Origin: Homalodisca vitripennis
Taxonomy: Eukaryota > Arthropoda > Insecta > Hemiptera > Cicadellidae
Assembly: GCF_021130785.1 (NCBI RefSeq)
Contig: NC_060213.1
Location: forward strand, 116,142,501 to 116,206,500
Reading direction: 5' to 3'
DNA length: 64,000 nt
A model generated the notes under the pieces. That model ran no database searches. It worked only from the letters and a program-made list of their open reading frames with translations, and was not told where the DNA came from. The position numbers and the translations under genes were made by a program. Positions 1-64,000 of the stretch are shown here, in pieces (the stretch's first letter is position 1; the number at the start of each line of letters is the position of its first letter).

Positions 1-1524
1 TGAGTGAACGAGAGATTAACCATTTATATATTGGAAACATTAACCAAGATAACTTAAATAATTAAAATTTTACACTGCCGACCCCAGTAATATGTTTTTG
101 TATTAAGTAATATTATAGCTCCAGTATTATCAACGTATATAAAATACTAATATGTAATATATACTACTTGAATGTGGCAAAAGAAGATTTGTTATCACTA
201 CATCACTAAGGAATATTAGTTTTATCCCAGAAAATATATTTAAATTGCTACGCAACTGTGTATACAATGTATAATATATTTAAATATTATAATCTATTAT
301 TCGGTTAATATATTAATACAAATCCCTTACCAATTATGTCCTGAAAATGTTTTCTTCTTTTCTTTTGTTACCTCCAAGCTACTAATTAAGTATATAAATT
401 ACATTGAAATTTAACTAAAACTTGCAAAAGATTCATATTTATCATACTTTATTGCGAATAAAATAAGCATTTTGAGTTCAAGTAAGAGAAAAGAGACTTA
501 TACGTGAGCATAATAATGATGTTTTGTTTTAATTAACAAGGAAATAGTTTACATACAAACAATTGCTAGTCAGAGGAGGACGTACGAATTTAGAAACAAT
601 ATTAAACTAAATTAATGCTAATAGGATCAAAACCTAAGCGAAAATCATTAGAAATAATTTACAGTTACTATTTACATGTTGCTCATAGTTCGTTCCTTTA
701 CAACTTAGCACAGTTTACTTATGAACAAGTAATTAATTTTGCTTGCCTATAAGCACTTATTAATCGCATTCTTTTTATATTGATTTACAAGTTATTCTAA
801 TACAATTAAACCAAATTTATTTTATAAACGCTAAGATAATATAAAATATAAACGTAGATGAAATATAATGTAAAATAGAATCCGAAATTAGCTTCTATGA
901 TTAGTTGAAAGTAATATATCACGTTCAACTCTGGCATTAGAGATATGAAGAGGATGATGTATCACAGCAAAGTTACAGTTCAGGCAACTGTAACTCTCCA
1001 TGGACGCTGAAGTACGATATGTGTTCTCGTTAGTTTTTTCCCTTTTCACGTACATTCGCCCTGGGCTTTAAATGATTTTATGTATGTATGTATATATGCC
1101 TTTGTATATAAACTCAGTGCCTAACAGTGATTCCCAAAAAATAGAACTTTTTTTTTTTGAACTTATCGTTTCCTTCAGAATATAGACAGTAAAAAAAAAA
1201 TTAAATAGTAGTTTTAATAATAGAATGCATATGATATTACAAAACAAATGTTCCAGATTGATTGTTAACATTTAACAGGTTCTCTCAATATTAACATATA
1301 TTTGCTGCAATGCATTTCTATTTGGAGTTTTCGTGCAGTTTTTATGGAAACATAGAGACAAAGGCGTTACCCGAAGGTATCAAAATAACAATAAACAATT
1401 TACAAAATAAAAGAATAGAAACGGACTCCCAGAATGTCAATGTCACATTTTAGTTAAAATGGTTACGTATTGACCACATACACATTTGATTATTATGCAT
1501 TAGTAAGTTTGTGTGTATGTACAA

Positions 1525-1526
<2 letters not shown>
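1..1526. other. AT-rich non-coding DNA, no feature recognised
   Basis: No open frame with a recognisable domain is visible on either strand. Frames present are short and interrupted by homopolymer runs. I see no RNA gene, inverted repeat or tandem repeat. Intergenic or intronic sequence is the plain reading. Confidence 0.6.
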
Positions 1527-1622
<96 letters not shown>

Positions 1623-1644
1623 ATATATATATATATATATATAT
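1527..1644. repeat. Compound (CA)n(TA)n microsatellite
   Basis: About 36 bp of CA dinucleotides run directly into about 80 bp of TA, broken once by a GTATGT interruption. Open frames crossing it translate to alternating His/Thr or Ile/Tyr and are not genes. Confidence 0.97.
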
Positions 1645-1983
1645 GCGATTTTTAACATAAGATGTACATTCACTTTTACTTTTAGCAAAACGTTCTATCA
1701 GTTTCACTTTGCATGTCAAGGGGGAGAGATAATTGAAGTAGTGTATTGTCAAAGGACGACATAATGTCAAACACAGAATGTATTTAAATATAAAGTATTT
1801 TGAAAGACTTGGATAAACGTAATTTTGATGATGATATTGAGGAAGTTGCTGGATTTTTATCAAAGCGTTTAATGAAATTGCAACATTTTGATTGTATCAT
1901 TATACACTTACTAAACTATATTTATATTTTAATTTAAGTCAAACTCTCCAATAATATAGATTTTTTTTTCTTTTTGTGAGGCC

Positions 1984-2010
1984 TTTCGTACTCAATGAGA
2001 ACATCTTCAG
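1984..2010 (-). other. Hammerhead-like core motif, possible Penelope-type element end
   Basis: On the minus strand CTGAAGA is followed by one base, a stem (GTTCTC pairing with GAGTAC across a 3-nt loop, one mismatch), then GAAA. The arrangement resembles the conserved core of hammerhead ribozymes (CUGANGA, stem II, GAAA), which are known from Penelope-like element termini. One extra base sits between CTGAAGA and the stem compared with the canonical core. The same layout recurs at 21236-21257 and 48955-48981 with different but paired stems. No Penelope coding sequence is visible here. Confidence 0.35.
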
Positions 2011-2019
2011 ATCCACATA

Positions 2020-2980
2020 ACTGAATATTTTTACTTTCTAAACTGCTTAGTTGCGATCTTTGACGTGCTTTTAAACGTTTTTTTAAGTTATTCAATCTGT
2101 AGGTGTTTAGTAAATTAATAAGCTATTAATCAATAACTGTACATTTAAAATATATTTCAATATTAAAGGAGAATGATAGAGTTTTCAAGCGTTATTTATT
2201 CTCTTAAACATAATACAGCATTTGAGTAATATAGATAAATCATTTTATATTTTTCTTTAAATTTTTAGCATACAATTACTAACTACTTCATCGTCCAAAT
2301 GCAAATCGCAATATTGGTTAGAACATGTTGCCTATTCCTTGTTTTTTTAGGTAATTTATACACGTTTTTTAAATTTGTATACCAAAAGTATTCATTTTAT
2401 CAAAAGTTTATTCTTATAAATTTATGTCCATTAACTTATAGACTTCAGTGTTAAAAATATAGTTCATGGGAATTATTTGGTTTTCTACCATACATGTTAT
2501 AAGAATGTGAAGAGAATTATATGAAGTAGAAAAACATTGTAGTAGTTATTATATTATAAGCTACAAAACCCGTTTAGCTTTTGACGTTAAAGAGTTTTGT
2601 CCGATGATATAGTGGTACGATCTTTTCTCTGCTATATAATATATAAGTGGATAGATGATATACAGTCCCCAACAAATCCTTTTCTATATTTTGGATTTTT
2701 GAGAAAATATATAATGTACAATAAACATTATTCAAGCTTCTGGAGCTTTGAATCGAGATTGTTGAAGGTTAGCAGTAATTTAATTGTCAGAAACTAATAT
2801 ATCATAGTGGTGCTACATATAACAAAAATCTATTTAAAATTATTAATGTAAAGTTCCTTGTGGTATATTTCTGCAGTTGATTATTACCTATATAAAACGG
2901 CTTGCTTGCGAAGTAAAAGTGTACAGTAGAGATGCCATATATTGTCTCGACATTGAACAAATAAAACAGTACTTACTTGA
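2020..2980. other. AT-rich non-coding DNA
   Basis: No coding, RNA or repeat feature that I can support. The longest plus frame, near 2.6 kb, has no recognisable motif and host-like AT composition. Confidence 0.55.
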
Positions 2981-3172
2981 GTCTGGAGAGCTTCGTTGTT
3001 TATAACTGAACTCTAACTTGGTTAATGTTTTCACCATTAGTGTAATGGAATTGCTGCCATATTGAACTGTATTGTCTGTTTAGATCCCCTAATGGGAATG
3101 TTATTTCAGCCGCTTTTACTAAATTAAGCCTCCTCGAACTATCTAGCTAGGAGGTTGATGGTCCTAACAACT
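2981..3172 (-). repeat. Dispersed repeat, copy 1 (inverted relative to 35.3 kb)
   Basis: The reverse complement matches 35341-35515 over about 150 bp with scattered substitutions and small indels. Shared stretches include AACAGACAATA, GCAATTCCATTA and GAAAACATTAAC. The two copies lie in opposite orientation about 32 kb apart. Family unknown; a SINE- or MITE-like element is possible. No polymerase III boxes or clear terminal inverted repeats were identified. Confidence 0.6.
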
Positions 3173-5514
3173 AACATTTTATTATTTGAGCACTCACTAT
3201 ATTATTGATATGAATTATTATACAAACTATACACGTTGCAAGATTTTCAAAAATTGCATTACTGAATAAAAAAAATTAAAAAATATGCTAGTATTATTTA
3301 AGGACTATTCATACTAACTGGGTTGTTATAGGTATGTTATAATCGGAATCAATAGGGTTCTTTTACTGTACATGATACGCAGAATAGTTCATTTTATAAT
3401 TACTTAAGTGTTGTTTAAATATTTTTCTGTGTGTTGTTAGCTTTTATTGTAATTATTATTCATGACTATTGTTTTGAATATCCTATACACAACTGTTTAT
3501 AATACCCGTACTATTATAATGGGGAATGCAGGTCAATTTATTATAATTAGCATATTATTTATTCCTTCTAAACCAACCATTGTAGGTTAATATAAAATAA
3601 TATATTCTATATGCATCTTCAGTAAATATCCAAACCTTCAATAGTTTATGCACAAAAAAGAAATTCCTTTAATAATCCTTGCTGATTGGTAGTGTAATTC
3701 CCATGATATAATAGAGAAAACTTTCTTCTTCATTTTGACACGCTATTTAAGCAGTCATATTTGAAGTCGAATACATTTATTTACTTTATGACTTGATCTT
3801 ATACACTTTGAGATGTTTGATCTTTCGTTACTGTATAATATGAGTGACCTTGCCTCTTCTTTCAACTTTTGTGGTACGTGTACACTTTTCTCTATAATGG
3901 TATGATAAAAAGTTACTTACTACGCAAAAACTATGGATAAAATATTATGGCATACATACCTAAATAAAAAAAAAACTCAATCCAATCAATTAGCATAACA
4001 GATTCCCGAAAGGGAAATTCTGAACTGCCAAAGACTTACTCTGATTCCCTAAGAAGTTTGGTTGTATTGTCAAACTCTGTGAGCCGCTTGTTCTGGCTTT
4101 TACTATGAAATTAAACCGGCGTACTTAAATTCAGGGATTTTTCCACATAAAACAATGTTAATTAACCTACAAACTACTTCAGGCCTCTACGTATGCACCA
4201 TTACAGCAAACAACAAATATTATTTTATTAAGTTTCTTAACTACTACAGCTACATCTTGATTTTCCTCCTCCCAATATAGCCTATGAGAATTCAAAAAGT
4301 CAATATTGATAGTTACTTCAATACATTAAATAGGTTTTAACTCATCAGTTAAATTAGACACTTTTCTTACATGCTGTCTCAGAATAGTTTGTACATATCT
4401 TTTAAAGCATATTAAATAACATAATTAAAAATAATATTACAAATATGTCAAATCAATGTACAACCTTAAATACGATGTTTGTTAAAATCAGTTAAAAGAC
4501 CAAGATTACATTTAATATCTTCTCTAAAACACACAATATAAATTTAATTATCATAATTACTACATTAATCTTACATCCAACGTTTTTACTTCTCTGCAGC
4601 TATATCTATTAGTTATCCCACTTATTATTGACTCCCTGATAAATTCATCCGTAATACAACGATATTTTAAATAATGATTTAAAATTCTATCATATAGCCT
4701 CGTATATATAAATGTATAAAACATCCGTAGACGAAGCCTAATACTGTGAATGTGTAGTAGACGTATATGTGCTTATCGTACCCTGACAGTGCCAAATCGC
4801 TAAATCCATTAAGCTGACACTAAAGTTTAGTTCATAAGTGCGCACTCTATCTGTGACTAATTCGATTGTTGTTGTATGACATTGCAATCTGTTAATGGGG
4901 TAAACATATAAATTCATGTCACTTTATTTGCATACGGAAACTGCCTAACAGGTGCACCAATCATAATCTATTGAGCTACTTACGTAATTGAGAAGGTGAA
5001 AAACTTTTTAGGTTAGCCCATAGTCAGCATTTGTATATAAATAGTATATTCTATTTATTGCCACAGGTTCTGTGAGCGTATTTAAAGTAGTAAAGTTTAT
5101 AAGATAGTATATTACTATATATTATTGATAAATAGTTATTGTATTTTAAAGCATTTTATTATTATTTTGGTAAAAAACTATCTATGTTATAAAAACTATT
5201 ATACTCTATGTAAGTCGACCTTCTAATGAAATCACTTATAGTAAATCCCATTGTTTTATAAACTAAAATGTTTTACATAGGCCTCTTTTTTCACAAAAAA
5301 AATTTTGAAAATATTATTAGGAAATTATCATCTCAAGTAAACTAAGAAAAGTGCAATTAATGAAACATTTACTACTCCCTTAATGGCGTTTTAGAAACGT
5401 ATTGGTAAGCACAACAAAATTGAAATTTATATACAAATTAATTATTATAAATATAAATTAACAGTAAAATACAGTACTACTATACGATAAGACACACACC
5501 AACAAATTATGTAT

Positions 5515-5516
<2 letters not shown>
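3173..5516. other. AT-rich non-coding DNA
   Basis: Nothing supportable was seen. Open frames are short and lack recognisable domains, and no direct or inverted repeat was obvious. Confidence 0.55.

Positions 5517-5581
<65 letters not shown>
5517..5581. repeat. (TA)n microsatellite
   Basis: A near-perfect run of about 32 TA units. The minus-strand frame over it is a Tyr-Ile repeat artefact. Confidence 0.97.
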
Positions 5582-5586
<5 letters not shown>

Positions 5587-6881
5587 ATACCCACTTATAA
5601 AATCCGTGTGTAACAGATTATAGTGACTTAAGGTGTTATAGTCTACGTGAAAAAGGGACAAGACTATTAAGGCAATGTTCCAAATTATAGTGAGATTGTT
5701 TTATGGTGGCAATGAATTCCTTTCACGCAAAGTTATTTTCTCAAGAAAATTCTCAAAGCTTAGTTTGTTTACGACTTTTAAAGCTAGTTATATTTCATCC
5801 ATTTTTGAGTTTTACATTATGTTCCCTTTGCGGCGCTCCACCAATTTCCTCCGTGGGATTACAATTTAAATGACATTTACACCTCAACTGGTTGAAAATA
5901 GTGCCTTCTTTAAAGAGGGTTAAACGTACTACATTGTATGGAAAGTAATGAAAATAAATAGAGTTTTGCGATACTTATATGCATAGGTCCTCAAAAGACA
6001 AATATTGCCTTGAAATAGAAATTTAAACGCTTTCCAGTATACTTGAATATTAGTTTCAAAAGTGTTCGATTAGATTACATGAGACTCTTGTAAAAATTAG
6101 CCAAAGCTACTGGACCTGGTACCCGATACCGGATATTACATCTATTCAGATCTAGATATTACCACTTCAGTAACTGTACACTTCACTTGATGAATTTCCA
6201 TATTCCTTATATTATTTCCCTTATTTTTGGGTAAACGTAAGCTATTCCATATCCCTATTGATAATTATATACTATTTTATCTCTTACCTCTTGGTATTTA
6301 TTAACTTCTTTTTCCTTGTATATATCTCCAAGTAAATATCTAAACTGTTAATGTTCAAAATTTATATTAGGTTTAATTATAGAAATGAAACTGAGCATGG
6401 GACTAGACATCTTTAAACATTCGTAGCTTATAAGTTTTCTAGCTCACGCGGCCTGAATTCTTTTATATATTTAGGCATGAAAACCCGCATTAAGTCCAAA
6501 AAATTATAACCACCACTCTATATTATGAGGAAAGATGGTTCTCTATAGAATTATTTGACGGATTTAATTGTGGATGCTACATTTCGACACGTTGGCAACG
6601 GTCACGTTTATTATGTTAAAGACAAGACGGGAGAGGTGTAAGTATAAAAGGGAAGAAAATATTTACGTAGTAATTCATTTACAATGCTAAATAAAAATTA
6701 AATTCCTGTATATTTTCCTCATTGAACAGATACAATAAATAAATTAAGAAGAATCGAAGCCACTACTTCAATCCTATTGCCACTATATTCCTCTTTTTAT
6801 CCCAAGAGTGTTTTAATTCCCATCGACCTCATAACAGTTTTGCATTTTGTTCAATATTTATAACAAATATGTAAATAAATA

Positions 6882-6925
<44 letters not shown>

Positions 6926-8882
6926 GGCGTTATTACCAGTGTACAGTGCCATATACATTGCACTATAAACTTTTAGATCTTCGCAAGTAACAGCCTTCGG
7001 AAGTCTCCGGCCTCTGGCAGTTTCCCAGAATAGGCCATTCCTGGCTTTTGGGAGCTCTCTCAGTCCCTAGCACTTTGAGAGTAATAGTAAATGTTATGGA
7101 TTTCATGCTAGGGCTCAGCTTCCTTTCCTTAAATCCATCCTTGGTTAACATTCGTCATAGAGAAATTTAGTGACAATTATTTTTATAATACTTCCAACCT
7201 CAGAGCGTCTAGATAGTTTTGTACAAAACGATTTCGTCTGAGAAATGAAACCTTTTCAACTCAAACCAGGTTAAGAGCTAATCTTGGTAATTATTTGTCA
7301 CGTGGTCCATGCATTTACATTTTGGCTCAAATCGATCCAACCACAAGATATCTAGGTAATGGTTTATCCAATATTCTGTCCATAGGGTTACTTAACCTTG
7401 TCTCAAAAACATATCAACTTAACCTTAATGTTTTTACATGAGTAAAACACATAATCGTATCTTGTAAGAGTTTTTTAACCTAGGGTTCCTCCCAACTTGG
7501 TGGATTTGCGTCTACAACGAAATTTACTTTAATTCAATTTTAGAACGTTCACATAAATCTTCAAAGATACGTAAAGAATTGAAGCCGTACTTATGATTAT
7601 ACATAGATACTGAAATAAACAATATTTATATTTACTTAATATAATTGGTAGATTAGAAATTTACCTAAAAGCTGCATAGCTGATGAGTTTTAATAATGTA
7701 TTTAATAAGTTTACTAAAACAATTTTACACGAACACTAAATAGAATTACAAAAAATAGTGGCTTAAGTCCATTCCATAGTTACTTAATCCAAAATAACAT
7801 TATTTTATTATTTAATGATTTAATAATATTAGCAAACTTTTACGCTCCTGAATGTGCATGATTATAGCTGTTTTAAGCTATGCAATATTTCGTTGTATAT
7901 CCTCTAATCCGTATATTGCATACTGTTTACCTAAGAGCAGCGATTTCAATTGTTTGCTTAGACATTAAACCCTTATAAGTTAGTGGTCCACTCTTTTGAC
8001 TAATTATGACGTTTCTGCTCACGTCAGCTTCTATTACTATTCAACAAGCTATGCAAGCCAAACCAAAAAGTTAACCTTTTAATAATTGAATAATAATAAT
8101 TATTTATTTGAACTTTATTTTTCATTTTAGTCACGCAAATCAATTATATTTTTATTTCTGTTAAAACTTCGCTGTTAATACGTGCAGTACGAGTTACTCT
8201 TATATTAAAAATTATTTGCACAAAATCTAATCATTTGCCATTACAGCCATTTCATGACGTAGGTTATCTATAATTGTGTTATCTGGGAAACTATTTAGAT
8301 AAAGAAGGGTAGGCAAATTACATAAACCAGTGACATTAGAGAAAACTACATAAATAGTTGTTACTTTAATTTATGCCCTTTATACCTGAAAAAGAGTTAC
8401 GATGCTGATTTTTAAAAACCAGCAGTATTTTTATGACCTAAAATATCTAGAACATAGAAACCATAACCATTTGTAATAGGAATTAGTACATTTAATTCCT
8501 ACTGTACTTATCCTTCATTGAGTGAACTGAAATGTAAAATTTACGATAAGTTTTTAATCGATCTTTACATTTTTCTGTAGGTAATTTTTTATTTTGTAGT
8601 ACGTAGATTACCAATGTGTATCCTTGTGCTCAATTTATTCTGTTTTATAATAATAACGTAAAAATATCTTAAAAAATATTTTTTTTACGGATCATTCATT
8701 TGAACGCATAAGTTTTTGATGTTCGCATGTTTGTAATTAGTTACACGACAAAACTTATAAAAACCGTTAGAAAAGTTCCTAAATCTTACTTGCCAGAAAA
8801 AGGTAAAACACCAGAATGGATTAAATAGAAATTAGTTTTAGATGAAAGACGTACAGAAACTGAGATTAGGGTGTTTCCTTTG
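5582..8882. other. AT-rich non-coding DNA with a short (TA)n tract at 6889-6920
   Basis: No gene recognised. A stretch at about 6143-6260 resembles 32979-33075 (shared CTTCAG-AACTGTAC-CTTCACTT pattern), so it is probably an old dispersed repeat. The minus frame at about 6963-7151 lies in slightly more GC-rich DNA but has no recognisable domain. Confidence 0.5.
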
Positions 8883-10735
8883 TTTACTCTACATTTACTC
8901 TACAATACTGTTGTACTAGCAGAAGGTCGATACTGACCCCGTTGAATTATACAGGTTAATGTGGCAGTATACTAATACATATAGACCATATATACCCAGA
9001 ATACGGAGCAGACACATATTTACTCTAACATACTGTTGTACTAGCAGAAGGTCGATACTGACCCCGTTGAATTATACAGGTTAATGTGGCAGTATACTAA
9101 TACATATAGACCATATATACCCAGAATACGGAGCAGACACATATTTACTCTAACATACTGTTGTACTAGCAGAAGGTCGATACTGACCCCGTTGAATTAT
9201 ACAGGTTAATGTGGCAGTATACTAATACATATAGACCATATATACCCAGAATACGGAGCAGACACATATTTACTCTACAATACTGTTGTACTAGCAGAAG
9301 GTCGAAACTGACCCCGTTGAATTATACAGGTTAATGTGGCAGTATACTAATACATATAGACCATATATACCCAGAATACGGAGCAGACATACATTTACTC
9401 TACAATACTGTTGTACTAGCAGAAGGTCGATACTGACCCCGTTGAATTATACAGGTTAATATGGCAGTATACTAATACATATAGACCATATATACCCAGA
9501 ATACAGAGCAGACACACAGTTACTCTACAATACTGTTGTACTAGCAGAAGGTCGATACTGACCCCGTTGAATTATACAGGTTAATGTGGCAGTATACTAA
9601 TACATATAGACCATATATACCCAGAATACGGAGCAGACACATATTTACTCTAACATACTGTTGTACTAGCAGAAGGTCGATACTGACCCCGTTGAATTAT
9701 ACAGGTTAATGTGGCAGTATACTAATACATATAGACCATATATACCCAGAATACGGAGCAGACACATATTTACTCTAACATACTGTTGTACTAGCAGAAG
9801 GTCGATACTGACCCCGTTGAATTATACAGGTTAATGTGGCAGTATAGTAATACATATAGACCATATATACCCAGAATACGGAGCAGACATACATTTACTC
9901 TACAATACTGTTGTACTAGCAGAAGGTCGATACTGACCCCGTTGAATTATACAGGTTAATGTGGCAGTATACTAATACATATAGACCATATATACCCAGA
10001 ATACGGAGCAGACATACATTTACTCTACAATACTGTTGTACTAGCAGAAGGTCGATACTGACCCCGTTGAATTATACAGGTTAATATGGCAGTATACTAA
10101 TACATATAGACCATATATACCCAGAATACAGAGCAGACACACAGTTACTCTACAATACTGTTGTACTAGCAGAAGGTCGATACTGACCCCGTTGAATTAT
10201 ACAGGTTAATGTGGCAGTATACTAATACATATAGACCATATATACCCAGAATACGGAGCAGACACATATTTACTCTAACATACTGTTGTACTAGCAGAAG
10301 GTCGATACTGACCCCGTTGAATTATACAGGTTAATGTGGCAGTATACTAATACATATAGACCATATATACCCAGAATACGGAGCAGACACATATTTACTC
10401 TAACATACTGTTGTACTAGCAGAAGGTCGATACTGACCCCGTTGAATTATACAGGTTAATGTGGCAGTATAGTAATACATATAGACCATATATACCCAGA
10501 ATACGGAGCAGACATACATTTACTCTACAATACTGTTGTACTAGCAGAAGGTCGATACTGACCCCGTTGAATTATACAGGTTAATGTGGCAGTATACTAA
10601 TACATATAGACCATATATACCCAGAATACGGAGCAGACACATATTTCCTCTAACATACTGTTGTACTAGCAGAATGTCAATACTGACCCCGTTGACTTAT
10701 TCATGTTAATAGTATTATATTAGTACATATTATAA
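8883..10735. repeat. 125-bp satellite array with 625-bp higher-order repeat
   Basis: About 14-15 head-to-tail monomers of exactly 125 bp; the marker ATACGGAGCAGAC recurs at 9001, 9126, 9251, 9376 and so on to 10626. Variant monomers recur every five units. The CAGAGCAGACACACAG variant lies at 9501 and 10126, TTAATATGGC at 9456 and 10081, and AGTATAGTAA at 9841 and 10466, each pair 625 bp apart. The monomer order is therefore a 5-unit higher-order repeat. The last monomer decays after about 10660. Each monomer holds the small dyad GGTC-N6-GACC. There is no open frame through the array and no spacer diversity, so it is not CRISPR. Confidence 0.96.
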
Positions 10736-13700
10736 TACTTTAGGCAATGAGTATTAACAAAAAACATTACAATTTAGGCAAAGTTGAAGTGTTTCGGAAA
10801 TAAAAGTATAAACTTGTGAGAAAAAAAAAATTACAATATTGATTGATATTACTTCATTATGTATTTTTTCAGATTTTCTATGAAAATAATGCGTATTGGG
10901 CATTAGAGAGACGAAGAATAGTATGTTTTATACTAAAAAGTAATTTTTTTATAAAAAATTACTTCATGTATAGTTTTTATGTACCTCATAGCATATATAA
11001 AACCTTATTCTGAGTGTTAGTGAAGATATCACTCTAGTGGGTGAACAAACGTATTTTTTCTGATTTCTGTCTTTATGTATGTCTCATTGCACGATATATT
11101 GAGAACTAACATCTCTATAAATGTAAATTTTTAATGAATTTACATATCAATGTAGACAACTTCGAGTTTGATTATGGTTTATGATATTTAAATTAATTTT
11201 ATAAATATCAATAAATACAACGAAAAAATTAGAATAATAATAAACCAAGTTCAACTATATGGCATTTTAAAATGTGACGTGTACTATTTGAATCATCTTA
11301 GTTAACTTGCCTGACACTTATCAATCAAACCGACAGAAATCGGATTTCGTTCATCAGCGACTGGAGGGAAAGGGTTCTCTAAACCCTCACTTATCAATTA
11401 AGTTTTAGTTTTTCTGATTTTTTGTCATCTTTTCAGATTTTGCTCCTATAACATGATTAAAACACAGCTAACGAGAAAAGAGCAGTATGACGTTTCACTT
11501 CAAAAAATAACATGCTTTAAATCTATGTAAAGATTTTCTGTAGAAATATAACGTTGGGGTGTTTGGTACAGTCGTATATTTATGCATAAATATCATGCTG
11601 CCTAAAAAGCTTTTGATCTAACGTTTTCAGCTTGCATAGATTTTATCTGAACCGCCTTGCTTATGACAGGTTTTCTTTTAAATTAAATATCACTTTTAAT
11701 TTTTGCTGTTTCTAAAAACATATCAAATACACAAGTAGGAACATATTTAGCAATAATTAAAAACTCTCTTACTTGATAGCAACCACCTACTAAGAAAAAC
11801 ATTATTTAAATGGGGGGGGGGGAATTTAGCGTTTGAAATAGGTTTTTATGCAATATTACATTTTAAAGGGCGTTGTACGAAATAAAAGCGTCGTTTGGTC
11901 CTCCAAAGTTTATAAAGTTCTAAATTAGTAAAGTTACATAATATTTTTCGTTTTCAACATACAATGAACTGTTTCTTGTAATACAGCACAAGGGAGGTCC
12001 TGGCTATAATATATTTAGCAGCGCTTGTTACTAGATGAAAAGTGATGAAGTTCTTTGAAAAAAGTCAGGCGTAAACTTACCGAGGATTGCTACGTACATA
12101 TTACCTCACTCCTGTAGCATCCATTTGGAAGCAAAGTATTTATGACCACGAAGGAGTTAAGTATAATTAAATACATTGATTATGTTTTTTCAGTAGTCGC
12201 CACTTAAATTCCGGTCTTAGGAGAACATGCAAATAATAATATAGTTGTATACATGACATTCCAGAAACATTTAGCAATTTAATTTGATGTTTATCATTAT
12301 TGTTTTTAGTAAAATATAAATGCGAATTATAATAATACTCCTATCGTAGTAATGAACTGATTCACCATGTTATGGAAAGTTAAGTAAATTTATAATACAT
12401 TGAAAAGTACTCCTGAACCTAAAATCTGTAGCTCCTACTTGACATTGCATAATAGCTTAGTGTATGCCCCCTTACCTCTCAAAAGCTGTGATTGTTATCC
12501 CAAGTGGATAGAACTGTTTCCTAGTATAGCCTTCCTAAGAGATTACATTGGTTCTCTTGGCACCAAAGAGGGACACAATAGGATCTCAATTATTATTTTG
12601 CGTGAAATTTATAATATGTTATTAACATAAAATATTCATTTCAGTATCTGTTCCTCAATAAGATTTCTCAAAAAGTCTTTGAAAAGATTTGCCTGATTAT
12701 AAGATAGTTCTCAATGAGAATACCATACATACTCAACTCCTTTATGTTTATTCGGTATTTTAAATTATGAAACATATTAAAATTATATATGGCTGATGAT
12801 TTTCCAAATTAAAATTACCTCTAACCAAAAGGCGGTTTTTTCACGGCCTGATAAAAAGGTTTGACTCAGTTTTGTCAATGTATTAAAAGGAATTTACTCA
12901 AAATGATTAATTGTTATTTAGCTGAAAATAAGCGAGAAAATCACATGAGGAGTTCTTATAATTTTGGTTTTGACTGTCTCCTATTCCACGTTACCTCGAA
13001 AAAAATAATTTGTGGAATTCTATATTAGTAATCTTGAATGATGGTAAAGTCACTCCACGGGACTTTTCACATCATTAGTGAAAATATGTAAATTGTTGTC
13101 ATAGGTAAACATGATGACCACACAAAAACAGCATAACACATTAATTTGTAAAAAAAATTAAATTCTATTTCAATGTAAAAAGTGATAAAGTAAACACATT
13201 ACTCTAACCAATTTACTACAAAATACTTACAACACCATAACTTCGTGACTTTTTGAGTAGACTTATTATTTCAATTATGATATGAAACAACTTACTGATA
13301 AAAAATGACAACGTAGCACATTCCAAGCTATCTTAAGAAATATTTTTTTTGTAAACGTAAAATTTAGTCTTAACTTAAACTCTATATAAGTAAGGAAATG
13401 TTGCATGATGGTGTATATTTAACTATTTACTAGGCAATTTGAACTCATTACTCAGTAGGCTGATAAAATTTATCTTCTCTCTGCAGGTCGTGTGAATGAT
13501 AGTCTGTCAATATTTCAGTCCACAGGAGATCTCGAGTTGAAGTGATCTATAGACATAACATTTCAGGTGCAATCTTCCGAAGCCTTTTCCGTAACTCTTT
13601 ATGTGGCTTACTGTTTCCTTATAAGTAATGTAATAAAAAAGGGCATTGAAGCGAAGACGATGTTACAGCTACCCGTGCGTACAAGCCTTGTCAAGGAACA

Positions 13701-14929
13701 GTGAAAAGACCCACGTATTTTGTGTCGCCCCGAGTGTTGATTATGTCTGTAAGGGTGACATAAACTCCGGGTAGCAAACGAAATTACGATTGGTTTCATG
13801 GATCTGTGGGCACACAGCTATTAAACCTCTCAACACTTTCCTTCTCAAAATGTACACGAAAATGGTGTAGTCTACTCCACAATATTGTTTATTACACCAT
13901 TTTTAATTTAAAGTATTAACGTCATACGTTACGTATATAACAATGGAAGTATAAAATGTTAATTTAATTTTATTGCATAACATTTTTTAAGTTTCCTTTT
14001 GATTTACTTTACTGAAAATGAACGTGGAATATGAAGTTAAACGTAATTTTATTATTATAACACAATTATTTAGGACGAAACAAACAGATGTATCATTAAC
14101 ATTAATTTCGTGGAACAATATTTTCTTTAACAGCTATTCTAACGATTAAAATGTATAAAAAATTACAGCTCTCATAAAAATGTGTGTGATCCACAATTAA
14201 GCAAATATTTAGGCAATAGATGTATAATTTAAAAAACCACAACAATTATTCATTCAATATAGTTTGTAATACATTAGCTAAGAGAGTTGATTTTGCATTT
14301 TGGTTCCAGGATATTTAGTGGGAAGGTAGGGTTAGGCATAACGGTATAATACTGTCAAATACCATCTATCGTTGTCTTGTATTCACTGTTTTACTTATAT
14401 CTGCAAATTAAGAAATTTATTTTCTGAGCCACAACATGCTAAACTCATAGTAAACACACTTTACATATAATTCTTATTGCGTTATTAGTTATTTAGGCTA
14501 ATTCTCGTGTTTGGCTTGAGTGATATAGTTACTTTTTGAATCAATAGTTAGGTTAAACCAAACGTTGATCTTTTACCGCCGTTATTAGAGTTTTGTATTT
14601 AACTACAACAAGATTGTAGACTCCATATTGTTCATGCAATTTAATCAGTTTAATTAAGCCCTACACTCCGCCCCCCAGAATTTCAATCAATAATTCTCAC
14701 ATAATTGTTGGTTAGCTCACTAGTTCGACGTTATTTCTTTATTGACGTAATGTAAAAAGCATACAATTAAAGATTTAGGCAAATGATAGTTTTTCAAGAG
14801 TTAAGGTGAGTGATTTAAAAGCTAAGACAAATTAAAATAACTTTTAAAAATCCTGATTACCCTTTATTCCTGCTGATAGGTAAGGAGCTAGTGTTTTATT
14901 TAGTTTTAGGTTCTATATATAAGTTTGAC
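10736..14929. other. AT-rich non-coding DNA; mildly GC-richer patch at 13.5-13.83 kb
   Basis: No gene was recognised. A plus frame at 12400-12630 and a minus frame at 13608-13799 are unusually even in composition but show no domain. The 13.5-13.83 kb patch is less AT-biased than its surroundings and could be an exon or an old repeat. A short poly-G run lies at about 11813. Confidence 0.45.
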
Positions 14930-15560
14930 CGTTGCCTGTTGGCGATCTTTAGGGGGTAGAAAGATATCGAGTAAGGTGGCAATTATAGATTTTGGATTCT
15001 GCTTTTACGATATGGTTTGTAGCCAGGTATTTCTTAAATTGTCTCGTAGTCCTTGACAAAATTGCGGGATAATGCTGTCTGGATTAGCAAAATTTATCAT
15101 CAAAATGTCTTAAACTTGTTTTACAAAATAAATTATTTTTCTGATAACCGTCCCAACAAGCGGTCGTATTGTCGCGATTAAATCAGTTAAAACCGAAGGC
15201 AACATTGCGCGTGATGTCAAGGGAGAAGTCCCCTGCATCTGTGATAAGGCTGAATCAGTTTGGTTGGCCACAGCTGTTGCAACGGTGTTAACAATTTGCA
15301 TCCAATCCGTTACAATAGTCTGAATGTCTATGTTTGTTGGACTACTAAATGTCATGTTGGAGTAAGAGTAGTAGTTTGAATATTCCCTCCTTTGATTCGT
15401 TCCTTTAGGATGACACGATTGTTTTCTAACTTAGGTGTGGGATTTATTCCCCAACATAAGGACTGTTCTTTAGCCTGAGACGCATTTAGCAAATTTAACC
15501 AAGCTAGGAGCTCAACAAGTCACTTCTCAATATAACAACTAAACTTATCATATGAACGAC
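14930..15560 (-). pseudogene. Decayed coding remnant of unknown origin
   Basis: Minus-strand reading gives several protein-like segments in shifting frames. One upstream segment (about 15380-15560) has an in-frame stop. The longest open piece (about 15110-15355, about 80 residues) is rich in Thr, Ala, Ser and Val. A further piece (about 15003-15100) follows after a frame change. Amino-acid composition is balanced rather than the Lys/Asn/Ile/Tyr bias of random AT-rich frames here, and the segments follow each other with only small gaps. I do not recognise the family. An old transposon structural protein or an endogenous viral capsid/nucleocapsid remnant are both possible. It adjoins the duplicated block that begins at about 15.63 kb but is not visible in the second copy. 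Confidence 0.4.
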
Positions 15561-15629
15561 TTTTTTATATAATATCAGGTCCCTAATACATATATTGCGT
15601 GGAGTAATTTGCGTGGACATTGTGACAAA

Positions 15630-17515
15630 ACAAATTAATTATATTTTTGAGTTTGATATATTTTATACAGTTTCTATTTTGAGGATATATGCACGACCCG
15701 ACGTAAAATAACGATTGAATAGTGTAAACAATGGCACTTTATTGGATTTCGGTGAGCATTATTTAATGTATTTACTTTAATTTTTAGGCGTAACGATAAT
15801 GTTAACTCAAAAATCGCAAAACAATTAAATCTTTGAGAAAGTGAATACAATCATAACATTTTAACATGTAACATATGTAGCCTAATTTGCACAATGAAGT
15901 CAGTTATAATCTTTTGCATTCAATTTCAGGGAACCATATAAAACTCTCAGCAAATCCGCACGGTACTTGATTCTAGTTGTTTTATTGTCTATAACAATAA
16001 AACACAATGGTCAAAAGTTACATGCACTGCCCTAATTGTTAGAGAATGTCCTCGAGTTTTGCATACAGTTCTATCACATCCTGCTACACAACATATGGTG
16101 TGGCGTACTCCTACCCTGTAATTAACTAATCCACTAAATATGTAACCCAGTGACTAAATTTCAATATTTTCGAGGTCATAAAACAATTTAACGAAATTAT
16201 TTTCTCGTGGCTGTAAAACCCATAAAAATGACTGGAAAATATTTTGAATAAAGCATCTGAATCAATTGTAAGAAATAAAATGTTCTAGTTAAAATTTATT
16301 TCAGTATTACTATGGATACTTGCACTTTCAAAATGTTTTTAATATGGAGAACATTTGGCTTAGAGATATTTTGAAAATTGTGCATTATCAAGTAGTTTGT
16401 ACTGGAGAGACTGGATTATATTTCGAAGAGGGAAGACGAGATAGAATATATAATTATTAGAATGGAAAGTAATAATTAAAATGCATATTTTTATTGCTTT
16501 GAAATATTTTTATTTTTATTAAAACTTTTTTAATTTTTTTATTGTTGCATAAATAACCTTATTATCCTGAGCTATATATAAAAAGACAACTATGTTATAT
16601 ATCTAATCTTACTTTTTCTATAGTACAATACTATTCGTATACTACATGGTTGGTATATACATTTATATAAATTTAAAATTAATTTTGCTTAAGTTGAGGA
16701 TGTCATAAGAAAAATATCATAGATTGCTGTTTCTGTCTCAACACAATGTAAGTTGAGTGGTGGCACATCGCATAGCGGCCGAATTATGTAAATCGCGTAG
16801 TTTGTAAATTTTGGAAGATTGGAAGATTCTTAGATGGATTCATAGAAAATTCTTATGCACATGAATTGATAAAATGTTCATATTTTTATGATGTAAATAT
16901 GTTTCGTACACTAAACTGTTAAAATACATTATTGTAATAACCAAATTGTACATATTACACTAAGTATTAATGAATGCATATTTGGGTTAAGATGTATATT
17001 ATGATGTCAATTAATTCACAAGATTTGTAGTAAAAACATGTATATCACAAAAATTGTTACATATTTTAGTGAGTGTTTGTGGGCTAACACTTGTACTGTA
17101 CTGCTGAGCCAGTGCCTGTTTCATTATATAAGTAAGTTTATAAATGTTACTGTATGCTGATATAATTTTATAATACTAAGGCCAAGGAAAGACGAACAAC
17201 ATACACGAAACAATGAATTTGTTACTACGATATAGATTATTATTGAATTTGATTCGCCGTTACATGGGATAAACGAAAATTTAACATATATTTTCGTTAC
17301 TGCAAGTTTTTTTTAATTAATAGGTAATAGAGTTTATAGGTGTAAAAATATAAACTTGTTTTCTACAAACAAAATGCTAATTGTGTGAGAAATGTATAAA
17401 CTTCATTTCTGTGAAACTTTGCGGTATTTATAATTTATCTTTAAAATGTACATAGCGTATTAGGAGATAAAAATAAATATAACTTATCTAAAGTCCAACA
17501 CACAAATACATCTTT
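15630..17515. repeat. Duplicated block, copy 1 (uninterrupted)
   Basis: This block aligns by eye, in the same orientation, with 19930-21120 for its left part and with 32090-32800 for its right part. Shared stretches include AAATCCGCACGGTACTTGA, TGTAACCCAGTGACTAAATT and CATTATATAAGTAA. Divergence is considerable, with many indels, so the duplication is old. About 150 bp (about 16680-16830) has no counterpart in the second copy. No gene is recognised in either copy. The block may be a transposon of unknown class or a plain segmental duplication. Confidence 0.75.
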
Positions 17516-17587
17516 CTTATAACATTATAAATTAATTTTAAATAATCTACTTTCTAATTATTTAAAGTTTACATCATGATAACTTAA

Positions 17588-17588
<1 letters not shown>

Positions 17589-17662
<74 letters not shown>
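17589..17662. repeat. (TA)n microsatellite
   Basis: About 36 TA units, immediately followed by a sequence starting CAGGGTGTATATTATG that looks like a transposon terminus. Confidence 0.97.
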
Positions 17663-17665
<3 letters not shown>

Positions 17666-18170
17666 GGTGTATATTATGTCTGGAAACACCCAAATATATC
17701 CTTTAATAATTTAAATATAAATTTGAAACCTCTTACAATTGTGATAGAGATTGGTCATCTACTTTTTGGAACAATGTTTTGTTATGTCACACCAACGGGG
17801 GACGTCCTGCCGAGGGTATCGTGAATATTCTTAATGGAAGCCTATACCTTGTGATACATAATTTTAAAGGTAATAGCTTACTGAATTGAATGCCACAAAC
17901 CGCATCTCAAGGGAATTATTCTATCAGAAAATAGAGCATTTTTAGTATTGAAAATTTACTGATGTTGAACAATGTAATTTTAACATGGTTCTTGCCACAA
18001 AATGTGTTACACTAATTTTTTAGCATTTTTTTAAATGTTCAATTAAATTACACTCAACAAGTGTATTCCTGAGTGAAACTTAAAATTGAGCAAGTTCCAA
18101 ATTTAAGTGTGGTTCTAAGTCGTGTAATTAAAAATTTAGCTATTGGATCACTTTAAAAAAACTCACCCGG
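17663..18170. mobile_element. Candidate non-autonomous Tc1/mariner-type element
   Basis: The segment starts CAGGGTG after a TA and ends CACCCGG before a TA. The ends are imperfect inverted repeats (CAGGGTG versus CCGGGTG in reverse complement), and CAGGGTG-type ends with TA target sites are usual for Tc1/mariner elements. Length is about 508 bp with no transposase frame. The TA duplication is not diagnostic on the left because the flank is a TA tract. Family membership is inferred from ends alone. Confidence 0.4.
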
Positions 18171-19656
18171 TATATAATAAAACATTTTAGACTAACAAAA
18201 CGGCGGATTAAAAATGTTTTTTGAAAACTGTTATTTCCAATACAAATGTGCAAGAGTAATATTTAGTTGGAAAGTCATGGAAAATCCAAAATTATCTCAG
18301 TTGAATAATTTATTATAAAATAACGGCAATTACAATAATTAGCTTTTTATAATATCATTGAAAAGGAACTGTTAGATAGAAACACAATTGATTTTCCTCC
18401 ATAAGCAGCTGTTTTACTAAAAAAAGAAAGTTTCTTCTCAAGCAACTTTTAACTTCTGCTACTTTGCAAAGTACTTGGGATATTCAATTTACCGGTTGAA
18501 TCAAAATAAGCCTGGAAAGGAAGCACTATAAATGATAAGAACTAGTTCGTATATTTCAAAACAGCTTAAAATAATCATTTAACAACTTTTCTAAAAACAA
18601 CTATTATTAAGTTTGTATCTATGCCCCTTATTAAAACTTCGTTAAACCACCTAATGAGACTGCTATCCAAACTAGTCGATCTGTTTTTGATCAAGGACTT
18701 TATGTTTCGCTTTTTAATGTAAGCCCAAACTTATAAAAAATTTAAACCCTCTTTTACGAACTGTTACAGAACTTTCTCTATTTTACTTGCTTTGAACTAG
18801 GTATAACAACAGTTAAAGTTATTGGAATCTTGAATTTCTGGAAGAACACAACCTGTATGATTAGTATTATTTTGGATAAAACCACTTGATTAGTTGAGAA
18901 ATTAAAAAAATTTTACAAAAAGAAACAGCTATTTTACTAAAATACAACAATTTAATTCAAAATAACAGATTTCTAACTTTTGATGCCTTATAGCAAGGTC
19001 CGTGGTCACAAAACCCGCCCCCTTGGTCCCTGGTTTCGCTTTGCAAGAAAAGCGCACGGATCCTGTACACAAAGCCCAGATATGAATGAGATAAAAATAT
19101 TAAAAACATTGCTATTGATACTTTCTACAATTATAACGTGACAAAAGCTTTATTATTAATCCAAATGGATACTGTTTATAAAAAAAGCCTTCTTAATAGA
19201 TATCCAATAAATTTTTGAGATTTCGTGGATATTCGTTTTTAAACTTTCCAACTTACAATAAATTAATTCAGTAACAACAATAATTTTCTCATTTATAAGA
19301 CAATGAAATCGTAACGGTCTGTAATGGCCAACACACTTAAATAACGAAAGCAGTATGTTATATTACATTATTATATGTAATATTAACCAATTCTATTTAA
19401 TACATTTAAAATTATAATCGTGATGTGAAGCTCCCTCTAGGTTTTATTTCCAATACATTAAACAGCAAAATTGCCTTTATTGAATGTTTGAATGGACTAG
19501 TTGAATATGAAGCAATTTTGAACTTTTACAATCCGACACACAAGAATCATGCTGTCTTAACGTTAGAAAACATTTCAAACTTACAAAGCTGCTGTGTTGT
19601 GTCGGAGGAAAACTGAAACCCAACATTCCACTTTAAGTATAAATATAAATAAATAA
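18171..19656. other. AT-rich non-coding DNA
   Basis: No gene recognised. A GC-richer patch at about 19000-19080 and a plus frame at 19425-19616 have no recognisable domain. A (TA)n tract with one interruption follows at 19657-19699. Confidence 0.5.
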
Positions 19657-19657
19657 A

Positions 19658-19691
<34 letters not shown>

Positions 19692-19929
19692 TATATATTC
19701 TTTTTAAAATTCTCTTCTCATTTAGATTCCTGTATTTTTTATTTATCGCTAAATGGATATTATGCTTTATAGTATAATATACGCTGCAATACAACGTTTT
19801 CTACTAGTATTTACTTCTTTTATACACAAATAAAAGTATTTTAGTAAGCGTGACTAAAAAAAGAGTACATTTTTTGAATGCATTCTTATATTCTTTGGCA
19901 GACCGTTAGTGAAGCGTATTACTTGGGGG

Positions 19930-21120
19930 TACTAAAACAATTTTATTTACTTATCTGTCCATATAATACATGAGAACGAACTGACCTGCAAACATGGCAT
20001 TTTGTATGAGGCTGTATTTCTTGAAATTTTGTTTGTCGTATGGCACTTTATTGTATTTCATTGAGCGTTATTTAATATGTTTCAATTAATCTTATGGGCA
20101 ACAGTGTTGATAACACGAAAATAGCAGAACAAATTCAGATGTGAGAAACTGAGTACAATGAAGTGAAATATTTATCATCTACAACGTTTGCATTCAGTTT
20201 AAGCGAACCATGTAACTCGAAACGTAGTATAGAGTGTTCCAAACTTAGTATATAACCAAGGCTATTCCATAAATGCCTGTATTTCGTTAGTGATAAGGCT
20301 GGTTTTAATGAAACATAACCTACGTAAATAATCGTTACAGTCAAATTCAATTTATGACTTACAAAATAAGTAAACAACGAAACAAATATTCATAAAATTC
20401 TCTGTAAATCCGCACGGTACTTGAGTCTAGTTGTGTTATTATTTAAAACAATAGAACACAATGGCAGTAGGGTCAAAAGTGATATGCACTGCCCTAATTG
20501 GTAGAGAATGAACATGAGTTTTGCACACAATTCTAGCTCATTCTGTTACACAACACATGGTGTGGCTCCTAACTTGTAATTAAAATATCCACTAAATATG
20601 TAACCCAGTGACTAAATTTAAGTACATTTTCAAAGGGCATACATTAATTTAAAGAAATTACTTTCTCGTGCCATAAAACCCATGAAAAAGACTAGAACAT
20701 ATTTGGAACAAAGCATCTGAGCCAGTAATAATAAATAAAAATTTCTAATGGAAATTTATTTCAGCATTACTATGGGTATTGGTTCTTTACAAACTTTTTA
20801 TAATTGCAAAGATTTAGCTTAGACATTTGAAAAGTTTGTATTTCCAAGTAATGTATACTAGAGAGGCTTTGAGTTATTTTTCAAAGGTGGAAGACCAATT
20901 AGCATAAATAATTATAATAATATAATGTAATAATTAAAATATATTCGTCTTAATTATCTTATTTTAATGTTTGTTTTAATGTTTAAATTTTTGTGTTTTT
21001 GATCTCTTTTATACTGAGCTATATACAGTAAGATAAATATGTTATATATTAAATCTTAATTTCTATTTAGTACGATACAATTCGTATTCTATCGTTACTA
21101 TATGGTTGATATATAGTATA
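19930..21120. repeat. Duplicated block, copy 2, left part
   Basis: This is the same-orientation counterpart of about 15630-16680, recognisable from GGCACTTTATTG near 20041 through AAATCCGCACGGTACTTGA at about 20405 to the CGTATTCTA region at about 21080. It stops at a TA tract at 21121. The homologous sequence resumes only at about 32090, after an 11-kb insertion. Confidence 0.72.
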
Positions 21121-21122
21121 TA

Positions 21123-21190
<68 letters not shown>
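21121..21190. repeat. (TA)n tract at left edge of the 11-kb insertion
   Basis: About 35 TA units. The Penelope-like element begins directly after it. A second TA tract (32046-32082) marks the other edge of the insertion. Confidence 0.95.
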
Positions 21191-21194
<4 letters not shown>

Positions 21195-21985
21195 CTTCAA
21201 TAAGAATTCTTCAAATGTATTAAACAGTTTCTATATTTCGGCTTAAGCCGTCTTCAGGAAATAATAAAAAATATAAATAGGGCTATAAGAACAGAATAAA
21301 CATAAAACATCATCACAGAAAATGGAAAATAAGAATGAATTATGTACAATTTTAAACATATGATTTACTTTTGTAAATTCACTTTGTTGACTAAGTCACC
21401 TCAAATTTAATCCACTTGGAAATTTTGATTTAGTGACGAGTTGATGAGCTTGTTCCATGGTTCTCAGACTGTGTGTACTTAAATTTTCTGATATTTTTCT
21501 AATTGGTTTCACTGAAAATGTTTCTTCAAAATTTAAATTATGTATTAAGCCATGTGCTACTATAGGTTGCTCTGTCTTTTTATTTTTATATGCATACCTG
21601 TGCGCAGTCATCCTTGTTCTAAGAGAATTTATCGTTCAACCAATATGATCATTAGGGCATAAATTGCACTGAATTTGGTAAACAATATTTTTTGATTCAC
21701 ATGTTAAGTCTTCAAATATACTGTATGATTTTTGTGTGGAACTACTTGTAAATGTTTCTGAAGTAGAGCACATGTTGCAGACTGAACACCTGGGTTTATT
21801 GCAAGGATGTGACCCAAGAGTCATGTTTTCTTGGTCTTTGTGCTTAGGTAATTTTTATGGACTAAAATATCTTTCAAAACTGGTGGTTTTCTAAATCTTA
21901 TTTTTGGAATGTATTTAAAAATGTTTTTAGTTGAAGCAGAGCTGTCCAATAAAACGTATGCTACTCGAAGTATATTGTTAATTTT
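21191..21985 (-). pseudogene. Penelope-like element, C-terminal GIY-YIG endonuclease region (broken)
   Basis: Penelope-like elements encode a reverse transcriptase fused to a C-terminal GIY-YIG endonuclease. On the minus strand, going right to left, there is a linker ending in IPKIRFRKPPVLKD (about 21850-21910). After a frameshift near 21822 come a Cys-rich stretch with CxxxxCxVC-like spacing and the motif IVYQIQCNLCP (about 21650-21690). An in-frame stop (TGA) at about 21636 precedes the conserved downstream helix region (21396-21611). The reverse transcriptase is absent because the copy is cut at about 21985 by R2-like element A. A hammerhead-like core lies at 21236-21257 in the terminal non-coding part. 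The element abuts a TA tract, a common landing site for this class. At least one frameshift, one stop and the truncation make it dead. Confidence 0.82.
21236..21257 (-). other. Hammerhead-like core motif in Penelope-like terminus
   Basis: The minus strand reads CTGAAGA, one base, then a hairpin GGC-TTAA-GCC, then GAAA. This matches the CUGANGA / stem II / GAAA arrangement of hammerhead ribozymes except for one extra base before the stem. Hammerheads are established in Penelope-like element terminal repeats, so the location supports the reading. Stems I and III and the cleavage site were not resolved. Confidence 0.5.
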
Positions 21986-21987
21986 AT

Positions 21988-23170
21988 CCCGGATCCTGGG
22001 GCAGGTGACCCTGACCGAGAGGCAGCGAGGGTTTTGGCCCGGCAACGTCTGCCACATGAACTGCCTGCTCCTGGACCAGGCCGTGAGGCTGGGGAAGAGA
22101 AGTCGTCTCGTCGCCGTGCTACTAGACGTGTCAAAGGCCTTCGACACTGTGTCACACGTGGCAATACAGCGCGTGTTGCGCAGACTTGGTGTGTCGCAGT
22201 GTCTGTCTTCCATCGTGGGCCTGATGTACTCCGGCGGGACTACCACCTTGGGGGCTCTCGGGGTGACCATTCTCCTGAGGAGGGGGGTCAAACAAGGAGA
22301 CCCCCTATCACCCCTTCTCTTCAACCTGGCCATCGTCCCCTTACGGGTTCACCGGGCGGGAGATGCTGGCTGCTACTGCATATGCGGACGACGTCACCCT
22401 GCTTGCCGACTCCATGGATGGGATGCGGGAGATGCTCGTCATCACCTCCGAGTACCTCGCATCCGTGGGCCTGGAGCTGACTGCTGCCAAGTCTGGGGAG
22501 TTCTGCGTGGAGCGCGCCGGCGATGCCTGGGTGTCTGTACCGCTGCGGCTCGATATCCGGGGCCAGCCGGTGAGGACCTTTGGCGTGTCAGAGTCCTTCC
22601 AGTACCTGGGAATCACGTTTACCATCCAGCACCGTCTCAGGAATCGGCAGCACTTGGACTCACTCCTGGAGGCGGCGGGCAGGGTGCGCCGTCTGTCGCT
22701 GAAGCCCCAGCAGAAGGTGCAGCTGCTGATGCAGTTCATTGTGCCCACCTTCGCCCACCGGTTCACCATCGACCTCCCTTCGTCCGTCGACATGGACCGC
22801 GTCGACACGGCGCTGCGCAAGGAGGTCAAGGGCATCCTTCATCTCCTGTACTGCACAACGGAAGGCGTGCTGTACTCCCGTAAGCGGGACGGGGGACTGG
22901 GTTTTCCTCGCCTCGGGGTACAGCTGAAGATGTGTGCGCTGCGGGTATGTCTCGGCATGCTGTCCACGGGGGATGCCCTGAATGCCGAGATGTCGCAGGA
23001 GGCCGATTCGGAGAACCTGATTGACACCTTGGCGAGGCAGCTTGGGGTTCAGCAGCATGTCACCGCCCGTGGGGTCGCCCTCAGAAAGTGGCAACTAAAG
23101 AAGGAGGCCCATCAAGCAACAACGTCTTTGGGAACCACTGGCTTCTCAACCAATCCGCCCTGTGACCTAG
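21988..23170 (+). pseudogene. R2-like A: reverse transcriptase and thumb region
   Basis: The first frame (about 21988-22340) shows the RT signatures QRGF, LDVSKAFDTVSH and GVKQGDPLSPLLFNL. A frameshift at about 22340-22362 moves the catalytic box AYADDVTLLA (about 22380-22410) into another frame. That frame continues through YLGITF and LKPQQKVQLL (thumb region) to about 23110, where alignment to element B shows a further frame change and small deletion. The invariant YADD aspartates are present, so the catalytic motifs survive although the frame does not. Everything upstream of the fingers, including any zinc finger and Myb domains, is missing. Assignment as R2-like rests on these motifs and on the endonuclease downstream. 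Confidence 0.85.
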
Positions 23171-23717
23171 CCAATTGATAGACGCGCTAAAATTGCGGAC
23201 TAATACCTACGGGACCAGGGTTGCAATTAGACGTACGGCAAGAGATACCGTCGCTGAGTGCCGACGCTGTCCTACATGCCCGGAGACCATGGGACATGTC
23301 CTGGGACTCTGCATCTCCGGTAGACGACTTCGTGTGGAGCGCCATGACTTCGTCGTGAAGACCATTCCGGCACATTGTGAGGAGCGGGGGCTAACCGTCG
23401 CGAGGGAGCAGGAGCTCCGTACCAGCGAAGGGGAACGATTGAGGCCGAACCTGATCATCCTGAACTCCCTCAGCGAGGCAGCCCTCACAAAGGTCACCAA
23501 ATACACACCTGTGGTCGACGCGGCGAATACTATGCTACGGACGACGAAGGGAGAAGTTATCCCCGTCGTCCTGGGGGCTCGTGGCGCTCTACCGAAGTCG
23601 ACTATTTCAAACTGGAGGAAGCTCGGCATCAGCGACCGGAAGACTATCCTGGATCTAACGCTGGCGGTGCTGCGGATGTCGCTGGATGTGGCGCGTGGCC
23701 ACCTCGACTACGGGTGA
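23135..23717 (+). pseudogene. R2-like A: restriction-like endonuclease domain, catalytic site lost
   Basis: The frame contains a stop (TGA at about 23150) just before LIDALKLRTNTYGTR and then runs open to 23715. It has the gag-knuckle-like CCHC motif CRRCPTCPETMGHVLGLC (CX2CX8HX4C), typical of the endonuclease end of R2-clade proteins. The K/RPD catalytic box reads RPN, and the downstream DVTVP box present in element B is deleted. Two acidic active-site residues are therefore missing. The C-terminal GEVIPVVLGARGALPK block is strongly shared with element B. Identity to B across the domain looks like roughly half to two thirds, so A and B are different families rather than copies of one another. 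Confidence 0.85.
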
Positions 23718-24267
23718 CCAGCGTAGTCCCTTCTAAACATGACCTGGTCTGACCTGGAACAGAAGACAGAAAGATTAGATTAAACACAAAGGGAAAAATA
23801 AAAACATAACTTAAAAACTTAGATGTAGGAAGTATAGAATAGGAAAAATCACCAAGTTTTGAGCCTTTGGTTCTGTCCTGGGCGAAGGAAAGAATGTAGT
23901 ACAAGAGAAGAAGAAGAAAGAGGAGAAAGAAGAGAAAAAACAAGAAACAGAAAAGAAGAAAGATAGAAAAGCATGTAAACAATAAACCATTCAAATGGGA
24001 ATAGTCAAAAACTTTGTAGTCGAAGGGCTGCAAATTCATCCGGCCCAAATAGGGGAGACTCAGGGTCCACGTACCGGCAACCAAGCAACGTCATGGATCC
24101 GGTCCTCGGACTCATCCGTGTTAGGGAATTGCTAGTCCCTTGGAGGATGCCATGGCGGCTAATGAGTCACGCATATCCCCGGACATTCTCACCCCTACCA
24201 TCCTTGTTGGCGGCACAAACATGCCGTCAACACTCTCAATCAGTCACGCGTCCGAGCAACCCTGGCA

Positions 24268-24560
24268 GAGATCGGGTATCCAATACCGGTGGATGCAAGG
24301 GTCGGACTGCTAGCGAGATGGCTGGCCCCTCCCGTGACATGGCTCGCGGGGGAAGCCTGCCTGCCCGAGAGGGCTCCCTGGCGGGGAGGAACGTCCCTCC
24401 CCAATGGGGAGGTTAGGTGAGATCGGGTAACCAACCCCGGTGGACGTTGGGGTTGGCGTAGGCACACTCCATCCCGCCGTGACGTTCGGGGGAGGCTTGC
24501 CTGACTGAGAGGCCTCCCTGGCGGGAAGGTTTGAGCTCGGATGGGGGATCCCAGGCCGCA
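24268..24560 (+). repeat. ~150-bp direct repeats in the 5' region of element B
   Basis: GAGATCGGGTA plus a following CCGGTGGA recur at about 24268 and 24419 (151 bp apart), and GGCTCCCTGGCGGG / GGCCTCCCTGGCGGG at about 24370 and 24510. Two degenerate copies of a promoter-proximal unit are plausible, since tandem 5' units occur in several non-LTR families. No regulatory site was identified. Confidence 0.65.
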
Positions 24561-24958
24561 AGGGGACCGAGTCCGGGTAACCGGAGGAGGTCAGTTCGGT
24601 CCCGTGGAACTTCCCTCTAACATCGAGGGTCGGAACGCCACTCCGAGGAGTGAAGCGGCCTACAAGTACATCTATGGGCCGACCTTCCGACCATCAGGGA
24701 GGAGACTTTCCATGGGTCACCTTGAGGCCTTCGGGCAAACGGGTGTACCGCTCCACCCTAGGAGGCAGCCCCTCCGGAGCGGTGTAGGGTGTGGGAGCTA
24801 ACAACTCTCACACCTGCACTGAACCTCCAAAGTTTTCAACAATGAAGAAAAGCCTTGGACTCCGGTGGGGACGCGCTCTCCCCCCCCCCCCCGGTTTACA
24901 ACGCCAGGAGCGCTTAGCACAACGGACAAAGCCACAACTTAGGGCTGCTGGCGTGCAG

Positions 24959-25270
24959 ATGGCAACGTACGACTGGCCATGGAAGGCAAAAAAATGTCTC
25001 CTGTGCCAGTCGTGGTTCACGCTTGCGAGGGACCTGAAGGACCACCATGAAGATCATCACGGCGATCACCTGCTCAGGTTTCGCTGTACGGGGTGCCGGA
25101 CGCTATTCAAAACATACCGGGGAGCGTCCATGCCTCTCGCAAAGTGCAAGGGGTCTCCCGTAGTCGTAGGCGTTCTTTGCTCCGACTGCGGGAGGGTGTT
25201 CCCCAACAAGGAGCGCCCACCACCCTGAGCAGGTGAACGTCGAGCGCCTGAGGGAAGAAGACAGGCGTGC
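24959..25270 (+). pseudogene. R2-like B: N-terminal zinc-finger region
   Basis: An open frame from about 24791 includes a candidate start at 24959. It encodes a C2H2 finger, CLLCQSWFTLARDLKDHH (CX2C, 12 residues, His pair), then a second Cys pair (CTGC) and a third Cys pair, CSDCGRVFPNKER. In related R2-type proteins a His pair follows this third CxxC; here it is lost and the frame stops at 25228. The frame shift is evident because HPEQVNVERLREEDRR (about 25220-25265) reads in another frame. Three fingers would fit the multi-finger R2 subgroup. These fingers bind target DNA in the family. Confidence 0.75.
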
Positions 25271-25300
25271 TGCGAGTGCATCTGCACTATTCCACCGACA

Positions 25301-25489
25301 GAGCCGCGGAGCTCCGGATGGACTGAGGACGAGGACCGGACTTTCATCCGCCGCTACCTGGAGTTCAAGACTACCGGGAGGGCCATGGGGTACTCCAACT
25401 ACGTGGCCCTGGAGCTTCCCCGGAAGACTGACCGCCTCGTGACACTTCGGGGCTACCGCAACCCATACGGCATCTTGGATGCACCGTAG
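25301..25489 (+). pseudogene. R2-like B: Myb-like DNA-binding domain
   Basis: A frame of about 62 codons ending at TAG 25487-25489 begins SSGWTEDEDRTFIRRYLEF, the start of a Myb/SANT helix-turn-helix (Trp followed by an acidic stretch). It continues with further helices and a Tyr-rich end. In R2 proteins a Myb domain follows the zinc fingers and contacts the target site. It is out of frame with both the zinc-finger piece upstream and the RT piece downstream. The small size and the flanking fit make the call fairly secure. Confidence 0.7.
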
Positions 25490-25594
25490 CCGCCTGCCCC
25501 CTATCCACCATCACAGGGGCTGGCCTCGACCTCCAAGAGTGGCGGGCCGGGGGGACGGATCCGGGCTGAGGGCCCCGGCTGAACTTCCCGATCG

Positions 25595-26307
25595 ATGGGT
25601 AATAAGGGCCGGCAACGGCACTTACTGAGAAAGCGACCGCCTTTGGACTCTCCACCGGCGTCGCCTCCCGGGACGGCTCCCGACCCCGGTCTCCGGCTTG
25701 GGCATTGGCAGAAGGTCCTCAATGAGATATTGGGGACCAAGCCGGTGTGTCATGTCGGGGCCCGGTTCAAGGAACTAGCCGCCCAGGAAGGCGACATCCA
25801 GGTTCGGCTAGACGAACTGGTGGAGGAGCTTCAGGCAGTCATGGTTGCAACGCAACCAGTGACGGCCAGGGTGGGCGGCCGGCGAACCCCACAACCGGGC
25901 CTTCTGAGAGAACCCGCCGTAAAGTGACAAGGTATGCCCGACAAGAGTTATACAATAAAAACCCATCGTGCTTGGCAGATTTGGTCCTCAAGAATGAACT
26001 TGGGGACCTGCTGGCCGATGGACCTCCAGTAATGCCACCAAAGCGGGAAACCCTTGAACTTTACCGGGGGATGTGGGGAGTGCCGGTCGCCTGCATCCTG
26101 AACCAACAGGGCGTTGACCTCCAGGAGGACGAGCTTGTTGAGTCCTTCACCGGGTACGAGGTGAGGAGGCGCGTCGGGAGACTCAAGGCCGGGGGTGTCC
26201 CCGGCCTGGATGGAGTAGCGAAGAGTGCCATTACCGGTTATGCTGGTGCGGCCGGGACCCTCTCCGTTCTCTTCAACATCTGTCTCTTCCGGGGCGCCTT
26301 CTCCTGA
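25595..26307 (+). pseudogene. R2-like B: linker and pre-RT segment, truncated before RT core
   Basis: The first piece (25595 to about 25900) shows LGHWQKVLNEIL and then shifts frame near 25900. It continues as RYARQELYNKNPSCLADLVL, then LELYRGMWG, and RRVGRLKAGGVPGLDGVAK, the conserved N-terminal extension and start of the fingers in R2-type reverse transcriptases. It ends LSVLFNICLFRGAFS then stop (26305-26307). In intact relatives the catalytic motifs follow here. Instead the sequence jumps to a thumb-region stretch (ITYLGLDFSL, about 26398-26430). The whole RT core, equivalent to about 22000-22560 in element A, is deleted. Confidence 0.8.
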
Positions 26308-26399
26308 AGCGGTCGGGCAGATCGGCGTGGGTCACCCTGGACACTATTTTAACAGTCCAGGGCGCGCTGATTAAGAACATTACGCTGTCCGACCAAATC

Positions 26400-27508
26400 A
26401 CTTACCTCGGGTTGGATTTTTCGCTCAAGCACGGGTTCTCCAACCTCGTCGACTCGGCGAGCAGGGTACGACGCTTGGCCCTAAAACCCCATCAGAAGGT
26501 TCACCACTGATGTCATCCTCTACACGAGGAAGAGGGATGGAGGGTCTCGGCGTCCCTCGCCTCGTGCAGCAGGTCAAGATCTGCGCCCTCAGGGCCGGCC
26601 TGCGGTTGGTGGAGTCGGAGGACTCCCTGCTACAAGAACTGAGCAGGGAGGCCGGATGGGCGGGTCGCTTGGAGGCGCTGGCAACGCAGTTAGGCCTACA
26701 GTACCCTGCGAAATCCAGGGACATCGACAGTCGCAAGATACGGCTGAAGAAAGAGGCGAGGCTAGCATGGCAGGCTGTAGTCTCACAGGGCGTCGGTGTA
26801 CTGGACTTTAAAGTCAACCCAGTAGCCAACTATTGGCTACTGCACCAGGCTGCACTTAAGCCTGGCCAGTTCATCGACGCCCTAAAATTCCGTACCAACA
26901 CCTACGGAACGAGGTTGGCCATCAACCGTGGGGCTCGGACTGGCGTGACTGATTGTCGGCGGTGTCACTCTAAACAGAAGACGTTAGGACACGTCATCGG
27001 GGAGTGCACCGCCGGGAAGAGGGCCCGCATAAAGCGCCACAACTGGGTGGTTGCCCGCGTCGAAGACCGTATTAGGGAGCGGGGAGCCATTGTCGGTCGA
27101 GAGCAGTCGTTCCGAACACCATCTGGGGACCTGCGCAAGCTCGACATCGTCACTAAGATCGGCGATGTCGCGCTTGTCGTGGATGTAACTGTCCCGTTTG
27201 AGAACGGCTGCTCTTTTGCTGAGGCCGCGATGGCGAAGACGGTCAAGTACGTGGACATCCTCCCGGTCGTCCAACAAAAACTCCATGCTACTCGAGGAGA
27301 AGTTATCCCGGTAGTCCTGGGGGCGCGCGGTGCCCTCCCAAGGGCGACAGTCACTGCCCTGAAGAGCCTGGGGATGGCCAACAGAAAAACCCTCTTAGAC
27401 TTGAGCCTTGCCATGCTACGGACCTCCATAGACATAGGTCGTGCCCACCTTGATTTCAAGGAACGGGACCGCCGGCCGAGGCTAGCTCAGCCGCCTAACC
27501 CACCATGA
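26400..27508 (+). CDS. R2-like B: thumb remnant and restriction-like endonuclease domain
   Basis: After a short thumb remnant (LALKPHQKV, near 26480-26505) another deletion removes sequence present in element A. A frame from about 26510 to 27508 is then open for 332 codons. It contains a CCHC motif, CRRCHSKQKTLGHVIGEC (CX2CX8HX4C, about 26955-27010). The catalytic stretch then reads RKLD (family consensus KPD, with Pro replaced by Leu), and VVDVTVPFE (about 27178-27200) keeps the second Asp. The shared C-terminal block GEVIPVVLGARGALPR follows. This endonuclease nicks target DNA to prime reverse transcription. It is the best-preserved coding unit in the window, but it lacks its RT and a proper start, so I treat it as part of a dead element. 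Confidence 0.8.
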
Positions 27509-27588
27509 GGAGGGACGGAAGGAGTAGGCCGGGGTTAAGTTTGAAATTAGGGGGGTAAAGATTAGAGAAAAACAGAAAAAGCAACCCG

Positions 27589-27644
27589 TGTCGCCGGTGA
27601 AACCACTACTTTCATCGTTTCTTAACTTACTCGGTTGGGCGGAG
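27589..27644 (+). rRNA. 28S rRNA gene fragment
   Basis: TCGCCGGTGAAACCACTAC, then TTTCATCGTTTCTTAACTTA and CTCGGTTGGGCGGAG match a conserved insect 28S stretch that lies a few hundred bases downstream of the classical R2 and R1 sites. Relative to the usual sequence it lacks a few bases (for example AAACC for AAATACC). Only about 56 bp is present. It is in plus orientation, opposite to the 18S copy nearby, and directly adjoins the 3' end of R2-like element B. Recognition is from memory of conserved 28S sequence and needs an alignment. Confidence 0.75.
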
Positions 27645-27660
27645 GTCTATGCTATTTTTA

Positions 27661-28198
27661 TTTATTTATCGGCCCGAAATCTCGTGACTGCAGCCGAGCG
27701 CGCCCGTTGCAACCGTGGGACACCGACACGGCCGGGCGCGCGCGTCTGAACACAACTCGTGTGTAAAACTTGTAGTTTGCATAAGTTGAACTAGCCCTGA
27801 AGCTATCACTCACTACCGCTCTTTACAGAGCCAATGTGTCGGCCCGCCATCTCGTGACTGCGACCGTGAAGACACAACTCGTTTGTAATGTGCATCAGTT
27901 CGGCCCATGGGCCTGTTGAACTGTGCCAGCAGGGTAGTGGTTGCCAAGCACTCTCTGAAGCAGTGCCTCATCACTGCCGCTCTTTACAGAGCAAATACGT
28001 CGGCCCGCCATCTCGTGACTGCGACCGCGCAAACACAACTCGTGTGTAAAGAAGATCGGCTACGCCGGATCTTTTATTTTCGGGGCAGTGCTCGCTCAGA
28101 CACTCCCCTGTGTAGTGGTTGCCAAGCACTCCTATTCTGCGCGGCCTCTCTATTGCTCGCGCTGTGGTGTTTGTGCACCTCAGTGCCACATAACACGT
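27661..28198 (-). other. ITS1-like spacer with ~165-bp subrepeats
   Basis: This lies directly downstream of the 18S 3' end in gene orientation, where ITS1 belongs. TCGGCCC-CATCTCGTGACTGC recurs at about 27671, 27839 and 28000, and CACAACTCGTGTGTAAA and CTCTTTACAGAGC-type blocks recur with it, giving three degenerate units of roughly 165 bp. No 5.8S sequence was recognised to the left, so the unit is cut before it. Confidence 0.65.
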
Positions 28199-28225
28199 TA
28201 ATGATACTTCCGCATGTTAACGTAT

Positions 28226-28256
<31 letters not shown>

Positions 28257-28345
28257 AATGATCAAGTTTGGTCATCTTTCCGGCAACATCGGCGACAGCA
28301 CGAGGCGATCGCCGCGCACCAGTCCGAAGACCTCACTAAATCATT

Positions 28346-28391
<46 letters not shown>

Positions 28392-28825
28392 ATCAACGCG
28401 AGCTAATGACTCGCGCTTACTGGGAATTCCTCGTTCATGGGGAACAATTGCAAGCCCCAATCCCTAGCATGAAGGAGGTTCAACGGGTTACCCGGGCCTT
28501 TCGGCCAGGGAAGACACGCTGATCCCTTTAGTGTAGTGCGCGTGCGGCCATCACAGAACTGTTATTGCTCAGTCTCGTGCGGCTTGAAGCCGCCTGTCCC
28601 TCTAAGAAGAATTTAATTCGCCGGTAGCACTATTGTGGATACCGGAGACGCCTAGTAAGCAGGCTAGAGTCTCGTTCGTTATCGGAATTAACCAGACAAA
28701 TCGCTCCACCAACTAAGAACGGCCTTGCACCACCACCCACCGAATCAAGAAAGAGCTATCAATCTGTCAATCCTTCCGGTGTCCGGGCCTGGTGAGGTTT
28801 CCCGTGTTGAGTCAAATTAAGCCGC

Positions 28826-28874
<49 letters not shown>

Positions 28875-30310
28875 TTTGCAACCATACTTTCCCCGGAACT
28901 TAAAAGCTTTGGTTTCCCGGAAGCTGCCCGCCGAGTCATCGGAGGAACTTCGGCGGATCGCTGGCTGGCATCGTGTATGGTTAAAACTAGGGCGATATCT
29001 GATCGCCTTCGAACCTCTAACTTTCGTTCTTGATTAACGAGGACATACTTGGCAAATTCTTTCGCTTAGGTACGTCTTGTGACGATCCAAGAATTTCACC
29101 TCTAACGTCGCAATACGAATGACCCCACCTGTCCCTATTAATCATTACTTCGGATTCTTAAAACCAACAAAATAGAACCGAAGTCCTATTCCATTATTCC
29201 ATGCACACAGTATTCAGGCAGAAATCAGCCTGCTTTAAGCACTCTAATATGTTCAAAGTAAACGTGTCGGCCCACCTCGACACTCAGTCAAGAGCACCGC
29301 GGCGGGATTGAATCGGTGGCCGTAACGCTCGGGATGCTTCAGGCGGACCCTACACAACACCGGAAGCCCGGACCGCCACCGGCAGGACGTCCCACAGGAC
29401 ATGTCAGTTAACACCGCGAGCGATGTACCGACATCGTAAGACACAGATCCAACTACGAGCTTTTTAACCGCAACAACTTTAATATACGCTATTGGAGCTG
29501 GAAATACGCTATCGGCTGCTGGCACCAGACTTTCCCTCCAATTGGTACTCGTTAAAGGATTTAAAGTGTACTCATTCCGATTACGGAGACTCGGACAAGT
29601 CCCGTATCGTTATTTTTTTTCACTACCTCCCCGTGCCGAGAGTGGGTAATTTGCGCGCCTGCTGCCTTCCTTGGATGTGGTAGCCGTTTCTCAGGCTCCC
29701 CTCTCCGGAATCGAACCCTGATTCCCCGTTACCCGTTACAACGATGGTAGGCGCAGAATCTACCATTGACAGTTGATAAGTCAGACATTTGAAAGATGCG
29801 TCGCCGGTTCGAGGACCGTACGATCAGCTGAAAGTTATTCAGAGTCACCAAAAAGTGCGGGGCTGGTGCCCCGATTGGTTTTGATATGATAAAAACGTCC
29901 CTTCCAAATTGTTTTTTTTTATTTTTATAAAATAACCTCGGAATAATGTGTATTGCAATGTTTAAAGAATAAAAACCTCTTGGCGATTTCTAAAAAAAAA
30001 AATTATTTACCGAGATACGGGCCTCCAAAGAAACTTTGGAATTTTTGTGTTTGGAGTTTTAAAATAAATTATTACCGATGAAATGACAGATGTGGGGTGT
30101 GTGCGGGCATCTTTTGAGCATATTCGGGATTCTGTTTGCATGTATTAGCTCTAGAATTACCACAGTTATCCAAGTAATAGATTGTACGATCCAAGGAACC
30201 ATAACTGATTTAATGAGCCTTTTGCGGTTTCGCCTTAATGTGGCTTGTACTGAGACTTGCATGGCTTAATCTTTGAGACAAGCATATGAATACTGGCAGG
30301 ATCAACCAGG
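28199..30310 (-). rRNA. 18S rRNA pseudogene
   Basis: The minus strand begins near 30310 with the conserved CCTGGTTGATCCTGCCAGTA and ends near 28199 with a degenerate form of the conserved 3' end (ATGCGGAAGTATCATTA). Most of the length is readily recognised as insect-type 18S. Several changes fall at positions that functional rRNA does not tolerate. The universally conserved 530-loop sequence (CAGCCGCGGTAATTCC) is altered at 29500-29522. About 18 nt of the conserved segment before ATCACAGACC is missing at about 28549. The 3' terminal helix region carries several substitutions. A ~220-bp insert sits in the 5' domain (29906-30127). I conclude it is a non-functional copy outside the main rDNA array, or a decayed unit. 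Confidence 0.92.
29906..30127 (-). repeat. ~222-bp insert in 18S, shared with upstream spacer
   Basis: This AT-rich segment interrupts the 18S sequence between CGTCCCTTCC and GATTCTGTTTGCATG, in the V2 region. It matches 31184-31406, in the same orientation in the upstream spacer, almost base for base, including CAAAATAACCTCGGAATAAT-type blocks and GACAGATGTGGGGTGTGTGC. It has no coding content. Either a spacer segment was copied into the gene or both are copies of a small rDNA-associated repeat. Confidence 0.88.
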
Positions 30311-32040
30311 GAGCAGCAGATATACTCGATATCTCGTCTGTGCGGCATTAACACAGATGCTGTACTCGCACGGGCGGAGCGAGCGCACGGACAAGCCGCG
30401 GCACGACCGCCCGAGTTGTGAGAGAGTGGAAGCCGCTTGGTCCGGGTCAGCCGCGCTAACGCGCCGCGCCGTAGGAAGAACGCCACGAAGTTTAAATCAC
30501 GCCGAAACGTGGCCCCGTTACGGACCTAAGCGCCACGCCGCGCGCGCCACTGCCCGGGCGACTCGGGATGATGATTGTGTCGGTACTCGGTGCGAACACC
30601 GGTCCGAAAATCATTTTATCGAGCTTCATTTAAACTCACTTCAGGGTCTCCGGTCTGCGACCGGTAGCCCTATTTCTTGGCTAGAACACGCAGTTCGTTT
30701 TGCTTACGCCCGGTGAGGTGAAGTGTTTACCATAAGAGAGTCGGCACGGCCCGAGAAAGTCGCTGGCGGGACCGTGAGGCCGCCGCAGTCGAGCTACTCG
30801 AGCCGCCCGGGAGTTTGCGCCGCGTGTGAGCTGCGTACCGGCGGTCACGGAGGACCGTCGGCGGGCTCGCGGCAATGCTGTGGCTCGAGGACAAGCCCCG
30901 AGATCGGTAGCGGCCGCCAGAAGCGGCCGCCCGCCGCCAGAATGATTATCGGGTCGGCTACTTGAAATCCCGGTAAAAACCGGCAACAAGCCAAAAATTC
31001 GATAAAAATGGCTAAAAACCATTTTAAGTATGTTGTACAGGCCCCTACTGTACTTTGGGAGGGTTTTGGCTACTTTTTATTTTTCACTCTTAGGACACAA
31101 CCACCTCCCTATAAGAGAACTGGAATTTCCATGAGACGTTCCTGAGAAACGACTCGCAAAAACCCCAGGTGCATATCGGTTGAAATTGTTTTTTTTTTAA
31201 TTTTTACAAAATAACCTCGGAATAATGTGTATTGCAAAGTTTAAAGAATAAAAACCTCTTGGCGATTTCTAAAAAAAAAATTATTTACCGAGATACGGTC
31301 CTCCAAAGAAATTTTGGAATTTTTGTGTTTGGAGTTTGTAAAATAAATTATTACCGATGAAATGACAGATGTGGGGTGTGTGCGGGCATCTTTTGAGCAT
31401 ATTCGGCCTCTTGGAGTTTGGCCTTAAAAAAATTATTTACCGAGATACGGCCGGTCAAAGCATAATCGGGAAAAACCGTTCATATCGGTTTGCTTCGGAG
31501 GGAAAAAAAGGTCTAAATACAGGTTTTAGAAGAAAGTTGTCGAATGATAAAATGAAATATACCGTGTTACCTACATTTAACAGTAGGAGTTTGATTTTTA
31601 AGATTTATATTTAAAAAGTTACGGGACTTAGAAAATTTTCGATTTTGACACCAAAGGGGGGACCCTTCTCAAGAGTGCATATCGGTTTGGTAAAACGTGT
31701 TTTTTATCGAAAACGGCACGATAAAAGTTTATGAAACTTTGCAGTCGACTAGAATAGAATCTAGCGCGTGTTTTAAAAGTGTTTGGGAGAAAATCTATTG
31801 ACGGATTTTTTGTACAGGCGTCGGAACGCAACTCGACACGGTCAAATACCGGCCGGCCAAGGTTCATATCGGTTTGCAAAAGTGCGGAAAATCCGAGAAT
31901 GGCCCACGTCTCGGGCTAAAGGACAATGTTCCCGGCCTAAAATGTCTCTTGGTGATTCTTCGACAAAGTCCAAATTATCGAGTTACGGGACTTGTAAAAA
32001 ATTGTAATACATGTAAATAAATCTAAATAAAAATAAATAA
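30311..32040 (-). other. External transcribed / intergenic spacer-like region of rDNA
   Basis: This lies immediately upstream of the 18S 5' end in gene orientation. The proximal part (30311-30960) is GC-rich and unique. The distal part holds subrepeats: CATATCGGTT recurs at about 31172, 31482, 31679 and 31867, and ATTATTTACCGAGATACGG at about 31281 and 31433. The second copy of the 18S insert sits at 31184-31406. No promoter was identified. It ends in TA-rich DNA at about 32040. Confidence 0.65.
31184..31406 (-). repeat. Spacer copy of the 18S insert
   Basis: Nearly identical to 29906-30127 over about 222 bp, with a handful of substitutions (for example AAAGTTT for AATGTTT and TACGGTCC for TACGGGCC). 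It is embedded between CATATCGGTT-type spacer subrepeats, which suggests the spacer is the original location. Confidence 0.88.
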
Positions 32041-32041
32041 A

Positions 32042-32045
<4 letters not shown>

Positions 32046-32082
<37 letters not shown>
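32046..32082. repeat. (TA)n tract at right edge of the 11-kb insertion
   Basis: About 18 TA units. Homology to the first duplicate block resumes just to its right. Confidence 0.95.
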
Positions 32083-32084
<2 letters not shown>

Positions 32085-32089
32085 ATTAT

Positions 32090-32800
32090 ATGGATATATA
32101 TGAGATTATTGTATTGAAAATTCTTGTGTACGTTAGTGAATTGATAAAAGTTTTGTATTTATATTATGTAAATCTATGTTGCTACACAAAACGGTCAAAA
32201 GACATTATTGTAATGATCAAAATGTATTTATGACACTACATTTTAATAAATACACGTTTGTATTCAAAATAAGATGTCAATAAACTCACAAGATATCTAG
32301 GAAAAAACGTATTATATAACACAAAATGTATTACATATTTTCATTGAGTTTTTGTCGGCCTACACTTATACTGTACTGGTGGGCCAGGCCTCTTTCATTA
32401 TATAAGTAAATCTACAAAATATTGTTGTAGACTGTGGTAATTTTTTAATATTAAGGACAAAAAAGACCATCATAAAAAATCAAATTATGTATCTTTCACT
32501 AGAATATAGATTATTGATTGATTTGATTCATCATTGCATGAGGATATACAAAAATTTAATATTGTGTTTTATCGCTTCTGGTGACTTATAAATTCATAAC
32601 AGCGTTTAATCGTGTTATATTATAATTTTGGCTCAACAAATACAGTTTTATTTGGTGAGAATAAAATTGTCTAAAATTCTGGTCAGAGAAACATCGGAAT
32701 ATTGTGTTATGCATCTTTGAAATAGACATAGCATATATAGATACGGAATCTTATAAATAAAATACAGTTCATCCATCGACCAACGCTCACACACATACAT
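32090..32800. repeat. Duplicated block, copy 2, right part
   Basis: Same-orientation counterpart of about 16830-17515. Matching stretches include AAAATTCTTGTG/AAAATTCTTATG, the CACTTATACTGTACTGGTG region at about 32363, and CATTATATAAGTAAATCTA at about 32396. This continues the copy whose left part ends at 21120. Confidence 0.72.
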
Positions 32801-35340
32801 AAATATGAGGTATTAGAGAATAAATAAATTTCCTCGATACCTCCATTTTTAAAAAGACAAGGGTTCTATTAGTTTGAAAAATGTACCATGGTTGGCAGTG
32901 AATTTTGAGTTTTATTTAAAGGACTTTATTAGATTGCATGTAGAAATTACCTGATATAAAAATTAATTTAGTTCTGGATATTATCACTTCAGGAACTGTA
33001 CGCTTCACTTTATTCAACCTCCATACTCATTACAATATTTATTTGGGTCTACGCAAGTTTTTCTATACTCATACTGCTAGTTAATAAGTAAATAAATTTC
33101 CCTAGAAATATTATTATTCTTAATTTTCAGATTGTAAGTAATATAAGTATCCCTTGTAAACGTGTAATTGCATTGAGGAATATGTACACTAGTAAGAAAT
33201 TCGTAATTCCTTACGTTTATTGAAGAAATGAAATATTTTGAAAGGACAGGTTCATACTTCGCTAATCTCACCGTGTCGCATGATGGGTTAGAAAAATTTA
33301 ATTTTCCATCCACATATCAGTCTTCCCGATATATCCAGAACAAAGTTACTTAGTATGTATGATACATCAGCGATGGAGTTTGTTAACCCATGGAATTTAG
33401 AACAGCATTAATAAACATTTTTAAACTGGTCTTATAGTCAACAACAAATTTTCAGAACAAATATATCGTAATGTTTTATTAAAAATGAGTATGACCATAT
33501 GATAATGTAGTATGTAGTATGGGGACACTATAGACTTGAAATGTTTTATAAAACTCAGAATATCTTGTTACTCGAAACTTCTTGTAGCATATTGTTCATT
33601 CTTTGTACATTTTGTGACCATACTTAATTAAACTTCCAAATATTAATCATGTATTGTATGAAAAACGAGAAATGAAATTATATATTGAGTTTAAAATCTT
33701 TAACTTATGTTCATATCCCACTTTTATAAAATAAATTTACATATTTTATAGAAATTTAAATTTTCTACCGAAATTTATATGTATGTTGTAACATAAAAGT
33801 TAGATAACATGGTGTTCGTCCTTTCGGTATGGGTATTAAGGTTAAAGTTTTATAAAATAATGACATTTCTCAGTTTTTCCTCTTCTCAGCAAAATATTCG
33901 AAAAATGTTAATACATTTTTTTTAAATTTCTAAACATACATAACAAACTCTCTTAAGAACAGTTTGGGTTTCGAAATAGCAAATGTTCGATAGACGCACT
34001 CGTGAGTATTTTCAATATACCTGTAGAGGGGCTAATTCATTTTCAAGTCAAAGAACATAAAAAAGAAATCATATTTATCATTCCATGAAAGTTAGCAATG
34101 TTGTTCCGCAATGATATAGTCTAGATAATTCTTGTATTGTTTTAGAAATTGTGTATATAAAATACTATTATATCGTTCTGTTCGCTCTGGTTGGTTCATA
34201 CGTTAAATATCCGTAATTATAACAGGACACCCGGTGTTTGCCACTTTAATCTGCGTAAGTCTATGAACATCAGGAGTGACACATTTCTAACGTAATCGAG
34301 AGATTGGATATTTATTTTTAGTCTACTGAGTAGAATGTTAGATTGGTAAACCTGTTGTTAACCCGCACAACTCCAGGAGGATAACCATCTGGGTAGATTT
34401 TATCTTCCAATTTAACCTACGCTGGTGTGACACCTAAATCTATACAGCCTAAAGGATTTCCAGATTTGACACATTACTAATCGCAACTGTTGACATATTG
34501 GTGTACAAGTGTAGTCTAGTGTACTTTGGAGGATGGCCATTCGAGTTCATTGGGCTCCCTAAGAGTTACTAATCTATCGAAATGGTGTTTTACCCTTACC
34601 TGCTTTAACTAGACAGACTGCACTGGTTACCTATTTTTCCAAAGTGAAATAACTGAGACGTAATGGTCCGAATCCTTCCTCATGGATCTTAATAGGAGGT
34701 GGCCCAAACCTCCAACCCTCCCAAATATGAATATCTTGTGACACCCTGAAACGCCTGCTTTAAATAGATTGGCTGGAACAGAGCTGGCCTTTAATGCTTT
34801 AAAAATAGATATCCACTCCCAGATTTCTAGACTCGTAGAAGAAAGGTTTATTTTGAGCATACGTACAATGAAATGTATTTTTATATAACAAGTCACCTCA
34901 TGTTTAGTATAAGACCTATATTATTATCAATTAATTATTAATTTAATAAATAAAACAAATAATTATTTAATTTGCATTCTCTTCTATATTAAACCATAAA
35001 TATATCAGTTTCAAAGCTTGTTTAAAATTGCTAAAGTTATATTTAATTGTTTACGTTTAAAGTAATACAGAATACATATTAGATTAATATACCACTGTAA
35101 ACCTTTGAGAACTTGTCACTATGCAAGAAAAGAACGGTTGTATATGTCATGAATTTAACAAAACCATAGACACTCCCATCTAATATAATTGTCTTTAGAT
35201 AAATAAAATGAAATATTTAAAATATATTTATAAATATTCCCGCCAAATATTAGAGAACAACTTTGATCCTATTCGAGCATCTATATTGATTTTATGTATT
35301 CGACTATATACTACTAAGAGTAAGAAAATAATTCTTAAGG
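32801..35340. other. AT-rich non-coding DNA
   Basis: No gene recognised. About 32979-33075 resembles 6143-6260. A GC-richer minus frame at 34627-34896 has no recognisable domain and may be an old repeat or exon fragment. Confidence 0.5.
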
Positions 35341-35515
35341 GTTGTATAACACTCCCAATCTCAATTAATTAAACGGAATTAAGTTCCCATCAGAGGGAAT
35401 CAAACAGACAATAGAACTCGATATGGTAGCAATTCCATTAGACTAATGCTGAAAACATTAACACAGTTACTGTTTAGCTACAAACAACTGGGTTCTCTAG
35501 GCTATTGAGTAAGAA
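35341..35515 (+). repeat. Dispersed repeat, copy 2
   Basis: Matches the reverse complement of 2981-3172 over about 150 bp. See that entry for shared blocks. Family unknown. Confidence 0.6.
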
Positions 35516-35705
35516 CCGTTTTATTTTTTCCAATCTCCATAAAATTTACATGACATCTCAAGTATTTTTGTATAGTAGCCAAATAATAGTATAGCGGAAC
35601 TATATTACTAGGTACTCGAAATATTTAAGTAACAGTACATTACTAAGTTATATTCAATTTATTTCGCATGCAGCAACACTAATATATATATATATATATA
35701 TATAT

Positions 35706-37566
35706 ATCTAATATACTATACAGCCGCATGTGAAACCTGACTGACTGATATATGTATACAAATTCTAACCTACTTCTCTAGAAGTGCTTAGAAACTTGAA
35801 ATTTGGCACACGGAGGTACCTTTTACCGTGAAACCATCAGGAAAAGTCTGAAAACCGGGAATTTTTAATTTTAAACCCCTCAAAAAAATTCGCAAAAAAA
35901 ACGCGCATTTTTTTACCCTTGCAGGCCTTTTTTGTAAGCCCGATAGCGGGCGAACCATTGGAGCTAGCTCGGATCTGATGAAAAATCGTTAGTCAGGAAA
36001 TGAAGTGAACTACAAAAAAGGTCAAGTGACTTTTTGCTCTATCTCCATGGTTTAAGCGACAAAACGCTCGAATATTTGACATTCCAGAGATTTTTTTCGC
36101 CAAAAATAATGTTTTGGGCCCGATAGCGGCCGAACCGTTTGTCGTAGCTCAAATCTGATTGACCCATCAAATTATCAAATTCCGCGATCTACAGAAAAGG
36201 TTAGTGACTTTTTTGCCATATCTCCATTAGTTTGGCCGAAAAAAGGTGATTATGTGCAATTTTTTTTGTAATTTTCACGTGAAACTTTGTTTTTAGGGTC
36301 GATAGCGGCGAAACAATAGTCGGAGGTCAAAATAAAACAAAGGTTAGATTTAGGAAATAATATGATCTACAAAAAAGGTTAACTGGACTTTTTACTATAT
36401 CTCCATTAGTTTGACCGCAAAACGCGATTAAGTGAAAATATTTTGAAATTTTCGCCTACAAATTTACATTCCGGGCTTGATAGTGGCTCTAAACAGTTGG
36501 CCGTAGCTCAAAACACAAATTTTCATTCCGATTTAGGAAAATTACGTGATCTACAAAAAAAGTTCAGTAACATTTTGCCCTATCCTCAACGGTTTGGCCG
36601 CATAACGCGTTTTAAAGTTTTGATTTTTTTGAGTTTTACTGAGATTTTGTTTTCTGGGCTCTATTTCAGACAAAATCTTAGTTCTAGGCCCAGATTAAAA
36701 ATTTCATTTTTTAATACAAAATAATGCGATCTACATACCAAAAGGTCAAGTGACCTTTTTACTCTATATTCCATGATTTTAGCCGTAAAACGTGATTATA
36801 TTGAAAATTTCACTTACAAACTTACTTTTCGTGCTCGATAGTGGCCGAACCGTTGGTCCCCTAGCTTAAATGCAAAACTTTTTGTAAGTAGCTATTTCAT
36901 AGGATATACAAAAAAAAGGCCCAGCAGCTTTCTATCGTTTTATCTTTCCGTAAGCCTGATAAATGCTCTAAAATGGCTAATTCTTTGTCGTCACTTTTTA
37001 GGTGTTTTAAATTTTGCAACTATAATTAGTGTGATTCATGCTGGTCTCCATATTGACCTTGTATTACTACGTTAACGAGTGACTAAAACCCCCTTCCACA
37101 TCGGGAGTTGGCTGAGCGTTAGTGAAGTTTCAAGAGTAGATAGGGACAGAGTGCTTTTTTATTTTATGAAATATTAGTTCATTGTCAAAACTCTGGCGTG
37201 AAATGATAATTTCCGAAGTAATTTAAACCCTCTGATCAACGTTTTTATTTTGATAAGAATTACTGTACACATGTTCTCGTTAGCACAGATGCACATTTCC
37301 CAGAAAAGTACCACGCGTTCCTATAAGCCCCGATAACATTAACCCCCACTCCCGGGAATTTCCTGTTTTGATGAACTCCTGATTAAATTAAACCCCCTGA
37401 TCAACTTATTTATTTACACATTTTTTTATTTACAGTTTTTAATTTATTTACATTAAATCTGTTTACACAACAGCTGACCAGTGCAGACTTTTCTTCCGAG
37501 CTCAGTCCTGGCTAAACCAAAACTCGCAAAATCTGACGACGGAATCGAGCACAAAATTAAATTTCC
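35706..37566 (+). mobile_element. Repeat-built element, copy 1 (Helitron-like header)
   Basis: After a TA tract (35681-35705) the header reads TCTAATATACTATACAGCCGCATG, with CTGACTGACTGA and a TTGAAATTTGGCACAC block. Such headers are common in non-autonomous arthropod Helitrons. About six degenerate ~180-bp units follow (marker GATCTACAAAAAAGG at about 36005, 36189, 36362, 36548, 36727 and 36901), each with a GGGCTCGATAGCGGCCGAAC-type block. A tail of C-rich ATTTCCTG motifs (about 37330-37400) leads to a unique stretch before copy 2. There is no coding sequence. The Helitron assignment is inference, because a clean CTRR end was not found. Confidence 0.5.
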
Positions 37567-39213
37567 GCATAATATATACAGCCGCATATGTAACTGAGAC
37601 TGACTGACTGACTGACTGATAGGGTATACAAATTCTAACCCACTTCTAGAAGTGCTGGAAAACACGAAATTTCGTACACACGTAGGTGGATTCTTCAAAC
37701 CACCAGGAAAAGTCTGAAAACGGATTTTTTTACTTTTGAAACCCCTCAAAAAAAATTCCCGAACGGACCTCTGTTTTTTGCCCTTGCAGGCTTCCCTTTG
37801 AAGCCCGATAGCGGGCGAACCGTTGGAGCTAGCTTCAATCTGACGAAAAATTCATGGTCAGGAATAATGAAGTGAACTACAAAAAAGGTCTTGTGACCTT
37901 TTGCTCTATCTCAAATTGGTTTGGCCGCAAAACGCGATTTACATTAAAACATTTTGAAATTTTCGCCTAAAAATTTACCTTTCGGGCTCGATAGCGGGCT
38001 AAACGGTTGGTCGTAGCTCAAAACAAAATTTTCAATGGTATTTTTTAAATAGCGTGATCTACAAAAAAAGGTCATGTAACTTTTTGCCCTACCCTCAATG
38101 GTTTGGCCGCATAACGCGTTTTAAAGTATTGATTTTCTAAGTTTTACGCGAGATTTTGTTTTCTGGGTTTTATTGCCGCAAAACTCCTAATTGTAGCACA
38201 GAATAAAAATTTGATTTTATTACTAATTAACGCGATCTACAAAAAAGGACCAGTGACATTTTCCTCTATCTCCAATGGTTCGGCTAATAAATGTAAAATA
38301 TTTCGTAATTTTTATTTAAGAACTTTGTTTCTAGAGTCATTAGCGGCCTAACAGTTAGTTCTAGTTTAAATATAAAAACTTTTATGACTAAAAATTAATA
38401 GGGTCTTCAAAAAAGGTTATGTAACTTTTTGTTGTATGTCTTATAATAAGCCCGAAAAATGCGATTAATAGCAAAATATTTGTCGTGAATTGGCAATTTT
38501 TGGAGGTTTTTAAATTTTTATGTAACTAATATTTAGTAATAATTCATTCCAGATGCAGATTGCACTTGCTTTGCTAGGTTCACGAGTGAATACAACCCCA
38601 TTTAAACAAATTGGCGAGAGTTAGCTAAGCGTCAATAGTAGATAGGGACAGAGTGAATTTGTATTATGTTCACAGACCCAGACACCCTCTAAATAAGTCC
38701 AAGTGTGGCATTAAACCCCCCCCCGGGGATTTCCTGGTTATGACAGATTAACCTTCTAAATAAAATAAAACCCATGATGTGTTACCCCCCCCGGTAAAAA
38801 ATTAACCCCTCCCTGGAGACTTCCTGGCATGACCTCATGTCCGAATTTTACCAATCACCAAATATCTTAACCCCCCCCCTGGGAAGTTCCTGGTATGACC
38901 AGATAAACCCCCCCGGTGTCTTATCCCCCGGTAACGTTAACCCCCCCCCTGGGAATTTCCTGGCATGACCTCATGTCCTAATTTTACCAATCACCAAATC
39001 TCTTAAATCCCTCCCTGGGAATTTCCTGGTATGACCAGATAACCCCCTGATGTCTTAAACCCCCGGTAACGTTAAACCCCCCAGGGAACTTCCAGGCATG
39101 ACCTCATGTCCGAATTTTATAATCACCAAATCCCTCTTATCCCCGAATTTAAGACACTTTACTTTGGGGGGCCTGGGGGCGTAGCCCCCAGCGAGCCGAA
39201 GGCGAGTTATATA
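37567..39213 (+). mobile_element. Repeat-built element, copy 2
   Basis: Begins TACAGCCGCATATG with five CTGA repeats, closely matching copy 1, 1.85 kb upstream. It holds about four ~180-bp units (about 37868, 38052, 38229 and 38403). Its tail has C-rich repeats of about 130 bp (GGCATGACCTCATGTCC at about 38832, 38962 and 39093). It ends with a perfect hairpin, CTGGGGGC-GTA-GCCCCCAG, followed by CGAGCCGAAGGCGAG at 39213 and then TA-rich DNA. A hairpin just before the 3' end is a Helitron trait, but the terminal CTRR is lacking. Confidence 0.5.
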
Positions 39214-39299
39214 TATATATCACACATCTTTATCTGAGAATTATATTATTACGTTTCTTTAAAACTTCTCTGGGAAGAAGTTCAGTTTAATTAGGCTAA

Positions 39300-39340
39300 A
39301 TCTAACATTGTGAACCGAAGGCCTTCTTCAGCTTCATTAG
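39300..39340 (-). other. Possible decayed Penelope-type terminus
   Basis: The minus strand reads CTGAAGA, A, GGCC-TTC-GGTT, but the expected GAAA is replaced. It fits the pattern seen at 1984, 21236 and 48955 in degraded form. The surrounding 39221-39400 has no coding sequence. Confidence 0.25.
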
Positions 39341-39399
39341 ATATAAATTGGAAAATTAAATTTTTACCATGTACCATGTACTCAATGATGTACATAATA

Positions 39400-40255
39400 A
39401 GAAGTTTACCGAAATTAATTTCATAAACCCTGCACGGATAAATGCAAAGTATATTTGCAACCCTGAATAATAAAACATTGTATTGAAAAGATTGTTTATA
39501 TAAACATGAATGAGTATTTTACAACAGAAATTCAATAATATAGTATGTATTACCTTACCTTAATATAAACCTCAAAATTACGATTTAGTAATTGTTTCCC
39601 AACTACTTTATATTTAAATCATTCTGTTTTTACTTATTTTGTCTTTTGACAAAACACTACCGCAATTATCTCACTTCCCTTGACACGCTATGCGTAAATT
39701 ATAACTCGGAAAATCATTCTCTACACATACTTAAATTATTATATACTACTTATGTTATACATTTTAATAATATAATGTCATCCTTATTTCAAATCGTTCA
39801 TAATTATGGGCAATATTTAAAAATTATTTTGAATGTTTGTAATATTTTTGTAAATTTAATTGGGTAAAGGAATTACTATAACATATAGTTTTATATTTTT
39901 AAAGTGGTGCTTTTGAAAATGATAGATTAAACTATTTTGATTTATTTTATATTTTCATTTACATTTATAAAATTTTGGACACTAAAATAAACTGCTTACA
40001 AATTAAATACATTAAGAATAAATATAAATTTTATTCCACTACTTCACTACGCGAATTAAGCTTTTCCCAAAAAGTAGAAGATGCATATCGTATCAAAGGA
40101 TCCATAATTATTCAAAGTATTTAGGGCGTATAGTACATTACCTTTGAACCCGTCTTTCCACTCCCTTCTGAGTTATGTCACAGTCTACTTGTTAAACCTG
40201 TAGTTTAAATTTGTACAACATAATAATTTATTTCTTTGATTTAATTAGCGAAATT
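39400..40255. other. AT-rich non-coding DNA
   Basis: Very AT-rich. The plus frame at 39592-39867 has the composition expected by chance in such DNA. Nothing is supportable. Confidence 0.5.
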
Positions 40256-40261
40256 TATCTC

Positions 40262-40335
40262 TAGAGGGGCTGGAAAATTTAATTTCTACCCGACTTTCTG
40301 TTTGTATGACTACCTACTAGATATCTGTATAGAAC
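40262..40335 (+). repeat. Short dispersed repeat (three members)
   Basis: GAGGGGCTGGAAAATTTAAT followed by a CTGTTTGTATG-type pyrimidine-rich stretch matches the reverse complements of 49745-49830 and 54580-54660. The family is unrecognised. Confidence 0.45.
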
Positions 40336-40339
40336 GATC

Positions 40340-41640
40340 TGGACGATAGACTTGCATGAAGATTAAAAGTTATATTCAGGCAATAATTGAGGTTGAAATT
40401 TGGCTGAGATTTAACGAAATAGATATTTTTAGTAGTACCTATGAAAGCAACCAGAAAAATGGCGGAATAATTTCGTCTGGAATTATAGTGAGAACAATTA
40501 TATTACATTTTAACATACCACAAAGCAGCACGTGTTACGTAGTGTAATATACTCCAACGTTGTTTATATGAGTCTCAGATTACAAACATATTCCTTTTGT
40601 AATTAGCTTAGTAAAACTGTCTATTGTTGTAATACTCTGAGAACACTACATAAGATTTATGTAAGATGAAATAAACACTTTACAATCTACATATCGGTTA
40701 ATGGATGGTACATTAGATTTTAATAGACGTTACAAATTTAGCAAAACATTCTAAGCTGTAATATTGGTAATTGAAAACCGTAATTGAAAATTGCTTTGTG
40801 AACTTGAATGAAAGCACGCTTGTAAATAAACAACACTTTTAAAAATTACATTACCAAGTAGGTTTAATCCTGTTTGACTATGTATTAGTTTAAAGAAGTA
40901 AATTCTATTCAAAAAGTTTCTTATAAAATTTATAGACAAGAAAGAAATTGTATCTAACCACATGATAAAAAGTGAAGATATCCTAGTTCCTTGTTTCACA
41001 ATCAACATGTGGTTAGGAATTTATGAAGTTTTGCTTTTTCTTGTAATTTATTATTACACATTAACTATACGTAACTTTTTATTAAATTTATTATATTTTT
41101 AACCTAATTGATACTATTTGAATATTTATCTTTCCATATTGCTGTATTGCGGATGTACTTGGGATATATAATTATATTATTTCATAATAGTTGGCATAAT
41201 AGACAGAGGGTTTACAATGAAGCTGATATATAAAATAATCTCTGTAACTCTGACAACAAATAGTTGCAAATAAAAGTTTTAATTCTGTACTTAGATTGAA
41301 ATTAGTGTTCAAGAAAACCTGTTGAAATTAAGCTTTAGTAGGTGAAGTCAATATTTTTCTAAAGCCGTCTTTTGTATCTTGCGGCATGGTATCTTGACAA
41401 TGAAGCCGGTGTTTTTAGTATCGTGCCTTTGTTTGCTTTATTCCAGATTCTAACTTTTTACTTATTACAAATGAAGCCTACCTTGTGATTGTGATTGAGT
41501 TTCTGAATTTGTCTTTATATACTTTTTATTTTTCAGTAAAATATTATATGAATGTATACAATTATTTTAGGAAATTTACTAACGAATATTCGAGGTGGCA
41601 TGTATATAAAAATATAAATAAATATTAATTTATACACACC

Positions 41641-41680
<40 letters not shown>

Positions 41681-44600
41681 ATATAATTTATATATATATA
41701 TATAAATAAATATATATATATACATATATTTCACAGCATGAACAACTCGTTGGTTCCAACTGTACTGTTTGAATATGCGTGAGTTTATCAATAAATATTT
41801 ATTGTTTTACAATCATCTATATTGGATGTAACGTAATAACCTATAGATTAAACCTCAAACCAATAAAAAAAGTAAATTAATAATTCCTAGTCCTAAGGAC
41901 AACCTCTAAAACACAATTATTACATAATAGAGTTTTGTAATTATGATATGATTTTGAAATATATTTTTAAGCGTAAGAAGAATTGAAATTATTTGGTATT
42001 ACCTGAAAGAATATAAAAGCCTTAGGAACTAGGTACATATTAGATATTTAATGAGATCATTGAATTGCAATGGTACAACGAGGTACTCTCTAATTTAAAC
42101 TCTTGTTTATTAGTTCTGTGTTTGAGGATAGCAAAATGTGATATTTTTTAGTTGAACATACATGCCTCATAATGCATAGATACTGGTGTAAAAACAAACC
42201 TTACCTGAGAATATTTTCCTGATATAATTCAAGGCTAATCACAGACAAAGCTAATTGGTATTTTATTTTATTTCAAATATCAGCAAATGAATATGAAGTA
42301 ATTTAAAAAAACAACATATCATACGTAAGTGTTGAATTTTGAAAGTGTATAGAAAAATCATCAATCTACCGATTTCCGCATTCAAAAAGGAAAGGCAAGT
42401 AAACTCAGTGAGAAATATTACTATTTAATTTGGAAGATAGGCTATATGTTCTACGAGTATATGAGAACTAGTTCTAGGTAATGTTATACGTCCAATTTTA
42501 ATTTCCTCTAGCGTTGCCTTATATACCATTTATTGTTTGTCGAACAAATGATTTATGAATGTGATTACAACAGTTGCCTAGATGCAATAGTTTTATTTCA
42601 ATATCTGCAGCGCAAAACAATTATAAAATATAAATATATATTTTATTTTATGCTAATTTTAGATATACTAATATCTGCTGTCCTAAACTAAAACTAATTA
42701 AATATTGTTTTTCCTTTGAAGAAGAAAATCTAGTAGAAATGGAAATGTATTAAGACAGAAGAGTGAGCAAGACATTAATGCATTATAGTTGAAAACACTT
42801 TGTTATTCTACGCCTTTATGTTCTACCTGGAGCCCTTAGTTATGTTTTTGCTTTAAGAAACACCTATTTGATGTCTATTTAAAGCTCTTTCTTGACATTG
42901 CAATTTCATAGAATTCCTCTAAAACAGCATAGTCGGTTTTGTTCTAAAATTACTTAACACAGGTCGGCTTTTATTTCATCTGTATATTCGAATAGCTTAC
43001 AAATGAAATTAATGAGGTGTCGTAGCTCGTTGGTCTTGCTGTTATTGTTCTATGAGTAAGAGGGAGAGAGAGAGAGAAAATATTGCAATTATTATATCCT
43101 ACGTATGCCTTCTAATGTTACCTTTTTTATTTATCTAGACTGACTGGTTCTTTTATTACAGAATATTATTACACAACTATATTTTTATAATGTCAATGGA
43201 TAAGTATGTTGTAATTTAAACACCTTATAAATAATGTGTTTAAAACAGTTAAAAAGAATATTGTCTAAATTCTGTTACATTATTTATATTTCTATAGTTC
43301 TTTTTTACTATCAGGTCGAGATATTGCTGAAAATGTGTGGGTAAGTTAAGAAGAAGAAGAAAGATTAGCAATTAACTGAGACATTGTTAAAACAGTAAAG
43401 AGTTCACGATCTCAAAGAGTTACAAAGCCTAAGTTAATAATACCCTAAGGATGCTTGGTGTTTTGAAAGTCAAAGTAACCTTTGAAGAGAAACCGCATTT
43501 TCCTAAATCTGGTTATTTACTTAGAGTATAACTCACAGGTATTAACCTCTTTCTTTCCATTTGTATCAAAGGTACAGTACGTTAGTATTTTGTACAGATA
43601 ACACCATATATGTAGTCGAAAAGGGCGAACATAAGCTTACCTACATATATCAAAGCGTTAATAACAAAAACATTTGTCAAAGGTCTTGTTTGCTGTGAAT
43701 GTTTTCTAAACCAAAATTACTTCAATTAAGGTTGTTAACTGTACATAATAAAATGAAATGCATGAACTTTTTAATAAATTACAATGAAGATTTATTAGCA
43801 AAATCACATCGTGTATTAACTTATATTTCAGTTATGTGTTAAAGTATATTCTCCGTTTACATTTTACCTATATACTTATGAAAATGTAAACAGTAGCTTT
43901 ACGTAATCGCACATTCAAAGTATATTAAATCCTATATTTTATGTGTCCTACTCGTAGAACGATAACAATAAAAGAATGGTAAGTACACTATTTTTTTATT
44001 TATTTAGTATTCGAACATAGAGATAAAGTAAAATCTAAGATGTGTGAAATATATTCAAGGAAAATCCGACGATGCTGTTATTGAGGAATCTGATAAAACT
44101 CCAAAGTGAAGAAAGAGCATTTAACTGACGTCAAATATGTGTTTCATAAAGCAAAAACGTGATGAAGGGCTCCAAGTAACACATAACAGGCGTAAATTTC
44201 AAAGCCTTTTTAGTTCAATGTTAAAATGTCAAGCTTTATTTCTGTTTTAATGCTCCGGTCGTTTTTCCACATGTTTCTTCTCGGAAAAGAAACTAAATTA
44301 AATTAGTTTAAATTTATGGACATCAGATATAATTATTTGTATATCGAGAAAACTCCAGAACAATGGAATTTTCATAAAATTAGGTAAAAATTATGTGAAA
44401 TTTATAACTGTGCTTAGAAGTTAAAGAAACCGATTTTTAGATTATTACTTACTAAAAACTTAATGATTTGAGTATAATATTGTATGCTATTTTAATAATA
44501 TTTAAAAAGTATACTATAAAGCATATTCATAAAAATTAATCTAAATTACTAGAAAAGAAATGTTTTATTAGTTTTGTTAGCGTAACAGAAGTAGAACACT

Positions 44601-47600
44601 AGGTCGCCGGGATGAGAATAAATGTTCTTATTCATCTATTTATTTTAAACCAGTTAAGGTATAAAGACAGTCATATTGCAATTTCAATCAATAAGGGTCA
44701 GTTAACTCAACGAAGTCATGAATAAACAATAGAAGCTTTACTCCGAAAATCTCAACAAATAAAAAGAAAAAATTAGAGTGATAAGCGCAAGTACAGACTA
44801 TGTCACTGTTCAGAACAAGAACGCTAAACATTAAGCAAAACAAAAAATACTACAAACAAAGAACTACATATTTAATCAAAAGAGATAATTGCGTAAAAGA
44901 AGACACGTAGGAGCGAAAGGGATAAAACCATAAAGAGGCACGTGCACACAAACAGTTAACAGACAGTGCAGTTTAGGTTAGCTCTGGTGGTTGTTGTATG
45001 TATCTGTCGAGATAACATCAACTCACGTAAGTGCACTATGTTCTAATGCAATATAGAGAACAAAGTTCTCCAATCCCTTAATGTAATGCAAATTTATTGT
45101 TCTTATTTGTAATAAAGGATTGCTGTTCATGATTTACTTCCCAACAGTAGGAATACATTAATAAGATATACTGTTATTCATTCATAATGTATTTCTTCTT
45201 AAGAAAATGAAATTAAAGGTATTGAATTTATTTCTTGTAGAGCCAAATTACTTAACTAGTTATGATTTGAATACCTGAAATATAGCTTTTGTATGAAACC
45301 GAATTCTATACTCCGCATCATCAAAATGAACTGAGTTAAAACAAAATCTAAATAATTAAAAGCTCTGATGCAAATAAAGTATTTCAATGTGAGATAATTA
45401 TGTATAAAATGAAATACTGAGTGAATAAAACGGCTTACCTAACTCATTATATTCTTTATCTTTTAAATGTTTACTTATTACAACTATGGATTGTACAATA
45501 TATAGTATTCCAGATTTATGTCTACAATTTTCAAACATAGAAAATTGATACGATCAATATAATTTGCTTTTGCAGTAGTAAAGGCGATAAAACCTTTTGC
45601 ATTCTATGCTAAAGAGGTTCAAAAATAATTTTTATAATTTTTATATATCATATTGTTATAGTTATTATTTATACAACCAGATTAATTGTTTTAACTGGTT
45701 AAAACTCTTCAGATATATCATTTTCCTCATGATATAATTAATTTAGTATTATATAATTGTATGAAATATGTTACATGTAACTTCAAAAACATCAAATCTC
45801 TGAACAATAAAATATGTTCATCCTTAAAGCAGGAGTTTTCACAGAGATATGAGATCTCTTACACATTGTAACTCCCCCACTCACCATCAAATGTTCGCCC
45901 CAAGCTACTTGCTGTGTCAGTATATAATTTTTGCAGCCCCGCGGCTGCCCATGTCACTCCTTCTATAGTTCCATCACAATACAGCTCAGGCTGAAGTTGA
46001 AATGTAATACTGAACTAAGCGCTTCCAGTTGAAACCCAATAAATTAACTGTAAAGGTTTCCTTATTTATAAACAGTAACTTTATTGAATAAACTGCAACA
46101 TTAAAATAAACAACATTATAACAATTTCTGCCCACGAATACGAGTTGATTTGTGAACATATTTCATTGCAAGATCCATGTTCAGAAAAGATTTACATAGT
46201 AACATTGCTTTGTAAAAGGCAAACCGAATTATAATCAATTAAAACTCATTACAATCAGAAGAATTGCAATCAAATTACAATTATAGTCAATGTTTCAGAA
46301 AGTATAGTAACAAATTAGGGGTGTAAAATAGTTTATGTTATGAATAAAACTGAAGCAATTTAATTTGCAAGCAAAAACACGTAACTGTTGGTTGTCGTTT
46401 ATGCGAAATAAGATCTTACTTATTGACGTTGATAAATTGAAACTTTTTTAATGAAATGTGACACTCTGATTATAACAAAATTTTGTTTGTACGTACTAGA
46501 TATGTATTTGTAAATTTCTCCCCGTACTACAAATCTAATACTTTAATAATCGGAGCTTTATGTTTGGTGATAAACTTCATTACATTGGCCATGATTTATT
46601 ATTTTCAAACTTAGCAGAATTGAAAAAGTTTGTATTAGATTGAACTAACGATTAAAGTTCCTTTAAGTGCATATTTTTATACCTGATATTTTAGGAATTC
46701 GTTTCTAAATACAGTTAAATAATATTTGTTATTAGTACCTAATAGTCGGTATCAAATAGTAGACTTTTCAGCTGTTTTGAAATACTAACAATTATCAATA
46801 ACCAGTATAACTGAACTATTAGTAAACAGCTTAGTTATTGAAGACTCTTGGAGCGATTGGAAAAGCTCATAAAAACCTTTAATTTCAAAAGGTCTCGTCA
46901 GAAAAAAATTTGGAACTGTATTGTGTTATTTATATATAGTGTATTTATAAGCTAAGTTATTAAAAAAATTTTAAACAAATATTCCCCAGCTTATTTAGCC
47001 TAAACTAAAGTAAACAATATTTAGTAAAAGTCCTGAATTTAAAACTATTTAAACATTTTGTGGTAGCTTTAAATAACATGGGGAACAAGATAATTATATT
47101 TTTTATGTGGATAATTTTAAGTTTTTAGAGATTGAAATTAAATTAAAGAGCAAGAATCATACTATGTGGACAAAGATTTCTTAAATAAGAAAACATAATG
47201 ACGAAAAAATTCGTGCGTGCCTCGTTTTGTAATATCCCACTTTAAGTATTGTGTTTGCGGAGGCCTATAATCTTTATCAACAATAAAAGTTACAGAATTT
47301 TTTTTTAAAGGCTAATGAAATCAATCAGCACATATAAATACCTGCCTTTGCATAAGTAAACTGTAATTCGGTACATTTTAGAGTTAATGAACTATTCAAC
47401 CCATATAACTTTTTTATGAAATCTACGAAATCCCTTCAAACCTCACGAAGCAGCAATAGAAATATTATGAGACAAAAGTACTTGTAATGTAATCTTGTAC
47501 ATGGATATGTTAGAATAAAATAATCTAAACTTACACCTTAATTTTGAATCAATATTTCGTATAATTTATTGATACCTCAGATATTTTTTTAAGTCAGTTA

Positions 47601-47679
47601 TGATTATTCGGAAATATTGTACATTCCATGTACTTCTATAACACTCACTACACATACCGAAAGAGTTGAAATTAAATGC

Positions 47680-47682
<3 letters not shown>
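40340..47682. other. AT-rich non-coding DNA with (TA)n cluster at 41641-41740
   Basis: No gene recognised in about 7.3 kb. An interrupted TA/TTTA microsatellite lies at 41641-41740 and a short (GA)n at about 43063-43078. A hairpin of 8+8 bp (GTTTTAAC/GTTAAAAC) follows a CTGAAGA at 45687-45712 on the minus strand. A weak first-exon-like spot is at about 44920-45035 (ATAAAACC, then CTCACGTAAGT). Confidence 0.45.

Positions 47683-47726
<44 letters not shown>
47683..47726. repeat. (TA)n microsatellite
   Basis: About 22 TA units directly before the CAGGGTTAGCCAGTAAAAC terminus of the mariner-type element. Confidence 0.97.
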
Positions 47727-47729
<3 letters not shown>

Positions 47730-48848
47730 GGTTAGCCAGTAAAACACGAAGATTGGAGATGGCTTTGACAGTTGGAACGTGAGTGGTGGGGGTACTAATG
47801 GCCGGCTCCTTTCTACATGCGTGTCCCGCCATTTAGTTGAGATGGATCGTTGGACGGGTGAACATCGCGACTACGGGGTTAAAGCGTATAATACGAATGG
47901 TGAGAGTTTGGTGAAAACGCGACGTGTTTTTTGACGCCATTTCAACATACCGCGCAACAGGCCTGTTCCTTCGGATAACGCAATTCGTTCGTCGATAAAC
48001 AACATCGAACAAACTGGATCAACATCTAAAAAACCAGGTGGGAGTGCAAAACCCGTTCAAACTCCTAAAAATATCGCTACTGTTCAACAGGCAATACTCA
48101 GAAGTCCACGCCGATCTGCCAAACAACATGCTTTAAACCTTGGAAGAACATTCTCACTTCGGTGAGAAGGATTCTTCACCAAGATTAAAATTTTCACCCA
48201 TACAAAATACAGATTGTGCAATCTCTCAAACCAACTGACCATCAGAAATGATTACAATTATGTGAGGAAATGGCCAGAACACTTGAAGAAAATGTTAACC
48301 AAGTAAACAATTTGTGGATGAGCGATGAGGCGCATTTTCACCTCTCTGGTTTTATTAATAAACAAAACTTCAGATACTGGTCGGAGGAAAACCCTGGCGC
48401 ACTTCATGAAACGCCTCTTCAAGCTGAAAAAGTGACGGTTTGGTGCGCAATGTCAGCAAGAGGAATCATAGGCTCATTTTTATTTGAGGATATCAGTGGA
48501 GATGCTGTGGCTGTTAAATCTGTGCGTTAAGTTGCAATGATCCAGACCTTTCTTACACAATTCTCCCACAACTCTCCCATTTTCCAGTAAATGAACACTC
48601 AATGTTCCAATCAAGATGGGGCAACAAGCCACACGGCAAGAGTTGCGATGAATGGTTTGTTTTCAGGTGGCGTCATTTCCCGAAAAAGGGATATCCCTTG
48701 GCTCCCTCACTCTCTAGATTTGACAGCCTGTGACTTTTTTCTATGGGGTTACTTAGAAACAAGAGTTTTAAAAACGATCCACCTAGACCTAACCCAGCCC
48801 TTAAACAACGAATTTGGGACGAAATCGAAAGAATAACAGTCAATATGC

Positions 48849-48855
<7 letters not shown>
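47727..48855 (+). mobile_element. Tc1/mariner-superfamily element, 3'-truncated
   Basis: Starts CAGGGTTAGCCAGTAAAACA directly after TA, a typical Tc1/mariner end. It encodes a broken transposase and stops at a TA tract near 48856 without a matching inverted terminus, so the 3' end is lost or replaced by the microsatellite. Length is about 1.13 kb, close to the usual 1.2-1.3 kb. These elements move by cut-and-paste into TA dinucleotides. Confidence 0.85.
47842..48850 (+). pseudogene. Mariner-type transposase, broken
   Basis: A start at 47842 opens an N-terminal helix-turn-helix region (MDRWTGEHRDYGVKAYN). It is hit by TGA at 47932, then continues with TPKNIATVQQAILRSPRR, typical of the helix-turn-helix domain (DUF4817-like) of this transposase group. 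Further frame changes and two stops precede the catalytic part. The three acidic residues are visible: WMSDEAHFHL (Asp codon 48324), NQDGATSHTA (48615) and HSLDLTACDFFLWG (48717). The second and third are 33 residues apart, close to the DD34D mariner spacing. A stop at 48528 and a frameshift near 48760 add to the damage. It is a dead copy. Confidence 0.88.

Positions 48856-48891
<36 letters not shown>
48856..48891. repeat. (TA)n microsatellite
   Basis: About 17 TA units between the truncated mariner-type element and a Penelope-like end fragment. Confidence 0.95.
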
Positions 48892-48892
<1 letters not shown>

Positions 48893-49089
48893 TCTTCGAA
48901 GTACTTTAAAGTGTACACAAAAACAGAAACAAAAATTCAGTGCTCATGTTTAATTTTCGAGTTGACACAACCCTTCTTCAGAACACACTGAATTAAAACA
49001 TATAAACAGAACTCAAACCAAAAACAAAAGACATAACCAAAATAAAATTTTAACAAATAAATACCATAAACAACAAGATCCCAATCAGC

Positions 49090-49096
<7 letters not shown>
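48892..49096 (-). mobile_element. Penelope-like element terminal fragment
   Basis: About 205 bp between two TA tracts. The minus strand holds CTGAAGA, A, the stem GGGTTG/CAACTC, then GAAA (48955-48981), the same layout as in the Penelope-like terminus at 21236-21257 but with different paired bases. The flanking A-rich composition is also like that terminus. There is no coding sequence. Assignment rests on the shared motif and context. Confidence 0.5.

Positions 49097-49133
<37 letters not shown>
49097..49133. repeat. (TA)n microsatellite
   Basis: About 18 TA units closing the Penelope-like fragment. Confidence 0.95.
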
Positions 49134-49135
<2 letters not shown>

Positions 49136-49540
49136 AATATGTAGTATAAAAACAATATGTTACTTGTTTTATTAATTTACAATATATTTTTACATTTCCG
49201 ATCTTAATAATTCACTTCTTTCCAAGTTTTAAATTTGTGAGTCACGTGGCATATGTGTTATCTGTTATATTCCCATGAAACCTCATCTAATATTTCCAAA
49301 CGGGGCAGAAATTTGACCTACCACATTTAATTCTCGAGATATATTGCTGTCAGTCATGATACAAAGAAGGAAAATGTGACTCGCTTTTGGAACACAATAA
49401 GAAGGAATCTATAGCAATTAATCAGCACACAATTAGAAGGTAATTAATAGGCTTCAATTACAATCAAGCAATTTCCGTGGTAAAAAATTGCTGCATATGA
49501 ACAAACGGAATTTATGGTCTCTAGAAAATCTTTATCGACA

Positions 49541-49581
49541 TATCTTACATACATATATATGTATGTATATATATATGTATG

Positions 49582-49614
<33 letters not shown>

Positions 49615-49629
49615 ATATATATATGTATG

Positions 49630-49664
<35 letters not shown>
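49541..49664. repeat. Interrupted TA/GTAT microsatellite
   Basis: TA runs separated by GTATGTAT blocks. Overlapping Tyr-Ile/Tyr-Met frames are artefacts. Confidence 0.95.
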
Positions 49665-49666
<2 letters not shown>

Positions 49667-49744
49667 CATTTTGTTTGTTCAACCTATAAAAACAGCTTCA
49701 TGCAAATCCTAAGTCTATATATCAATTTATTCGTATTCGATATG

Positions 49745-49830
49745 TCGTACAGATAGTCAGATAGTAGATAGACAGCCAGACATATGGAAATGAGATCTTC
49801 CAGCCCTACGAGTGATGAACTTCAATAACT
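49745..49830 (-). repeat. Short dispersed repeat, copy 2
   Basis: GATAGACAGCCAGACATA and GATCTTCCAGCCCTACGAGTG resemble 54580-54660 and the reverse complement of 40262-40335. Confidence 0.45.
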
Positions 49831-49849
49831 CACAACCAATGAAGAACTT

Positions 49850-52800
49850 TTACTATCACTAGCAAGTGATAGGCATAATTTTATATTCATTAGACATATA
49901 TCGAAGTATTTTGATTTTAATGTACTGACATAATAGATATGTTATTAAATGTTTGTTTTGTATCTTGCCATACATCACATTTGTTGAATTGATGTTAAAA
50001 ATATATACTTTATAAAGGTTGTTTAACTTGTATAATAGTTTCGAACACTTTAAATCGAGTAAGTTAAACCTGAGACACATAGCTAGCCATTCATTGTTAC
50101 CTAATCTCACAAGCATCATATTATCATGCGCTCCTAACCTTTACAATCTTTCAAGCTTATAAGCCATCTCTCTTTGTGTTGGGTATAGCATTTACTAATC
50201 AAACTTCAATATAATGTCTTGTGAGAAGTACGTAAAACACTAAGAATGTATATTGATTACAAACAAATACAATGGTGTAATAGCATAGTAATTTCAATAA
50301 TTATGAATATTGCTATAAAATTTAATTTTTGATATATATTGAAATACAATTTTTTATTTTTATTTAAACTTTAATATATATTTTTATATTTACCAATACA
50401 AACTTTAAAAAACAGCAATGCTTATATAAAATTAATTTTATTTATGTTCATGTAAATAGCCTCACATTAATTTATAACGTTAAAATCCAATCACGTTAAG
50501 AAAGAATATTACCAGAATTAATATTCTAGTCTTGTTCGTATGATCACTTTGATTTTTTAAATCGATACAATACAAGTTGCAGTTAGAGATGTAGCCTTGA
50601 AAAAAAAAAGTTTTACAAGGTTTATTTATATTGTGTTATACAAGTTGCAGTGTTCTCCCCAGATGTTGATATAGCACTATAAAGCCATAAGTTATCGATA
50701 GTACGTCCTTTCATTGAAAACATCACCGGTCATTCTGTTCAACAATAAAGCTTCTAGAAGTTTATAGCTGCCGGCCGTGCAAATATGAAATATTGCTGGC
50801 GAGAGCGGAACGTTTTCACATGAGCGCAGAGTGGCTGTACTGCAATATCAAGTGTTTATGCGAGTACCTCTAGTTGTAATGGATATCTGTGCATCCTGTG
50901 CAGGTAATTAATTATGTAACGCCTAAAGCAACTGCTGCAATAAAAAAAAAAAAAACTGGATATCTAGCCAAATAAATATTAATTTGATCAAACTATTATA
51001 TGTGATTTTAAATATTTTATAGCATTTTTATACAACTGACTTATAAGAAAAATACTGGGAGGTATAGGAGTAAAATATGTTATAATATTTACAATTCTTA
51101 AGGGGACTAGGACAAGTTCATGAACACTTTTGTTTCGAATTAATTAAATATCCTTGGCCACATATGAGTGTCCTTCATGACCCTACAACAAAATGCATAA
51201 TGTTAATTCATACAAAACCTTTCAATCTCTGTTGCTACGCCGTCCATTCTTTTGTTTTCACCTCAGAAAATGTTTTTACGCCTGATCATTATCGCACGTC
51301 TCTTCTAAATTAAAGTCATGCAATGCCTCTTAAGTGGGTTTTTATCATAAAACTTTTACGTTGTGTCTTGTTACAATGTTTTTAGATTCTATTTGTAATA
51401 ATCATAGGCTCATAGAGTTAGTTTGTTTCCTAAAATTCTATTCGTAGAGGAAATGGTTGTAGTGATCGTGTCCGGTCATTCTGCATTTATTCTATTTCTT
51501 CAGCAACAGTAAATATGACTTCCACAATAAAATAGGAAACTAATTTTGAGTATTCAGGATAAAATTAAGTATTGATATTATCTGTGGTGCCAAGTATAAT
51601 GAAAATCAATTATTACATATGGCATAATTATTTTTAGTAAACTTTAAAAGATTATTGTATTATAATTTTCCACGTCTATAAGTGTCACGGATGTTTACTG
51701 AATCAAAAATGGATGAAGGGCTAGAAGGCCTTGGTAGGACATTATGGCGTAAACTAACGAAGCGTTATCAGATAAATGCATTACTGCCTCCCTCTGTCTC
51801 CACATATTGTACTGCCCTATTATCTCACCTTGAGCATTGCAAAGGAACGACATTATTGCATGAATAATCAATTTAAAATGTTTCACTTTATTTATTTCGT
51901 GAATTTTGTGTATTATTTTATTAAGTGCAATATAAGTGGTAATACAATTAAACACAACGTACTTCGGCACGTATGATACTTAAGATATTTTGTTTATTGC
52001 AATCGTACGTGTTTCAAAATATAATAGCCTGTTTCTCTATCCTTCAATTTATCATTCGTTGTTACAAGTAATAATAACTTTTACTATACTTCTTTTGGGC
52101 ATTGTGTTCTATTGCATGTAATATATAATATGTAATAATAAAATTAAACAGAACATACTTCGCCACTTGTGCTGCTTAATATGTTTTGTTATATTCGTAC
52201 ATGTTTTAAAATATATATCCTTGTTTCTCTATCATTTTACTTTACAATTATTTGACTATTGACGACAGTTTACAAAAACTTTCTATAATAACTATGACAG
52301 AAGTAACACTCACTTTTTTTAGTTATATTTTAATTTTGAAGTCAATATTCATATATATATTTTATTCAGAACAAAAATCCTGATCTTGAAAAAACATTAC
52401 CAACACAAGTTTGATATTAAATATAAATTTTTAAATGACGTAAAGTTATTTTCCTGAAAACTGATTTTAACTTTCATCTTTAATAGTAAACTATTTTTAA
52501 AGCAGCTCAATAATATATTCTCTAATAAAAGAAATATAATTAATAATTACTTTGAATGGAAACATAAGTACAGTTGAACTAGTTAAAAATTATGTAAAGG
52601 GATTTGTAAAATACCTCTGGATCCCTCTACACATATTATTTGCATAGATTATATTAACAAGAGTTTTTGAGTTTAGATACCATAATAGAGCCTATGCAAG
52701 AGTAAGCACAATGACGATTAATTTTTAGAAGAAGGTTAATGACAACGTTCTATGTATTTGTGCAAAAGTACATTTTCTTAATCGTGTTTGGCAAGTTATG

Positions 52801-54575
52801 CCGCATCCATAAATTTTTATTTTTATTTTTATTTCATAAAATTATTTTAAGTTATTGTACGTCTGATAATAAAACTGAAATTGTCTTCTATATTAGAAAA
52901 TAAACTTACCTCACAAACGTTTATTTGTATATTTCTCCTCCTTTAAGGGAAAGATGCGTACCAGATTAACACATTACATGAAGCTACAGCTAAATAAAAA
53001 TAATGGATATCCTTAAGTAAATGGTCTTTTTCGTTAACATTTTTATTTCTTATCGTTATGTTTTTAAATATAGTCGGCTTAGTTTTAAGCATTAGATTAA
53101 ACATACGGATTAAAAAAATGTATTGATCAACATTTGAATTTAACAAAAAAATTAATTAAATAGCAATAGATAACTAGATTGCCCACAAGGTTTAATATTT
53201 GTAAATATTAATAAAAATTTAATACAGTGAAACTAAAACTTATTGTAACCAATATCTTAAATATTTGTCTATATATCTAGTACATGTTTGCGAGTTGGAC
53301 AAGAAAGGCTGGTTGTCAAAAAACAATCTCAGAATGAGAAATCGCTCTCTCTGGTCGGACAAAGATTAATAGTTTGTAATATGAAGAGTGGGTTATTTGG
53401 AGATTGACACTTATAACTAATTATGAAACTATTCTGTTTGTCCCTATTGCATATTATGTAAGATCAGTACAATATTTCAGATTATTTAATTTATTTACAA
53501 GACTTTATATGTGATTGACGTTTGTACACTATAATATTCAGTATTTAAATATATTTAGATTATTATTTTAGCAGGATGGCAGAGAAAAAGAGAATGTTTT
53601 ATACTTAAAATAATGTTAGAAAAAACTAGATGTCTCCAACTTCATAGAATTGGGTAGACCGATGCTTCTAGGTGTCAATAGAGGCAACCCAAACAAGGAT
53701 TCCATCCATTTAGGGACATACCTGAAAAGGTTCAAGTAATCTATTAAAGATTATTAAAATAATTAATTATTTAACTAAATATTTATTTATTTATTTATTC
53801 TCAAAATAATTGAAAAAGTAAAACCTCATTGACCATGGATCATGTAATATATTTAGAATGAGATTTGGACTGTGTTACTATTAGGACATCTAAAAACACA
53901 TAACTCTTAGATACTTCCTCAAAAATGGCTTTAATCTCAAATTCCATTTTAAGTTTGCTATATTAGAAAGTATATGAATAAACAATGAAAATTTTCTTTA
54001 ACGAATTGTAAAAGTTCTGAATATATCTTATAATTAAATGTGACCTAGCAAGGTTGTGCTAACTTTAAGTTTTACAGATGGAAAGTTTTTACAATGAGTT
54101 CATAGTGAGTTCATTGAATAGCTTATTTATATGCTAGTACTTCTTGTACTTATTGTTACTTTAATGGATATCGAGAATTTTACTCCTTATTGATGAAAAT
54201 GTATTTGCAGTATCACATCATTTATTTTATACAAAGGTAATTTAAGTTATTTGTACAAAACGAAAACATAAAATTTAACAGAAAACCATGAATGGTTATT
54301 GTGTTAAAACAAGTAGTATTTATGAAAAAGTATGATAAATCAAGTTGCGTAACCAGCTTTGCTCATTTTATTAGGCAACATAATATGTTAGTTACTAATA
54401 TGTTACATAAAAAATGAAATATTGTACTCAGATTGGTTAAATTGTACTTTATCGTCGTCAAGGTTACGCGTAAAACTAATTTTTAAAAACTAACATTTTT
54501 GTTAACGCCCTGCCAAGTCACACGGAGTAACAAGCATTATCATCGAACATGTATATAATTCCATTGGTTCTTAAG
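49850..54575. other. AT-rich non-coding DNA with a weak first-exon-like spot at 50.75-50.92 kb
   Basis: No gene recognised. At 50751-50760 the perfect palindrome CTTCTAGAAG resembles a heat-shock element half-site pair. A GC-richer stretch leads to ATGGATATCTGTGCATCCTG ending in CAG and then GTAATT (about 50880-50910), which could be a short coding first exon with a splice donor. This is suggestive only. Confidence 0.35.
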
Positions 54576-54579
54576 GTTT

Positions 54580-54660
54580 TATGTGGATAGATAGACGGTC
54601 AGACAGACAGATAGACAAATATTCAGTAATTAGATTATTCCAACCCCTTTGATTGATAGG
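54580..54660 (-). repeat. Short dispersed repeat, copy 3
   Basis: GATAGATAGACGGTCAGACA and ATTATTCCAACCCCTTTGA match the pattern of 49745-49830. Confidence 0.45.
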
Positions 54661-54664
54661 CTAC

Positions 54665-55035
54665 TGTAAAGGTGGCTTAATAATATTGTTAGTTTGAACT
54701 ACACAAACTTTGTTACAGAACTATATTCTTTAAAGTAATACTGTAAATAAAATATTAAATATTCAGTTTGTTAATTTTTCTATTTAATTAAAATCCATGA
54801 GTTGTTATAGTGTTCAACTGTTATGACTCCCAGCTTGGTTTCGATTAAGTAATTATCGCATATAAAGGCTCTCAACAATTATAGGTGTTCTGTAATCAAT
54901 AAACGTAGAAATTATGTATCCATTAATTAAACACCCATATACAACAATCAATGGAATTAAAATGAAACTTGGCTTTATTAGAAGCGAAAATAAGGCTGTG
55001 AGGTCCTATACTACACTTTAGTAAATAAGTTATAT

Positions 55036-55108
<73 letters not shown>

Positions 55109-58100
55109 TACTTTACCTGAACATGATAGATAACTTTAAAAAATATCATAACTATAACTAATTGACATCAAAACTTATAATATAAATATTGAACTTAATT
55201 ATTTATAATAGTAAAAAGCATAATAATAAATAGAAGTAACATACTGGTTTTAAATGTTTAATACATAACAAAATGATCAAGATAAATAGTTTTCACATTT
55301 AGTCCACAAAGTATGATATTGGTGACTTAGGCCACATCACAGCTGCCATCCACACAAGCTCTCCACGCCTGTCACAAAACTTTCTGATGTATCCGGAAAA
55401 AAATTCCACAATTTTTAGGTAGTAACAGTGAACGATTTATTGAATAACTGTAACGCTGAGTAAGAAATGTTAGAAGCAATTCTTCTCTATGCGTAGAACG
55501 ATCACTGATGTTGGAAGTTCAATTAAATTTTTCGGAAATACAGTATATGTAGGGAATATAATAGTGCATATAGAATGAATAAGGAGAAAAGTATGATAGT
55601 CACGAAGTCATGGAGTGCTTTCGATTTCTTATGGATAGTTGCTAAAAAAGGGAGGAATGTCAATATTAAATTGTTTAAATAAAAAAATATCAGTGTCATG
55701 GATAAAATTTATTTTAGGTTTGGTAAGTTTTAGGGCGTTACTTAATTTAAGATTTATATAAAAATTCGGAAATCCCTATGATTTCCATTGTCTAACAGTA
55801 TTTCCGGAGAGCAGTACCAGATATAATTAGGCATAGATGATTAATTTATTCTTGCCATGTTAATTCTTTTGTATTTCCATTTTACGTGAATGAGGAGACG
55901 GACACACCATAAGTTTTTTATTTTAAATTCAAACATATGTGAGTCGAAACATAGATTCCAAAATAGTCGACGAGTAAGTTTGTGAGACTTGTAATCATGC
56001 ACGAAAATCAATTTTCGTTAATACTGTACTATGATTTAAGTGTTGTAGTAAATTAATAGTTAGTATCGTTAAAATAAGGAAATAAGACAATATATTAGAA
56101 CAATTTATTATATTCCATGCACATGCTACCTACCTAATGAAACAATACTGAGTTCTGAACCAGACAAAAATAATTCATTAACACTTTTTAAAATATGAAT
56201 GGTTTTGTAAAAAACAACATCTGTGATAGTTGTAACATTAACATTTAGTTTAGACACCAAACAGAGGAGAACCGCTCCTTTGTAATTAAGTCAAACAATC
56301 CACAGTCCTAATCCTTATTTACCCTCCTCTCACCATCCTGCAGGATAGCTCGCCACTCAAATTCAATTATCAGAAAATTAGAACCGGAAGCGTTTACTTA
56401 ACAGCGGCCTACTTCATTTACTTTGGCCAGTAGAGAGGTTAACACTCCATGTACGTAATGCTAGTTTATTAGGTTAGGATAATTGAAATGAACACACGGT
56501 TACCTTATTGTTAATCAGGCAGAAATATCGTAGTGTTTACTGGTTAAATATTGATAGTTTAAACACTAGTAATTAATTGTTTATTAAATAGTAATATGTA
56601 TTAAATGTAAATAAAAATTTACATTTTTATTAATAATATACATTTATTAATTATCTTTAAATGCTGGATAGTTTTTCAAATAGAAAGTATATAACACTAA
56701 CAATTGCACCGTTGTACATTACACTATCATAAAAAATGTTATCAATGAACTACAGACAATGTACCAAACACAAAATTTATAACGCATATCACTGGATGGA
56801 TTGACAAGGTAAAATATAAGGTTTCGTACTTCAGAAATAACATTTGTAGTATGAAAGTCATCTCACTTTATCAAAACATTGGCATTATTTGCCGTATAAA
56901 AACATTACAACTCTTAGGCATGATAACTTCTAAAAAACAGAACCGCGAGGAATGTATCTATAGTATAGTAACATCTCTCAACTAAATACTTTTAATGTTT
57001 CTGAGAAAAAGGTTGCTACTATGAATAATTTTTACGTCGAAAGGCAAAGTACACCCACATAGCGGAATATAGTGAGCGCCCTTCTCGAAGAGTCTGCGTC
57101 AAAATTGAGAAAGCCAAGTCGATGTGACGACTGTTGTAATATTTTACAGTATTTAATCTTAAAACAACTGAAGATTAGCTTTAAAGAATAACAATAAATA
57201 ATATTGATGTGAATGTGAATTTCAATTTTTATAAATAGAACCCTAAAATATTAAATATTCTTAAAATATACTTTGAGTATTAAATTCTTTTAAAAGATTA
57301 AGTTCCATAGCAAATAATCCTCAAAAACGATTATAACCTAAATTAATTAATGGCATTAAAATAATACATAACACATTCTCACACTAAGTTACTTCAACTA
57401 TTAGTTTTTTCTAAACCATAAAGCAACTTAGCGTGAGCCTATTTACTTGCTAAAGATTTTTTTATTTACTTATTTATTACCTAAGATATTTTAATAATTT
57501 TATGTAACTCGTAATATGTCGCATATAGAAGCAAAACAAACTAAAACGTATCTATATTAAAAGCCCTAGCAACTGGAATAATTTTTTTCAGTATTCATCA
57601 CTATTTTTTCTCTACTGGAGTGTGAGAATGAAATAAAAGGACCCTGTAACTTCAACCAGCCATTCATTACAACGAGGCTTGCTAGTGTCCTGTCTACTTG
57701 GCCCTCTCCATCTTTTCACCCTTTCCAGGCTCAAAAAGCCGTCTTTGTATTGTGTGGCTAGTAATTAATCCCCAACCTTCCACTCTCTCCTAGACTTTGC
57801 CATTTTTCAAAATGGGCTTTAACTTTATAGAGCAGATCAAAACTGCATCAAAATACACACAAAGCTGGATAGAGAAGAAAATGTATTATATCTGTCTTTT
57901 TAGCTATTTTACTGTAATGATACTAAGTATATTGTATTTGTCCTCCCAACCTTGATATAAAATAAATTTATGACAATATTCTTTTTCATCGTCCTGATTT
58001 GGAATATTTAGTAAACATAAATATCTTTTTGTTATTATTTGGTGCAATGTGTGAGGAATCAGTAATTTCCAAGAGGATCACTTAAAATTCTACGAGCTTT

Positions 58101-60025
58101 TATTGATTAATATAACAGTTATTCAGAACCTTTCTAAGTGAGCAACTGCAATTTAGAATGTCATTATCAAGGTAAATCGTTTCTTAGTCTCTTTCATATT
58201 TCCAATTTCCTCTTTCATAGCCAACCAATTTGTATCACTTTTAATTTGTCTATGATTTTATAAGCTGTCTGAAATGTGTGAGGCTGTAAAGGTTAAGGAA
58301 TAATAAAAAATTGTAAAAAAATGGGATTGAATTACGTGAGCATATGATGTGTGTGTAGTTGTTTGATTAAATTCATTTTATTTAGTGAAGTAAAATCTTT
58401 AGTAGTTTTTATAATGGTTTGGTTGTCATTTGAATAATGCTGACATTACCCTAATTTTCGTATGGTAATTTAAAATTTTTGTAATGTGATGAACGAAATT
58501 ATTTTAGAGATTAATAGATATTATTGAGCAACTTATTTCCTGCATTAGATTCATTATTCTGCACATTTCCTCTCAAATCAGGTGCCTCTGACTGTAGGCT
58601 CGTAAAAATACATTTATTTAATTTCCATTGAAGGCAAATACTCGTACATTTTACGAGTAACACCAAAATATATCAAAATAATAATTTTGATAGCCTTGGT
58701 TTGACGCTGTTTGAATTAGTATTCTGTGGCGGCGGACACACAGTCCACAAAACCTGTTTCTGTTTAAAGGACTACTGTCGAGCCCTTAAAAACTTAAATT
58801 CTTATAAATATAACAACTGAATTTTTTTCTGTTATCATATAAAAACATTTTACTCGAATTTGAACTTCCATCACATGATAGTACGTTATATTTTAAAAAT
58901 GACCACGGACTGACCGAAGAGATGTTCTATAACTTTATAATTATCTTTTTAGACTCAAAGCGTTGTATGTATATCAGTACGTTTCATTGTGAAATCTTAA
59001 TAAAAGGTGTTTAATGGTTTGAAACCTGGTGAATAGGTTCTTCTTGATTCTAACTATCTATACACGGGAGCTAATGACTGTGCTATCTCTTTAATTAATT
59101 GTAATTAAATGACAAATTCAAACTATGTAAAACATTTATTTACGACAATTAGTATCAGGGCGCTAATTTGTAGCTGTCAGTGGGCATTTCAATATTTACA
59201 GTACTAAAAAAATGTGTTTTACTTAATTTGTGCAATTTTTTTAACTTTGGTGAATAACTATTCCGGGATATTTAATTAATAGAGCTTTAGACTTCTTGAG
59301 AGTGACCTATTTACATTTCCGTACACAAGAGCCTCGAATACCTGGAACCTGGCCTTATTTGCAATGTAGTAGTAGATTTTTCTTAAGTATTTTAATAAAT
59401 GGGCAAGGAAGTATAAGCAAAAAAACGCTATAAATTCAGAGAAGAGGGAATCGTTATAAAATTTCCAAGATGCGATACTGTGGGAAGCTGTATTAAAGCT
59501 TATCGTCTATATTCTTCTTCCTTTTTAAGAATTCAGTAGCGTAATAAGGACAGTTCAACACAATAAAACATTCTCTAAACCTTTATCCATTACAGTTCAG
59601 AGGAATGTTAAACAAGGAAAAATTCAGTTACATAAATAATTGGTCTAGAACAAATATGACAGTTTCCTGATGCTCCAAAAATACTACGCGCATGTAGCGT
59701 TTGGAAGTTATTTTAAATTAATGATCTTTTTTAGTAGAACTCAAACTAATACTCAAACCAAACCAAAGGAGTTTACCTTTTCCAAAACAGCGGTGTTTTA
59801 AAATGTCCTCTGAATTACGTAATATGCATAATAAAATTATGCCTCTCGAACTATACGCTAAAAATAAATGAGTCAGATTTTCTTTTGTCTCCTTGCAGGC
59901 CGTCCCAAGAATAGATAAACCCTGAAAATCGCAAAAATTATATGTTTATTAGTAATATTGATATATAAATCTTATGATGTACACGAAATCCATAAAACAT
60001 ATCCAACCGTTACAGGACTTTTCAA

Positions 60026-60028
<3 letters not shown>
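54665..60028. other. AT-rich non-coding DNA with (TA)n(TG)n at 55040-55107
   Basis: No gene recognised. The compound microsatellite at 55040-55107 is clear. GC-richer patches near 56.27-56.45 kb and 57.64-57.82 kb have no recognisable content. Confidence 0.5.
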
Positions 60029-60092
<64 letters not shown>

Positions 60093-60094
60093 AC
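60029..60094. repeat. (CT)n(TA)n microsatellite
   Basis: About 18 CT units passing directly into TA units. The TA part is likely the 5' end of the Helitron that follows. Confidence 0.95.
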
Positions 60095-60452
60095 TGAATT
60101 TTTGTATGTTTGTCCTTTATGGAATCGTGAACTAATTAACCGATCATCATGAAAATGTGTATGTATATGTATTTTTCTACGGATAAGGTTTATATGCTGT
60201 GCACATTGATGTAACCCTCCACCAGGTGGCGCTGCAAAAGATAAAAGTTTTCAAAGCGCCTGCGCATTATAAACTGCAATTACGAGACAATTACGTATAT
60301 TTAATAGGCAAACACTATTTGAAGACGACAAGTTTTTATATATATTGGTCTTTAAGATAAATGTTTGGTTCAACTTAAGCCTGAATGTTAGTCCACTTTA
60401 TAATAAAGTACATGTACGTGTACAATGGCTATAAACACATACACACACACAC

Positions 60453-60485
<33 letters not shown>

Positions 60486-60578
60486 CTACATCGGCGTTGG
60501 TAATATGCACTTGATCCAGAAGTGCTCATAAACGGGCAAGGCTTACGGAAAGCGTGCGAAGCCGCGGGAAACAGCTAG
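60063..60578 (+). mobile_element. Short non-autonomous Helitron
   Basis: Begins TCTATATATA and continues with ACTGAATTTTTGTATGTTTG and an ACTAATTAACCGATCATCAT block, a degenerate form of the header common to arthropod Helitrons (ACTACTGAACCGAT, then a GAAATTTGG-like stretch). It ends GCGAAGCCGCGGGAAACAG then CTAG at 60575-60578, followed by T. That is the CTRR|T terminus preceded by the usual GC-rich subterminal segment. Length is about 516 bp with no coding sequence. Helitrons move by rolling-circle replication and leave no target duplication. Internal (CA)n and (GA)n tracts lie at about 60442-60482. Confidence 0.72.
60219..60235 (+). promoter_or_regulatory. CTCF-type binding motif inside the Helitron
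   Basis: CCACCAGGTGGCGCTGC matches the conserved CTCF core (CCA-AG-GGCGC, including AGGTGGCGC as in flies). CTCF is an insulator protein. The match is by motif only. Confidence 0.5.
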
Positions 60579-62600
60579 TTCTGTATTATAATGCAATGGT
60601 GCCATTTTAGCTTGTAAATGGTAAAATATGGAATATTACAGTTACTTAAGAAAGGAATAAATTATATAAAAATTGAAGAAACATTTGAAACATTATATTT
60701 ATTTACTAACTCTACTTCTAATATTACAATAATAACTAATTATTAATTTAATCTAAGTTTCTTGAATTCACAACCTGTGTTATTGTTATTTCTTCTGCTT
60801 AGTTTATTAAAAGAAGTTATATGAATTTCAAGACCAATAAATAACATTTTGAATAATATAAAGCTTTACATATGTAACATTTTAGCATTCATATTACAAT
60901 GTATAAGATTGTAATAAACACGTATGGAATATTTTACTGGTATGTTTATGTAGCTAAAAATGGCAAGAGATTAATTACTATAAAAAAGTACATTTTCAGG
61001 TAAGAAAACAAAATAAAAGTAATTACATTTACAAGTATCTATGTGTTATATTGAATTATTCCTGTCCATTTGCCTAATTATGAAATGTCACTAAGCCAGT
61101 TTGAAGAGTTCATTGTAAAAACCAATGTATTGCTTTACTCTTCAATTATTGTCGACAACTCACAGTTTATATCAGATCCACGAATTTCAATTCTAAACGT
61201 TAAAAAAAAAATAATGTGTAAGAGTACTGTAATAATTTGCACCTTAAAGATAATATATGTGTAAAAGTACTGCTTTTATGCCAATGTAGTTATACATAAT
61301 ATTAATAACTACAGCGTGTGTACTTTAAGAGATTAATATGCAATAGCAGTATAAAATTATTTATAAATTTACTTTGCAATATTGCTGAATCTAGTTACTA
61401 ATTAGTACTGAACATGCTTCCAGCTGGTATTAAAACTATATGTGGATAGTGTAGACCGTGTAGACATAATATCTCAAGAATTACATGAATTCGGTCCAAA
61501 CTAAGCAACAGAGTAGAACACCTTGTGTTGTTTTCTAGGTATATTACTTGAGTTACTAACACCTCCTATAGGAATTTCCAACGGTACAAATATTAAAAAC
61601 ATCAATATATTAGGTAATATACTAGTATCGATCAATACGTTGTGCGTCTCCAAATATAAAAATTCTTGGGCCTAGAGCCAACTTCCTCTGTGTAATCAAA
61701 TAATATCATTATTCATGGAACTTTAGAAGGCTTCTTTATGATTTTAACTGTAATAAATAGTTTTAAGATCGTCACAGAACTATATAAATACACTGGAAGT
61801 CGCCAATAAAGTTGTTTCTGTACGGTTACCAGGCACAGATTTAACATTTATTTACGTATTAATTGGTGATCAAAGAGACAACTACTATTTCATATTTTTT
61901 ACTATTTTGATACAATTCCTTTTCAAACTCCATCAAAAAAGGAGGCTGAATATCAATTCCTGTTTTAAAGGAAATATCCCTGTTATTGTCGAGAAAAATC
62001 AGGATTTGTGCAAATACGATGCAAATTGACTCTATGCTTCTGGACTACAGTAACTACAATACAACCGAAACGGTTACTAAGGCCCAATAAAATATTACAA
62101 ACTAGATATTATACTAGTCTCTAAAATATTTTTACAAAAATTTAATTACTTTTATTACACCTATGCTTTGGGAATTTAGGATTAGATATTATTATTTGCT
62201 TTAATCAATTACTTATAATGTGAACTAACGTGACAAGGCATGTAGACAGGCATCAAAATCCCTCATCTCAGTGTATAAATATCAAAAGAGTATTTAAAAA
62301 TATTGTATAGAACACATTTTTAGAAGCAATATTTTAATCCGTTACGATATTGCATTTCAAAGTTTAAGGGAAATTCCAATACTGATATTATTTAAACGAA
62401 TTTCAATAATGATTAAATAGATATAGAATGTACTTTCAATATGTACAATTTTAAATTGTTTAATAATTAAAAAAATAAAAACAATGTTAAATGTAGCCTA
62501 CTTTATTTTGAATTATAATTCTTGCTAGCTCTAAAATAAATATGAAAGACCGAATTTTTGTTACGTTACTAAAATAATAAATCGTTTTAATTTAAATATT
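60579..62600. other. AT-rich non-coding DNA
   Basis: No gene, repeat or RNA recognised. Frames here are short and AT-driven. Confidence 0.55.
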
Positions 62601-62644
62601 CATATATTGGATTCACTGTTTACTTGAAATTGAAAATAGCCATT

Positions 62645-62870
62645 AATTTACACAACCTGACTCGCTTGAGATACTCGCAGACTGTCTTCTTCATTGAAGT
62701 CATTTTATCCCCAATAAAGTAAATACATGTCCAACTTCCGATTGCTACGCTCGTAGAGACGACATGGAGAATTGCCAATATTCGAGAATCTATTCGGTTT
62801 CCGGTGACAGTTAAAGCTGGAAACAGTTCCACGTCACGTGACTGGCAGCCACTGAGCCGCTTATATATTA
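62645..62870 (-). promoter_or_regulatory. Possible core promoter and 5' end of an unknown gene
   Basis: In minus orientation TAATATATAAG (62861-62870) is TATA-like. It is followed about 25-30 bp downstream by CAGTCACGTGACG, combining an initiator-like CAGTC with the palindrome GTCACGTGAC (62833-62842), an E-box of the bHLH class. A less AT-biased stretch follows with a possible start at about 62701, encoding MTSMKKTVCEYLKRVRLCKL before a stop. A donor-like CAGGTTG lies at about 62655. No protein family is recognised. The local rise in GC and the arrangement are suggestive only. Confidence 0.3.
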
Positions 62871-62899
62871 CCTGACAGTGGCGTGGAAACTTTCACAGG

Positions 62900-64000
62900 T
62901 TCAACATCGGTTAACCGAATTAAAATGTGGAAGTGATCAAATAGTAAGGTTGATCTCGTTACTTTATTGTACGTTTATCACTAAATAAAAAGTTTCTGGG
63001 TTAGACAATAGTTTTTTGTGTTAATGTTAAACTTCTTGCTTTAGGATACAATATCAGTTACATATATTAGACTTACAGGTAACCGGTCATTTATTTGTTT
63101 CCTCTTGATCTAGACTCTGTGTTTAGGAAGGATAATAATTCAAAGGATGATGTAAGCCTAACAGCATGAAGTAGAAAAGTTTACTCTAAGATGAATGCCT
63201 CCCCTCTATCGTTTATGCAGTGTTATATGTATTTAGATTCCTTGTGCATCATAACCTTTTTGGCCTTTTACTGTACTTTTTATTATTAAAACGCCCAACG
63301 TTATAGAGTTATAGCACAAACGAGGTTTGATTTTAAATATTGGTGAACGTGATTTAAATGCAAGGTGTTAACGAACTCTCTGGATTATTTTCAAAGATTT
63401 GTTCGCCGGGTTAATACATTTAAAATATGAAATACGAGTAAAAACCTGTGTCGAGAATTCTTACTTTACCATCTGTCTGTATGCATGTGCTTTTGGACTA
63501 AATTTTATACTTCAAAAATAAGTAAAGATCAAAAACTATAGTTTAGAAAAACATTTTTTCCTTAGGGGTCACGTCATTAAAGAACTAGTATTATATTACC
63601 ATATCCTATATACGTAGGGCGGAATTATAAAAATATACCCAGTTTCATCAATGTAAATCGAAATGTTATATACTGCTGCCAAAAAATTTTTCAGTAAATA
63701 ATGTAGATTTAAGATTTCACATGTTGTAAAACTGGAATTGTTTTTACGTTTATGGCATAAACAAGTGTATAATAAAAAAAAATCTCAAATGTGGTATTAT
63801 AATTTTTTTGCATTTTTTGACATAAAAAAATCTATTTTATATTACCATATTACATATCAAGAGAGCAGACTGTTGGCGTATTTAAAGCTTAATACTCATA
63901 AGATTATGAATATATTTGAGACCGTAAAAATTGATTACATGGATGTTCTTACATTATTGCTGTAATGCTCAGTTATTGATGCCATACAAATGTAATCAGT
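62900..64000. other. AT-rich non-coding DNA
   Basis: Nothing recognised. The plus frame at 63738-63965 has chance composition. Confidence 0.5.

Follow-up and report, generated by a model that had tools for sequence, protein, structure and literature searches.

R2 is a non-LTR retrotransposon specific to the 28S gene, and in Drosophila its cutting causes double-strand breaks in ribosomal DNA (rDNA), as stated in the partial text of one report (PMC10266012). In Lepidoptera, rDNA spreads as a transcription unit, for which satellites are held responsible in the available part of a second report (PMC10257491). Furthermore, R2-like elements that are not specific to a site have been found in Blattella, where the accessible portion of the source describes them as randomly located (PMC7650587), and some R2 families have changed or lost their target (PMC5035012, likewise a partial text).

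In this study, a 64-kb stretch of Homalodisca vitripennis DNA (C7:116142501-116206500 of a 2.3-Gb assembly; hereafter the window) was analyzed, in which a block of about 11 kb, consisting of decayed mobile elements and a broken, partly inverted ribosomal gene, splits one copy (copy B) of a local duplication. The reverse transcriptase (RT) and endonuclease parts within the block match R2, and at another locus (E1) the 28S next to a relative of the second element starts about 16 nt beyond the R2 site. However, both copies in the window are decayed and lie outside the array, and they represent two families placed head to tail without a long 28S stretch between them. The dispersed rDNA of Lepidoptera likewise lies outside the ancestral locus and is linked to other repeats; as far as the partial report describes it, it is a transcription unit there, whereas the piece in the window is short, rearranged and dead (PMC10257491). 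With the Blattella elements, in the portion of the source cited, the window shares R2-related sequence away from the array, but its second R2 element differs in sitting with rDNA pieces (PMC7650587). R2 families with a changed or lost target resemble the window, on the evidence of the partial text, in having 28S-like sequence in an unusual position after the R2 3' UTR, although in the window a deletion explains this position, since E1 holds the intervening 28S (PMC5035012). Finally, the block contains a Penelope-like fragment which, like such elements in general, is 5'-truncated with a constant outer end and, unlike them, directly abuts an R2 element at its inner end.

The block is a well-dated case of ordinary genomic debris. 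It allows the history of a dispersed rDNA fragment to be put in relative order: the duplication came first and was followed by the fragment's departure from the array, which arrival cannot precede. Its joins are resolved to a few bases and are thus testable in sister species. In addition, the recurrence of R2-R2-rDNA composites opens the question of whether rDNA units that carry R2 escape from the array at a higher rate than those free of it. The features are collected in Table 1.

Table 1. Features of the duplication and of the inserted block, in window positions.
Feature	Positions	Strand	Basis	Remarks
Copy A, uninterrupted partner	15731..17460	+	BLASTN of window against itself, joined alignment, assembly search	Loose similarity reaches about 17578
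Copy B, left part	20040..21124	+	BLASTN of window against itself, joined alignment, assembly search	
Left TA tract	21126..21190	.	Repeat and run scan	
Penelope-like element, abundant family	21191..21987	-	Assembly search; protein features by eye	5'-truncated; outer (3') end at 21191
R2 element 1	21991..24000	+	Pfam, structure-solved R2 proteins	5'-truncated, frameshifted; RT and endonuclease parts, 3' UTR; right edge approximate
R2 element 2	24000..27580	+		Zinc finger, RT start, endonuclease; RT core missing; frameshifted; 5' end approximate (23999-24026)
28S rDNA scrap, 76 nt	27581..27656	+	Right edge set by ITS1 comparison	About 200 nt downstream of R2 site
ITS1	27657..28198	-	Match to array	Inverted relative to 28S scrap
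18S rRNA pseudogene	28199..30312	-	Rfam and array comparison	
222-bp insert in 18S	29906..30127	-	BLAST, array comparison	Closest to the block's own spacer, 31183-31406
5' ETS and intergenic spacer	30313..32006	-	Match to array	Order as in rDNA array
A-rich filler	32007..32045	.	Comparison of spacer edge	
Right TA tract	32046..32082	.	Repeat and run scan	
Copy B, right part	32113..32736	+	BLASTN of window against itself, joined alignment, assembly search	Loose similarity reaches about 32890

Comparison of the window with itself by BLASTN paired 15731-15851 with 20040-20159 (74%), 15938-16669 with 20392-21124 (76%, E 3e-146) and 16842-17460 with 32113-32736 (71%, E 6e-73). A preliminary description of this DNA had proposed a split duplicate, in the same orientation, of a block at 15.63-17.5 kb and had asked beforehand for copy A to be aligned with the joined halves of copy B; this alignment scored 1353, against a mean of 198 and a maximum of 322 for 60 unrelated pairs of the same length from this window, and the proposal is confirmed. 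The ends that it gave (21120 and about 32090) need adjustment, since the copy-B homology ends at 21124 and clearly restarts at 32113. Its defined empty site is not borne out in that form: 172 bases of copy A (16670-16841) have no counterpart in copy B at the break, and the site is therefore not clean.

When copy A was searched against the assembly (40 of 52 candidates scored), the 55 matches were copy A itself, copy B in three pieces and 51 short ones that are restricted to 15729-15914 and 16057-16130, with none covering the breakpoint. Neither these scored candidates nor 31 fetched loci (239,126 bases with some overlap, among them the 20 kb on either side of the window) contained a third long copy. 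Because only A and B are long among the scored matches, the duplication is local and, within the searched material, consists of two long copies; these lie near each other in the same orientation and are not an abundant repeat. A transposon family was rejected as an explanation of the two copies on the same count. The 15729-15914 stretch of copy A matches a dispersed short repeat. Beyond the TA tract 3' of copy A, CAGGGTGTATATTATG... was read by eye as an element end at 17663, and the stretch from there to about 18175 is, also by eye, a possible small DNA transposon.

The inserted matter extends from the Penelope-like end at 21191 to about 32006, where the rDNA spacer ends; 39 A-rich bases follow, and then the second of the two TA tracts that had already been noted on either side. 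TA tracts are common in the window, as 17 perfect TA/AT runs of at least 20 bases occur in its 64 kb, and, apart from TA itself, direct repeats flanking the block do not exceed 8 bp. A query of 31800-32300 gave 54 matches (39 of 65 candidates scored), 50 of which stop at 32003 or earlier, while three are confined to the A-rich/TA part (one being the TA tract of the window, the other two at C7:66.77 Mb); among these matches, the right edge past 32003 is crossed by the window alone. At C7:66774593-66774825, rDNA spacer adjoins a match to the A-rich/TA right edge, on the same or the opposite strand, and an association of spacer and TA may thus recur elsewhere.

The Penelope-like fragment belongs to a mobile family with a constant end and 1255 candidates in the assembly, of which 40 were scored. 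All 39 scored copies other than the fragment itself start at 21191-21192, 36 of the 39 end at 21987 and none crosses 21987 into R2, whereas in the window only 3 nt separate this end from the R2 start at 21991. Within the scored matches, the Penelope/R2 join and the right edge of the block are both local to the window. With regard to the RT and GIY-YIG endonuclease of such elements, a raw three-frame translation read by eye shows the C-terminal part alone, and the fragment includes what we take to be a hammerhead-like motif. Elsewhere, three Penelope-like copies at a spacing of 3174 bp form a tandem array (C1731:102545-109705).

The RT and endonuclease parts of the R2 elements, the endonuclease being of the R2 type, match R2 proteins with solved structures. 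Neither element is a single intact open frame: the coding sequence is spread over several frames, and element 2 is without an RT core. Pfam gave two RVT_1 matches in element 1, one of them just below the family cut-off, and none in the four pieces of element 2. Over 200 residues of the endonuclease part, the two elements are 47% identical and therefore belong to different R2 families. The piece at 25726-26307 is identical to an H. vitripennis protein (P0011) at 165 of 166 aligned residues, and two further, weaker protein hits also belong to this species.

The canonical 28S flank of the R2 site, as defined from four fetched sequences (L002-L005), is absent from the window. These four, from contigs of bacterial bins, are R2-like elements that were fetched by their canonical 28S 3' flank. 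The relative of element 2 in E1 has 28S behind it that begins about 16 nt beyond the R2 site and runs through the stretch retained in the window, and a deletion therefore explains the arrangement in the window. E1 has no clean R2/28S junction, its match to element 2 stopping at window position 27140 and the 3' end of the element also being cut. From these comparisons, element 2 was probably a canonical-site R2, with the junction sequence lost in both the window and E1. A novel R2 target in 28S was rejected, as the window 28S lies about 200 nt past the site and E1 holds the intervening 28S; position 21991 was rejected as the end of a mobile unit, as element 1 extends upstream of it in E1. Between the two elements, TAGTCAAAAACTTTG at 23999-24013 is, by eye, faintly like the canonical 28S flank TAGCCAAATGCCTCG. 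A literature search on tandem R2 found no matching paper, and an R2 protein scan of viral contigs gave nothing useful.

Six loci were fetched as candidate composites. Five of them (E1, E2, E3, E5 and E6) are copies of one longer repeat with common flanks, and E4, on C24, is not. The order in this repeat is R2 element 1, element 2 and then rDNA that is scrambled differently from that in the window; its five copies (L025/L023, L026, L028, L022 and L024) are about 80-98% alike over pieces of at least 300 bp, and E1 and E2 lie within the first 0.5 Mb of C7. Next to the loss of the RT core, the window retains 48 bases (26262-26309) that are missing from all five copies. The losses in element 2 are thus not identical in the window and the repeat, and although the two may share one ancestor, a common origin is unproved. 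At C2:115452001-115470000 (L039, L019), a third R2 family, with an endonuclease part 49% identical to that of element 1 and 56% to that of element 2, lies head to tail with the 5' end of element 2, followed by rDNA. Head-to-tail R2 pairs therefore occur in three settings, namely the window, the E repeat and the C2 locus. Since the R2-R2 order is also found at five other loci, the R2 pair probably predates the arrival of the block.

Unlike in an array unit, the ITS1-18S stretch is on the strand opposite to that of the 28S scrap. The spacer and ITS1 of the block match the rDNA array contig C2411 in the normal order around 18S. In this contig, 18S, 5.8S and part of 28S were found by cmscan; its 28S contains a run of about 5 kb of N (within C2411:63001-83000; L015-L016), which makes R2 occupancy unreadable there. 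The block 18S covers the entire Rfam model, with mismatches at 27 of 716 highly conserved positions and 15 further positions absent, compared with 9 of 719 and 12 absent in a control 18S (L006); a direct count on the aligned rows gave 28 of 719 for the block. In addition, 16 gapped model positions fall within one conserved stretch, and there is a change in what we take to be the 530-loop region. With its conserved positions disrupted in this manner, the block 18S is a pseudogene. The control (NZ_CP050525.1) is a 1764-bp record that is filed as an Acinetobacter baumannii plasmid and is a eukaryote-like 18S, likely a contaminant.

A search of the assembly with 18S gave 76 matches (40 of 386 candidates scored), with 18S fragments spread over seven or more large contigs. 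Among these 76 matches, only the window itself crosses query positions 189/407, which mark the 222-bp insert. The insert is 96.4% identical to the spacer of the block by BLAST (98.2% over ungapped columns) and 71.5-84.6% identical to the spacers of five other loci (L008-L011 and L013). Being closest to the block's own spacer, it is most likely a local copy, and the copying perhaps came after arrival; the pair was accordingly given up as a bound on arrival. No 18S patterns were found in viral contigs, and Rfam searches of 27500-28220 and of L002-L005 gave nothing useful.

The age of the block was compared with that of the duplication. The block 18S differs from an array copy (L016) at 53 of 1887 sites (K 0.0286) and from five array-type copies (L009, L010, L011, L015 and L016) at 52-60 sites, the mutual differences of these five being 0-10 of about 1900 sites, with 48 gaps in L015 relative to L016. 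A sixth 18S (L014, on C7) was left out because it is itself diverged, with 106 differences from the window. The ETS/spacer of the block is 94.6% identical to that of the array over 961 columns, and copies A and B differ with K 0.235 over 1300 columns (0.207 and 0.270 for the two halves). If the array 18S is taken as constrained and both duplicates as drifting, the ratio of block age to duplication age is 0.24 (0.17-0.32, bootstrap over sites); from the ETS, with both sides drifting, it is 0.19 (0.13-0.27), and both ratios assume equal neutral rates in GC-rich rDNA and AT-rich flank. As departure from the array is an upper bound on arrival, arrival would postdate the duplication, barring a three- to fivefold difference in local rates. 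The order proposed in the preliminary description, with the block younger than the duplication, is thus supported by divergence as well as by topology, and all of the contents that it named (a Penelope-like piece, two R2-like elements, a 28S fragment, ITS1, an 18S pseudogene and spacer) are present. Its further claim that everything arrived after the duplication at this site stands for the youth of the block, but the R2 pair was probably assembled elsewhere beforehand and 29906-30127 is perhaps a later local copy.

It appears reasonably probable that a break at a TA tract took up rDNA debris along with a Penelope-like copy. A local two-copy duplication would have come first and, much later, a break at a TA tract inside copy B would have been healed by the insertion of foreign pieces: on the left a Penelope-like copy with its outer end against the TA tract, and on the right decayed rDNA made up of two head-to-tail R2 elements, the 28S scrap and an inverted ITS1-18S-ETS-spacer stretch. 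The block would afterwards have drifted as a pseudogene, with the 222-bp piece of spacer copied into its own 18S. We infer the TA-tract break, the capture by end joining and the entry of both pieces in one event, and, by analogy with the breaks described in Drosophila, R2 cutting may have supplied the broken rDNA. The right edge is A-rich and could be a retrotransposed tail instead of an end-joining scar. Stepwise nesting is the next candidate but rather unlikely; here the insertion of the Penelope-like element into the TA tract would have preceded (or followed) a separate arrival of the rDNA/R2 part, with deletions at the joins. The usual outer end of the family lies at the TA tract, resembling an ordinary Penelope-like insertion, and the 222-bp copy suggests that the block went on changing. 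However, rDNA inserted within a Penelope-like copy predicts a 5' remainder to the right of the rDNA, and no such remnant was noticed there, among the 39 A-rich bases or in the TA tract; furthermore, the truncation point of the Penelope-like copy is at most 3 nt from the R2 start.

Five other loci carry element 1, element 2 and rDNA in the same first order, and the spread of 18S fragments over at least seven large contigs would also be consistent with a block that moved in as a ready-made unit of a dispersed R2/rDNA repeat family. This is very improbable, because the five are copies of one longer repeat with common flanks and differently arranged rDNA, because element 1 runs upstream of 21991 in E1 and because the right edge and the Penelope/R2 join occur, among the scored matches, in the window only. 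An assembly artefact, with a collapsed rDNA contig placed into copy B, is equally hard to credit. Both TA tracts and rDNA trouble assemblies, as the N run in the array contig illustrates, but the window contains no N, its R2 parts are decayed, and its 18S stands apart from all five array-type copies, with an insert and the loss in a conserved stretch; protein P0011 also matches the R2 part, although it may stem from the same assembly and does not address the TA joins. Capture at a TA-tract break can also be framed more generally: head-to-tail stacking of different R2 families at a single 28S site would be recurrent (in the window, the E repeat and the C2 locus), and broken rDNA units loaded with R2 would be the preferred source of dispersed rDNA debris, in this case taken up with the Penelope-like copy in one repair event. 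In this general form it is improbable, having become less likely because E1 has no clean R2/28S junction.

Other repeats were observed in the window. About 14.5 copies of a 125-bp unit form a tandem array at 8893-10710 (97% matches), and internally repetitive elements together with a C-rich tandem array occupy 35737-39144. Within the latter interval, 24 nt at 38635-38658 resemble the 28S just past the R2 site (91.7%, E 0.006), probably by chance.
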